The position numbers were made by a program, and so were the translations under genes. A DNA stretch of 43,195 nt, taken from NCBI GenBank assembly GCA_012729595.1, contig JAAYCU010000162.1, positions 1 through 43,195 on the forward strand, in the 5' to 3' direction. The DNA is from Phycisphaerales bacterium (GTDB lineage Bacteria > Planctomycetota > Phycisphaerae > UBA1845 > PWPN01). Below are positions 1 to 43,195 of the stretch, piece by piece (the stretch's first letter is position 1; each line of letters begins with the position of its first letter). Below the pieces are notes generated by a model that did no database searches, was not told the origin of the DNA, and saw only the letters and a program-made list of their open reading frames with translations.

Positions 1-1
1 C

Positions 2-262
2 TATCCCGACCTCCAGACGGTACGTCCGCAAAGATTACGACCGTTCCTCACCAAGGCCCTGAAGGTCTTCGGGGATGAGCGTTATCGAAACTGGCTCGAC
101 AAACTTCCCGATGACGATCCCGATAGTACTGAAAAAAAGGCACCTGAAGCGCCAGGTCCGACCGCGGTCGATGATGTGCGCCGCTTACGAGAGCGGCTCA
201 GCGCGGAGTTTGATGGCGACGTTCGTCGTCTCGCGGAGCACGCTGAACGTGTGGTCGAATAA
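2..262 (+). CDS. C-terminal end of an unrecognised protein (partial)
   Basis: An open frame enters from the left edge and ends at a TAA at 260-262, giving 86 residues. The visible part starts YPDLQTVRPQRLRPF and continues with a basic, helix-prone stretch (KALKVFGDERYRNWLDKL), an acidic proline-containing linker (DDDPDSTEKKAPEAPGP) and a charged helix rich in R, E and L up to the end (VRRLRERLSAEFDGDVRRLAEHAERVVE). Codon use fits a real gene. I do not recognise the family: no catalytic motif, membrane segment or sorting signal is visible. It converges with the protease remnant at 427-828, with a hairpin between them. Confidence 0.5.
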   Translation, partial: YPDLQTVRPQRLRPFLTKALKVFGDERYRNWLDKLPDDDPDSTEKKAPEAPGPTAVDDVRRLRERLSAEFDGDVRRLAEHAERVVE

Positions 263-367
263 CACCAGGCATCGCTGGGGCTCAAGAAGGTTCCGTCGCC
301 TGTCACCACGCCGTGATCCGCTCGGCCGACAGGCCCCCGGGACCCGAGGCGTAAGGCCGTAGGCAGG

Positions 368-393
368 CCGGCAGGGTCAGCCCCCCCTGCCGG
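368..393. terminator. Hairpin between convergent genes
   Basis: A perfect 9-bp stem (CCGGCAGGG at 368-376, CCCTGCCGG at 385-393) with an 8-nt loop lies between the convergent end of the left-edge gene and the end of the protease remnant. There is no clear T-tract on either side, so a terminator role is inferred from position only. Confidence 0.4.
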
Positions 394-426
394 TATGGTC
401 CCGAGCCGGAGGGCCCCTCAAGTTCC

Positions 427-828
427 TCAGACGAAGCAGCGCTTCCTCCGTCCAAAGAGCAGCAGGGGCGCTCCAGCAAAAAGCAGCAGGACCGTCGAAG
501 GCTCCGGAATGGACGCCATGACCCCGTCGATCCAGTCGTTGTAAAGCGACAGACGAAGAGCGCCACTATCGCTTCCGTAGTGATAGTCCCCGAGGTAGAA
601 GCCAGAGATTCCCATAAGCTGGTACTCTCCGTCCACGTCGATGAACCAACCACCACCACTGTCACCAGGGGATACGACCCCACCAAGACGCTGATAGTTC
701 GGGTGGAAAGAGGGCGCAAAAAGCGCAAGCGCGTTGAAGCTCGGTATCGATGGCGATCCAAACCGCGTCAGCACATTGCTTGATCCGCGTTGAATCCCAT
801 CGTAGGTCCCATACCCGGTGCTTTGCCG
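427..828 (-). pseudogene. C-terminal remnant of a trypsin-like PEP-CTERM serine protease
   Basis: Read on the minus strand, the frame is open from 828 (just after an in-frame TAA at 829-831) to 427. It encodes TGYGTYDGIQRGSSNVLTRFG and then VVSPGDSGGGWFID, the active-site serine motif of S1 (trypsin) peptidases. The end is a PEP-CTERM anchor: IPEPSTVLLLFAGAPLLLF followed by GRRKR. The part carrying the catalytic His and Asp is missing, and the 66 bp left before pabA cannot hold it. The only start in frame is a GTG at 772-774, inside the conserved domain. It is therefore most likely a 5'-deleted gene with an intact tail. A short secreted protein translated from the GTG is possible but could not be a protease on its own. 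Confidence 0.7.
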
Positions 829-859
829 TTATAACCATTTTCGGTCCGGTCGGCCCATA

Positions 860-888
860 TTGACAATCGGCAGGGGTAATTCTACCCT
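860..888 (+). promoter_or_regulatory. Promoter of pabA/trpG, predicted leaderless
   Basis: TTGACA (860-865), a 17-nt spacer and TACCCT (883-888), then exactly 6 nt to the ATG at 895. Transcription would begin at or next to the A of the start codon. No Shine-Dalgarno precedes the ATG. The -10 box keeps the T, A and final T of the consensus. Confidence 0.55.
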
Positions 889-894
889 GCTGCC

Positions 895-1473
895 ATGATC
901 GTCTTGATCGATAATTACGATTCTTTCACCTACAACCTCGTGCAGCGGATCGGCGAGTTGGACCGCACGCAAGAGATTAAGGTGTATCGCAACGACCAGG
1001 TGACCTGCGCCGAAATCGAGGCCGACCGGCCGGACCATATTATCGTTTCGCCGGGCCCCTGCACCCCGCGGGAGGCCGGGATCAGCGTAGAGGTCATCCG
1101 GCATTTCGCCGGAAAGCTGCCCATCCTCGGCGTCTGCCTCGGACATCAATCGATCGGCTTCGCCTTCGGGGCGGAGATCGTTCGGGCCGACCGGCTCATG
1201 CACGGCAAGACCAGCGAGATACAACACGACGGGCGCACGATCTTCGAGGGGGTGGCCAACCCGTTCACGGCCACCCGTTATCACAGCCTGGTCATCAAAC
1301 CGGAAACCCTGTCCGCCGATTTCGAGATCACCGCCCGCACCGTCGATTCGCCGCAAAACGAGATCATGGGCGTCCGCCACAAAACCATGCCCCTCGAAGG
1401 CGTCCAGTTCCACCCCGAAAGCTTCCTGACCGACGAAGGGCCGAAACTCCTGGCCAACTTCCTCAAGATGTAG
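895..1473 (+). CDS. pabA: Anthranilate/aminodeoxychorismate synthase glutamine amidotransferase subunit
   Basis: A 192-residue class I glutamine amidotransferase that would release ammonia from glutamine for a chorismate-using partner (TrpE or PabB). It begins MIVLIDNYDSFTYNL, typical of TrpG/PabA. The nucleophile cysteine is in GVCLGHQ near residue 82, the oxyanion loop is VSPGPCTP, and the catalytic His and Glu are in FHPES near residue 170. Length and motif order are normal for the family. No synthase subunit or other tryptophan or folate gene lies nearby, so trpG and pabA cannot be separated; in many bacteria one protein serves both. The ATG at 895 is supported by its position relative to the promoter. 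Confidence 0.93.
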   Translation: MIVLIDNYDSFTYNLVQRIGELDRTQEIKVYRNDQVTCAEIEADRPDHIIVSPGPCTPREAGISVEVIRHFAGKLPILGVCLGHQSIGFAFGAEIVRADRLMHGKTSEIQHDGRTIFEGVANPFTATRYHSLVIKPETLSADFEITARTVDSPQNEIMGVRHKTMPLEGVQFHPESFLTDEGPKLLANFLKM

Positions 1474-1520
1474 TTCGCAAGGTAAGCCGTTAAGCGGGGC
1501 ACATCAGATTCCCCTGCCGG

Positions 1521-2804
1521 TCAGTCCGCCATGGCCACCGGCTGGCGCTGCATGGCCTGGAGGATGGGGCGGACGGTCTGAAGGCGCTGGCGGCTGCGCG
1601 GGTCGTCGTCGAAGAGGACCGACGCGCTGAACAGAGCCACGCCGTGATTCCAATAGCGGGCGTACTGAAGCTGCTGGACGGTGACGCGGTCGTCGTCGTG
1701 CATGTACACGCTGATGCCGGGGATGACCGGCTTGCCGGGTACGGCGTTCCTCCATTTTTCCTGACGGCGGCGGTAAAGGTCGGTGTCTTTCGTGTAGTTC
1801 ATGACAAAAGCGGCATCGATCAGACCCGCGCGGAGCCAACCAGGCCCATCCTGATGATAGCGGCGGCGGTGCTCGTCGGGATCGTGCCCGCACGCGGCCG
1901 TAAGCATGACTCGCGGCCGCGTCTGGCGAACCATGCGATGGATGCCGCGAACCAGTTGGGTCACTTGAGTGGTCCGCCAGTTCGACCATTGGGCGCCGGC
2001 GGAGGCCGGGGTCTTACCGCCGGAATCGAGTTTGAACAAGGCCGTCGTCCGCTGATCGCGCGGGTAATCGCTGCCCTTGGGAGACTCCTCGGAGGGAAAG
2101 CGGATGTAATCGAGGTGCAGGCCGTCGATCGGATATCCGCTCACGATCTCGGCGAACACGTTGACGAGATATTGGCGGACCTCGGGCAGGCAGGGGTTAA
2201 GGCTGACGTACCAGCCGAGAGGCTGGCGACGGCCGGCCTGGTCGTACCAGAACCATTCCGGGCGGCGGTTATAAAGCTGGCGAGCGTCGGCCGGTGGTGA
2301 ATCACCCCGCCAGGCGGGCAGCACGTTGACCCAGGCATGCAGGGCCAGCCCGCGGCGATGGGCCTCGCGACAGGCGACCTCCAGAGGATCGAAACCAGGA
2401 TCCTTGCCGTCCAGCTCCTCGGCCCACGGTTCGAGCTTCGAGCGATATAGAACGGTCGCGTTCCCCCGCACCTGAAAGATAACCGTATTGAAACCCGCGT
2501 CCCGACATTGGTCCATCAGATCGGCTATCTGACTGGGACTGGTGTAATTCTGGCGGACAACCCACACCGCCCGAGCCGGCCAGACCTTTTCCAGACGGGG
2601 AGGGGAAGGTTCCGGCTGCCGCTGTTGCGAACCCCATCCGAAGGACGGCTTGCCGGTGTCCGGGCCGGTCCCCGGCGGCGGGCATCCGACCAGAAGCACA
2701 AGTCCGAGCACGGCCGGGGAGACGAGCAGCCCACCCTTCGCACAGGCCATGATTTTCGTTCGCTGACGATTAAAACCGACGTGATTCGTCCTGAATCGAT
2801 GCAT
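1521..2804 (-). CDS. GHL10-family (DUF187) glycosyl hydrolase-like lipoprotein
   Basis: A 427-residue exported protein. A basic N-terminus leads into a hydrophobic stretch ending in the lipobox LLVGC, followed by a Pro-rich linker (PPPGTGPDTG), so it should be lipid-anchored. From about residue 75 it matches the GHL10/DUF187 TIM-barrel family: RAVWVVRQNYTSPSQI, DAGFNTVIFQVRGN, LHAWVNVLPAW, and GLHLDYIRFP with the conserved Asp. Members are predicted to act on glycans, and the substrate is unknown. The ATG at 2804 is chosen because AGGGAG lies 6 nt upstream; an inner ATG at 2750 would give a shorter signal peptide but has no ribosome-binding site. It appears monocistronic. Confidence 0.85.
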   Translation of the reverse strand: MHRFRTNHVGFNRQRTKIMACAKGGLLVSPAVLGLVLLVGCPPPGTGPDTGKPSFGWGSQQRQPEPSPPRLEKVWPARAVWVVRQNYTSPSQIADLMDQCRDAGFNTVIFQVRGNATVLYRSKLEPWAEELDGKDPGFDPLEVACREAHRRGLALHAWVNVLPAWRGDSPPADARQLYNRRPEWFWYDQAGRRQPLGWYVSLNPCLPEVRQYLVNVFAEIVSGYPIDGLHLDYIRFPSEESPKGSDYPRDQRTTALFKLDSGGKTPASAGAQWSNWRTTQVTQLVRGIHRMVRQTRPRVMLTAACGHDPDEHRRRYHQDGPGWLRAGLIDAAFVMNYTKDTDLYRRRQEKWRNAVPGKPVIPGISVYMHDDDRVTVQQLQYARYWNHGVALFSASVLFDDDPRSRQRLQTVRPILQAMQRQPVAMAD

Positions 2805-3054
2805 AGACGACTCCCTTCGCTATGACCAGGATTATCATAGCAGATAACTGCTCTATGGAAAACCGCGAATCCAGGAGATTCGTCATTCGCGTATTGCGGT
2901 TGGATAGTGCGTGGCCTTGCCGCCGGTTCTTCCGATCCGGGTCTGGAAGTCAGCCGGGAGCCCGATCGCTTCCTGCTTAACTTCGGCCAAGCTGATATTA
3001 GCCACAATCCGTATATTGCATGTCTTGCCGTTGCTACTTAATGCATTATCCGGC

Positions 3055-3840
3055 CTATGGGAGACATTGGCTGAAGAATTCCAGCAGCCGGGGACGGGCT
3101 GTTTCAGCCAGCTCATGCAGGGCCCCGTAATGATCCGCGCCATCGAACATCCAGAGCTGCTTCGGCTCGCCCGCCGCCTCGTATAACCGCCGGGCCATGG
3201 CCGGATCGACGATGCTGTCCTCCGTGCCATGCATGATCAGCAGCGGCCGCGGAGCGATGCGTCCCACGTAGTCGATCGGATTATAATCCTTGCTCATGAA
3301 ATACGGAACCCACCAGCCCACGATGCGCAAAAGCGGGTTGCGTCGCAGGTGCCAGGAAGTGATCCGGCGATAATGCTCGAACGCACCGTCGGCGGCCAAC
3401 CCGCGCAGTTCGGGGCGTTCGGCGGCCAGCACGATCCCCACCGCCCCTCCCAGCGATTGCCCGAATCCCAGGATACGCTCGGGATCGAGGTCCGGCCGGG
3501 CTCGCAGATAATCCAGAGCGGCGTGGGCATCAGCTATCGTGCCCGCACGGGTTACTGTGCCCGCCGACTGCCCGTATCCGCGATAATCAAAACACAGGAC
3601 GTTCCAGCCCTTTGCAGGCAGCCAGGCCGCATGCTCGAAGTGCCCGGTGATATTACCCGCGTTGCCATGCAGATGCAGGATGGTTCCACGGACCGGCGGC
3701 TGGCCGGGAAAAAACCACCCATGCAGTTGGACCCCATCATGGGTATGGAAATGCACCGATTCGTATGCCAACCGGTGAGCCTCAGGACGAGCATAGTGCC
3801 TTTGCGTAGGATGATAGAAAAAGCCGTCGCATCCAAACAT
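3055..3840 (-). CDS. Alpha/beta hydrolase (BEM46/YfhR-like)
   Basis: A 261-residue serine hydrolase of the alpha/beta fold. It has the oxyanion segment LHLHGNAGN, the strand FDYRGYGQSAG, the nucleophile elbow GFGQSLGG, the acid in HGTEDSIVD and the catalytic His in GADHYG. This matches the BEM46/YfhR group, whose substrates are mostly unknown esters or acyl compounds. Homologues often carry an N-terminal membrane helix, but here the frame is closed by a TAA two codons before the ATG at 3840, so the protein seems soluble. No Shine-Dalgarno is evident. It precedes no clear operon partner; the DoxX-like gene upstream ends about 80 bp away. Confidence 0.85.
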   Translation of the reverse strand: MFGCDGFFYHPTQRHYARPEAHRLAYESVHFHTHDGVQLHGWFFPGQPPVRGTILHLHGNAGNITGHFEHAAWLPAKGWNVLCFDYRGYGQSAGTVTRAGTIADAHAALDYLRARPDLDPERILGFGQSLGGAVGIVLAAERPELRGLAADGAFEHYRRITSWHLRRNPLLRIVGWWVPYFMSKDYNPIDYVGRIAPRPLLIMHGTEDSIVDPAMARRLYEAAGEPKQLWMFDGADHYGALHELAETARPRLLEFFSQCLP

Positions 3841-3918
3841 TGATTAATAACCCCAAGGCGACCGTATGTTCCCCGGCCGCCGAATACACCGCTCGGGCTG
3901 CGTACACCGGCCCGTAGA

Positions 3919-4380
3919 TCATCGTACCGCGCAGGACTTCGAAGACCGGCCAGACAAACCGTCAACCCCAATCCGATCATGGGGGCTCAGCAGGAGGCCC
4001 ACACAGCAGATCAGTACGTAGGTGTAGTTATCCGCCGCCGTATTAAAATTACCCGCCACCGACATCCCAAACGCCAGAGAGGTGGCAAACAATGCCGTGC
4101 ATACCCATGCGGCCTTAAGACGAAACCCACTGATCAGCCAGATCACGATCAAGGCCTCGATGAAAGGCGTGGCGTAAGCATGGGCCGTTACCATCCGCTC
4201 CGGGATCCAGGTGTTTTCAAAGGTCGTCTTAAAGTATTGGACGGTATTCTGTATCGTCGCCGCGCCGCCCTGCAACTTCCGGACCGCCGCGGCAAAAAAC
4301 AACGATCCGACCGCCAACCGGAGCACCACCGATGCCCACTGGATTACGTTACCCGATCCGAATAATTGGTCATTGCGCAT
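3919..4380 (-). CDS. DoxX/MauE-like integral membrane protein
   Basis: A 153-residue protein with about four membrane segments: WASVVLRLAVGSLFFAAAV, FIEALIVIWLISGF, AAWVCTALFATSLAF and YTYVLICCVGLLL. The first helix with RLAVGSLFFAAAVRKL is typical of DoxX-type proteins, a family of small four-helix proteins linked in some members to quinone or thiol redox chemistry. The actual function here is unknown. The ATG at 4380 has GGAG 8 nt upstream. The following gene on the same strand (hydrolase at 3840) is about 80 bp away, so joint transcription is possible. Confidence 0.75.
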   Translation of the reverse strand: MRNDQLFGSGNVIQWASVVLRLAVGSLFFAAAVRKLQGGAATIQNTVQYFKTTFENTWIPERMVTAHAYATPFIEALIVIWLISGFRLKAAWVCTALFATSLAFGMSVAGNFNTAADNYTYVLICCVGLLLSPHDRIGVDGLSGRSSKSCAVR

Positions 4381-4527
4381 TTGTGTTCTCCAAAAAGACC
4401 GGAGCAGTATTGTACCCCGCCGATGACCACACTGAAATCAATGGGAATCCTTAAATCCGGATTGGCCTGGATTCTCGGGATTTCACTGCGAAGTTGTGCG
4501 GCTGGTTGTTTCCGGAAGTTTTCCGAA

Positions 4528-5403
4528 TCATGTGGAGTGACGAAGTAACCGGCCGAGCTCGCCGTCAAGAATGGCCTCCACGGCGACGGCCACGCCGCCT
4601 TCGTCGTGGCCGCGAGTCTGTCGGCGGGCGACGGCCGCCACCTTCGGGTTCGCGTTGCCCATGGCGATCCCCAGCCCCGCCTCGCGGATCATCTCCAGAT
4701 CGTTCACGTCGTCGCCGATGGCCACGATCTGCTCGGGGCGGATGCCCAGCGGCTCGGCCAGCATGGTGATCCCGTACCATTTGTTCACCTGCGGGGCGAA
4801 ACACTCCACCACGTGCAGGCCGTAATTCGGCGCATAAATCGCGTTGCATTTCATCTGCCCGGCGGGAAATTCGGCATTCAGGGCGGCCAGCGTCTCCTCG
4901 ATATGCCCCGGCTCGTCCAGCACGCCGATCCGCACCGGCTCGGGCGGCAACTCCCGCCAGTCGTCGAACTCGCGCACCGGCGTCGGTGTATTGCTCCGCC
5001 ACCGCTCCACGCCCTCGGCCAAACGCTCGCCCCGGATCAGGCAAAACTCCGCCGGGTTTTCCCAACCATCGTAAGCCACCAGGAGCGGATAGCTCCGGTT
5101 TTGAAAGAACTCGGTCAACCGTTCGGCCAGCGGCCTCTCCATGGCCGTCCGCCGCAACGTCCGCCCTTCCGGCAGCGCGCTGACCACCGCCCCGAAGATA
5201 AACACGCCCGCATCCGAATCGAGCCCGACCGCCTCGATCACCGCCCGCGTCTCCGAAAGCGAGCGCCCCGTGCAGATACAGACCTTCATCCCCGCCTCGT
5301 GGGCCCGGTGCAGCGCTCGCCGATTGGCCGTCGGCACCTGCCCCCGCGAATCCACCAGCGTCCCGTCCACGTCCACCGCGATTAGTCGATAAGGTATATC
5401 CAT
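4528..5403 (-). CDS. Cof-type HAD-superfamily phosphatase
   Basis: A 291-residue HAD subclass IIB hydrolase. Motif I is AVDVDGTLVDS (nucleophile and acid/base Asp), motif II is CICTGRS, motif III carries the Lys in VNKWYG, and motif IV is GDDVNDLEM, ending in the usual Cof tail (GHDEGGVAVAVEAIL). Such enzymes dephosphorylate sugar phosphates or cofactor intermediates; the cap decides the substrate and cannot be read from sequence. The frame stays open for 43 codons upstream, but the ATG at 5403 is chosen because family homology starts there (MDIPYRLIAVDVDG) and a promoter sits immediately upstream. No Shine-Dalgarno is seen. Confidence 0.88.
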   Translation of the reverse strand: MDIPYRLIAVDVDGTLVDSRGQVPTANRRALHRAHEAGMKVCICTGRSLSETRAVIEAVGLDSDAGVFIFGAVVSALPEGRTLRRTAMERPLAERLTEFFQNRSYPLLVAYDGWENPAEFCLIRGERLAEGVERWRSNTPTPVREFDDWRELPPEPVRIGVLDEPGHIEETLAALNAEFPAGQMKCNAIYAPNYGLHVVECFAPQVNKWYGITMLAEPLGIRPEQIVAIGDDVNDLEMIREAGLGIAMGNANPKVAAVARRQTRGHDEGGVAVAVEAILDGELGRLLRHST

Positions 5404-5414
5404 AAGGACGCAAC

Positions 5415-5443
5415 TATATAGCCGCCGGCCGCCCGTATGACAA
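5415..5443 (-). promoter_or_regulatory. Promoter of the HAD phosphatase gene
   Basis: On the minus strand, TTGTCA (5443-5438), a 17-nt spacer and TATATA (5420-5415), with 11 nt to the ATG at 5403. The predicted 5' leader is only about 4 nt, which fits the absence of a Shine-Dalgarno. Confidence 0.5.
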
Positions 5444-5645
5444 CCCGGGCCACCAGTCGAACCGCCCTCCGAGTGCCCCGCAACTTCGTACAACATATTG
5501 AGCGACCCCGCAAAACCTGCCGGCAAGGCCAATCAGAACCCCAAGCGCAAGCGCGGGGCCGAAGGAGGATAATTGCTCGATACACGACGCATCATACTAC
5601 ACCGACCCATCACACGCGATTGGGATATCGCGGTATGCTGGTGCG

Positions 5646-5880
5646 CGAATCCTTTCTCGCACCCACGGACAGGCGAATCCTTTCGCCCTTCCTGCATTCG
5701 TGGGATGGGAATCCCGGACGGGTGGTATCGAGATGGGAATCTCGATACAGCGGAACAAATGATGTCGCCGAACCCATCGCCAATCCCAACGGGATTGCAT
5801 ATCCCAGCCCAGGGTCGCGGCGCCCGCCGCCACCCTGGGAATCGTTCACCCACCCCGCACCCAATCCCAACGGGATTGCG
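5646..5880. repeat. Cluster of short palindromic repeats
   Basis: Several perfect inverted repeats follow each other. GGCGAA/TTCGCC occurs near 5672. A 9-bp stem GTATCGAGA/TCTCGATAC sits at 5725-5733 and 5740-5748. The hairpin CAATCCC-AAC-GGGATTG occurs twice, at 5781-5797 and 5862-5878, within a 19-bp direct repeat CCAATCCCAACGGGATTGC spaced 81 bp apart. Between them lies CCCAGGGT/ACCCTGGG (5808-5815, 5832-5839). The arrangement resembles the palindromic intergenic repeats of many planctomycete-type genomes. No transposase is adjacent. Confidence 0.75.
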
Positions 5881-6233
5881 TCAATCCCGAATAAACCGTT
5901 CCGCCGCCATCCATCCCCTCGGAACCCTTTTTGTGTTATTCTAGGAATGTATCCGCCCGCGATGCGGACAATCGATAAGGAGCCGCCGGGAAAAAACAAA
6001 ATGCGCCAAACAAAGCCAAACCATAAAAAACGCTTATATCCCCTTGGCGGCTGGCAAGTTATAGCATTCATCCGTCGCGGGTGTGACCTGACCCCGCGCA
6101 CCCTGGTCAATTCCAAGAACACGCTGACCGAGGTGTAAAATAAAATGCAACGACCGGCGGATGGCATAATATGGGATAACCGGCCGATCTCGCCGGGCGT
6201 TCGGCGGCGGACGGCGGTCGAGGGAACTGGAAT

Positions 6234-7493
6234 ATGAGCGTTGCGAAAGTCGCCATCGTACGGACCACGCCGGCCACCGTGCTGGCCGACTATCACCGGG
6301 TGATGAACCTGGCCGGCTATCGCGACGTGCTCGATCCGCAGGCCGATACCGCCCTGAAAATCAACATCTCCTGGCATTTCTTTTTTCCCGGTTGCAGCAC
6401 CACGCCCTGGCAGCTCGAGGGCGTGATCCAGGCCATGAAACGCGACGGGTTCGATCCGAACCTGATCCACGGTTGCCACAACCGCACCGTGGTCATCGAC
6501 GCCCATCTCGGCGAACGGGAAAACAAGCAACTCAACGTCGTCCAGGCCCATAATCTGCGGAACGTACATCTATACGAGGGTGAGGAATGGGTCCATATCC
6601 GCGAGGCCGTCGGCGATTTGTGCGAGGAGTTTCTCTGTCTTAACCAGGTCTACCCCAACGGCTTTTCCATTCCCCGGCGGTTCATCGGCGAGAACATCAT
6701 TCACCTGCCCACGATCAAGACCCATGTGTTCACCACCATGACCGGGGCGATGAAGAACGCCTTCGGCGGCCTGCTCAACGAACACCGCCACTGGACGCAT
6801 CCGGTCATCCATGAAACCCTGGTCGATCTGCTGATGATCCAGAAGCGGATTCACAAGGGCGTCTTCGCGGTGATGGACGGAACCTTCGCCGGCGACGGGC
6901 CAGGGCCGCGGTGCATGACCCCGTACGTCAAGAACGTGCTGCTGGCCTCGGCCGACCAGGTGGCCATCGACGCGGTGGCCGCCCGCCTGATGGGCTTCGA
7001 TCCGCTCCGCGATGTGAAATTCATCCGCCTGGCTCACGAGCGCGGCCTGGGCTGCGGCGACATCAGGGACATCGAGATCGTCGGAGACGCCGAGGCCGCC
7101 GCCGAGAACTGGCATTTCGACGGACCGTTCAAGAAGATGACCTTCGCCAGCCGTATGCAGCACCGGATCTACTGGGGTCGCCTCAAAGGCGCTCTGGAAT
7201 GGTCGTTGCGGACCTGGCTGGCTCCGTGGGCTTATGTCGCCAGCGTGTTATACCACGACGTGTACTGGTACCCGCGTTTCAGTCGGCGGCAGATGCAAGC
7301 GGCCATAAGAAGTGAATGGGGGCGACTCTTTTTGAACTGGGAAAAGCTCACTCCCGACGAGCAGGGCTGGCCTATGGTTGGTCCCCTTTCAGCACGGGTG
7401 TTGCGTCGGACTGGCCAACTGCTTCGCACCGCCGTCGGCGTGCTCGGCACCTGCCTGGCCGAGGCCCCGGAAACCCGTCGTCGAAAATCATAG
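6234..7493 (+). CDS. DUF362 domain-containing protein
   Basis: A 419-residue protein matching DUF362 over most of its length: VAIVRTTPATV at the start, then TALKINISWHFFFPGCSTTPWQLEGVI, an HLPTIKTHVFTTMTGAMKNAFGG core, VMDGTFAGDGPGPR and ASADQVAIDAVAARLMGFDP. Some DUF362 proteins carry an added ferredoxin domain, but no Cys-rich iron-sulfur motif is present here. The C-terminal 120 residues have hydrophobic patches (WLAPWAYVASVLYHDVYWYP) that could be membrane-associated. The biochemical role of DUF362 is not established. The ATG at 6234 fits homology, with only a weak GAGGGA about 9 nt upstream. It converges with the DUF1537 kinase gene, 15 bp away. Confidence 0.85.
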   Translation: MSVAKVAIVRTTPATVLADYHRVMNLAGYRDVLDPQADTALKINISWHFFFPGCSTTPWQLEGVIQAMKRDGFDPNLIHGCHNRTVVIDAHLGERENKQLNVVQAHNLRNVHLYEGEEWVHIREAVGDLCEEFLCLNQVYPNGFSIPRRFIGENIIHLPTIKTHVFTTMTGAMKNAFGGLLNEHRHWTHPVIHETLVDLLMIQKRIHKGVFAVMDGTFAGDGPGPRCMTPYVKNVLLASADQVAIDAVAARLMGFDPLRDVKFIRLAHERGLGCGDIRDIEIVGDAEAAAENWHFDGPFKKMTFASRMQHRIYWGRLKGALEWSLRTWLAPWAYVASVLYHDVYWYPRFSRRQMQAAIRSEWGRLFLNWEKLTPDEQGWPMVGPLSARVLRRTGQLLRTAVGVLGTCLAEAPETRRRKS

Positions 7494-7508
7494 AACAATA
7501 CACTTGGT

Positions 7509-8918
7509 TCAGGAGTCGATATTGTATCCGTGCATGATGCTCTCGATATATCGCTGTCGGCCGTTCTGCCCGCCCTTGAGGGTGATTTCCAGTCCGTCGA
7601 ATTCAGGTTGCTTGGAATGGGCGGTGCAAAGCGGCGCACCGGGCGCGATCGGCATGCGGGTTTCGAGGGCGTATATCCCAAGTTCCCGGGCGACATGCCC
7701 CGAGGTATCTCCGCCGCAGACCACCACCCGCTTTTTCCCGACAATATCCAGAATCCGCCGCAATATTCGCCCTTTAACCGAGGCCAGGGTTTGGCTGGCG
7801 CTGGCATGCTCCAGCTCGAGTTCCTCCAGCCGCTGCTTCGTAGCCATGATCGCCGGATCGTCCGGACCTTTCGCGGAGTAGAGCATGACACTCCGACCGG
7901 AAGACAAGGCACGCGTTGCCTGCTCCACCAGCCGCGTTTGTTCCTGGTCGCGATGTCGCGGGTCGATGAGTTTCACGGTATCGATGCGCATATCCTCGAA
8001 CCCGATACTCAACACATGTTCGATCTGCTTGCCCGTTTGCGGGGAGCAACTGCCGGACAGCGCGAGGATAGTTGTTTCCTTTTGCGGTGGAGTTGGGGCG
8101 GGAGGTTTCGCTATTTTGCCGACCGCCTGCAGGTACCGGGCGACCGCCACGTTCGCGCCCGAAGAGCTGACGATCAATTGCGTTTTGGACGATTTGTTCT
8201 TGACCACCAGCTTACCGACCCGCAAGAGATGTTCATCGTTATAGGTGTCGAACAAAATGAACTCGCCTTGACGCGTATTCAATCGTTCAAATGCCGCTTG
8301 CTGCTGAGCATCATCCGCTTCCAGAGCGAACAAATCCAGCAAACGTGCCGGTCTTTTCGTCTGCAAGGCCAGGTGCCGCCGCAAATCGCTTTCGGTCATG
8401 GGCGTGACAGGATGCTTGGACATGGTCGGATGACGATCCAGGCGATAGGTCACGTCATCGACGCGGGCAAAAAGGTTGCCAAACACGCAGAAGCGATTAA
8501 TAAAGGGGGCGCCGATAAGTACCGGAATCCAATCGCAGGGAAAATAGCGGAACGCCAGATCGGAGGCGTGTCCGATGCTCCCTATGTCCGGCGAGCTGTC
8601 AAAGGTGGAACACACCTTGTACTGAAAAAAGTCCGCCGGAATCTTGCTGATCGCCTCGAAGATTGGCGGAAGCTCGGCATCCATCTGAGCAATTCGCAAA
8701 CTGCGCGAAATGCCGGCGATCCCAAAAGCCTGGAGGTCTTTCGCGCCGGTTCCGTCAAGAGAGTGTTTAAGCCGAAACTTCTTGACCTCCTCCAATGTTA
8801 CCGGCGCCAAAAACAAGGCGGTTCTAATACCGTTGATGGTCAGATTTTCCATCACGTCGGTGGAGCCGGTAAAGTCGTCTCCATAAAAACTGAAAACGAA
8901 ATCATGATCGAGAAGCAT
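7509..8918 (-). CDS. DUF1537 four-carbon acid sugar kinase family protein (OiaK-like)
   Basis: A 469-residue kinase. The N-terminal domain begins FSFYGDDFTGSTDVMENL (residues 9-26), the family hallmark, with RTALFL after it. The C-terminal domain has the nucleotide-binding segments CGGDTSGHVARELGIYALE, MPIAPGAPLC and LEITLKGGQNG. DUF1537 enzymes phosphorylate four-carbon and related sugar acids such as erythronate, threonate or 3-oxo-isoapionate. The ATG (8918-8916) overlaps the end of the RuBisCO-like gene by 17 bp, so translation is probably coupled. That partnership matches the 3-oxo-isoapionate kinase / 4-phosphate decarboxylase pair of D-apionate catabolism, so this substrate is my first guess; it remains inference. 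Confidence 0.85.
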   Translation of the reverse strand: MLLDHDFVFSFYGDDFTGSTDVMENLTINGIRTALFLAPVTLEEVKKFRLKHSLDGTGAKDLQAFGIAGISRSLRIAQMDAELPPIFEAISKIPADFFQYKVCSTFDSSPDIGSIGHASDLAFRYFPCDWIPVLIGAPFINRFCVFGNLFARVDDVTYRLDRHPTMSKHPVTPMTESDLRRHLALQTKRPARLLDLFALEADDAQQQAAFERLNTRQGEFILFDTYNDEHLLRVGKLVVKNKSSKTQLIVSSSGANVAVARYLQAVGKIAKPPAPTPPQKETTILALSGSCSPQTGKQIEHVLSIGFEDMRIDTVKLIDPRHRDQEQTRLVEQATRALSSGRSVMLYSAKGPDDPAIMATKQRLEELELEHASASQTLASVKGRILRRILDIVGKKRVVVCGGDTSGHVARELGIYALETRMPIAPGAPLCTAHSKQPEFDGLEITLKGGQNGRQRYIESIMHGYNIDS

Positions 8919-10167
8919 GGCCGAAATACTCCATTGCTTGTTTTAGTTCAATATGATCGTCGGCATATTTTTCGGCCGGGATACCCTGTACGGCGGCCTC
9001 CCAGCCTTGAATCACGCTGGCCACCCCCGCCCGAATCCCTCCCGGGTGCCCCAGAATGCCCCCGCCACACAAAAATAGTAGATCGACACTTTCCAAAGTC
9101 TGATACGTTAGGGGCGCCAACCCGGCCCAGGCCCCCGAGCCCATGACCGGAAGGATCCGCCAGCCCCCGAACATCGGGGCATGACAGGCCCGGACCGAGC
9201 GGATCACCGACTCATCGGATTCGTAAAATTTATTACGCAAGCCGTTGGTGTGAACATGATCGATCCCGACTAAACGCCAGATTTTCTGGTAAGCGGTAAA
9301 CTCGAACCCTAGCAGGTCACACCGGTTCAACGCGCCGAACCCACAGCGATGCCCGTGAATAGGCAACCGCGAATGCTCGCGAAGTTTGGCCAGGCCGGTC
9401 AACCCTACGCTCAGGATGTTGGCCATTACGCAGGTGCCCTCATGCCGCACAACCACGTCATGACGACGCAGCATATCGTCCATGTTGCCGCTGATATTGA
9501 ACGCGTACATGGCTTTCTTGCCGGTCTTGTCCGCATGACGGTTGATAACGTGCATCACCTTGGCGACCCGCTGCTCGAAAGGAGACTGGGGATGATCGCT
9601 CAGCAATTCATCGTCCTTGATGAAATCGATGCCGGCTTCGGTCAGATCCCGCACCCGCTCCGCGGTCTCCGCCGGGGTCAATCCAATACAAGGTTTGATG
9701 ATGGAACCGATCAGGGGACGATCATAAACCCCGGTAAGCCGCCGAGTACCTTCTATTCCGAACTGGGGGCCTTGATAAACGTCGCGGAATTCCTCGGGCA
9801 ACTCCAAATCGAGCAATTTGATACCCGAAAACGCGCTCAAATCGAATGTCCCCCCCGCCACGGTGGAAAGCAGGACCGGCAGATTGGCGTGCGTATTCTC
9901 GAAAGACCAGGACAAGCGCAGGCGAGCCCGCCGATAAACGACCGATCCGACATCGGCGGGAACCGCCGATCCGGACAGGGCAGGAGCATCGCGTTCATCG
10001 AGCGGCTCGATCCGCTCGACCCGAGCCCCAAACCGCTCCTTGAGCGCGTCACTTTCGCCCGGAACCTTAACGAATGTTCCGGAGGACTGTTCCCCCGCCA
10101 GCGTACAAGCAGCCTTTTCCACAGACTGCGGCGTTTCGATCAAATAATCAGCGTAAATCCTGCTCAT
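8902..10167 (-). CDS. RuBisCO-like protein (form IV, OiaX-like)
   Basis: A 421-residue member of the RuBisCO large-subunit superfamily. Against spinach numbering I align K158 with K175, K184-D-D186-E187 with the carbamylated K201 and metal ligands D203/E204, H273 with H294, H306 with H327, K313 with K334 and S344 with S379; the phosphate loop LCGGGILGHPGG is intact. Two key carboxylase residues differ: K177 is replaced by C160, and N123 lies in AGGTF rather than GNVFG. So metal binding and enolisation look possible, but CO2 fixation does not. RuBisCO-like proteins next to DUF1537 kinases are known to process 3-oxo-isoapionate 4-phosphate. It is the first gene of a two-gene operon; TTGACA at 10215-10210 (minus) may be its -35 box. 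No Shine-Dalgarno is clear. Confidence 0.88.
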   Translation of the reverse strand: MSRIYADYLIETPQSVEKAACTLAGEQSSGTFVKVPGESDALKERFGARVERIEPLDERDAPALSGSAVPADVGSVVYRRARLRLSWSFENTHANLPVLLSTVAGGTFDLSAFSGIKLLDLELPEEFRDVYQGPQFGIEGTRRLTGVYDRPLIGSIIKPCIGLTPAETAERVRDLTEAGIDFIKDDELLSDHPQSPFEQRVAKVMHVINRHADKTGKKAMYAFNISGNMDDMLRRHDVVVRHEGTCVMANILSVGLTGLAKLREHSRLPIHGHRCGFGALNRCDLLGFEFTAYQKIWRLVGIDHVHTNGLRNKFYESDESVIRSVRACHAPMFGGWRILPVMGSGAWAGLAPLTYQTLESVDLLFLCGGGILGHPGGIRAGVASVIQGWEAAVQGIPAEKYADDHIELKQAMEYFGHASRS

Positions 10168-10635
10168 AAAACGGTTCTCGCTAACGAATCTTCAATCGCC
10201 AACCAGTCTTGTCAAACCGTAGCTCCGAACAGAACCACCATGCCATCGTCTAGTCCCCACGGTCTTACAAACCCGCGAAAGCAACGGATCAGCATACCCC
10301 GAACACATGCGCTCCTGCAGCACAGGGCGACATTATGCATATCAAGAACAGGTCTTCAACAGGAATACAGACTTGCCCGCACCGTAAAGGAATGCCTCAA
10401 CCAGCGGCGGTTACCTGATCCGGCGACCCATAGCTCTGCAACCGGCCGTAACAAGATGTTCGTCAATTGAGATAAATGGCCCAATTTTCATGAATCAGAC
10501 CGATAATACGTAGTATTCCGCGATTATAAAATCTTTTTCTTCTCCGAATATCATTGACTACATTGCCTTTCCGAGGCCACCGGCCTACGAATACCTTGAA
10601 CATGAATATTCTGCAATGCCGGATGGGGAACTTGA
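10168..10635. other. Divergent intergenic region
   Basis: These 468 bp separate the divergent RuBisCO-like and PEP-CTERM genes. A TTGACA on the minus strand at 10215-10210 may belong to the RuBisCO-like operon, though its -10 box (AAGATT) is weak. A perfect dyad AATAC-GTA-GTATT lies at 10505-10517, in an AT-rich part before the PEP-CTERM gene. I see no gene or RNA here. Confidence 0.5.
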
Positions 10636-11349
10636 ATGTCTTATAAGCGTAATCAACTGATTGGAAGCTGTTTCATAATTGCCGCCGGAATCTTCGGGGC
10701 CGGACCTTTGTCGGCGACGCCGAATCTCTACATTGATTTCCTGGCGACACCGGCCACCTCAACGGAAAATACGGGAGTCAGCGGACGGCTGACGCTGTCT
10801 TTTTCCGAGGATGCCGGGATAGATTACCTGACGCTGACGATCACGAACACCACGCCGCTATCGATCGGAAGCATGTGGACGGCGGTCGGTTTGGAATTAC
10901 CGGACGAGCTGACCAATTCGCCAATCTTCGCCCCCGGCGGGGCCGGCCCGTACTTTACCCACTTGAATTACAACGTCGAAGCCAAGCCGTTCTGGATAAA
11001 CACTCCGGGCGGATACGATCTGATGCTTACCCAAGACGGCAACTTCCAAGGTGGCAATCCGATCGGGGCTCCGGCGGCCGGTGAATCGCATACCGTAGTG
11101 CTGAGCCTGGGTATAACACCTTACAGTCCGGCGGAATTGAGCAATATCTTTGACGAGTTCTACATGCAGGCGACCAATCATATCGCTATCGCCCGGTTCC
11201 AGGTGGTCGGCTCCGGCGGCGAAGGTTCCGACAAGGTAATAGGGGTACATGTGCCCGAGCCGGCTTCCAATGTTCTCATACTGGCCTCCCTATCGTTCTT
11301 GAATCGTCGTCGGTTCCGCCAGGTTTACAAACCGTATCCTGGATCTTAG
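10636..11349 (+). CDS. PEP-CTERM sorted exported protein
   Basis: A 237-residue secreted protein of unknown function. It has an N-terminal signal peptide (KRNQLIGSCFIIAAGIFGAGPLSA, cleavage likely after LSA), a beta-rich body with many Gly, Thr and Asn residues, and a C-terminal PEP-CTERM signal: VPEPASNVLILASLSFL followed by NRRRFR. Such tails are processed by an exosortase, none of which is encoded in this window. Homologues are often associated with extracellular polysaccharide. GGGGAA lies a few nt before the ATG at 10636 and supports the start. The gene is followed in the same direction by a second PEP-CTERM gene. Confidence 0.8.
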   Translation: MSYKRNQLIGSCFIIAAGIFGAGPLSATPNLYIDFLATPATSTENTGVSGRLTLSFSEDAGIDYLTLTITNTTPLSIGSMWTAVGLELPDELTNSPIFAPGGAGPYFTHLNYNVEAKPFWINTPGGYDLMLTQDGNFQGGNPIGAPAAGESHTVVLSLGITPYSPAELSNIFDEFYMQATNHIAIARFQVVGSGGEGSDKVIGVHVPEPASNVLILASLSFLNRRRFRQVYKPYPGS

Positions 11350-11586
11350 AAGACTATGTGCAGGGCTCTCGCCATCGAATTGTTTCGATCTCAATCTCAA
11401 CCATAAAGCCACGAAATCCGCGAACAATAGCCAAGTCAAGCTCGATTGGCAGCCTTGGCTGCGGCGGCCACAAGAAAGCCCGAACCATGGAGCGGAATCG
11501 TTCGGGGCCACTTATGGCGGAGAGAGACTGAAAATACGTATTTGTCGGTAAGTTCGAGTAATGTCACTTTCTCAAAGGGGGAAAAA

Positions 11587-12411
11587 ATGATTCAGAAGTA
11601 TGCAAGTGTAGTGGTCGTTCTGTTGTGTACGTTGCCCGCCGCGGCCTTGGTAGTGGACGGCAATCTAAGCGATTGGGGCGTACACGTCGCGGACAACAAT
11701 CAAAGCACCTTCAATTTCACCGCGAACATTGGATTACTGGGCACCCATATCGATGACCAGTGTGACTTGGCGGGGGATAATGGATATCTAGGTCCGCACT
11801 ACGGTGGCCAGAATTTCGACGCGGAGATGATGGCGGTCGCCCTGAAAAACGGTCGGTTTTATATTGCCATTGTGACCGGCCAGCGCCCCGATAACGGTCT
11901 GGCCCGCTATAATCCCGGAGATCTTATCATCGCGACAGCAGGAGGTACCTTCGGTATGGAAATGGGCGGTGGCCAGGGTGGCGGAGCTGGAACGGCCATA
12001 AGCACGGGGGCCCCGGGTTCCACCTACACGATGAATAGTAATGGTTTCACAACAGGGCATGCGACCGCCGACGCTCAGCAGACCGCCGGATCGATCTGGG
12101 GCAATGTCGACTGGCTGCTGAATCCGATCAGCCCAAAGGAGCCGGTGCAGTTCAAAATAAACAGTAACAGCGTACTCGTCGGCAATGCGGACTACGTTTT
12201 CACTCGCAACACTCTCACTACCCAGCATTCGATAATAGAACTCTCATTCCCGGCCTCCTGGTTTGCGGGCAATCCAATCGAATCGTTCACCTGGCTGCCG
12301 TCTTGCGGAAACGATAAGCTGCAGGTCATGGTACCGGAACCGGTTTCCATGGGGCTCATGCTAATCGGTGCGGCCCTCACGGTTCGCTCGCGTAGAAGAA
12401 TCCCGGCCTGA
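11587..12411 (+). CDS. PEP-CTERM exported protein with an N-terminal DGNLSDWG motif
   Basis: A 274-residue secreted protein. The signal peptide MIQKYASVVVVLLCTLPAAAL is followed directly by VVDGNLSDWGVHVADNN, a motif common at the start of secreted beta-sandwich (CBM9-like or YD-type) domains. The middle is rich in Gly, Asn and Thr. The tail is a PEP-CTERM signal, VPEPVSMGLMLIGAALTV followed by RSRRR. The frame is open 47 codons further upstream, but the ATG at 11587 is chosen because AAAGGGGG lies just upstream and the signal peptide starts there. The substrate or ligand is unknown. A perfect palindrome AAATACGTATTT lies 44 bp upstream. Confidence 0.8.
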   Translation: MIQKYASVVVVLLCTLPAAALVVDGNLSDWGVHVADNNQSTFNFTANIGLLGTHIDDQCDLAGDNGYLGPHYGGQNFDAEMMAVALKNGRFYIAIVTGQRPDNGLARYNPGDLIIATAGGTFGMEMGGGQGGGAGTAISTGAPGSTYTMNSNGFTTGHATADAQQTAGSIWGNVDWLLNPISPKEPVQFKINSNSVLVGNADYVFTRNTLTTQHSIIELSFPASWFAGNPIESFTWLPSCGNDKLQVMVPEPVSMGLMLIGAALTVRSRRRIPA

Positions 12412-12532
12412 GTCTCTCCGACGGGAATCAGATCGAAATGTAATCCGATACCGCCCGCGCATCGTGTAGGATAGATTTCCTCCACAGATGCGTGGGCGGA
12501 CCGGTTAATAGGCATTACGCTCAAATGCAACC

Positions 12533-12561
12533 TTGACTTTCCAGGCATGGTGTTCTATACT
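12533..12561 (+). promoter_or_regulatory. Promoter of the dksA-like gene
   Basis: TTGACT (12533-12538), a 17-nt spacer and TATACT (12556-12561), a near-consensus housekeeping promoter. The predicted start near 12568 gives a leader of about 67 nt before the GTG at 12635. Confidence 0.65.
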
Positions 12562-12634
12562 TCCGAGACTGTGCTGTTTTCGTTTCTTGTTGCCAGATAA
12601 GAACTTATGCCGTTCGTGGTTTTAAGGAGTTGTT

Positions 12635-13342
12635 GTGGCCAAGCAGAGGAAAGCTCACAAGAGCCGATCTAAAGGAACACCAGCCAAGCCCAAAAAGGCT
12701 TCGATCGCTAAAACTGCGGGTGTGAAGCGTAAATCGGTCAAAAAAGCCACGGTCACAAAACCGGTTATCGCGAAAAAGGCCTCATTGAAAAAACCCGCAT
12801 CCTCAATAAAACCTGAAAAATCCAAGTCTGTAAAGAAAGGCATTGAATCTCCGAAGATATCCAGGGCAAAACCGATACGCAAAATAGTTGCTACTGTACC
12901 GCTACCGGACGAAGTGCGATCGGCACGAAAGGAATCCGTCACAATCAGGCAGAGGGCAGCCGCTCTTAGCAAATCGGAAGTCGAGGAATTCCGGCAGATG
13001 CTGCTGGAAAAAAGGGCTGAACTGATCGGCGACATGACCCACCTGCAAAACGAAGCTCTGCGCCAGGGTAGCTCCGGCGAAAACATGGGTTCTTCTTTCA
13101 TGCCGATTCACATGGCCGACCTGGGCAGCGACACCTGGGAACAGGAATTAACCCTTGGTTTAATAGAGAACGAACGCAGCCTTTTGCGGGAGATAGACGA
13201 GGCCCTGTCCCGAATCGAAGACAACACCTATGGGGTATGCTTGGCGACCGGCAAACCGATCTCCAAATCCCGTCTGCGGGCGAAACCGTGGGCTAAGTAT
13301 TGTATTGAGCATGCTCGCAAACTCGAATTAGGGCTGGTCTAG
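12635..13342 (+). CDS. DksA/TraR-family protein with a lysine-rich histone-like N-terminal tail
   Basis: A 235-residue protein in two parts. Residues 1-80 are a Lys/Ala/Pro/Ser-rich tail resembling histone H1-like DNA-binding tails. From about residue 105 it is a DksA/TraR domain: coiled coil (SKSEVEEFRQMLLEKRAELIGDM), then EIDEALSRIEDNTYGVC and GKPISKSRLRAKPWAKYCIEHARKLE. The DksA zinc finger normally has CxxC...CxxC; here the pattern is C-LA-T...C-IE-H, so only two of four cysteines remain. The GTG start is supported by AAGGAG 7 nt upstream. DksA proteins bind the RNA polymerase secondary channel. The gene begins a run with lspA, ribD and bioF. Confidence 0.85.
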   Translation: MAKQRKAHKSRSKGTPAKPKKASIAKTAGVKRKSVKKATVTKPVIAKKASLKKPASSIKPEKSKSVKKGIESPKISRAKPIRKIVATVPLPDEVRSARKESVTIRQRAAALSKSEVEEFRQMLLEKRAELIGDMTHLQNEALRQGSSGENMGSSFMPIHMADLGSDTWEQELTLGLIENERSLLREIDEALSRIEDNTYGVCLATGKPISKSRLRAKPWAKYCIEHARKLELGLV

Positions 13343-13354
13343 GGCTGCGTGCGC

Positions 13355-13384
13355 TGGACAAAGCAAGCACCCGGATGCTATAAC
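13355..13384 (+). promoter_or_regulatory. Promoter of lspA, predicted near-leaderless
   Basis: TGGACA (13355-13360), an 18-nt spacer and TATAAC (13379-13384), 8 nt before the ATG at 13393. The transcript would start 1-2 nt before the ATG, which argues against the in-frame TTG at 13387. No Shine-Dalgarno is present. Confidence 0.5.
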
Positions 13385-13392
13385 TCTTGCCC

Positions 13393-14238
13393 ATGGCGGA
13401 TACAATGAATCAACCGGATGCGGGCACAACACATCCTTTAGATAAGAGCCTACCAGAATCGGTTGCGCGAACAACTGGTTCCGTCGTTGCTGACCAATTG
13501 CCCCTGACAATGCCAACCAATAATGAAGGGTCGGCTTTTTTCCATTGGCCTTCCCACTTGCGTCTCTGGTTGCTCGCCATCATTGGATTAGTTTTGGATT
13601 TATGGTCCAAGCACTGGGCTTTTCTTAATATCGACCCTCGTCCGAACATGGGCATGGAGCCTATCAAGGGTTTACTGCGATTCGAAAGGATGTTGAACAC
13701 AGGAGCGTTGTTCGGTTTGGGTAAAGGCTGGACTCCGCTTTTTATCGCGGCATCTTTTCTGGCACTGGGGTTCGTGCTTTTCCTATTCATCCAAAGTTCT
13801 CCCCGACGGCGCAGCCTGCATGTTGCGTTGGCCTGCGTCTTAGCCGGAGCAGTCGGCAATCTGTACGACCGTGCCTTCGCGATCGCCGACGTGGTGCATT
13901 ATACGGTCGACGGCAAGGATGTCATGGTGGTGGGCAAAGTCGTCAGCGAGGACGAGCATAGTATCTTAGTGAATTACTGGCCGGATGGCCCCTTTTACCT
14001 ACATCTCAATAAGAACCAGAATCCACGGATTACCGAGCAGGGAGTGGTTCGCGATTTTCTCAAACTCCGGATGGGGCCGCTGAATATCTGGCCTTGGATC
14101 TTCAACGTGGCGGACATCCTCCTAGTCGTGGGCGTCTGCCTACTACTACTTAACTTCCATTGGGACCGCCAGGCAGAGAAAGAGGAACAGGCCGGGCGAG
14201 TATGTGCACAAACCGACACTCCTGATGGAGTCGGATAG
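13393..14238 (+). CDS. lspA: Lipoprotein signal peptidase (signal peptidase II)
   Basis: A 281-residue aspartic membrane peptidase that removes signal peptides from prolipoproteins; the window encodes many lipoproteins. The family boxes are present: NTGALFGLG, GAVGNLYDR (first catalytic Asp) and FNVADILLVVGV (second catalytic Asp), with four hydrophobic segments. It is much longer than the usual 150-170 residues because of a hydrophilic N-terminal extension of about 50 residues and an insert of about 60 residues (VVHYTVDGKDVMVVGK... to ...NPRITEQG) between GNLYDR and the VVRDF box. The insert should face the periplasm near the active site. The ATG at 13393 is preferred over a TTG at 13387. 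The end overlaps possible ribD starts. Confidence 0.9.
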   Translation: MADTMNQPDAGTTHPLDKSLPESVARTTGSVVADQLPLTMPTNNEGSAFFHWPSHLRLWLLAIIGLVLDLWSKHWAFLNIDPRPNMGMEPIKGLLRFERMLNTGALFGLGKGWTPLFIAASFLALGFVLFLFIQSSPRRRSLHVALACVLAGAVGNLYDRAFAIADVVHYTVDGKDVMVVGKVVSEDEHSILVNYWPDGPFYLHLNKNQNPRITEQGVVRDFLKLRMGPLNIWPWIFNVADILLVVGVCLLLLNFHWDRQAEKEEQAGRVCAQTDTPDGVG

Positions 14239-14263
14239 CCCGGGCCTGCGCCTGTCTTATCTT

Positions 14264-15382
14264 ATGGCCCGTAATTTTACCAACGATGATGAACGTTTCA
14301 TGGCCAGGGCTCTGGCTCTGGCGGCCCGGGGGCAGGGTTACGTCGAACCTAATCCCATGGTCGGCTGCGTTATTGTGCGTGGTGGGCGGATCGTCGGCGA
14401 GGGCTATCACCGTCGTTTCGGCGGCCCACATGCGGAAGTGCATGCCCTGCAAGCGGCCGGCCCCCGGGCGAAGGGTGCCACCGTCTATGTCACCCTGGAA
14501 CCCTGCGCCCATCATGGCAAAACGCCCCCCTGCGTCGATGCCCTGGTCGCCGCGGGAGTCAAACGCGTGTTCGCGGCCATGCGCGATCCGTTCGGCAAGG
14601 TTTGCGGCCGTGGTTTTCGCCGGCTACGGGCGGCCGGGATCGATGTTCGCGTCGGACTCCATGAGCGGCAGGCCCGGTTATTGAACGCCCCGTACATGAT
14701 GTTGCATCGCGCCGGACGCCCGTGGGTTATTCTTAAATGGGCACAGAGCCTGGACGGCCGCATCGCTACCCAGACAGGAGATTCACAATGGATCAGCAGC
14801 CCTCAATCGCGTCGCAGGGCGCACCAGTTGCGCGGCCGGGTAGATGCGGTCGTGGTAGGGGTCAATACCGTTCTGGCCGATAACCCGCGGCTTGACTGCC
14901 GGATGGCAAAGCCGAAAAGAATTGCCTCCCGGGTGGTTCTGGACCCAACGCTGCGGACACCGCTCTCGGCATACCTGGTACGCACGGCCAAGCAGGTTCC
15001 CTTGTTGATTGTAACCTCGCCGAGTTCCGTAAGAACGGCTAAAGCCGACATTCTTCGTCTGCATGGAGCTGAGCTGGTGCCTGTCCGCAAAAGAGGCCAT
15101 GGCCTGGACCTGCCACGCTTGCTCCAGGAACTGGGACGACGAGGCATGACGAACATCATGATCGAGGGCGGTGGCAAAACGCTCGGTTTGTTTCATGATG
15201 CAGGGTTGGCCGATGAGGTTGTTGCCTTCATCTGTCCACGCTTAATAGGCGGACGAGGAGCCCCGAGCCCGCTGAACGGCTGCGGGCCCGCCAAAATCAG
15301 CGAGTCTCCGATCATCGGTAACTGGACGGCGGCCCGTAGCGGCCCGGATTACCGATTTCGACTTGTCCTGCACGAACCATGA
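14264..15382 (+). CDS. ribD: Bifunctional riboflavin biosynthesis deaminase/reductase
   Basis: A two-domain enzyme making 5-amino-6-ribitylamino-uracil 5'-phosphate from the GTP cyclohydrolase II product. The N-terminal deaminase has GGPHAEVHAL and the zinc-binding EPCAHHGKTPPC. The C-terminal reductase begins at PWVILKWAQSLDGRIAT and has GVNTVLADNPRLD and MIEGGGKTLGLF. Length (372 residues from this start) is normal. The frame is open upstream to a GTG at 14204 and an ATG at 14225, both overlapping lspA. I chose the ATG at 14264 (MARNFTNDDERFMARAL) because homology starts there, but no start has a clear Shine-Dalgarno. No other riboflavin gene is in the window. Confidence 0.9.
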   Translation: MARNFTNDDERFMARALALAARGQGYVEPNPMVGCVIVRGGRIVGEGYHRRFGGPHAEVHALQAAGPRAKGATVYVTLEPCAHHGKTPPCVDALVAAGVKRVFAAMRDPFGKVCGRGFRRLRAAGIDVRVGLHERQARLLNAPYMMLHRAGRPWVILKWAQSLDGRIATQTGDSQWISSPQSRRRAHQLRGRVDAVVVGVNTVLADNPRLDCRMAKPKRIASRVVLDPTLRTPLSAYLVRTAKQVPLLIVTSPSSVRTAKADILRLHGAELVPVRKRGHGLDLPRLLQELGRRGMTNIMIEGGGKTLGLFHDAGLADEVVAFICPRLIGGRGAPSPLNGCGPAKISESPIIGNWTAARSGPDYRFRLVLHEP

Positions 15383-15398
15383 GTACACAATAGCAACA

Positions 15399-15656
15399 AT
15401 GAGAAGCGGCGTAGAACAAATCTTTCTGGTTATTCTTCTGGTAATAGCGGCCGGCGGATATCTTCTGGTCTATTACCGACGAATCGGGCGCGGCCGAAGC
15501 GGCTGCAATTGCGACCTGTATCATAACTGCCCGCGATCAGACTCCCCTGCTTGCGGGCCGGCCAGTGGCGCCCAACCTCCAAAACCCGCCGAGCTCTCGA
15601 CCGGAGAGAGCGAGCGACCCAAAAGAACATCGAGCTCCTCGGATCCATCCTCATGA
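15399..15656 (+). CDS. Small single-pass membrane protein with a Cys motif
   Basis: An 85-residue protein: MRSGVEQIFLVILLVIAAGGYLLVYY is one membrane helix, then a basic stretch (RRIGRGR), a Cys cluster (GCNCDLYHNC, a further Cys in PACGP) and a polar Ser/Pro/Glu-rich tail. Its stop overlaps the bioF start as ATGA (15653-15656), and it begins 17 bp after ribD, so it sits in the operon and may be translationally coupled to bioF. The layout of one helix plus a short Cys motif resembles small FeoB-associated Cys-rich proteins, but feoB is far away and I do not claim that role. Confidence 0.55.
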   Translation: MRSGVEQIFLVILLVIAAGGYLLVYYRRIGRGRSGCNCDLYHNCPRSDSPACGPASGAQPPKPAELSTGESERPKRTSSSSDPSS

Positions 15657-16819
15657 ATGACGAACCGGATCAGTATGCGAAACTGCTGGCTGACCTGGAC
15701 GCACAAGCCGCCCATCGGTTTCTGCGTACGATCGGATCACATCAGGAAGCCCACATCACGCTTAAAGGCCGACGAATGCTTTGCTTCGGGAGCAATAATT
15801 ACCTCGGGTTGGCCGGCCATCCGCATGTTCGGGCGGCAGTGCGTAACGCGGTAGAACAATGGGGATGGGGAGCCGGAGCTTCGCGTCTGGTAACCGGCCA
15901 CATGGAGCCACACGCGCAACTGGAGCAGATTCTTGCCGACTTCAAAAAGACCGAAGCCACTCTGATTCTGCCGACCGGCTACCAGGCCAATCTGGCGGCC
16001 ATCCGGGCCCTGGCCGGCCGCGGCGATGTGCTCTTTCTGGACAAGCTCAATCACGCGAGCATCATTGACGCGGCCAGAGGCAGCGGAGCGATAGTACGGG
16101 TTTTTCCACATCGCGATTACCGCAAGCTGGAGCGTCTGCTGGAACGTTCGTCCGGTACCCGCCGAAGGGTCATCGTGACGGATACGCTGTTCAGCATGGA
16201 CGGCGATTTCGCCGATCTGCCCAGACTGGTGGAATTGAAACACCGTTACACGGCACATTTGTGCGTAGATGAGGCTCATGCGACCGGCGTATTTGGCGAG
16301 ACCGGCCGTGGGTTGGCCGAGATGATGGGCGTGGAAGAGGACATCGATGTCGTAGTCGGCACCTTAAGCAAGGCCCTCGGGGGGATTGGAGGGTTTATCG
16401 CGGCTTCACAGTCGTTTATCGATTGGGTTATCAACACCGCCGGCTCATTCATTTACACGACGGCTATCCCGCCGGCGGCCTGCGCGGCCGCGGCTGCCGC
16501 GCTGGAACTTGTGATCAACGAGCCTTGGCGAAGGGAAAAACTCCTGCGCATGGCCAACGATCTGGGTATGGCCTTGCGAGCTCGCGGTTTCGACACCTCC
16601 GGCTCGACCAGTCAGATCGTACCTGTAATACTCGGTGACAACGAAGTCGCGTTGCGTCTTTCGCATCATCTGGAGGAGAACGGCATCCTGGCCCCGGCAA
16701 TTCGCCCGCCCACCGTCCCCCGCGGCCGAGCCCGTTTGCGGATCAGCCTGACCGCCGAACATGAAGAGGCGGACATAGAACATCTATTGAACGCGTTGGG
16801 AGCCTCAGGCCCGCCGTAA
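15653..16819 (+). CDS. bioF: 8-amino-7-oxononanoate synthase (alpha-oxoamine synthase family)
   Basis: A 388-residue PLP enzyme that condenses pimeloyl-CoA or -ACP with L-alanine in biotin synthesis. The PLP lysine is K240 in GTLSKALGG; DEAH (206-209) binds the cofactor; FGSNNYLGLAGHP and GWGAGASRLVTG mark the substrate site. The end IRPPTVPRGRARLRISLTAEH is typical of BioF rather than of Kbl or the serine palmitoyltransferases, though a relative with a different acyl donor is not excluded. No other biotin gene is present. The ATG at 15653 (MNDEPDQYAK) is chosen because it overlaps the preceding stop and fits family length; the frame continues upstream without homology. Confidence 0.88.
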   Translation: MNDEPDQYAKLLADLDAQAAHRFLRTIGSHQEAHITLKGRRMLCFGSNNYLGLAGHPHVRAAVRNAVEQWGWGAGASRLVTGHMEPHAQLEQILADFKKTEATLILPTGYQANLAAIRALAGRGDVLFLDKLNHASIIDAARGSGAIVRVFPHRDYRKLERLLERSSGTRRRVIVTDTLFSMDGDFADLPRLVELKHRYTAHLCVDEAHATGVFGETGRGLAEMMGVEEDIDVVVGTLSKALGGIGGFIAASQSFIDWVINTAGSFIYTTAIPPAACAAAAAALELVINEPWRREKLLRMANDLGMALRARGFDTSGSTSQIVPVILGDNEVALRLSHHLEENGILAPAIRPPTVPRGRARLRISLTAEHEEADIEHLLNALGASGPP

Positions 16820-16935
16820 AACGACTGTCCTATCAGCCCTTCGAGAAAGGCCGATAAACCGGCCTGCTTGCGGTTTGTGCCTGCCGCCGACCGATGACTT
16901 ACAGGGCCTCGGTGGAGTGCGCGGGCATCGCCGAT

Positions 16936-18510
16936 TTACGAAACTGCTCTGGACAGCAAAGCGCCTATTCGACGGCAGGCGTCGCCGAGCAACTGCCGCA
17001 GCCGTTGTTGCCCATCGATAGTGAAGATTACGCTGCTCGCCCCGGCCAGGATGCACAAAACGGCCACTACGGCGATGAACAAATGTATCGGGCCGGCCAG
17101 GGCGTAAGTAGCCGCGATCAGCAACGCGGTGCCTTGATCTATCGTCCGACGCTTGATCCACATCAGACAGATAATCACCACCAGAGCCGCGCTGACACCC
17201 AAGATACCCGTCCAGACGGCCGCGTGCAGGGCCTGGACGGGAGCCAGGCCGGGCAGCACAAGCCATCGACCGGCGGCAACGCCGGCCAGCAGGCCGACGG
17301 TCCAAGGCAGGAACAGATACCGGGGACGCTCGATCAAGCGGAAATGGATGGCCAGAAAACCCAAATGCCCGCTGACCATGAAGAACAACAACAGACCGGA
17401 AATTATGCTGACGCCTTGGGCGTATTCTCGGGGAAACAGGCGGACGAGCACGTCGGACAAACCGGCGATCAGGGCACAAAGGATAAGCAAGGCCAGGGCC
17501 GTGGTTTTGAAGGCCAGAGCCCATCGTTGATCGGCAGCGGGCGGTCCCTCAGATTCCCAGGTCTTGGTAACCGAGGTCTGCACGACGGTAACGATGGCCA
17601 CGGAGATAATCAGCACGGCCTGGGTCAACAGACGTACCCCGCCAAAGACGGCGGTAACGTCCGGTCCGTGTATCTTTTGAAGGTACCACATGGGATAGAA
17701 CTGAAGGGTCTGCCACATGACGGTCGCCAGGGCGGCCCAGGCCCCAAAACGCAGCATCCGTTCGACAACGCGATGCGTGCGGCCGTCGGCGCTTAAGGCC
17801 GTCAGGGATTCGCGGTCGGGCGCCGCCCGGAGTATCCGCCGCAGGCCGGGGATAACCAGCAGGGCCGCGGCGGCCAGCGTCAATCCGTAACAGGCCAGCA
17901 TGGCGGCAGCGGTGCCTCGGCCGACCAGGGTCACCAGAACAGCGGCCACCATGAAGGTCAGGTTGCTGACCAGTTCCATCAGGCTGACCGCGCGAAACAT
18001 ACGCAAACCTTTCAGGATGGATTGCGTCAGATAATAGATGATCAAGGCCAGCGTCGCGGCGGTGGCGATCCGAGTCAGGTCTGCGCAGGCGCGGATGTCC
18101 ACCACGGAATCTCCACTATTCAAGGTCGCGAACAGTAATCGGCCAATGGGTTCGGCCCACCACATGACCGCGACACTCAACCCGAGTCCAACGGCCAGAA
18201 TTAAGAGCACCGCGCGACGAAGAAAAGCCCGGAGGGCCTGCTTCGTCTCGTATTGGGGAACGTAACGGGCGAGGGCTTCGTTCAGGCCCAGACTGCAAAG
18301 CGGATCAAGAATATTGACTACGATCAGGGCCACTTGGAGCAAGCCGAACTCTCCGGTAGTCAATAGCCAGGCGAGCACTACCCCGCGTAGCAATCCGATA
18401 AACCGTGACGCAAACACCGTGGGCAGATATACGCTGAGCGATGCACTGACGGTTTCAGACCGGAATATAAGGGGGCGGGAAACAAGATTACTGCCGGTGG
18501 GGAGTATCAA
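16936..18510 (-). CDS. Wzx-type polysaccharide flippase (MOP superfamily)
   Basis: A 524-residue membrane protein with about 12-14 helices, for example FASRFIGLLRGVVLAWLLTTGEFGLLQVALIVVNIL at the start, which is the classic Wzx/RfbX N-terminus (GLNEALARYVPQY follows). Such proteins flip lipid-linked sugar repeat units across the inner membrane. It is the last gene of the minus-strand polysaccharide operon, and its ATG overlaps the preceding stop by 4 bp (18507-18510). The early part (MILPTGSNLVSRPLIF) lacks homology, so the functional start could be slightly inside. It converges with bioF. Confidence 0.85.
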   Translation of the reverse strand: MILPTGSNLVSRPLIFRSETVSASLSVYLPTVFASRFIGLLRGVVLAWLLTTGEFGLLQVALIVVNILDPLCSLGLNEALARYVPQYETKQALRAFLRRAVLLILAVGLGLSVAVMWWAEPIGRLLFATLNSGDSVVDIRACADLTRIATAATLALIIYYLTQSILKGLRMFRAVSLMELVSNLTFMVAAVLVTLVGRGTAAAMLACYGLTLAAAALLVIPGLRRILRAAPDRESLTALSADGRTHRVVERMLRFGAWAALATVMWQTLQFYPMWYLQKIHGPDVTAVFGGVRLLTQAVLIISVAIVTVVQTSVTKTWESEGPPAADQRWALAFKTTALALLILCALIAGLSDVLVRLFPREYAQGVSIISGLLLFFMVSGHLGFLAIHFRLIERPRYLFLPWTVGLLAGVAAGRWLVLPGLAPVQALHAAVWTGILGVSAALVVIICLMWIKRRTIDQGTALLIAATYALAGPIHLFIAVVAVLCILAGASSVIFTIDGQQRLRQLLGDACRRIGALLSRAVS

Positions 18511-18872
18511 AGGGCGGTCTCCATGACGACGGGGCGCATACGGCCGTACCGGATGGACGTCCCCCCGACCAAGAACGGTGCCTGCAGTCTAATCGGCTGC
18601 GGGCGCAACAGGTAGTCCAGGGCTACGATAACACCGGCACAACAGGAAAATAGAGCATTGGTAAACTGGAATACACTGGTCTCGCGCAACATGGCATCGA
18701 CGAAAAAAATGACAATGAGAACCCAGAAAACGAAGAAATCCCGATCGATCACTCCTTCGGCATACACCGGAAACCGACCGTATAAGCGAAGACTAACTCT
18801 CACCAAGACCACCAGCAGAACCGTGGTTAGCAGTACCACCCAATCCAATCTTCTTTCCGCCAGCAATTGCAT
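18507..18872 (-). CDS. Small membrane protein, possible Wzy/O-antigen ligase C-terminal remnant
   Basis: A 121-residue protein with three hydrophobic segments: LDWVVLLTTVLLVVLVRVSL, RDFFVFWVLIVIFFVDAML and ALFSCCAGVIVALDYLL. The segment with D and N before the last helix (FFVDAMLRETSVFQFTNALF) is reminiscent of the C-terminal end of O-antigen polymerases and ligases, which are normally 400 residues or longer. It occupies the operon position where a polymerase could be expected, and only 42 bp separate it from the upstream gene, so no N-terminal half is hidden there. It may be a remnant or a genuine small protein. The start is uncertain; no Shine-Dalgarno is seen. Confidence 0.55.
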   Translation of the reverse strand: MQLLAERRLDWVVLLTTVLLVVLVRVSLRLYGRFPVYAEGVIDRDFFVFWVLIVIFFVDAMLRETSVFQFTNALFSCCAGVIVALDYLLRPQPIRLQAPFLVGGTSIRYGRMRPVVMETAL

Positions 18873-18914
18873 GAATGAACCAATGAATAAGAGAGATCGT
18901 CCGGACCTCGGTCC

Positions 18915-19889
18915 TTACATGCGGCGATCCAGAAAACCGGGTATCGGAAACCGCCACTGATTAAGCACGAGCCCTATCACGCTGCCATGGGCCAGTTCGA
19001 TGCGTTTTCTGGCTTCCGCCACGGCCTCGCGGCGAGTCACCGAAGCATTGGCAACCAACAGGACACCATCAGCACAACCGGCCAAGGCCTGGACCGTGGC
19101 CTGGGTGCTCACCGGAGGAGCGTCGACGATCACATGATCGTATGCTGCGGCCAGGTCACGGATCAGAGTGCTGACATTCTGACGTTGCACAAGCGACGGA
19201 GCAACACCTTGCACCTGCCCCGCAGCCAAAACGTGCAGCCGGCCTTCTTCAATCGGCTGGATGGCGGACGCCAATGTCGTCTGACCGGCCAGTACCTCGG
19301 TTACTCCGGGGATGGGTTGCAAATCAAGAATCTTATGGAGCATGGGGCGACGCAGGTTGAAATCGACCAAGGCGATACGCAGCCCACGTTCGGCGGCACA
19401 ACCGACCAAGGCCAGGGCCACCGCGATCTGACTAACTCCTTCGCGTGACTCGGCCGCGGTCACCACCACCGTTTTGGGAGCAAGATGGTCCGGAGAGAAG
19501 AAAACCGAAGCCCAGAGTTGTTCCACGGCATCGCGTCCTCCCCGACGAAGGGTCGCGGGGCGTGCTGATGCGGCGGGAAAGAGCTTTGCCGAGGATATCC
19601 TCGGCGGTACCGCCGCGACCGGCTTGAATGCGTCGGGAATAGATGACTCGGCCTTGCCAGGCCGCGCGGACCGGACAAATTCTTCCTCGGGCAATCTCTG
19701 GTCATCTTCGGAGATATCAAAGCCACCCTCATCGGACAAGGCGAGCTCTTCCTCTTCCTTAGGGATGAGCAGTTCTTCATGCTTTTCGAAGAGGCGTCCC
19801 CCAAGGGTAGGCGGGTGGGAAGTGCCATCCTCCGCCCATCCGCTCTCGCCATTAGCAGGCTCGAAATCGTTACCTTTGTCGCGGACCAT
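18915..19889 (-). CDS. CpsD/BY-kinase-like ATPase with a degenerate Walker A motif
   Basis: A 324-residue protein. Residues 1-120 are an acidic, low-complexity region. From about residue 121 it is a CpsD/CapB-type P-loop domain: AVEQLWASVFF, KTVVVTAAESREGVSQIAVALA, ALVDFNLRRP (Walker A' position), GVTEVLAGQT and DHVIVDAPPV (Walker B, 251-260). Functional members have a GEGKT/S P-loop and D-A-D in Walker A'; here the P-loop reads ESREGVSQ (R for G, V for K) and Walker A' reads DFN. No C-terminal tyrosine cluster is present. It probably cannot hydrolyse ATP normally and may act as a structural partner of the Wzz protein encoded just upstream (7 bp gap). ATG supported by GAGG upstream. Confidence 0.8.
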   Translation of the reverse strand: MVRDKGNDFEPANGESGWAEDGTSHPPTLGGRLFEKHEELLIPKEEEELALSDEGGFDISEDDQRLPEEEFVRSARPGKAESSIPDAFKPVAAVPPRISSAKLFPAASARPATLRRGGRDAVEQLWASVFFSPDHLAPKTVVVTAAESREGVSQIAVALALVGCAAERGLRIALVDFNLRRPMLHKILDLQPIPGVTEVLAGQTTLASAIQPIEEGRLHVLAAGQVQGVAPSLVQRQNVSTLIRDLAAAYDHVIVDAPPVSTQATVQALAGCADGVLLVANASVTRREAVAEARKRIELAHGSVIGLVLNQWRFPIPGFLDRRM

Positions 19890-19896
19890 AATAGCC

Positions 19897-21582
19897 TCAG
19901 GTTACCAGCCGACCGCCACACTTGGGCACTGAACCAACCACGGGCACGCCCAAGTAGCGTTCCGCGTCCTCAATGGATTTAAACGTGTGGTCGAAGTGGT
20001 CGGCCACAAAGGCATAAACTACGGCCAGCAACAAGCCGACACAGGAGGCGATTACGGCATAAAAAAATGGTTTCGGATAAGCAGGACGGCTTACGTCTGG
20101 CAGTTGGGCGTGCTCGATAACCAGGATGGCGATTCCGTCGGTGTCCTGCTCCCGACCGGCCGTGTCCGCGGTCGAGTCGTTGGAGGCCTGACAATATTGC
20201 GTTTGGGCCAGGTTCATTTCATGGACCAGCGACTGGTATTCAAACAGCTTGCCAGTCAGGCGGTTCAACTGTTCCCGAAGGCGTTGCAGCTCCACGCGGG
20301 CTTCATCACGCCGGGCGGAGAGGGTGGCGATGGGGATGCGTAGGGTCCGGGCCTCGCCAACAATTTCCTTCAGAATGAGACGGCGAGTTGTGGCGATTTC
20401 CGCGCGTTTCTTGCGGACTTCGTCATGGTCGTCATGGTAATCCACCCGCAAGCGGTTGAGGTCGGTGAGCAGAGTCGCTTCCGTGGTCTTGAGCTGTCTG
20501 ATTGTCAGGTTGCCGGCCATCGTTTTTTCCGGAACGGTGGTCACCATGCCGGTCAGCAGCGGGTCCGTATCGGCCATCCGGTTGAGGACGGCCAAAGCCG
20601 GCACGGTCAACAACCCCTCGCTGTCGGTGCGAGGTAGGACGCCCCACAGGACCAAGGGCACCTGTTCCAGAAGCTGCTGCTGGAGCAGACGCAGTTCGGC
20701 CAACTCGCCGTCCAGGGCGAGCACGTTCTCGCGCTGGCTGCGGATCAGACAATGCTTGTCAGCCTCGGGGCCGTTGCGGGTGAGTTGTTCGAGAACTTCC
20801 AGATCGGAAGGATCATCGAGTCTTGCGACGAAAGCGTCCATGGCCGCCCGGGCCACTTCCAGCCGGGCTTTGCGGAGTTCCATCGTGCGGGCGTCCGTCG
20901 GAGCGACTGGCCTCTGGTCGCCCGGCCACTGCAACTGGCGATGGCGGTCCAGGTAGCTGCGGGCCACCATATCGGCGGCGATACGGGCTCGCTCGACCGG
21001 TTCCGGCTGGGTCACGATCAGGGTGACCGAGCCGGTCAGGACATCCTTGCCGACTTTGCCCACCTCGACCTTAACGTTGCGGGCAAAGCGCCGGACGCGC
21101 TCCCTGAATTCGGCCCCATGGGATGGATCGCTCTGGCGCTGCTCGATGCGTTGATCGAGCTCCACCAGAACGGCCTCGAAATCCGCCCGACGCTGTTCGG
21201 ACATCCCGTAAGCATTAAACCGGCCGTCCTCCAATTCGCCGCGGATTTCGTGCCAGCGCTGATATAAGGGGTCGCCGGATTCGGCGTATTCCATCAGCAG
21301 AACGGCCCGAGCCAGAACGGGAACAGAGGCCATCAACTCCAGCTGATTATTGACGAATATCCGAAGTGAGGAGTCCAGATAGAAATCCCGGTCAGGGTAG
21401 TCGCGCGTCAAGGGCTCGCGCATCTGGAACTTGACCGAGGAACGATAGTGTTTTCCGACAGTGGCGCAGGTTGCCCACGTTCCCGCAGCGAGCAGGACGA
21501 CGATCAACAGACAAACCGTCCGGCGGTTGCAAATAACCCGGGCCAGTTCGCGCAAAGATCGAGAGCCAATTGCCTTGACCAT
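19897..21582 (-). CDS. Wzz/GumC-type polysaccharide chain-length determinant
   Basis: A 561-residue polysaccharide co-polymerase. It has an N-terminal membrane helix (VCLLIVVLLAAGTWATCATV, about 23-42), a long periplasmic part with coiled-coil character, and a second helix near the end (PFFYAVIASCVGLLLAVVYAFVADHF), followed by a short cytoplasmic tail (IEDAERYLGVPVVGSVP) of the kind that normally contacts a CpsD/Wzc kinase domain. The kinase is a separate gene immediately downstream. Such proteins control polymer length during Wzx/Wzy-type export. The ATG at 21582 lacks a clear Shine-Dalgarno; it lies 21 bp after the SPOR lipoprotein gene. Confidence 0.85.
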   Translation of the reverse strand: MVKAIGSRSLRELARVICNRRTVCLLIVVLLAAGTWATCATVGKHYRSSVKFQMREPLTRDYPDRDFYLDSSLRIFVNNQLELMASVPVLARAVLLMEYAESGDPLYQRWHEIRGELEDGRFNAYGMSEQRRADFEAVLVELDQRIEQRQSDPSHGAEFRERVRRFARNVKVEVGKVGKDVLTGSVTLIVTQPEPVERARIAADMVARSYLDRHRQLQWPGDQRPVAPTDARTMELRKARLEVARAAMDAFVARLDDPSDLEVLEQLTRNGPEADKHCLIRSQRENVLALDGELAELRLLQQQLLEQVPLVLWGVLPRTDSEGLLTVPALAVLNRMADTDPLLTGMVTTVPEKTMAGNLTIRQLKTTEATLLTDLNRLRVDYHDDHDEVRKKRAEIATTRRLILKEIVGEARTLRIPIATLSARRDEARVELQRLREQLNRLTGKLFEYQSLVHEMNLAQTQYCQASNDSTADTAGREQDTDGIAILVIEHAQLPDVSRPAYPKPFFYAVIASCVGLLLAVVYAFVADHFDHTFKSIEDAERYLGVPVVGSVPKCGGRLVT

Positions 21583-21603
21583 ACCATTATCCGCGGTTCG
21601 GGT

Positions 21604-22368
21604 TTATGGAATAATGAACGCATCCGGATAACTCCGCTGCACGCGGGTCTTGCCCGATCCGGCCTCGCTATAAGTGGGATACCGACCAACCATGACGACC
21701 CACAGTGATTGATTGTTACGCGGCAGGAATTCCTGTACCGCGTCATATCCCTTGGCCCGCAATTCCTGGACTTTGCTTTCGGCGCGATCCGTGCTGCTGA
21801 AAGCGGCAAGTTGTATCGCGAAATAATCGTACCGCCAACTGGCCAGTCGTCGGGCGTCCGCGGCCATCGGGCTGTCGCGGAATTTTCGGAGTATCTGGCC
21901 AAACTGAAAAACCGCCTCCCGCCACTGACCGTTGCGTTGCAAAGCAAGACCGGCGCAAAAAAGCATCTTATCCTTGGGCGGCTGGTCGGGCAGATCGGGC
22001 AAGGCCCGTACATACAGGTCTGCCGCTCTGGACCAATTCCCCGACCGGTATGCCATAGCCGCCAACGAAGCGCGGCTTCGGGCGGTCAAATCCGCACGCT
22101 GACTTTTCTGTATCGCTCGCTCAAAATCCTGCTCCGCCTCGCGCGGTAACCTACTCTTTGATCGGCAAAGTCCTCGCAAATAATAAGCTTCCGATATCTC
22201 GAGGGCGTGATCGTAGTCCTTGATCAATCGATCAAGATCCTGCGTAGCGGCTTGCAATTCGCCGCGTTGATACGCCCCCGCAGCCCGTTCCAAAACCTGC
22301 CTTTCGGCGGGAGGAAGACTGGAACATCCGGCGACAAAGAAAATCGATACCAACCAACCGAGGCTCAA
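21604..22368 (-). CDS. Lipoprotein with TPR repeats and a C-terminal SPOR domain
   Basis: A 254-residue (or longer) protein. The lipobox is FFVAGC, followed by SSLPPAERQVLERAAGAYQRGEL, TPR-like helical repeats (residues about 25-165) and a SPOR domain at the end (YFAIQLAAFSSTDRAESKVQELRAKG, LWVVMVGRYPTYSEA). SPOR domains bind peptidoglycan lacking stem peptides. As first gene of the polysaccharide operon it may link export to the cell wall. The start is unclear. The listed TTG at 22368 lacks a Shine-Dalgarno, while AGGAGG at 22427-22432 lies 7 nt before an in-frame ATC (22419-22417) that would add 17 residues, including two Arg. Confidence 0.8.
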   Translation of the reverse strand: MSLGWLVSIFFVAGCSSLPPAERQVLERAAGAYQRGELQAATQDLDRLIKDYDHALEISEAYYLRGLCRSKSRLPREAEQDFERAIQKSQRADLTARSRASLAAMAYRSGNWSRAADLYVRALPDLPDQPPKDKMLFCAGLALQRNGQWREAVFQFGQILRKFRDSPMAADARRLASWRYDYFAIQLAAFSSTDRAESKVQELRAKGYDAVQEFLPRNNQSLWVVMVGRYPTYSEAGSGKTRVQRSYPDAFIIP

Positions 22369-22555
22369 TAGCCTGCGCGGCAGGATGGAAACAAACCTCG
22401 CTTGTCCATTCGTGTCGATTGGTCGTCCTCCTGAAGAAGAGATCCTTGCCTACGGTGCCATTACTAGATAATTTATATCAAAATCAATGAACGTCCAATA
22501 ACTCAATAGTCGGGATTCCACGAATGATCAAGACCCAGAAGACGGAATACCGTCC

Positions 22556-24034
22556 ATGATTATCGAATCGCTCATAGAAAATGCCAGACGCCAGCCGAAA
22601 CGCGTAATCGCCAAAGATCCGTCCCGCAGCTTAACCTGTGTACAACTGTGCAAATTCTCCCAGGCCATGCGTTCCTTGGTCCAAAGCCAAACCGTTTGTG
22701 ATCGCGTGGGCGTCATGCTGCCTGCCTCGGTCGCTGGGCTGGGAACCCTGATGGGAAGCCTATGGGCTGGCAGGACAATAGTGCCCCTCAATTTCCTGCT
22801 TAAACCAGACGAATTGCGTTTGATTCTCCAGGACGCCGGCATCGACCTGGTGATCACTACCGAGCATTTCGCCTCTATCACCGAAGCGCTGCCGGTTCGC
22901 TCTCTGTTTCTTGAGCAGGCGGGATTAAAGAAACGCTATCTCTGGTCCCGTCTCCGACGGTCTCCCCCTCCCCCACAAACCAAACCGAATGATGTCGCCG
23001 CATTGGTTTATACTTCCGGCACCAGCGGACAACCCAAAGGAGTTTGTCTTACCTACAACAATTTCTTATCCAATGCGCGGGCAGCCATCGAACATATGCG
23101 GATGGGCCCGGAAAGCCACTTCCTGGGCGTGCTACCGTCATTCCACGTCTTCGGGCTTACCGTCTTGACCTTTATTCCGGTAGTCCTCGGGGCAGCGGTA
23201 ACTTATGTACCACGTTTTTCAGCGCAGGCCGCGTATCAGGCCATTCGTGATACGGATATTTCCATCTTAATGGCCGTCCCCAGTATGTTCTCAGCTATAT
23301 CTCGACTCAAGGACTTGGACCGGAGTGCCTTCGGTCGCATCCAGCTTGCGGTCAGCGGAGGGGAACCTCTGCCGAAAGGTGTGTACGACCTGTTCGGCGA
23401 GCGAACCGGTCTGACCTTGCTGGAAGGCTACGGTATGACGGAGACCTCGCCGATCATTTTCGTGGATGCGCCATGGAATCATCGCGTCGGGACGGTAGGC
23501 ACTCCGTTACCGGGGGTGGAGATTCAGGTCCGCGACCATTCGGGACGGGTTCTGGAAACCGGCCAGGAGGGCGAACTTTTCGTCCGAGGTTCGCTGGTCA
23601 TGAAGGGATATCACCAACGACCGTTGGAAACAGGGAACATGATCGGCCCGGACGGCTGGCTACGTACAGGGGACATTGTACGTATCGAGGAAGAACAGCA
23701 TATTCGGATCACCGGACGGGCCAAGGAATTAATTATCGTGGGCGGGGAAAACGTCTATCCGCGCGAAGTGGAAATCATCCTGGAGCGGCATCCGGCGGTG
23801 GCGGCGGTGGCGGTCATGGGGCAACAGGATAATACCCGCGGAGAAGCGGTAGTCGCTTATGTTAGCCTGGAGGAAGGAAGCAAGACGACGCCCCAGCACC
23901 TGCGCGAATATTGCCGCGAACACCTGGCCGGCTATAAGGTGCCCCGCCAAATACATATACTTCCCGAACTGCCCCGTGGGCCGACGGGGAAAGTGTTGAA
24001 AAAAGAGCTTGCTGGGCGCGATCCTGTCCTGTAA
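22556..24034 (+). CDS. AMP-forming acyl-CoA ligase (class I adenylate-forming enzyme)
   Basis: A 492-residue ligase that would activate a carboxylic acid as acyl-AMP and pass it to CoA or another thiol. Motifs: P-loop-like YTSGTSGQPKG (about 149-159), LEGYGMTETSP, GELFVRGSLVMKGY, the hinge WLRTGDIVRI, ITGRAKELIIVGGENVYPREVE, and the catalytic Lys in GPTGKVLKKEL near the end. It resembles long-chain fatty acid CoA ligases and the ligase half of Aas; the substrate cannot be read. It is transcribed away from the polysaccharide operon across an AT-rich 190-bp gap, and it converges with dnaA. Confidence 0.87.
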   Translation: MIIESLIENARRQPKRVIAKDPSRSLTCVQLCKFSQAMRSLVQSQTVCDRVGVMLPASVAGLGTLMGSLWAGRTIVPLNFLLKPDELRLILQDAGIDLVITTEHFASITEALPVRSLFLEQAGLKKRYLWSRLRRSPPPPQTKPNDVAALVYTSGTSGQPKGVCLTYNNFLSNARAAIEHMRMGPESHFLGVLPSFHVFGLTVLTFIPVVLGAAVTYVPRFSAQAAYQAIRDTDISILMAVPSMFSAISRLKDLDRSAFGRIQLAVSGGEPLPKGVYDLFGERTGLTLLEGYGMTETSPIIFVDAPWNHRVGTVGTPLPGVEIQVRDHSGRVLETGQEGELFVRGSLVMKGYHQRPLETGNMIGPDGWLRTGDIVRIEEEQHIRITGRAKELIIVGGENVYPREVEIILERHPAVAAVAVMGQQDNTRGEAVVAYVSLEEGSKTTPQHLREYCREHLAGYKVPRQIHILPELPRGPTGKVLKKELAGRDPVL

Positions 24035-24133
24035 AGGATGTAGAAATACATATTGAGCGGCGGGTATCACCAAGCTACACGATACATCCCTCGTCAATGG
24101 CCATTACACTCGGAGCAGGAAACAGACTGGTAC

Positions 24134-24179
24134 GGAAAACAAGAGGATCATCTCTGCCCACAAGGCCCCTCTTGTTTCC
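24134..24179. terminator. Bidirectional hairpin between the acyl-CoA ligase gene and dnaA
   Basis: GGAAAACAAGAGG (24134-24146) pairs with CCTCTTGTTTCC (24168-24179) with one bulged A, around a 21-nt loop. The arms end in A/T runs on both strands, as expected for a terminator shared by the convergent ligase gene (ends 24034) and dnaA (ends 24185). Confidence 0.55.
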
Positions 24180-24184
24180 GCCGA

Positions 24185-25708
24185 TCAACCCGCAACCATG
24201 CGCGAGGGCATATTCTGGACCGGTGAAATGTTCATCCGGGGCGTACCGTCTTCAATCGGAGGCGTAGGCTGCTCATCGGAAACCGGTCGACGGGCGAATC
24301 GGCCTAGCTGTTGTTCGATTTTCTCGATAATCGAGCGTAAGCGTTCCTCCCGAATGCCGGCCGGAGTCTGGCGGCTGACCATTTCATCGGCGTCCACCAG
24401 TTTCTGGATTTTCCGGTTGGCCAGGATCACCGTTGAATGGTTCTTGTCACCCATAAAGCGGCCGATCTCCGGAAAGCTCATTTCCGTATGCTTTCTCGCG
24501 AGATACATCGCTATGCCGCGCGCCAGCGCAATCGTCCTTGTCTTACGCGATGTATGGAGATCGGCCGGAGTTAAACCGAAATACGTTGCCACCGTCTGAT
24601 CGATCTCATCCAATCCGAGTCCGCGTTGCGTTCGATGTAAATGGTCCGCCAGGGCCCTGCGAGCCAGGGAAAGGGTGATCGGCTGGTGAGCTACCGTGCT
24701 GAACATCACCAACTTCAACAAAGCTCCCTCCAGTTCGCGAACATTGGCCTGCAAATGCTCGGCAATATACGCAATCACCTCTTCGGGCACCGGCTGGCGC
24801 GTGGCCAAGACCGCTCTCTGACGAAGAATCGAGCAACGCATCTGGAAATCCGGAACATCGATCCGGACCACCATGCCGGCCACGAACCGATTGAGCAATT
24901 GCTCGCTGAACTGCCCGATCAACTTGGGATGCGAATCGGAGGCCAGCACGATCTTTTTGCCCTGGGCATCGATCGCGTTAAAGGTGTGTAGAAACTCCTC
25001 CTGGGTAGCCTTCTTGTTCGCCAGAAAATGAACATCGTCGATTATCAACACATCCAAGTACCGATATCGCTGCCGGAAATGTTCCATCTGGTTCGAGCGA
25101 ATCGCAACCAGGAAATCGTTAGTAAACTCGTCACCAGTCAGATACGTCCAGCGACAATCCGGGTGCTTTTCCTGTAATTCGTTAGCCAAGGCGTGCAAAA
25201 GGTGCGTCTTACCCAGTCCGCAACCGCCATGCACGAACACCGGACTATAGGCGTCTGGCGAACGTTCCGCTATTCGTTGAACTACGGAAACCGCCAGTTC
25301 ATTGGCTTTCCCGATTACCAGATCGCCAAATCGCCCGCGCAGCTTACGGGGCGGCGGAGCCCCCCAGCGACGGTGATGCCGGGCCTCTCGCTCCGGGTTC
25401 TTGGCAATGAACTCCGCCTGGGAATCCAATTGACGCTTTTTCAGGCCGGTCAGCAGCTTTGGATCCACCACGAAACTCAACTGATGGTCCTCGCCTACGA
25501 TCTCTCGAACCGACTCATTGATCACCTCGGCAAAGTGGCGCTCGATCCAACTGCAAATAAAGGCATTGGGCGTACTGACCTTAACGTTCCCGTCAGCGAC
25601 GGTAAACTGAGTCGAATTCCGAAACCAGATCTTGAAACGTTGCGGTCCCAGACGTTCCGCGATTCTGGCCTGTAGCCGGGCAAGCATGTCCGCGCGGGGA
25701 ATGTACAA
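24185..25708 (-). CDS. dnaA: Chromosomal replication initiator DnaA
   Basis: A 507-residue initiator. Domain I is at the N-terminus (RLQARIAERLGPQRFKIWF). Domain III carries Walker A GGCGLGKTHL (161-170), Walker B VLIIDDVHFL and the sensor/arginine-finger region SEQLLNRFVAGMVVRID. Domain IV has AMYLARKHTEMSFPEIGRFMGDKNHSTVI; the usual DNA-box signature GGRDHTTV is replaced by GDKNHSTV. A polar tail of about 50 residues follows. It starts at TTG (25708-25706), supported by TAGGAG 6 nt upstream. No dnaN or gyrase gene is adjacent. The upstream region may hold an origin and a leader hairpin. Confidence 0.95.
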   Translation of the reverse strand: MYIPRADMLARLQARIAERLGPQRFKIWFRNSTQFTVADGNVKVSTPNAFICSWIERHFAEVINESVREIVGEDHQLSFVVDPKLLTGLKKRQLDSQAEFIAKNPEREARHHRRWGAPPPRKLRGRFGDLVIGKANELAVSVVQRIAERSPDAYSPVFVHGGCGLGKTHLLHALANELQEKHPDCRWTYLTGDEFTNDFLVAIRSNQMEHFRQRYRYLDVLIIDDVHFLANKKATQEEFLHTFNAIDAQGKKIVLASDSHPKLIGQFSEQLLNRFVAGMVVRIDVPDFQMRCSILRQRAVLATRQPVPEEVIAYIAEHLQANVRELEGALLKLVMFSTVAHQPITLSLARRALADHLHRTQRGLGLDEIDQTVATYFGLTPADLHTSRKTRTIALARGIAMYLARKHTEMSFPEIGRFMGDKNHSTVILANRKIQKLVDADEMVSRQTPAGIREERLRSIIEKIEQQLGRFARRPVSDEQPTPPIEDGTPRMNISPVQNMPSRMVAG

Positions 25709-26004
25709 GGTAAACTCCTACCCTGATAAGGGGTTTACTAAAAAAGTCGTTCAACTTGTTTCGGATGAGTCCCGGCGCCCGTTGAGATCGCCGATGAGTT
25801 GACCGCCAACCCACCTAGAAAATAACCTCAGACATAAATGAAATCAACAAGAAAATCCGCCTCGCAAGCCGCCAAAAGCGTAGAGATTTCTATCTGATCT
25901 GAACTTGCGTAACATAAAAAAACTTATCCACCATTACGTCCCCGCATGTGGATAAATCGTGGGTAAACTCGCAAATTTAGTTCTTGTAAAGACCAACGAC
26001 AAGT
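25709..26004. other. Possible replication origin (oriC) upstream of dnaA
   Basis: This gene-free region contains a perfect DnaA box (TTATCCACA on the minus strand, 25955-25947), an inverted 8/9 match (TTATCCACC, 25924-25932) and a 7/9 match (25958-25966), all within 43 bp and next to an AT-rich stretch (about 25820-25925). The 8-mer GGTAAACT occurs at 25709-25716 and 25962-25969, and inverted at 26002-26009. Boxes beside dnaA with AT-rich DNA are the usual bacterial oriC arrangement; they could also only autoregulate dnaA. Confidence 0.5.
25710..25738 (-). promoter_or_regulatory. Leader hairpin at the dnaA start
   Basis: The dnaA leader can fold: GTAAAC (25710-25715) pairs with GTTTAC (25733-25738), and inside it CCCT (25721-25724) pairs with AGGG (25729-25732). 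The Shine-Dalgarno TAGGAG (25720-25715 on the minus strand) lies in the asymmetric bulge and at the base of the outer stem, so folding could limit ribosome access. The regulatory effect is inferred. Confidence 0.4.
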
Positions 26005-26940
26005 TTACCTCTCAGAATCGCTATCGGCCGCCTGTAAAACCCGAATCCATGCGTCGCGCCGATTGCGCTCGCGAAAACCGAAACGCTCGTACCATCTCCG
26101 GGCTGGAACATTCGTTTCGTCCACGCTGAGGGTCAATTTCATTACCGCCCTTTCGCGTGCCTCGCGCACCGCCTGCCCTAACAAGGCCGCCGCATAGCCT
26201 TGCCCTCGACAGGAGGGTAACAACCCCATATAAACCACCTCGTATGACCATCGTTCCGGGATGAAAGCTAATAATAAAATCCCCACCGGACCGGATGGGC
26301 CGCAGGCCACTTGCCACAAACGCGCATCGAATTGCCCTGTCGAGCGATGCGCCGCCAGAATATCTTCAACATTCCGCACCCCATTCAACAACGGGCAATC
26401 CCGGCTGTCTTCGTAGGTTCCTACCAACACTTTGGAAAAAAGGTCATGGGTTTGGTTATTGTACGTTTCCCAGTTTAACGAAGGGGCCGAAGCAATAGGT
26501 AAAAAGAATTGCGTCAAATCCGATTCCAGATACAACATCCGCGCAAGAAATGTAAAACCCGCCTCACGAAAAACGTGGACTTCCCTTGATTCGGGTTCCA
26601 CCATCGCCTGCAGATACACAATCCCTCGTTCGCATCCGGCCGTCACAACTTGCCGCAGCAGTTCGACCAGCACCTCCGTTCTGCGGTCCTGCCGATCGAG
26701 TACGGGGACAAAAACCGCCGAGGTTCGCCCCGGAGAATCGATGCACAGGCAGGCAGACACAAAGGCGCTGTCCTCCCGGGCCACTAGAACATTATCCAAG
26801 GATAAATCGTGATTCGTGCAATACTGCCTTAACACGTCAACGCGTTCGTCCAGGTCAGCAGCACCGAGCCCCGGCTGCCATAATATCAAACGCAAGGCCT
26901 GCCGGAATTCACTATCGTTTGCCGGGCAAGTGACGATCAT
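26005..26940 (-). CDS. GNAT-family acetyltransferase with two GNAT-like halves
   Basis: A 311-residue protein. The C-terminal half is a clear GNAT domain: SYEVVYMGLLPSCRGQGYAAALLGQAVREAR contains the acetyl-CoA pyrophosphate loop (CRGQGYAAAL), and LSVDETNVPARRWYERFGF is the typical end. The N-terminal half (VFVPVLDRQDRRTEVLVELLRQVVTAGCERGIVYLQAMVEPESREVHVFREAGF) looks like a second, degenerate GNAT fold without the loop motif. The acceptor substrate is unknown. The ATG at 26940 has no strong Shine-Dalgarno. It sits upstream of the possible origin, on the same strand as dnaA. Confidence 0.8.
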   Translation of the reverse strand: MIVTCPANDSEFRQALRLILWQPGLGAADLDERVDVLRQYCTNHDLSLDNVLVAREDSAFVSACLCIDSPGRTSAVFVPVLDRQDRRTEVLVELLRQVVTAGCERGIVYLQAMVEPESREVHVFREAGFTFLARMLYLESDLTQFFLPIASAPSLNWETYNNQTHDLFSKVLVGTYEDSRDCPLLNGVRNVEDILAAHRSTGQFDARLWQVACGPSGPVGILLLAFIPERWSYEVVYMGLLPSCRGQGYAAALLGQAVREARERAVMKLTLSVDETNVPARRWYERFGFRERNRRDAWIRVLQAADSDSER

Positions 26941-26969
26941 GCGTCAATCCGTTTTATGAACGCTGATTA

Positions 26970-27011
26970 CTGAATGCTGACCACTGAATGCTGACCACTG
27001 AATGCTGATCG
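26970..27011. repeat. Three tandem copies of a 14-bp repeat
   Basis: CTGAATGCTGACCA is repeated at 26970-26983 and 26984-26997, with a third copy (last three bases changed) at 26998-27011. A partial related unit precedes them. It lies in the short gap between the acetyltransferase and a lipoprotein gene. No coding role is seen. Confidence 0.85.
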
Positions 27012-27026
27012 CAAAAAACTGTCCTA

Positions 27027-27560
27027 TCATCTCGATCCGGGATGATCCGACAGCAGCCCTTTGGGTACGCGGGCGGAATACCCCTCGACATTTAGACTAC
27101 TTCTCGGGACCGCGATTATGGTCCACGGGCTGGCCGGCTGTATCCCCTCGGGGCCAGCCGCCTCGGAATACACATGTTGCTCCTGAACCCGAATACGGGT
27201 GCCTTCCCGCCAGAGGCGGGTAATACGTATACCTACATCGTCCCGCAACACCGGCCCCATCCCGGCAATCAGCAACATATGTGTACGAAAATCAACCTGG
27301 ACCTCCGCGATTGGGACTTGCGCTAATGCCGCTTCATCGTGGATAACCAATCGGATCGGCCGATTTATTCGGGAGTATATACCCGTCTTTTCCCAAATAA
27401 TGGGCAATTCGGCCCCATCCACCGGCACGTCGAATACCCCAGCAGTCGGCCCGGAACCGTGACAGCCTATCCCAGCCAGAATGACCAACCCCATGGACAA
27501 ACCAACGAAACATACGCCTCTAGGGACGCCCTGCTGTTTTTTTGACTTCCATGTTTCCAT
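27027..27560 (-). CDS. PrcB-like domain lipoprotein
   Basis: A 177-residue lipoprotein: basic start (METWKSKKQQGVPRG), hydrophobic stretch and lipobox ILAGIGC. The body (VDFRTHMLLIAGMGPVLRDDVGIRITRLW, RIRVQEQHVYSEAAGPE, SPWTIIAVPRSS) matches the PrcB C-terminal-type domain, known from a Treponema protease complex subunit and common in bacterial lipoproteins. No partner protease is adjacent, so its role is unknown. There is no Shine-Dalgarno; instead a TATAAT ends 7 nt before the ATG. Confidence 0.7.
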   Translation of the reverse strand: METWKSKKQQGVPRGVCFVGLSMGLVILAGIGCHGSGPTAGVFDVPVDGAELPIIWEKTGIYSRINRPIRLVIHDEAALAQVPIAEVQVDFRTHMLLIAGMGPVLRDDVGIRITRLWREGTRIRVQEQHVYSEAAGPEGIQPASPWTIIAVPRSSLNVEGYSARVPKGLLSDHPGSR

Positions 27561-27567
27561 GCGGCCT

Positions 27568-27573
27568 ATTATA
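27568..27573 (-). promoter_or_regulatory. TATAAT -10 box next to the lipoprotein start
   Basis: A perfect TATAAT (minus strand) ends 7 nt before the ATG at 27560. The expected transcription start is at or 1 nt before the ATG. The -35 region (TGCCCG) is poor. Confidence 0.45.
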
Positions 27574-27679
27574 CAGCATTCGCCGTAGCACGGGCAGAGC
27601 CCAAAAACAGGACAATCGTCTCACGACGACCGGCCGTCACCAACGCTTGTCCTGTACGGCTGTTCCGCCGCCTAATTTG

Positions 27680-28114
27680 TTAAAACAATTGCTCGACCAG
27701 AAAATACCAAAGGTCGACCAATCCATCCGGAAGGGCAACTTGGCCGATGGCCACCAGTCTGGTCAACCGGGACGCGTCGTCAAACGTCATCACATTGTTG
27801 GCCTTGAGGAAATCTTCCAGAGCCTTGGCCTGCGCATCCGTCACTGGCGGCAGCTCCAGCGTGTCAGAGATAGGAAGCACGATGCCCAGTGACGCAGCCA
27901 TCTCGATCAGGCGCGGCAGATCCTCTAGGAGCAGTTGCCATTCCATCGAATTAAGCTCACCGATCATCCCGCTCTGCAGTTTTTTCAGCGAGGTTACGGT
28001 GCTGCCGCTGTCGCCGTAGCTGTTAGTCTGCTGGGATACATATCCGCAGCCCGACAGGAAGACCGCCGTCAACAATACAATCAACAACCCTGCTTTTCCC
28101 GAATTGATGTGCAT
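27680..28114 (-). CDS. Small lipoprotein of unknown function
   Basis: A 144-residue protein: MHINSGKAGLLIVLLTAVFLSGCG is a lipoprotein signal with lipobox LSGC. The mature part (YVSQQTNSYGDSGSTVTSLKKLQSGMIGELNSMEWQLL...) is helical and amphipathic, with no recognised domain. The ATG at 28114 is chosen because AGGGGTGG lies just upstream; the frame continues nine codons further. It follows another small exported protein by 39 bp on the same strand, probably as an operon. Confidence 0.65.
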   Translation of the reverse strand: MHINSGKAGLLIVLLTAVFLSGCGYVSQQTNSYGDSGSTVTSLKKLQSGMIGELNSMEWQLLLEDLPRLIEMAASLGIVLPISDTLELPPVTDAQAKALEDFLKANNVMTFDDASRLTRLVAIGQVALPDGLVDLWYFLVEQLF

Positions 28115-28153
28115 TTGCCCACCCCTGTTGAAAGAGCCCATTGGTTTTTACGA

Positions 28154-28435
28154 TCATCCCCCGCCTAAATCGCGGAGCAGAAGATCGATCAGCAACTCGT
28201 CCTCGATCCCCATATCCCGAAGCGCGTCGCGTTTTTCATCCTGGCTAAGATCGGGATCGCTGGCAATCTCAGCTACGGCAGTGATCTCGATCGACTGCCC
28301 GTCCGCATCTCTCAGTACATATCGATACGGCGGCTGACACAAAAACCCCAAACTGAACAAGCCCAAGACGGATAACAAAACCAGAACACGATTAACTGCT
28401 TTACGGCGAACATTCTTCACGATCAGCATCTCCAT
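28154..28435 (-). CDS. Small exported or membrane-anchored protein
   Basis: About 93 residues from the ATG at 28435: MEMLIVKNVRRKAVNRVLVLLSVLGLFSLGFLCQ is a basic start plus a hydrophobic segment ending in a lipobox-like LGFLC. The rest (PPYRYVLRDADGQSIEITAVAEIASDPDLSQDEKRDALRDMGIEDELLIDLLLRDLG) is acidic and helical. The frame is open 38 codons upstream, but that part looks unrelated to an exported protein. GGGGAA lies about 11 nt before the chosen ATG. I do not recognise the family; it precedes the small lipoprotein gene. Confidence 0.55.
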   Translation of the reverse strand: MEMLIVKNVRRKAVNRVLVLLSVLGLFSLGFLCQPPYRYVLRDADGQSIEITAVAEIASDPDLSQDEKRDALRDMGIEDELLIDLLLRDLGGG

Positions 28436-28677
28436 GAATTGCTCAATTCCCCATAGTGTCAAAAAGGCATCCCTGCACAGAGTAGTGTCGGCCAACTGTT
28501 CGGGCAAGCTTGACTTATCATTGACGATACTCCGTCTAATGCACGACAAAGCTTGTTTTAACCGATCATCCTGCCTATAGTTGCTCGATTACCGGACAAT
28601 GCGAAGCGAAAATGATCTCCGGACCTTTGATCGAATCGCCGCGCTCCGGATTTCCGTGTAACCCGAGGTTACAAAAT

Positions 28678-29436
28678 ATGTCCATCAAAGATTTGGATGT
28701 CATTTTCACCGCTCCCCATCCTGATGATCTGGAGATTGGTTGCGGTGGCGCCATCGCCCTGTTGGCCCAGCAAGGCTATCGCGTCGGCATGATCCATCTT
28801 ACCGATGGTGAACCCACCCCGCGCGGTAGCCGTGAGCGGCGTCTTGAAGAAACCCAGGCCGCCGCTGATATCCTCGGGGCAGCCGTCTGTGAAGTCCTAC
28901 CCCTGACCAATCGTGAATTGTTGGACAATCTTGAGGCCCGCTATGCGCTGGCGACCGTCCTGCGTCGTTATCGCCCGAGGGTCTTGGTTGGTATCGCCGG
29001 GCGGACCCCCTCAGCCTCGCCCGATCACTACCAAAGCCAACTTATTACCGAGGCCGCCCGCTTCTATTCCCAGTTGACCAAATGGGACGATCGCTTCGAT
29101 AACACCGCACCGCATCGCATCGATCACCTGGTCTATCGCCCGATCCCATTATCCGCGGAGGAGCCGCAGTTTCATTCCTCATTCGTGGTAGACATTACCG
29201 AAACCATGGAGAAAAAGATCGCCGCCGTCCAATGCTACCAATCGCAGTTCGAAGGTCCACGCTGGCAACGAATCGAGCACTACCTTCGCAGCGTAGCCGG
29301 GGCGGAGGGCGGCCGTTGCGGATTTCGCTATGGGGAGCTTTACAACCTCCCACGACCAGTCGGCACCAAAGATATGATTTCTCTGCTCGGCGATTGGGAA
29401 GTTCCCCCGCCGTTCTCACCATACGGAAGAGGTTAA
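28678..29436 (+). CDS. PIG-L/BshB-family N-acetylglucosamine deacetylase
   Basis: A 252-residue zinc deacetylase. The hallmark APHPDDLEIGCGG (near residue 11) supplies zinc ligands and the catalytic Asp, and SPDHYQ in the middle supplies the third His. The family removes acetyl groups from GlcNAc conjugates, as in bacillithiol or mycothiol synthesis or from glycolipids; BshB-like length and motifs are seen, but no bshA or bshC is in the window. The ATG at 28678 (MSIKDLDVIFTAPHPDD) is preferred to an earlier ATG at 28612 because homology begins there and CGAGG lies upstream. Confidence 0.85.
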   Translation: MSIKDLDVIFTAPHPDDLEIGCGGAIALLAQQGYRVGMIHLTDGEPTPRGSRERRLEETQAAADILGAAVCEVLPLTNRELLDNLEARYALATVLRRYRPRVLVGIAGRTPSASPDHYQSQLITEAARFYSQLTKWDDRFDNTAPHRIDHLVYRPIPLSAEEPQFHSSFVVDITETMEKKIAAVQCYQSQFEGPRWQRIEHYLRSVAGAEGGRCGFRYGELYNLPRPVGTKDMISLLGDWEVPPPFSPYGRG

Positions 29437-29549
29437 CCTATTCTTACGCTCCGGGTCGGCGTCGCTCTTCCTCTCCCCCTAATACGCTCGATAACGGTTG
29501 GCACTATGCCAGCGTGGTGGCGTTTTTGATGCCAAGCCAGTAAGACGAA

Positions 29550-29579
29550 TTGGCACAACCCGCCTTCCGTCGGTATGAT
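29550..29579 (+). promoter_or_regulatory. Promoter of the alcohol dehydrogenase gene, predicted leaderless
   Basis: TTGGCA (29550-29555), an 18-nt spacer and TATGAT (29574-29579), then exactly 6 nt to a GTG at 29586 that is in frame with the dehydrogenase. The arrangement predicts a leaderless mRNA starting at this GTG. Confidence 0.5.
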
Positions 29580-29585
29580 CTCGCC

Positions 29586-30851
29586 GTGAAAAACAACGCT
29601 GAATCCAACAAGATGCTAGCCCTGGTGTATCGAAATTCCTTTCCGCGCTGGATGCTCTGTAAAGCCGCCGGATGGATAACACCGACCATCTTCAGCTCGC
29701 CTCTCTCCGGGCTCCATTTGGCCAGCGTGCCAATCCCCCCCCTGCCAGGTCCGCGATGGGTACGCCTTAAAACGATTCTTGGCGGTATCTGTGGTACAGA
29801 CATGGCTGCGATCATGCAGAAACACCACCCCGCCTTCATAACCCAGGTATTCGCCAGCCGACCGGCCATCGTCGGCCATGAAAATGTCGCGTTGATCGAC
29901 GAGGTCGGGCCCGACGTAACTCGCTGGCAAAAAGGTCGGCGCGTGGTAGTCGAACCATCGCTCTCTTGCACGCCCCGCGGTATCGAGCCGCAGTGTCCGC
30001 ATTGTGCGGCCGGCCGATTCACCCTTTGCGATAACTTCCTTACCGGCCCATTGCCCGCCGGTTGCATGATCGGCTGGAATTGCTTCACCGGCGGCAGTTG
30101 GGCTCCCTATTTTATCGCCCATGAGTCTCAACTATACCAGGTACCCGACTCGCTTAACGACGAACAGGCCGTCCTCATCGACCCCATCGCCGGGGCCTTG
30201 CATGCCGTGCTCCGTCGTCGGCCCGCGGATAACGAAACCGTACTCATCCTGGGCGCCGGCCCTTTGGGCCTGGGCGTCGCCGCCTGTATTCGCGCCCTCG
30301 GCGGGCGCTGTCGTCTGCTCGCCCTAGACCGCGCATCCGGGAATCTCGAGCTCATCAGCCGCTACGGCGTAGACGCAACCATCTGCGTCGGAGCGAAAGC
30401 TAACCAGGCCGAACGCTATGGACAGTTTGCCGGACACGTAGGCGGAACCGTCATCCCCGTCCGTTTCGGCCATCAGGTGCTCATCGGCGGTTGCGACCTG
30501 GTCTACGATTGCATCGGAACCGGCCAAAGTCTGACCGACGCCATGAAATACGCCCGAGCCGGCGGCACCGTCGTCGAGGTCGGAACATCCCAGATATCCC
30601 TCGTTGATACCGCGCCCTTGTGGTTCGACGAACTCAACCTAATCGGGGCCAATGGCCGGGCCATAGAGCAATACGAAGGCCGGACCATGCACACCTACGA
30701 AATAGTTTTAGAATTGATCCAGCAAAAGAAACTTGACCTCACCGATCTACTCACTCATCGCTTCCGCATTGAACAGTATCGCGAGGCACTGGCCGCCCTA
30801 TATCACCGCGGACGCTCAGGGGCCATCAAAGTCGCCTTTGATCATCGATAG
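29586..30851 (+). CDS. Zinc-dependent medium-chain alcohol dehydrogenase
   Basis: A 421-residue member of the medium-chain dehydrogenase family. Catalytic zinc ligands are in GGICGTD (Cys) and GHENV (His, Glu); a Cys-rich loop follows (SCTPRGIEPQCPHCAAGRFTLC), as for structural zinc. The Rossmann motif is LILGAGPLGLGVAA, with ALDRAS after it. The substrate is unknown. I chose the GTG at 29586 because a promoter lies 6 nt upstream; an ATG at 29613 would also include all homology, and neither has a Shine-Dalgarno. It follows the deacetylase gene by about 150 bp on the same strand with its own promoter. Confidence 0.82.
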   Translation: MKNNAESNKMLALVYRNSFPRWMLCKAAGWITPTIFSSPLSGLHLASVPIPPLPGPRWVRLKTILGGICGTDMAAIMQKHHPAFITQVFASRPAIVGHENVALIDEVGPDVTRWQKGRRVVVEPSLSCTPRGIEPQCPHCAAGRFTLCDNFLTGPLPAGCMIGWNCFTGGSWAPYFIAHESQLYQVPDSLNDEQAVLIDPIAGALHAVLRRRPADNETVLILGAGPLGLGVAACIRALGGRCRLLALDRASGNLELISRYGVDATICVGAKANQAERYGQFAGHVGGTVIPVRFGHQVLIGGCDLVYDCIGTGQSLTDAMKYARAGGTVVEVGTSQISLVDTAPLWFDELNLIGANGRAIEQYEGRTMHTYEIVLELIQQKKLDLTDLLTHRFRIEQYREALAALYHRGRSGAIKVAFDHR

Positions 30852-31264
30852 ACCTGGAAAACCTTACGATCCGTGGCTTACCCGTGCCGACGTGGCGGTC
30901 AACAATCCGGATTCGTGCGCGAAGGAAAATGGGCCGCTCTCGCCGCAACGCAGCCGGCCCCTGGAACAGGCCAGAGCGTTACGAAAACAGCCGAATCTCA
31001 AGCTTCGCCAAGGCCTATGGCCCTGGCCGACGATACCAACCTTGGATTAATCCGAAAGGCCATACGTATTATTGACAAGTGAAATACCGCATGAGCCATC
31101 AGCGGCAAATCCATGACAAGGTCGCGATCATGGCTCTCTTGGAAACCCCGGAGGAATATTCTATACTCATGACCCATGCCGTTCGGGCGGGCCGAGCGAT
31201 AGGGGTGTTGGGCAATAACCCAATCTCCTGAAAGAGTTTAGAGCAAATATAAGGAGCAGCAAGC
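30852..31264. other. Intergenic region before the chorismate synthase homologue
   Basis: 413 bp without a convincing gene. It holds the promoter at 31139-31167 and a leader of about 90 nt containing a small hairpin (TTGGG at 31208-31212 with CCCAA at 31219-31223) and the Shine-Dalgarno AAGGAG. A 46-codon frame starting at 31091 overlaps the promoter and has no ribosome-binding site. Confidence 0.5.
31139..31167 (+). promoter_or_regulatory. Promoter of the chorismate synthase homologue
   Basis: TTGGAA (31139-31144), a 17-nt spacer and TATACT (31162-31167). The predicted start near 31174 gives a leader of about 90 nt before the ATG at 31265. Confidence 0.55.
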
Positions 31265-32584
31265 ATGTTGGGTTGCGACATCGGAACTCTGTTCAAAGTG
31301 ACCGTGGCCGGCGGCTCTTACCAGGATGGGTTGACCATACATATCCAGGGCGTACCGCCGGGACTGACCATCACCGAGGAGCAGATCTACCAGGATCTTC
31401 TGCTCCGCAAGCCCGGGCAGGGCGAACTGACCAGCCCGCGCCGCGAGCCGGACATCCCCCTGATTTTCACCGGGACGAATGCGGCCGACACCATGCCCGG
31501 CTTCACCAACGCGTTCGCGACCAACGGGACGCCCTTCGGCATCCTGATCCCCAACCTCGACCGGCATTTCGAGCATATCGAGCAGTATCAGGTGACCAAC
31601 CGCACGCCGCGGCCGGGCCACGCCTCGTATGCCTCCTATCAGAAGTACGGGCACTGGGACGACGCCATCGGGGCGGGCATTTTCAGCGGGCGGTACACCT
31701 CGACGATCGTGGCCGCCGGGGTGGTGGCCAAGGTCATCCTCGCCCTGCACGGCATCGAGGTGACCGCGTACGTAAAAGAGGCCGCCGGAGTGATCGCCCC
31801 CGAGGTGCCTATCGAGAAGATCCGCGAAATGGCCAAGGCCTATCGTCAGATACGCAAGGAACACGATCCGATCTGGAACTTCGTCTACAAGGAAGGACGG
31901 ATCAAGCCGGGCATGCGCTTCCTGGAAAAGACGCCGGTCCTGGCCGAGGTCGAGCGGATGATCGGCAAGTTCCCGCCCGTCCCCATGGACGAGGCCCGGG
32001 TGCGCAAGGAGTACGGCGTGCATCCGAGCCTGTTCTGCCCGGACCTGGCGACGGCCGACGAGATGGTCCGCAAGATCATCGAGATCAAGGAGGCCGGCGA
32101 TTCCAGCGGCGGGCTGGTCGAGGTGGTGGCCACCGGCGTGCCCGCCGGTCTGGGCGAGCCGGTGTTCAAGAAGCTCGACGGCGAGCTCGGCCGGATGATG
32201 AGCATCGGCGCGGTCAAGGCCGTCGAAATCGGCGAGGGTCTGCGAGTCAAGGATATCACCGGCTATGAATGTAACGATCAGATGACCGCGGACGGGAAGA
32301 AAAACGTCATTTTCAAGAGCAATCACGCCGGCGGCATCACCGGCGGGCTGACCACGGGGCAGACCATCGTGGCCCGGTTGGCGGTCAAGCCCACCCCGAC
32401 CATCAGCAAGGACCAAGAGACGATCGACAAGGTGGACCGGACGGCCTCGGTGCTCAAGGCCGTCACTCGCCGCGACCCGACCCTGGTCGCCCGCATCTGG
32501 CCCGTGGCCGAGGCCTTCACCGCCATGATCCTGGTCGACCATTTGATCATGCACAAAGGATATCAGGCCATGTGGCAGCAATAA
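31265..32584 (+). CDS. Chorismate synthase homologue with altered active site
   Basis: A 439-residue protein aligning along its whole length with chorismate synthase (AroC), which makes chorismate from EPSP using reduced FMN. Clear matches are RPGHASYASYQKYG, GDSSGGLVEVVATGVPAGLGEPVFKKLDGELGRMMSIGAVKAVEIGEG, and NHAGGITGG with KPTPTI near the end. The N-terminal signature GESHG reads GGSYQ (residues 16-20), so the first invariant catalytic His is Tyr19; the second, in RPGHA, is kept (H119). RR.PG reads RKPG, and the DxRxGGRSSAR loop reads DDAIGAGIFSGR. It is longer than usual (350-400). It may be a divergent AroC or a paralogue with another reaction. AAGGAG lies 8 nt before the ATG. Confidence 0.8.
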   Translation: MLGCDIGTLFKVTVAGGSYQDGLTIHIQGVPPGLTITEEQIYQDLLLRKPGQGELTSPRREPDIPLIFTGTNAADTMPGFTNAFATNGTPFGILIPNLDRHFEHIEQYQVTNRTPRPGHASYASYQKYGHWDDAIGAGIFSGRYTSTIVAAGVVAKVILALHGIEVTAYVKEAAGVIAPEVPIEKIREMAKAYRQIRKEHDPIWNFVYKEGRIKPGMRFLEKTPVLAEVERMIGKFPPVPMDEARVRKEYGVHPSLFCPDLATADEMVRKIIEIKEAGDSSGGLVEVVATGVPAGLGEPVFKKLDGELGRMMSIGAVKAVEIGEGLRVKDITGYECNDQMTADGKKNVIFKSNHAGGITGGLTTGQTIVARLAVKPTPTISKDQETIDKVDRTASVLKAVTRRDPTLVARIWPVAEAFTAMILVDHLIMHKGYQAMWQQ

Positions 32585-32614
32585 CGGAAAAACGCTTTGG
32601 CTGGATGCCGCATC

Positions 32615-32643
32615 TTGCGATTTTGTCGAAGCTGTTTTATGCT
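32615..32643 (+). promoter_or_regulatory. Promoter of the tRNA gene
   Basis: TTGCGA (32615-32620), a 17-nt spacer and TATGCT (32638-32643), with the tRNA starting about 45 nt after the predicted transcription start. Confidence 0.45.
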
Positions 32644-32694
32644 AGAAGGTACTGAGGCAGGGCATGGTTGCTGCGGTTCGGCACCCCCTGCTCC

Positions 32695-32768
32695 GGGCGA
32701 TTAGCTCAGTTGGCTAGAGCGCCTCGTTTACACCGAGGAGGTCACAGGTTCGAGTCCTGTATCGCCCA
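32695..32768 (+). tRNA. tRNA-Val, anticodon TAC
   Basis: A complete cloverleaf of 74 nt. The acceptor stem is GGGCGAT (32695-32701) with ATCGCCC (32761-32767), followed by discriminator A. The D-arm has TAGCTCAGTTGG, the anticodon stem CCTCG/CGAGG encloses TTTACAC with anticodon TAC, and the T-arm is ACAGG-TTCGAGT-CCTGT. The CCA end is not encoded. Confidence 0.96.
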
Positions 32769-32803
32769 ATCTTCCCAGATTTTCGACTCATAGGGTTTTG
32801 CGT

Positions 32804-33163
32804 TCAGCTTTTTTTTCGCGGGCGGGCCGTTGCCTGTTTCAGGGCTCGGTCGATCTTGGTTACGGTCGCCACGTTGGGGGTGTGCTTGCCGGTTTCGATA
32901 CGGCAGAGGTTTTCCACGCTGATGCCGGCCCGTTTGGCCAGCTCTTTCTGGCTGAGGCCCGCGTCTAATCGATCGCCTATGATTTTTCGAGCAAGAGACG
33001 CCCGCGCATATTCCATCGCCGGCAAGTTTCCACTTTCGTCCGGGGAGGGCAGGGGAGGCATTTCCGCCTCATTGGCCAGCTTAGCCATACGCTCGTAATC
33101 CTCGCGTGGTACAATGACGTATTCCTTACCGTCCAGTCGCACCGCTGTAGCTTGTGGGGTCAT
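32804..33163 (-). CDS. XRE-family antitoxin (HigA-like)
   Basis: A 119-residue protein with a helix-turn-helix in the C-terminal half (LDAGLSQKELAKRAGISVENLCRIETGKHTPNVATVTKIDRAL). The N-terminal half (VIVPREDYERMAKLANEAEM) resembles the toxin-binding part of antitoxins. It lies 3 bp after the RelE-like toxin gene on the same strand, the toxin-first order of HigBA-type modules. It should bind the toxin and repress the shared promoter. GAGGA precedes the ATG at 33163. Confidence 0.88.
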   Translation of the reverse strand: MTPQATAVRLDGKEYVIVPREDYERMAKLANEAEMPPLPSPDESGNLPAMEYARASLARKIIGDRLDAGLSQKELAKRAGISVENLCRIETGKHTPNVATVTKIDRALKQATARPRKKS

Positions 33164-33166
33164 GGC

Positions 33167-33421
33167 TCAATCCTCGTAAAATCCGTCGCGGTGTCCGATA
33201 CGCTCGATAATAACCCTTTGGCCGTGGACCACGAACTGCAAGCGGTAATCACCGGTTCGCATCCGAAAACGACCAGCCAGATCGCCGGATAAAGGCTTGG
33301 CCCCGCTCACTTCGGGCCAGTGTTCCAGTCGTTCGATCAGCCGGATGACCCGGGCATGAATCGGCTTGGGCAGTTCATCTATCTGGCCGGCAGCCATTGG
33401 GGTCAAGGTTACTCTCGCCAT
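33167..33421 (-). CDS. RelE/ParE-superfamily toxin (HigB-like)
   Basis: An 84-residue toxin: MARVTLTPMAAGQIDELPKPIHARVIRLIERLEHWPE, GAKPLSGDLAGRFRMRTGDYRLQFVVHGQRVIIERIGHRDGFYED. The FRMRTGDYRLQF and IGHRDGFYE segments are typical of RelE toxins, usually ribosome-dependent mRNA endonucleases. The ATG at 33421 is chosen although the frame is open 16 codons further, because homology begins there and the promoter's -10 box lies 6 nt upstream. It is first in a two-gene operon with its antitoxin. Confidence 0.88.
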   Translation of the reverse strand: MARVTLTPMAAGQIDELPKPIHARVIRLIERLEHWPEVSGAKPLSGDLAGRFRMRTGDYRLQFVVHGQRVIIERIGHRDGFYED

Positions 33422-33427
33422 ATTGTC

Positions 33428-33456
33428 AGGATAGGCACTATTGACAAATAAGTCAA
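33428..33456 (-). promoter_or_regulatory. Toxin-antitoxin promoter with overlapping operator
   Basis: On the minus strand, TTGACT (33456-33451), a 17-nt spacer and TATCCT (33433-33428), 6 nt before the toxin ATG, predicting a leaderless mRNA. An inverted repeat TTGAC-N6-GTCAA (33441-33456) covers the -35 box and is a good candidate antitoxin operator. Confidence 0.6.
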
Positions 33457-33671
33457 GTACGTGGGTCACCTTGATGATGGTGGGTGACCGGAAGCCGATG
33501 AAAGGCCGCTACTCGGCAATAGCAGGGTACACCTTTACAATGGGCTGGTAGCCCGGGACGGATTTCATGGTTTTGAATAATATGCCGATATTCTATTTTC
33601 GCACGGGCTGATTGTTGGATTATGGAAAGATATGTAGGCAAGTGGATTCTGTTGAAAGGATGGTTACGCTC

Positions 33672-34718
33672 ATGCCGGACAAAAGGAACCGGGTTTACGG
33701 TTTGTTCGCGATGGGACTTATGATGCTGGTCATCGGGCAGGGGTGCCCGCTGAACCCGGATGATGATCCTTGTAGCGTGCCGGAGGTTCGCACCCTGATT
33801 CAGGAGGCAACGACCCGCGTTCAGCAGACCGATCCCAACGCGATCGTGTACTCCGTCGGAGGGACCAACGGGGCCAATCTCTGCGGCGAGGGCAGCATGA
33901 CCCTGACCTACACCTTCATGGCCGTCAATCCGGAGAACGACGCGACCTATTGGATCCTGACCTACGACGCGGTTAATCAAACCTGGTCGTCCGAGGAGTT
34001 GGCCGGGCCGCTCGTCGGGGTCGGCTACGTCGATCTGACCGGGGTAACGCTTTCCGAGACCCAGGCCCGCGCCTTGCTCGCGAACGCCGGTCATGCCGAT
34101 GATTTCCTGCAATGGAGTCTGTATCAGCCGCTCCATCCGGACTTCCCCAATCCCTTGTACGGCTTCAACTACGCGGACAAGTCGGTGACCATCGACACGG
34201 TGACCCAGGAAGTAACCGTGATGACGGCCGGCGAGACGGAGGAGCCACCGCTCGGATGGTTCCCCGGCGAGGACAGCGTCAGCGTGGAGTACGTGGCCCA
34301 GGCCGACGCCAGGATCAAGGAGGCAGCGAGCAACGCGTTTATCATCTGGGCCGGGGGCCGGGACGGCGCGAGTGAACCGCTGAACGCGCCCGGCGAGACC
34401 AACGTATGGAATTTCCTGGCGATCGCCCTCAACGATCCCGAGATTCGCGCCTGGCGGCTGACCTACGATGGCGAATGGACGGTAGAGGAGTGGGAAGGGG
34501 TGCCCTTCGGCGTTACGTTCGTGGACATGGCCGTGGTAACCATGGACGTGGTCGAGGCCTGGGGCCTGGCCCTGGACGCGGGCTATCAGCCGCCTTTCAA
34601 CTGTTGGGAATTGTTCCAACCACTTTATCCGGGCGTGGTCAATCCCGAATATGTTTTCACGGTTCCCGGCGGCTATATCTTCGTGGATACGGTTACGGGC
34701 GAGGTGACCTTCGAGTAA
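33672..34718 (+). CDS. Lipoprotein with two tandem copies of an unknown domain
   Basis: A 348-residue lipoprotein: signal MPDKRNRVYGLFAMGLMMLVIGQGC with lipobox IGQGC. Two repeats of about 140 residues follow (about 40-185 and 215-345). Each runs from an AxNAF/DPNAI helix through an I-xWA/YSVGG strand, FLA/FMA, W-LTYD, EEW/EEL, VGYVDLT/VTFVDMA and QPL-P-NP-Y to a closing VDTVTGEVT/IDTVTQEVT. Such repeats resemble PepSY-like folds, but the function is unknown. The ATG at 33672 is preferred (AAAGGA about 12 nt upstream) to ones at 33660 or 33612. A terminator follows at 34745. Confidence 0.75.
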   Translation: MPDKRNRVYGLFAMGLMMLVIGQGCPLNPDDDPCSVPEVRTLIQEATTRVQQTDPNAIVYSVGGTNGANLCGEGSMTLTYTFMAVNPENDATYWILTYDAVNQTWSSEELAGPLVGVGYVDLTGVTLSETQARALLANAGHADDFLQWSLYQPLHPDFPNPLYGFNYADKSVTIDTVTQEVTVMTAGETEEPPLGWFPGEDSVSVEYVAQADARIKEAASNAFIIWAGGRDGASEPLNAPGETNVWNFLAIALNDPEIRAWRLTYDGEWTVEEWEGVPFGVTFVDMAVVTMDVVEAWGLALDAGYQPPFNCWELFQPLYPGVVNPEYVFTVPGGYIFVDTVTGEVTFE

Positions 34719-34744
34719 TGCCGCCCGTCCCGACGTGATAAATC

Positions 34745-34776
34745 AATGCTCGGATATAACGATCCGGGCATTTTTT
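34745..34776 (+). terminator. Rho-independent terminator after the duplicated-domain lipoprotein
   Basis: AATGCTCGGAT (34745-34755) pairs with ATCCGGGCATT (34762-34772; one G-U pair in RNA), with loop ATAACG, followed by a T-run to 34776. The T-run overlaps the stop codon of guaA, which converges from the right. Confidence 0.8.
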
Positions 34777-36322
34777 ATTCCCATTCGATCGTGCTGGGCG
34801 GTTTGCTGGAGATGTCGTAGACCACGCGATTGACGCCGGGCACCTCGTTGATGATCCGCGAGGAGATGCAGCCGAGCACCTCGTAATCGAGATGGACCCA
34901 GTCGGCGGTCATGAAGTCGCTGGTTTCCACGAAGCGCAGAGCGACGACCTGCTGGCCTTCGTAGCTGCGGCCGTCGCCCATGACCCCGACCGCGCTGATC
35001 GGCAGCAGGACGGCGAAGGCCTGGCCGATCTTGGCGTACCAGCCGGCCGCGCGGATTTCGTCGAGCACGATCTCATCGACTTCCTGAAGCAGCTTGACCC
35101 GCTCGGCGGTGACCTCGCCGATGATCCGGACGGCCAGCCCCGGTCCCGGGAAGGGGTGGCGCCAGACGATTTCCTTGGGCAGGCCGAGATGTTCGCCGGC
35201 CGAGCGGACCTCGTCCTTGAACAGGTCGCGCAAAGGTTCGATCAACTCGAAACCCAGTTCGGCGGGCAGCCCGCCGACGTTGTGATGCAGCTTTATATTA
35301 GCGGCCTGACCGGCCAGGCCCTGCCCCGACTCGATCACGTCCGGGTAAAGCGTACCCTGAGCAAGATACCGGGCATGGGGGATGGTCCGGGCCTCTTCCT
35401 TGAAGACTTCTATGAATTCGTGCCCGATGCGGCGACGTTTCTCCTGAGGATCGGTGACTCCGGCCAGCCGACTTAGAAACCGCTCGGCGGCGTCGGCGAC
35501 CCGCAGGTCAATCTTGAAATGCTCGCGAAACGTCGATTCGACCAGTTGCACCTCGTTCTTCCGCAATACCCCGTTGTCCACAAAAATGCAGACGAGCCGA
35601 TCGCCGATGGCCTCGTGCAGCAGGGCGGCGGTGACGCTGCTGTCCACGCCTCCGGACAGGCCGCAGATGACCCGTTCATCAGCTCCGACCCGCTGGCGGA
35701 TAGCTTCGACGGTCTCGGTCACGAAGTTACGCACCTCCCAAGAGCCGCGGCATCCGCAGATGTTGTACAGGAAGTTGCGGAGGATTTGCCCACCGCAGGC
35801 CGTGTGGGTGACTTCGGGGTGGAACTGGACGCCGAAAACGGGTTTATGGCGATGACGCACCGCCGCGATCGGACAGTTGGCCGTCCGGGCCAGGGGGATG
35901 AATTCTTTCGGTAACGAACGCACCATATCGCCGTGGCTCATCCAGACACTGGCGGGGGAGCTGACATGGCCGAGCAGGTCGGTATCGTCCAGAACATCGA
36001 GGCGCACGCGCCCGTATTCTCGGGCCGGGGCCGCATTGACCTCGGCGCCCAGCAGCAGGCAACTGATCTGCATGCCGTAACAGATTCCGAGAACCGGCAC
36101 GCCGAGCTCGAGCATAGCTTCGGAGCAACGCGGCGAGCCGGGCTCGTAAACGCTGGCCGGCCCGCCGGTGAAGATCAACCCGGCCAGGTTAAGGTCACGC
36201 AATTGTTGGAGGTCCACGTCGGGGGCGCAGACTACGCTGAAAACCCGATTCTCGCGGACCCGGCGTGCGATCAGTTGGGAATACTGACTGCCGAAATCGA
36301 CGATGGCGATGGTTTCTTTCAT
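34775..36322 (-). CDS. guaA: GMP synthase (glutamine-hydrolysing)
   Basis: A 515-residue enzyme converting XMP, ATP and glutamine to GMP. The N-terminal amidotransferase begins [18 protein letters not shown], with nucleophile Cys in GICYGMQ and His/Glu in FHPEVTHT. The ATP-pyrophosphatase P-loop is GLSGGVDSS, and the C-terminal dimer domain ends in [14 protein letters not shown]. Length and order are standard. The ATG at 36322 is chosen over a GTG at 36340 because a TATAAT lies 6 nt upstream of it. It ends overlapping the terminator of the neighbouring lipoprotein. Confidence 0.97.
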
Positions 36323-36328
36323 GGCGGG

Positions 36329-36334
36329 ATTATA
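36329..36334 (-). promoter_or_regulatory. TATAAT -10 box of guaA, predicted leaderless
   Basis: A perfect TATAAT (minus strand) is followed by exactly 6 nt and the ATG at 36322. No -35 match or Shine-Dalgarno is clear. The box lies inside the longer frame that would start at a GTG (36340), which argues against that start. Confidence 0.45.
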
Positions 36335-36417
36335 CGGCACGGGAAGTGCGTCTCCTAGAGGTTATTGTTCAGGCTCGAAAGCGGGTTGCTTTCCGTGTAT
36401 ATGTTGCGACTTCTTGA

Positions 36418-36454
36418 ATAAAACGCCCGCGATCGGGCGAACCGATCGCGGGCG
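36418..36454 (-). terminator. Rho-independent terminator of glnA
   Basis: On the minus strand a perfect 13-bp stem (CGCCCGCGATCGG at 36424-36436 with CCGATCGCGGGCG at 36442-36454, 5-nt loop) is followed by TTTTATTC, 39 bp beyond the glnA stop. Confidence 0.85.
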
Positions 36455-36492
36455 CGAGAAGGTGAAAGACCATAGCAAGCCCAGCTGCGTTC

Positions 36493-37944
36493 TCAACTGT
36501 CGTAGTATAGATGGAACTCGTGGGGATGCGGTCGCAAATACAATTCCATAATCTCGTTCGACATTTTGTAGTCGATCCAGGTCTGGATCATATCCTTGCT
36601 GAACACGCCTCCTTCAAGAAGGAAAGCATGGTCGGCCTTGAGAGCTTCCAGTGCCTTTTCCAATCGGGCCGGGGTATTGGGAACTTCCGCGGCCTGCTCC
36701 GCGTTGAGATGGTAAATATTGGTATCCATGGGTTTACCTGGATCGATCTTGTTTTTAATTCCGTCGATGGCCGCCATCATGATGGCCGCGAATGCCAGAT
36801 ATGGGTTGCACGAGGGGTCGGGGCAGCGGAACTCAAGGCGTTTGGCCTTCAGACTGTCCGAGTACATCGGGATGCGGATGGCCGCCGAGCGATTCCTGGA
36901 CGAATAGGCCAGGTTGACCGGTGCTTCGTAGCCCGGCACCAGACGGCGGTAAGAGTTGCTGGTCGGGGCGGCGAAAGCGAGGACCGCCGCGGCGTGTTTC
37001 AGCAGGCCACCAATGGCCCAGAGGGCCATGTCCGAGAGCCCGGCATACTTATCCCCGGCGAATAACGGCTTGCCGTCACGCCAGAAAGATATATGGGTGT
37101 GCATGCCGCTGCCGTTGTCCTGGAAGATCGGCTTGGGCATGAAGGTCACGGTCTTGCCGTGTTTTTTGGCCACGTTCTTGACGATGTATTTGTACCACAT
37201 CATCTGATCGCCCATCTCCAGCAGGGGGGAGAATTTCATATCGATTTCCGCCTGGCCGGCGGTGCCCACCTCGTGGTGATGGGCCTCAACGGAGATCCCG
37301 ATCTTCATCATCTCGTAGACCATTTCGCCGCACAGATCCTGGTAGGTGTCCGTCGGGCTGACCGGGAAGTAGCCGCCCTTGTACGACGGCTTGTAGCCCA
37401 AGTTGGGCTCCTCGAAGCGGGCGGTGTTCCAGGCCCCCTCGACCGAATCGATCTCGTACATTCCACGGTGCTGGTTCTGCTCGTAACGGACCTCGTCAAA
37501 AATGAAGAACTCCGGCTCGGGCCCGATGAAACAGGTGTCGGCGATACCCGCATCCTGCAGATACTTGGTCGCTTTTTTGGCGGTGTAACGCGGATCCTTT
37601 TCGTATTCCTTCCGCGTGATCGGGTCGAAAATGTCGGCGACGATGCTAACCGTGGGCTCCTTGAAGAACGGCTCAAGACGGAGCGTTTCCACCTGGGGGA
37701 TGGCCAGCATGTCGGAAACGTCGATTTCCTGCCAACCCCTAATGCTCGAACCGTCGAATCCGACACCGTCCTTAAAGGTGTCTTCGTCCCATTGGGTCAC
37801 TGGAAAAGAGCAGTGCTGCCACGTACCCAGCAGGTCGGTGAATTTGAGGTCTACGATCTCGGCCCCCACCTGCTTACAATAGTCAAAAAAATCCTTGGGC
37901 GTTTTCGCCTTCGAGGGCACCGATGAGTTCTGGATTCCGGACAT
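36493..37944 (-). CDS. glnA: Glutamine synthetase type I
   Basis: A 483-residue glutamine synthetase (glutamate + NH3 + ATP). Motifs include GFDGSSIRGWQ, GPEPEFFIFD, EAHHHEVGTAGQAEID (metal and ammonia site), NGSGMHTHISFW, NRSAAIRIP and EFRCPDPSCNPYLAFAA. TNIYHL near the C-terminal third matches the adenylylation site (NLYDL in enterics), with the Tyr kept, so adenylylation-type control is possible. The ATG has AAGGA about 9 nt upstream. A strong terminator lies downstream, and an NtrC-like dyad lies about 200 bp upstream. Confidence 0.97.
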   Translation of the reverse strand: MSGIQNSSVPSKAKTPKDFFDYCKQVGAEIVDLKFTDLLGTWQHCSFPVTQWDEDTFKDGVGFDGSSIRGWQEIDVSDMLAIPQVETLRLEPFFKEPTVSIVADIFDPITRKEYEKDPRYTAKKATKYLQDAGIADTCFIGPEPEFFIFDEVRYEQNQHRGMYEIDSVEGAWNTARFEEPNLGYKPSYKGGYFPVSPTDTYQDLCGEMVYEMMKIGISVEAHHHEVGTAGQAEIDMKFSPLLEMGDQMMWYKYIVKNVAKKHGKTVTFMPKPIFQDNGSGMHTHISFWRDGKPLFAGDKYAGLSDMALWAIGGLLKHAAAVLAFAAPTSNSYRRLVPGYEAPVNLAYSSRNRSAAIRIPMYSDSLKAKRLEFRCPDPSCNPYLAFAAIMMAAIDGIKNKIDPGKPMDTNIYHLNAEQAAEVPNTPARLEKALEALKADHAFLLEGGVFSKDMIQTWIDYKMSNEIMELYLRPHPHEFHLYYDS

Positions 37945-38467
37945 TTCTGGTGATCCTTATGAAAGAGAACCTACTATGCCGTAATGAGCCATGGCGGCGA
38001 TCAAAGCTGATCGGCCATCCGCTACGGCTCGGACAATAGCGTGTCGCAACTACCGGTTCATGCAACTGGCGGACTGTGGTGCCGGTCGCCTATCAATCAG
38101 AGCACACCGGATTAACCCCCGGCATCTCACCCGGACAGTTTGCACTATCATTGTGCTGATTAACATGGTTTGCAATTAGTGTACCAAAGACAGAGAATAC
38201 AATAAACGGCTTTTTTAGCCCAATAAACAGCATTACAACGCCCAAAAGCGCACGATACTGCTCAATCAATAAGCAGCACCGCTACTTGTGCACATATTTT
38301 GCCCTAACTCCATAACCATACCTAATTCTAATGATTGCGTTACATAATATTAGAAGATAGAATCTTCCGAAATTGAACTGCTTCCTTACAAGTGGTTTGG
38401 CCGTATACTATATTACTTGTTTGGGTCTACCCGTCACGGGGTTATCCCCCAGAAAGGCTATTTTTCC
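37945..38467. other. Divergent intergenic region of glnA and the metzincin lipoprotein
   Basis: 523 bp without a gene, AT-rich from about 38130 onward. It holds the NtrC-like dyad at 38141-38157, a related GCAC-N8-GTGC at 38276-38291, and TATACT at about 38405, a possible -10 box for the protease gene. I found no sigma-54 promoter with correct GG/GC spacing. Confidence 0.5.
38141..38157. promoter_or_regulatory. NtrC-like binding site upstream of glnA
   Basis: TGCACTATCATTGTGCT has the GCAC-N7-GTGC dyad of enteric NtrC sites and lies 197 bp upstream of the glnA start, a typical enhancer distance. No regulator gene is nearby, and no matching sigma-54 promoter was found, so this is only suggestive. 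Confidence 0.35.
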
Positions 38468-39625
38468 ATGACGTTTAACAGGAGATGGCCTGCAAAGCTA
38501 AGCCACCTCGGGCTGGTACTGCTGGCCGCGTTGGGACTTAGTGGCTGCGATGGCATCATCGCTTCGGGGGCCGAGGATGGAAACGCCGGCCTTGACGCGC
38601 ACTCATTCCCAAACCAGAAAATACAGGGTGAACCCAACGACACTTTCGCGGAGGCGATCGAGGTCATATGGGACCGGCGGGGCATGGGGCGGTTGTTTGG
38701 ACGCATCAGCCACGCAGAAGACGTTGATGTTTTTGCGTTGGGGCCTATGAATGAAGGAGACCGCCTGATAATCGACGTGGGCACGCCACGCAGTAATCTC
38801 GATGCCCAAGTCGCCGTCTTCGATGAGCAAGGGCGAATCGCCTTCGAGAACGACGATCGCAATCTGGAGTTACTGCAACTCGATCCGTTCATAAACGAGG
38901 TGATTCGTCGGTCCAGCGAAGTCTATTTTCTGGCAATCTACAGTTCGTATTTTGCCGCGCCCCAAGAAAATACCGGAGCCTATGACATACAGCTAACGGT
39001 TGTCAGGGGGGGGGAAGTACCGGCCACCCAGGGGCAGGTGGTGGTTCTGAATTTCAATGGCGGAACGATTTCTATCACCGGCGACAAGACCTACACCGTC
39101 GGCCCTTTCGACACCGCCGATATTTCCCCGAGCTATACGGGGATGACCGCGGCGGTTCGACAGCAGATCAACGCCACCGTCCGCGAGAACTTCGCGGGAT
39201 TGGACTTGGACGTGCGGGTCTTACCGGGCGTCTCTCTACCCGCCAAGGATTACTCGACGGTTCTTTTTGGCGGATCCAATCCGGAAGCGTACGGTATTGC
39301 ACAAAAAATCGATCCCTTCAATCGTGACCCCAACGACCAGGCCATCATTTTTACGGAGATGTTCACGCCCAACCGTTTCGGTCGGGTATTAACCGCGTAT
39401 GAGTTGGGCGTGGCGATCGGCAATATCGCCAGTCACGAGATCGGCCATTTGCTCGGCCTCAACCATGTGGCCGACGTTATGGATCTGATGGACACTACGG
39501 GCAGCGCGGAAACCTTTTTGAACAATCAGACGTTCAAGGATTCCGTCCTGGATGTCACGATCAGCCCCCTCGGCACGCAGGACAGCCTCCTTCTGCTGCT
39601 CGAGACTATCGGCTGGACTTACTGA
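38468..39625 (+). CDS. Metzincin-type metalloprotease lipoprotein with a PPC-like domain
   Basis: A 385-residue lipoprotein (MTFNRRWPAKLSHLGLVLLAALGLSGC). After a short linker comes a pre-peptidase-C-terminal-like beta domain (GEPNDTFAEAIEV, GRISHAEDVDVFALGPMNEGDRLIIDV, YFLAIYSSYFAAPQENTGAYDIQLTV). The last 170 residues hold HEIGHLLGLNH (323-333), the zinc site of metzincins, with MDLMD soon after as a possible Met-turn. It is probably a cell-surface protease of unknown substrate. Reduced or unusual spacing versus M10 families is not excluded. ATG at 38468 with AGAAAGG upstream. Confidence 0.82.
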   Translation: MTFNRRWPAKLSHLGLVLLAALGLSGCDGIIASGAEDGNAGLDAHSFPNQKIQGEPNDTFAEAIEVIWDRRGMGRLFGRISHAEDVDVFALGPMNEGDRLIIDVGTPRSNLDAQVAVFDEQGRIAFENDDRNLELLQLDPFINEVIRRSSEVYFLAIYSSYFAAPQENTGAYDIQLTVVRGGEVPATQGQVVVLNFNGGTISITGDKTYTVGPFDTADISPSYTGMTAAVRQQINATVRENFAGLDLDVRVLPGVSLPAKDYSTVLFGGSNPEAYGIAQKIDPFNRDPNDQAIIFTEMFTPNRFGRVLTAYELGVAIGNIASHEIGHLLGLNHVADVMDLMDTTGSAETFLNNQTFKDSVLDVTISPLGTQDSLLLLLETIGWTY

Positions 39626-39680
39626 CCATAGTCGGAGCAATATGCTTAGTCGGGTTTGCGATCGCGTATGAAATGACTGG

Positions 39681-41912
39681 TCAGCTCCCGCCAATCCGCA
39701 AGGCCGTGCCCATCTGATACACCAGCAGGGCCGCCAGGTAGGCCAACCCGGTCAGGTAGCCGAACATGAACATAGGCCAGCGCCAACCATTGGTTTCCCG
39801 ACGGACAACGGCCACGGTACCTATACATTGGCAGCTAAGAGCAAAAAACACCAACAGGCTGGCGGCCACCAGGGGCGTAAATATTTTACTGCCGTCAGGC
39901 CGTCGGGCATCGGCCAAGTGCTCGCGTAATTGGCGAGGATCATCCTGCGTGTTTTCGATGCTGTAAACTACGCCCATAGTGCCTAAAAACACTTCCCTGG
40001 CGGCGAAGCTGCTCAAGATACCCAAGCTGATTTTCCAGTCGTAACCAAGAGGTCGGAATACCGGTTCCACGAACCGGCCGACGCGGCTGGCGAAACTGTG
40101 TTGTAAGACTTCCGATTGATATTCCGCCTGGAAGGCGGAGATTCGCTCTTCCGAGGCCCCCTGCTCCACCAGTTCCGCTTCCCGAGACGCGTAATATTTC
40201 TCACGAGCGGCGTCTCTTGGAAAACTCATCAGGGCCCACAGGATAATGGTTATGGCCAGGATAACCGTGCCTGCCCGCGCCAGAAACAAACCGCAACGGT
40301 CCACAACTTCGCGTAGTATTGATGACCACCGCGGTAGACGATAGGGCGGCAACTCGATTAAAAATGTGGGACGCGGGCTGACCAGGAAAGTCTTTTTGAA
40401 CAACATGGCCAACCCAAGGCCACTCAGCACGCCGAAGAGATACAAACCAAGCAGTACCAAGGCTTTCATCCCAGCCGAAACCGGTAGGCAAGCCGCCACC
40501 AGCATCGTATACACCTGCATGCGGGCACTACAAACCATCAATGGAGAAATCAACATTGTGGCCAACCGGTCTTTGGGATTATCGATAGTCCGGGTCGCCA
40601 TGATCCCCGGAACCGCACAGGCATGACAGGAAAGCAAAGGAATAAAACTTCTACCGGGCAACCCCACACGCCGCATGATTCGATCCATTATGATCGCGGC
40701 CCGGGACATATAGCCGGAATCCTCCAGAATCGCCAGAAACAGAAACAGGAAGCATATTTGCGGCAGGAAGACTACCACCGCCCCGACCCCGGCCAGAACC
40801 CCATCACCCAACAGATCCCTGAACAACCCTTCTGGAACAACCACGAACAACAGGCTGCGCAGACTGTGAACCGCCCCTTCGATCGCCCCGATCAGTGGAT
40901 CGGATAAGACGAAGATCGAGTAGAACATGGCCGACATTAACATCCCGAAAAACAGCAAGCCCCATATACGGTGGGTGGCAAACAGGTCGAACCGCTCGCC
41001 GGCCGATCTCCGGCTTTCCACTGGAGCGGTTAGTACATCGGCTACGACCTGCTCAAGCCAATCAAAGCGGGCCGAAGATATTTCCGCAGTCGGCACAACT
41101 CCGGTCGCGGCCAATTTCCGACGGGCAGCTTGCAGGGCGTTAACCGCCTCTGACGACAAATGGGTTTCACCACCAGAATCGTTCTGACTTAAAAGCAAGG
41201 CGGCCAGACCGTTTTCGTTGCCGACATCCGTCGCTCGGTCGGCGGCGATGGTCGAGGCCACGTTAGCTATCTCGTGTTCGAGTATATCCTGCGTCGTCCA
41301 TTGGCGGCGGGGACGCCTATCTTTTTCCATATGGCGGAAGTTTTCAAGGGTGTGGCGAAGTTCGGCCAGGCCCTCGCGGCTGTGCCCAACTGTCCGGATG
41401 ACCGGGACTCCCAGGTGCGCGGACAGCTTCGCAAGATCCAACTGGTGACCGGACTTTTCCAGAAGGTCCATCATGTTACAGGCTACTACCACCGGGAAAC
41501 CCAACTCGATGATCTGGCTGGCCAGATAAAGATGGCGTTCGAGATTCGTGGCATCGACGACCAGAAGAACCACGTCCGGTTTAGGAACGTCCGCAACCTC
41601 GCCCAGCAGAACTTCCCGAGCGATCTCCTCGTCAGGGCTATTGGGTAACAAGCTGTACGTGCCGGGCAAATCCAGCAGGCGAATGGCCGGATGGCCGATC
41701 AACGCCCCCTCCCGTTTCTCGACCGTGACCCCTGGGTAATTACTAACTTTGTAGCGTAGACCGGTCAGAGCGTTGAAGATCGTGGTTTTACCCGTGTTAG
41801 GATTGCCGATGATGGCGACAAGCATGGACCGCCCTTGACTGGCCTTAGCCGATTTGGTTTTTGGGACAGGCATGCACGCCCCCGCATACGGGTTATCTGG
41901 TGGGGCCGTCAT
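39681..41912 (-). CDS. feoB: Ferrous iron transport protein B
   Basis: A 743-residue iron(II) transporter. The cytoplasmic GTPase has G1 GNPNTGKT (36-43), the switch region YPGVTVEKREG, G3 DLPG and G4 NMMD; the membrane domain has several helices, including the gate segment LSCHACAVPGIMATRTI with its Cys. Length is normal. An extra 30-residue N-terminal stretch precedes MLVAIIGNPNTG; the first ATG (41912) lies 28 bp after feoA, and inner ATGs at 41873 or 41825 are possible starts. It should take up Fe2+ with FeoA; no FeoC is seen. Confidence 0.95.
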   Translation of the reverse strand: MTAPPDNPYAGACMPVPKTKSAKASQGRSMLVAIIGNPNTGKTTIFNALTGLRYKVSNYPGVTVEKREGALIGHPAIRLLDLPGTYSLLPNSPDEEIAREVLLGEVADVPKPDVVLLVVDATNLERHLYLASQIIELGFPVVVACNMMDLLEKSGHQLDLAKLSAHLGVPVIRTVGHSREGLAELRHTLENFRHMEKDRRPRRQWTTQDILEHEIANVASTIAADRATDVGNENGLAALLLSQNDSGGETHLSSEAVNALQAARRKLAATGVVPTAEISSARFDWLEQVVADVLTAPVESRRSAGERFDLFATHRIWGLLFFGMLMSAMFYSIFVLSDPLIGAIEGAVHSLRSLLFVVVPEGLFRDLLGDGVLAGVGAVVVFLPQICFLFLFLAILEDSGYMSRAAIIMDRIMRRVGLPGRSFIPLLSCHACAVPGIMATRTIDNPKDRLATMLISPLMVCSARMQVYTMLVAACLPVSAGMKALVLLGLYLFGVLSGLGLAMLFKKTFLVSPRPTFLIELPPYRLPRWSSILREVVDRCGLFLARAGTVILAITIILWALMSFPRDAAREKYYASREAELVEQGASEERISAFQAEYQSEVLQHSFASRVGRFVEPVFRPLGYDWKISLGILSSFAAREVFLGTMGVVYSIENTQDDPRQLREHLADARRPDGSKIFTPLVAASLLVFFALSCQCIGTVAVVRRETNGWRWPMFMFGYLTGLAYLAALLVYQMGTALRIGGS

Positions 41913-41940
41913 GCCCAGGTGAACGGCTACTCTTCCGCGG

Positions 41941-42237
41941 TCAGGCCGATAAAGGCAACGGCTCGTGGCCGGGTTCTACTAATATGCAACGAGCCAGCCG
42001 ATGACAAAGACCGAATCGACAACCGCCGACTTGGCAGATCAACGGGTCGTTCTTGGTAAGCAGCCGGATGGTTTTACCCTCGCGAATGCCCATTTCCCGC
42101 AATCTTTGGGCGGCGCCGGGTTCGGCTTGGATGTCACGAATAGACAAGCAGCAGCCCACTGGAAAGCTGGCCAGATCACGGGCGGCAGTTTGAGTAATAG
42201 CATCACTACGCAAAATTGGGTCAGCTCCCGAATACAA
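41941..42237 (-). CDS. feoA: Ferrous iron transport protein A
   Basis: A small SH3-like protein of 75-98 residues: FPVGCCLSIRDIQAEPGAAQRLREMGIREGKTIRLLTKNDPLICQVGGCRFGLCHRLARCILVEP matches FeoA, including the LREMGIREG signature. It binds FeoB. The start is uncertain: the frame begins at a TTG (42237), and a second TTG lies about 30 nt inside; the conserved domain starts later. A dyad resembling a Fur-type operator lies at 42266-42282. Confidence 0.9.
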   Translation of the reverse strand: MYSGADPILRSDAITQTAARDLASFPVGCCLSIRDIQAEPGAAQRLREMGIREGKTIRLLTKNDPLICQVGGCRFGLCHRLARCILVEPGHEPLPLSA

Positions 42238-42265
42238 GGCCAGCCGCCATCCCCTGTACGCACAG

Positions 42266-42282
42266 TTGAGACTTAGTCTCTA
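42266..42282. promoter_or_regulatory. Dyad upstream of feoAB, possible metal-regulator operator
   Basis: TTGAGACTTAGTCTCTA contains a perfect 6-1-6 dyad (GAGACT-T-AGTCTC, 42268-42280). The 7-1-7 spacing resembles Fur-family operators (TGATAAT-N-ATTATCA). Position ahead of feoA fits iron control. The regulator is inferred. Confidence 0.4.
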
Positions 42283-42471
42283 TCGCAATTAACTATATCG
42301 ATCCACCGAAGCCATGTCAATAATAACGCCCAGCCAGATTCCAAAATAACTACCAGCCTCATGCCAACACAGCACCACACACATTGCACATCATACACAC
42401 ACACTGCATTCCATCTGTTTGGTGTACGTGCCAATCTACACAATTCTTATCCTGTCCTCGCCATAATGGTC

Positions 42472-43065
42472 TTATAAATTGACGGTTTGCCGGCTATCGG
42501 CCGCATCGCGGGCCTTGATGGAGACTTCTGTTGCCCGGAATGCATCCTCTTGAGGTACCCAGACCGGTTCTCCGCCGCGCAGATCGGCCACGAAGTCGAC
42601 CAGAAGATTGGCCTGGATGTCCGGAACAACCAACGGCTCAGGTGCTGAAGTGTGAGTCATAATCTCGCATAACGATGCAGTATCGCCTATACGGACTTCC
42701 ACGATACCCTCGGAGCCGGCCACGCGCAAGTGGTCGTCACCATGGCTTGCCGCCGTATTCGGACGAAGGTAATCAAAGATCAAGGTCGCTTGCCCGCCAT
42801 TACTCATCTCGAACAGCAACGCCCCGTGGTCCTCGCACTCTGGATACTTGTATCGCCTGGCTGCACGACTGATCCCCGACGAGATGTTCGCAAAATCCTC
42901 CCCCTCTTGGTGGGTTACCCGGGCTATGCTCATCTGGCGGGCGGTGACCTCGGCATATTCCAAACCGGTAACATAACGGGTCCAATCGATTGCGTGAATG
43001 GTAACCCAGGGGATCGAGCCGCCGTATTCCTTTCGTGTCTTGAAAAATCCGTGACGGTCACCTCC
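42472..43065 (-). pseudogene. C-terminal fragment of a Gfo/Idh/MocA-family oxidoreductase
   Basis: Open frame from 43065 (after an in-frame TAG at 43068-43066) to the stop at 42472. It encodes GDRHGFFKTRKEYGGSIPWVTIHAIDWTRYVTGLEYAEVTARQ, typical of the C-terminal substrate-binding domain of Gfo/Idh/MocA proteins, then SNGGQATLIFDYLRP and VAGSEGIVEVR, ending in VWVPQEDAFRATEVSIKARDAADSRQTVNL. The NAD-binding Rossmann half (about 140 residues) is absent; no other frame upstream to the window edge supplies it. The only start in frame is a TTG at 42963, inside the domain. It is most likely a truncated gene. Confidence 0.7.
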
Positions 43066-43195
43066 CTAACCCGAGATTTCCCATTTGACCTCGCCCGGCA
43101 ATGCCGCCGGGCCGTGTTCTGTTATTGTACCAGCGCCCCCCGTTGCGCCTACCCCGTTTTCGAGTTTTCTCCCGTCCCGACGGCTGAAATAACCC
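43066..43195. other. Non-coding end of the window
   Basis: No gene is supported here. It contains a perfect 7-bp hairpin GCCCGGC/GCCGGGC (43093-43099, 43106-43112) and a palindrome GTGAC-G-GTCAC (43051-43061) at the break point of the Gfo/Idh fragment. Confidence 0.4.

Follow-up and report, generated by a model that had tools for sequence, protein, structure and literature searches.

A probable variant of the RuBisCO-like protein–DUF1537 kinase module in a Phycisphaerales bacterium, with candidate partner genes on a second contig

To our knowledge, reactions have been established for only a few RuBisCO-like proteins (RLPs). The described systems closest to the locus studied here belong to D-apionate breakdown, in which the DUF1537 protein OiaK (3-oxo-isoapionate kinase) is paired with an RLP, either OiaX (3-oxo-isoapionate-4-phosphate decarboxylase) or OiaT. 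The latter, an RLP of Xanthobacter, is a 3-oxo-isoapionate-4-phosphate transcarboxylase/hydrolase (PMC6302742). The window analysed here, a 43,195 nt stretch of contig JAAYCU010000162.1 from a Phycisphaerales bacterium (assembly GCA_012729595.1), contains an RLP gene and a DUF1537 kinase gene that overlap. The features of this region are:

6234-7493, plus strand: DUF362 gene, convergent to the pair
7509-8918, minus strand: DUF1537 kinase gene, 469 aa, four-carbon-acid-sugar type, OiaK-related
8902-8918, minus strand: 17 bp overlap of the RLP stop and the kinase start, which may couple their translation
8902-10167, minus strand: RLP gene, 421 aa, OiaX/OiaT-related, form IV
10636-11349, plus strand: PEP-CTERM protein gene (NCBIfam match), divergent from the pair

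The coordinates and the 17 bp overlap given in a preliminary description of this DNA were borne out by inspection of the open reading frames, and both genes were intact and full length. Pfam scores far above chance were recorded for the RLP (RuBisCO_large, 213 bits) and for the kinase (SBD_N, 160 bits; NBD_C, 117 bits); together with the NCBIfam matches, they assign the predicted proteins firmly to the RuBisCO and four-carbon-acid-sugar-kinase families. The flanking DUF362 and PEP-CTERM genes lie outside the operon, which consists of two genes. No regulator or transporter gene adjoined the pair, and promoter and terminator scans returned nothing above chance level. The GC3 of the pair was similar to that of neighbouring genes. 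Further along the window, positions 10636-12411, running divergently from the RLP gene, encode two proteins whose ends are PEP-CTERM-like (the second judged by eye), and positions 12635-13342 a DksA/TraR-like protein that is extended at its N terminus by a long lysine-rich stretch, ahead of LspA- and RibD-like genes (by eye).

The active site of the RLP was mapped in an alignment with one form I RuBisCO and 90 RLPs (92 sequences including that of the window). With spinach numbering given first and window numbering second, the residues kept were E60=E26, T65=T31, K175=K158, K201=K184, D203=D186, E204=E187, H294=H273, R295=R274, H327=H306, K334=K313, G381=G345 and G403/G404=G369/G370. Those changed were W66=F32, N123=G106, T173=I156, K177=C160, H298=F277 and S379=G343, and the equivalent of A296 was Cys275. 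The codons of most interest, with coordinates calculated from the alignment to form I RuBisCO, are:

9607..9618, minus strand: K184-D185-D186-E187, carbamate lysine and metal ligands
9688..9690, minus strand: C160, K177 position (Ser in 84 of the 92 aligned sequences, Asn in five)
9850..9852, minus strand: G106, N123 position (besides the window, Gly only in OiaX-type RLPs)
9139..9141, minus strand: G343, S379 position (Gly also in OiaX-type and BKACE-operon RLPs)
9343..9345, minus strand: C275, A296 position (Asn in 75 of the 92)

The RLP thus has the K201/D203/E204 triad of RLPs with a carbamate lysine. The preliminary description had reported this triad, a Cys at the K177 position and the loss of N123, all of which agree with the alignment; its statement that most catalytic residues are kept was also correct, but overlooked the change of S379 to Gly343 and the Cys275 at the A296 position. 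The Cys at the K177 position is unusual among the 92 sequences. In almost all RLP relatives the N123 position holds Asn and the S379 position Ser, and the E60/N123/H327/S379 set found in RLPs of ApnO clusters was incomplete in the window RLP, both N123 and S379 being replaced by Gly. The annotated rhizobial OiaX proteins carry Asp60, Gly123, Ala177, Gln327 and Gly379, two of which (G123 and G379) are present in the window RLP. In the RLPs of G004 and G009, two genomes of the same family as the window's, E60 is gone through a one-residue deletion, N123 is kept and Gly occupies S379. Judged by the chemistry of RuBisCO, the loss of N123 and S379 would be expected to remove re-carboxylation and hydrolysis, leaving decarboxylation; because both residues are lost, as in OiaX, simple decarboxylation would be the most likely reaction. 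The changes could, however, represent decay rather than a new function.

Full-length matches supported the relationship of the pair to OiaX and OiaK proposed in the preliminary description, although the scores fell well below the curated equivalog cut-offs: the RLP scored 462 bits against 700 for OiaX (NF042437), and the kinase 447 bits against 700 for OiaK (NF042436). The more specific placement of the RLP with OiaX, the 3-oxo-isoapionate 4-phosphate decarboxylase, did not hold. Membership was ruled out by this score, by the residue set and by the tree of concatenated RLP and kinase sequences, in which a single clade of the window RLP and OiaX was rejected (AU p 0.0006; with the RLP alone it was not rejected, p 0.059). 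Placement with MtnW (DK-MTP-1-P enolase), named beforehand as an outcome that would speak against the proposal, did not occur, the scores being far below the cut-offs (158 of 513.6 bits for TIGR03332; 202 of 409 bits for NF007095). RuBisCO itself (form III/large chain) was discarded at 234 of 497 bits, K177, N123, T173 and S379 all being changed.

In the RLP tree the window sequence paired with that of a Rhabdobacter locus, L003 (SH-aLRT 92-93), and the same pairing was recovered in the kinase and concatenated trees with support of at least 99 (99.8 in the latter). Both L003 and L006, which comes next in relatedness, belong to clusters that also contain ApnO-like (PF16896) and ApnL-like genes. 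Grouping with RLPs of ApnO-ApnL clusters was the sign by which an OiaT-type RLP was to be recognised, and with the 99.8 support for the L003 pairing the window RLP is presumably a member of this OiaT-like branch. A clade uniting the window with G004 and G009 was rejected in the concatenated (AU p 0.0001) and kinase (6e-59) analyses; it was not rejected for the RLP alone (0.062).

The assembly of the window's genome is 97% complete and comprises 406 contigs. It contains one copy each of the RLP and the DUF1537 kinase genes. Neither ApnO (searched for with the Pfam PGDH_C domain and a protein query) nor the lactonase ApnL (searched for with the NCBIfam model) was found genome-wide in this 97%-complete assembly. 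The models for both detect these genes in related loci; that for ApnL gave no match in control genomes, yet scored 295 bits with the ApnL-like protein of L011. The absence of lactonase and dehydrogenase genes noted earlier for the window therefore extends to the genome for ApnL and ApnO, the two that the genome-wide search covered. The locus might nevertheless be an ordinary D-apionate module made up of OiaK and an OiaT- or OiaX-like RLP, with ApnO and ApnL located in the unassembled 3% or replaced by other enzymes. The location of the nearest relatives of both proteins (L003 and L006) in ApnO-ApnL clusters is in keeping with this, as is the fragmentation of the assembly, while the failure to find either gene at 97% completeness and the loss of N123 and S379, unlike in the apionate-cluster relatives, argue against it. 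We regard such a module as unlikely, and D-apionate as an unlikely substrate of the window pathway.

An ordinary D-apionate module would also leave unexplained two genes found on a separate contig of the same assembly, C333:

C333 8881-9705: beta-keto-acid cleavage enzyme (BKACE) gene, Pfam PF05853, 196 bits against a cut-off of 24.8
C333 9788-10444: Asp/Glu-racemase-like gene, following the BKACE gene

In G004 and G009, RLP, kinase, BKACE, racemase-like and MFS transporter genes form one operon with a divergent XylR/AraC-type regulator. Among 101 related genomes, full-length RLP, BKACE and racemase-like genes were each present in exactly three: the window's (G000), G004 and G009. The probability of one gene pair falling in the same three genomes by chance is 1 in 166,650 on the assumption of independent genomes, which holds only in part; three related genomes amount to few independent events of co-occurrence. 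The window contig and C333 come from one and the same bacterial family, since the window BioF is 61-70% identical to those of same-family genomes, the LpxL-like and thioredoxin genes on C333 show 66% and 77% identity to their G012 counterparts, and tetranucleotide use in the two contigs is correlated at 0.98. In G012 (77% complete) the kinase is present and the RLP occurs only as a fragment (residues 101-193) ahead of it, the two together spanning L096:1551-3230 and adjoining thioredoxin and LpxL-like genes with homologues on C333. No native ortholog of the G004/G009 MFS transporter was recognised in the window's genome, the best candidate being a 45% homologue elsewhere (contig C39). A protein encoded next to the racemase-like gene in the window's genome (L093:10913-12286) is 64% identical to one encoded about 8 kb from the RLP gene in G009 (L094:2-1405). 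Neither matches a Pfam family above cut-off, and an identification of the former as an apiosidase (GH140) was dropped, Pfam and PDB searches giving only a sub-threshold Collagen_bind_2 match.

ApnO and ApnL not having been found, and given the C333 genes, the G004/G009 operons and the co-occurrence, the pathway is probably scattered in the genome and differs from the apionate set known so far. The preliminary description had suggested that the substrate might differ or that the pathway genes might be scattered; this describes the situation, except that the scattered genes are those for BKACE and the racemase-like protein. The arrangement suggests that the window pair and its likely partners degrade a sugar acid of plant type along a route distinct from that of D-apionate. 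Between G000 and G004/G009, identity was 77-79% for BKACE and 70-73% for the racemase-like protein, against 54-55% for the RLP and 43-45% for the kinase (G004 and G009 share 77% and 68% in the last two). Because of the low identity of RLP and kinase, and because of the trees, the pair looks like a foreign one of the apionate-cluster branch that would have displaced a native pair. Foreign origin, together with the several active-site changes on one branch and the lack of an adjoining regulator or transporter, would fit a module that is recently acquired or decaying, its active site relaxed and with no link to the C333 genes. We consider this quite improbable: both reading frames are intact, K201/D203/E204, K175, K334 and H294 are kept, GC3 resembles that of the neighbouring genes, and the presence of the pair coincides exactly with that of the BKACE and racemase-like genes in the relatives.

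The neighbouring genes were then scored for 80 RLP loci from named genomes. ApnO was found near the RLP in 27 and a racemase-like gene in 48, with both in three and neither in eight; since the two largely exclude each other, the racemase-like gene tends to occur in loci that lack ApnO. In 60 sequences of this family C80 was invariant, and the C-terminal motif contained invariant Gln188 and Ser190 and no second invariant Cys, so that the two catalytic cysteines of Asp/Glu racemases were not found in the family of the C333 protein. With one invariant Cys, and Gln and Ser at the expected site of the second, it probably is not a racemase of the classical two-cysteine kind; that it is an isomerase making the 3-oxo acid is a guess. 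A BKACE beside an RLP decarboxylase has no obvious role. A plasmid of Rhizobium sp. CCGE532 (L112:1-8260) encodes an OiaX-annotated RLP with Cys at the S379 position, a DUF1537 kinase, a BKACE and aldo/keto reductases. This BKACE is only 29% identical to that of C333, so the BKACE-RLP association probably arose more than once. On a plasmid of Deinococcus taeanensis (L121:7081-11052), genes for an extended SDR-type dehydrogenase, a racemase-like protein, a DUF1537 kinase and a class II ketose-bisphosphate aldolase lie in a row, which suggests that the racemase-like family also serves an RLP-free DUF1537 pathway. The idea that it replaces OtnI there remains a lead only, the adjoining dehydrogenase not being LtnD-like.

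An operon of RLP, kinase, racemase-like and SBF transporter genes was present in 38 of the 80 loci, in Bacteroidota and Verrucomicrobiota (for example L010:5935-12000, L028, L056 and L067), and its core contained no dehydrogenase gene. A strongly matching GH127 gene lay no more than about 7 kb from the RLP gene in 11 of these 38 loci (about 2 kb upstream in nine) and in none of the ApnO loci. The closest PDB entry to the L010 GH127 was 5mqo (875 bits against 404 for the next), which we take to be BT1003. BT1003 is an aceric acid hydrolase (PMC10850190). Genes for GH106, GH78-like and GH2 proteins and for esterases were also found near some racemase-SBF operons. The GH106 of L056 was closest to PDB 5mqm/5mwk, presumably the RG-II rhamnosidase BT0986. 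Open-chain aceric acid carries an aldehyde and a hydroxyl adjacent to a branched, carboxylated carbon; reasoning from the structures, an analogue of 3-oxo-isoapionate would be reached by aldose-ketose isomerisation, with no need for a dehydrogenase. This suggests that the Bacteroidota and Verrucomicrobiota operons are a candidate aceric acid pathway. Were the window locus to serve aceric acid or another branched acid sugar like it, the aldehyde would be isomerised to a branched beta-keto acid, which the kinase would phosphorylate and the RLP cleave, again with no dehydrogenase. The dehydrogenase-free operon cores, the GH127 genes and the L056 GH106 fit such a scheme. However, a search of the window's genome for a GH127 of the L010 type gave no match, so aceric acid was set aside for it; this genome also has the BKACE, and its RLP lies outside the Bacteroidota racemase-SBF clade. 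We therefore assign the scheme a very low probability for the window locus. A broader proposal, rather doubtful, is that a second type of RLP-DUF1537 pathway operates without ApnO, a one-cysteine racemase-like isomerase (with BKACE in the window's family) supplying the beta-keto acid, and the substrate being aceric acid of rhamnogalacturonan II in Bacteroidota and a related branched acid in the window's genome.

Taken as a whole, the reading we prefer, to which we give an even chance, is that of a kinase followed by a beta-keto-acid-phosphate decarboxylase, both from the OiaT-like branch, with partners on C333. RLP and kinase would be the last two steps of sugar-acid breakdown. The kinase would phosphorylate a 3-oxo (beta-keto) sugar acid at its terminal hydroxyl, and the RLP, with a carbamylated lysine and Mg-dependent, would cleave the product, most likely with the OiaX-like chemistry of simple decarboxylation. 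The pair would derive from the RLP-kinase branch of ApnO-ApnL (D-apionate, OiaT-like) clusters and have replaced a different, native pair, while BKACE and the one-cysteine racemase-like isomerase stayed elsewhere, on C333, functionally coupled to the pair if this reading is right. The racemase-like protein would probably make the 3-oxo acid, which is the job of ApnO in the apionate route. The locus is thus probably a variant of the RLP-DUF1537 module, not an OiaX system by the tests run and probably not one for D-apionate. Both this locus and its relatives direct attention to RLP-kinase operons in which a racemase-like partner takes the place of the apionate enzymes, and provide candidate genes and, in Bacteroidota, a candidate substrate (aceric acid) to test. 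They also indicate that similarity to OiaX and OiaK alone does not predict the use of D-apionate.

Compared with the described systems, the window RLP shares with OiaX a full-length family match, an OiaK-type kinase partner and the change of N123 and S379 to Gly. It retains E60 and H327 where OiaX has Asp60 and Gln327, and its gene pair is not adjoined by the TIM/RpiB-type genes that accompany OiaX in L110. OiaT probably represents its branch, a likeness judged through the RLPs of ApnO-ApnL clusters, which keep RuBisCO-like residues; the window RLP differs in lacking N123 and S379, and its genome in that ApnO and ApnL were not found there. OiaK is the best equivalog match of the kinase over its full length and, as an OiaK-related gene, the kinase gene overlaps that of the RLP; its score is below the cut-off, and the protein is about 52% identical to its nearest relative, which comes from an apionate-type cluster. 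The closest solved structure to the RLP by sequence is PDB 3nwr (394 bits, full length), which we take to be an RLP of Burkholderia fungorum; unlike the window RLP, it retains Ser at S379 and has Asn at both the N123 and the K177 position. Finally, the RLP-kinase-BKACE-racemase operons of G004 and G009 have the same four gene types as the window's genome, collinear in the former and split between two contigs in the latter.
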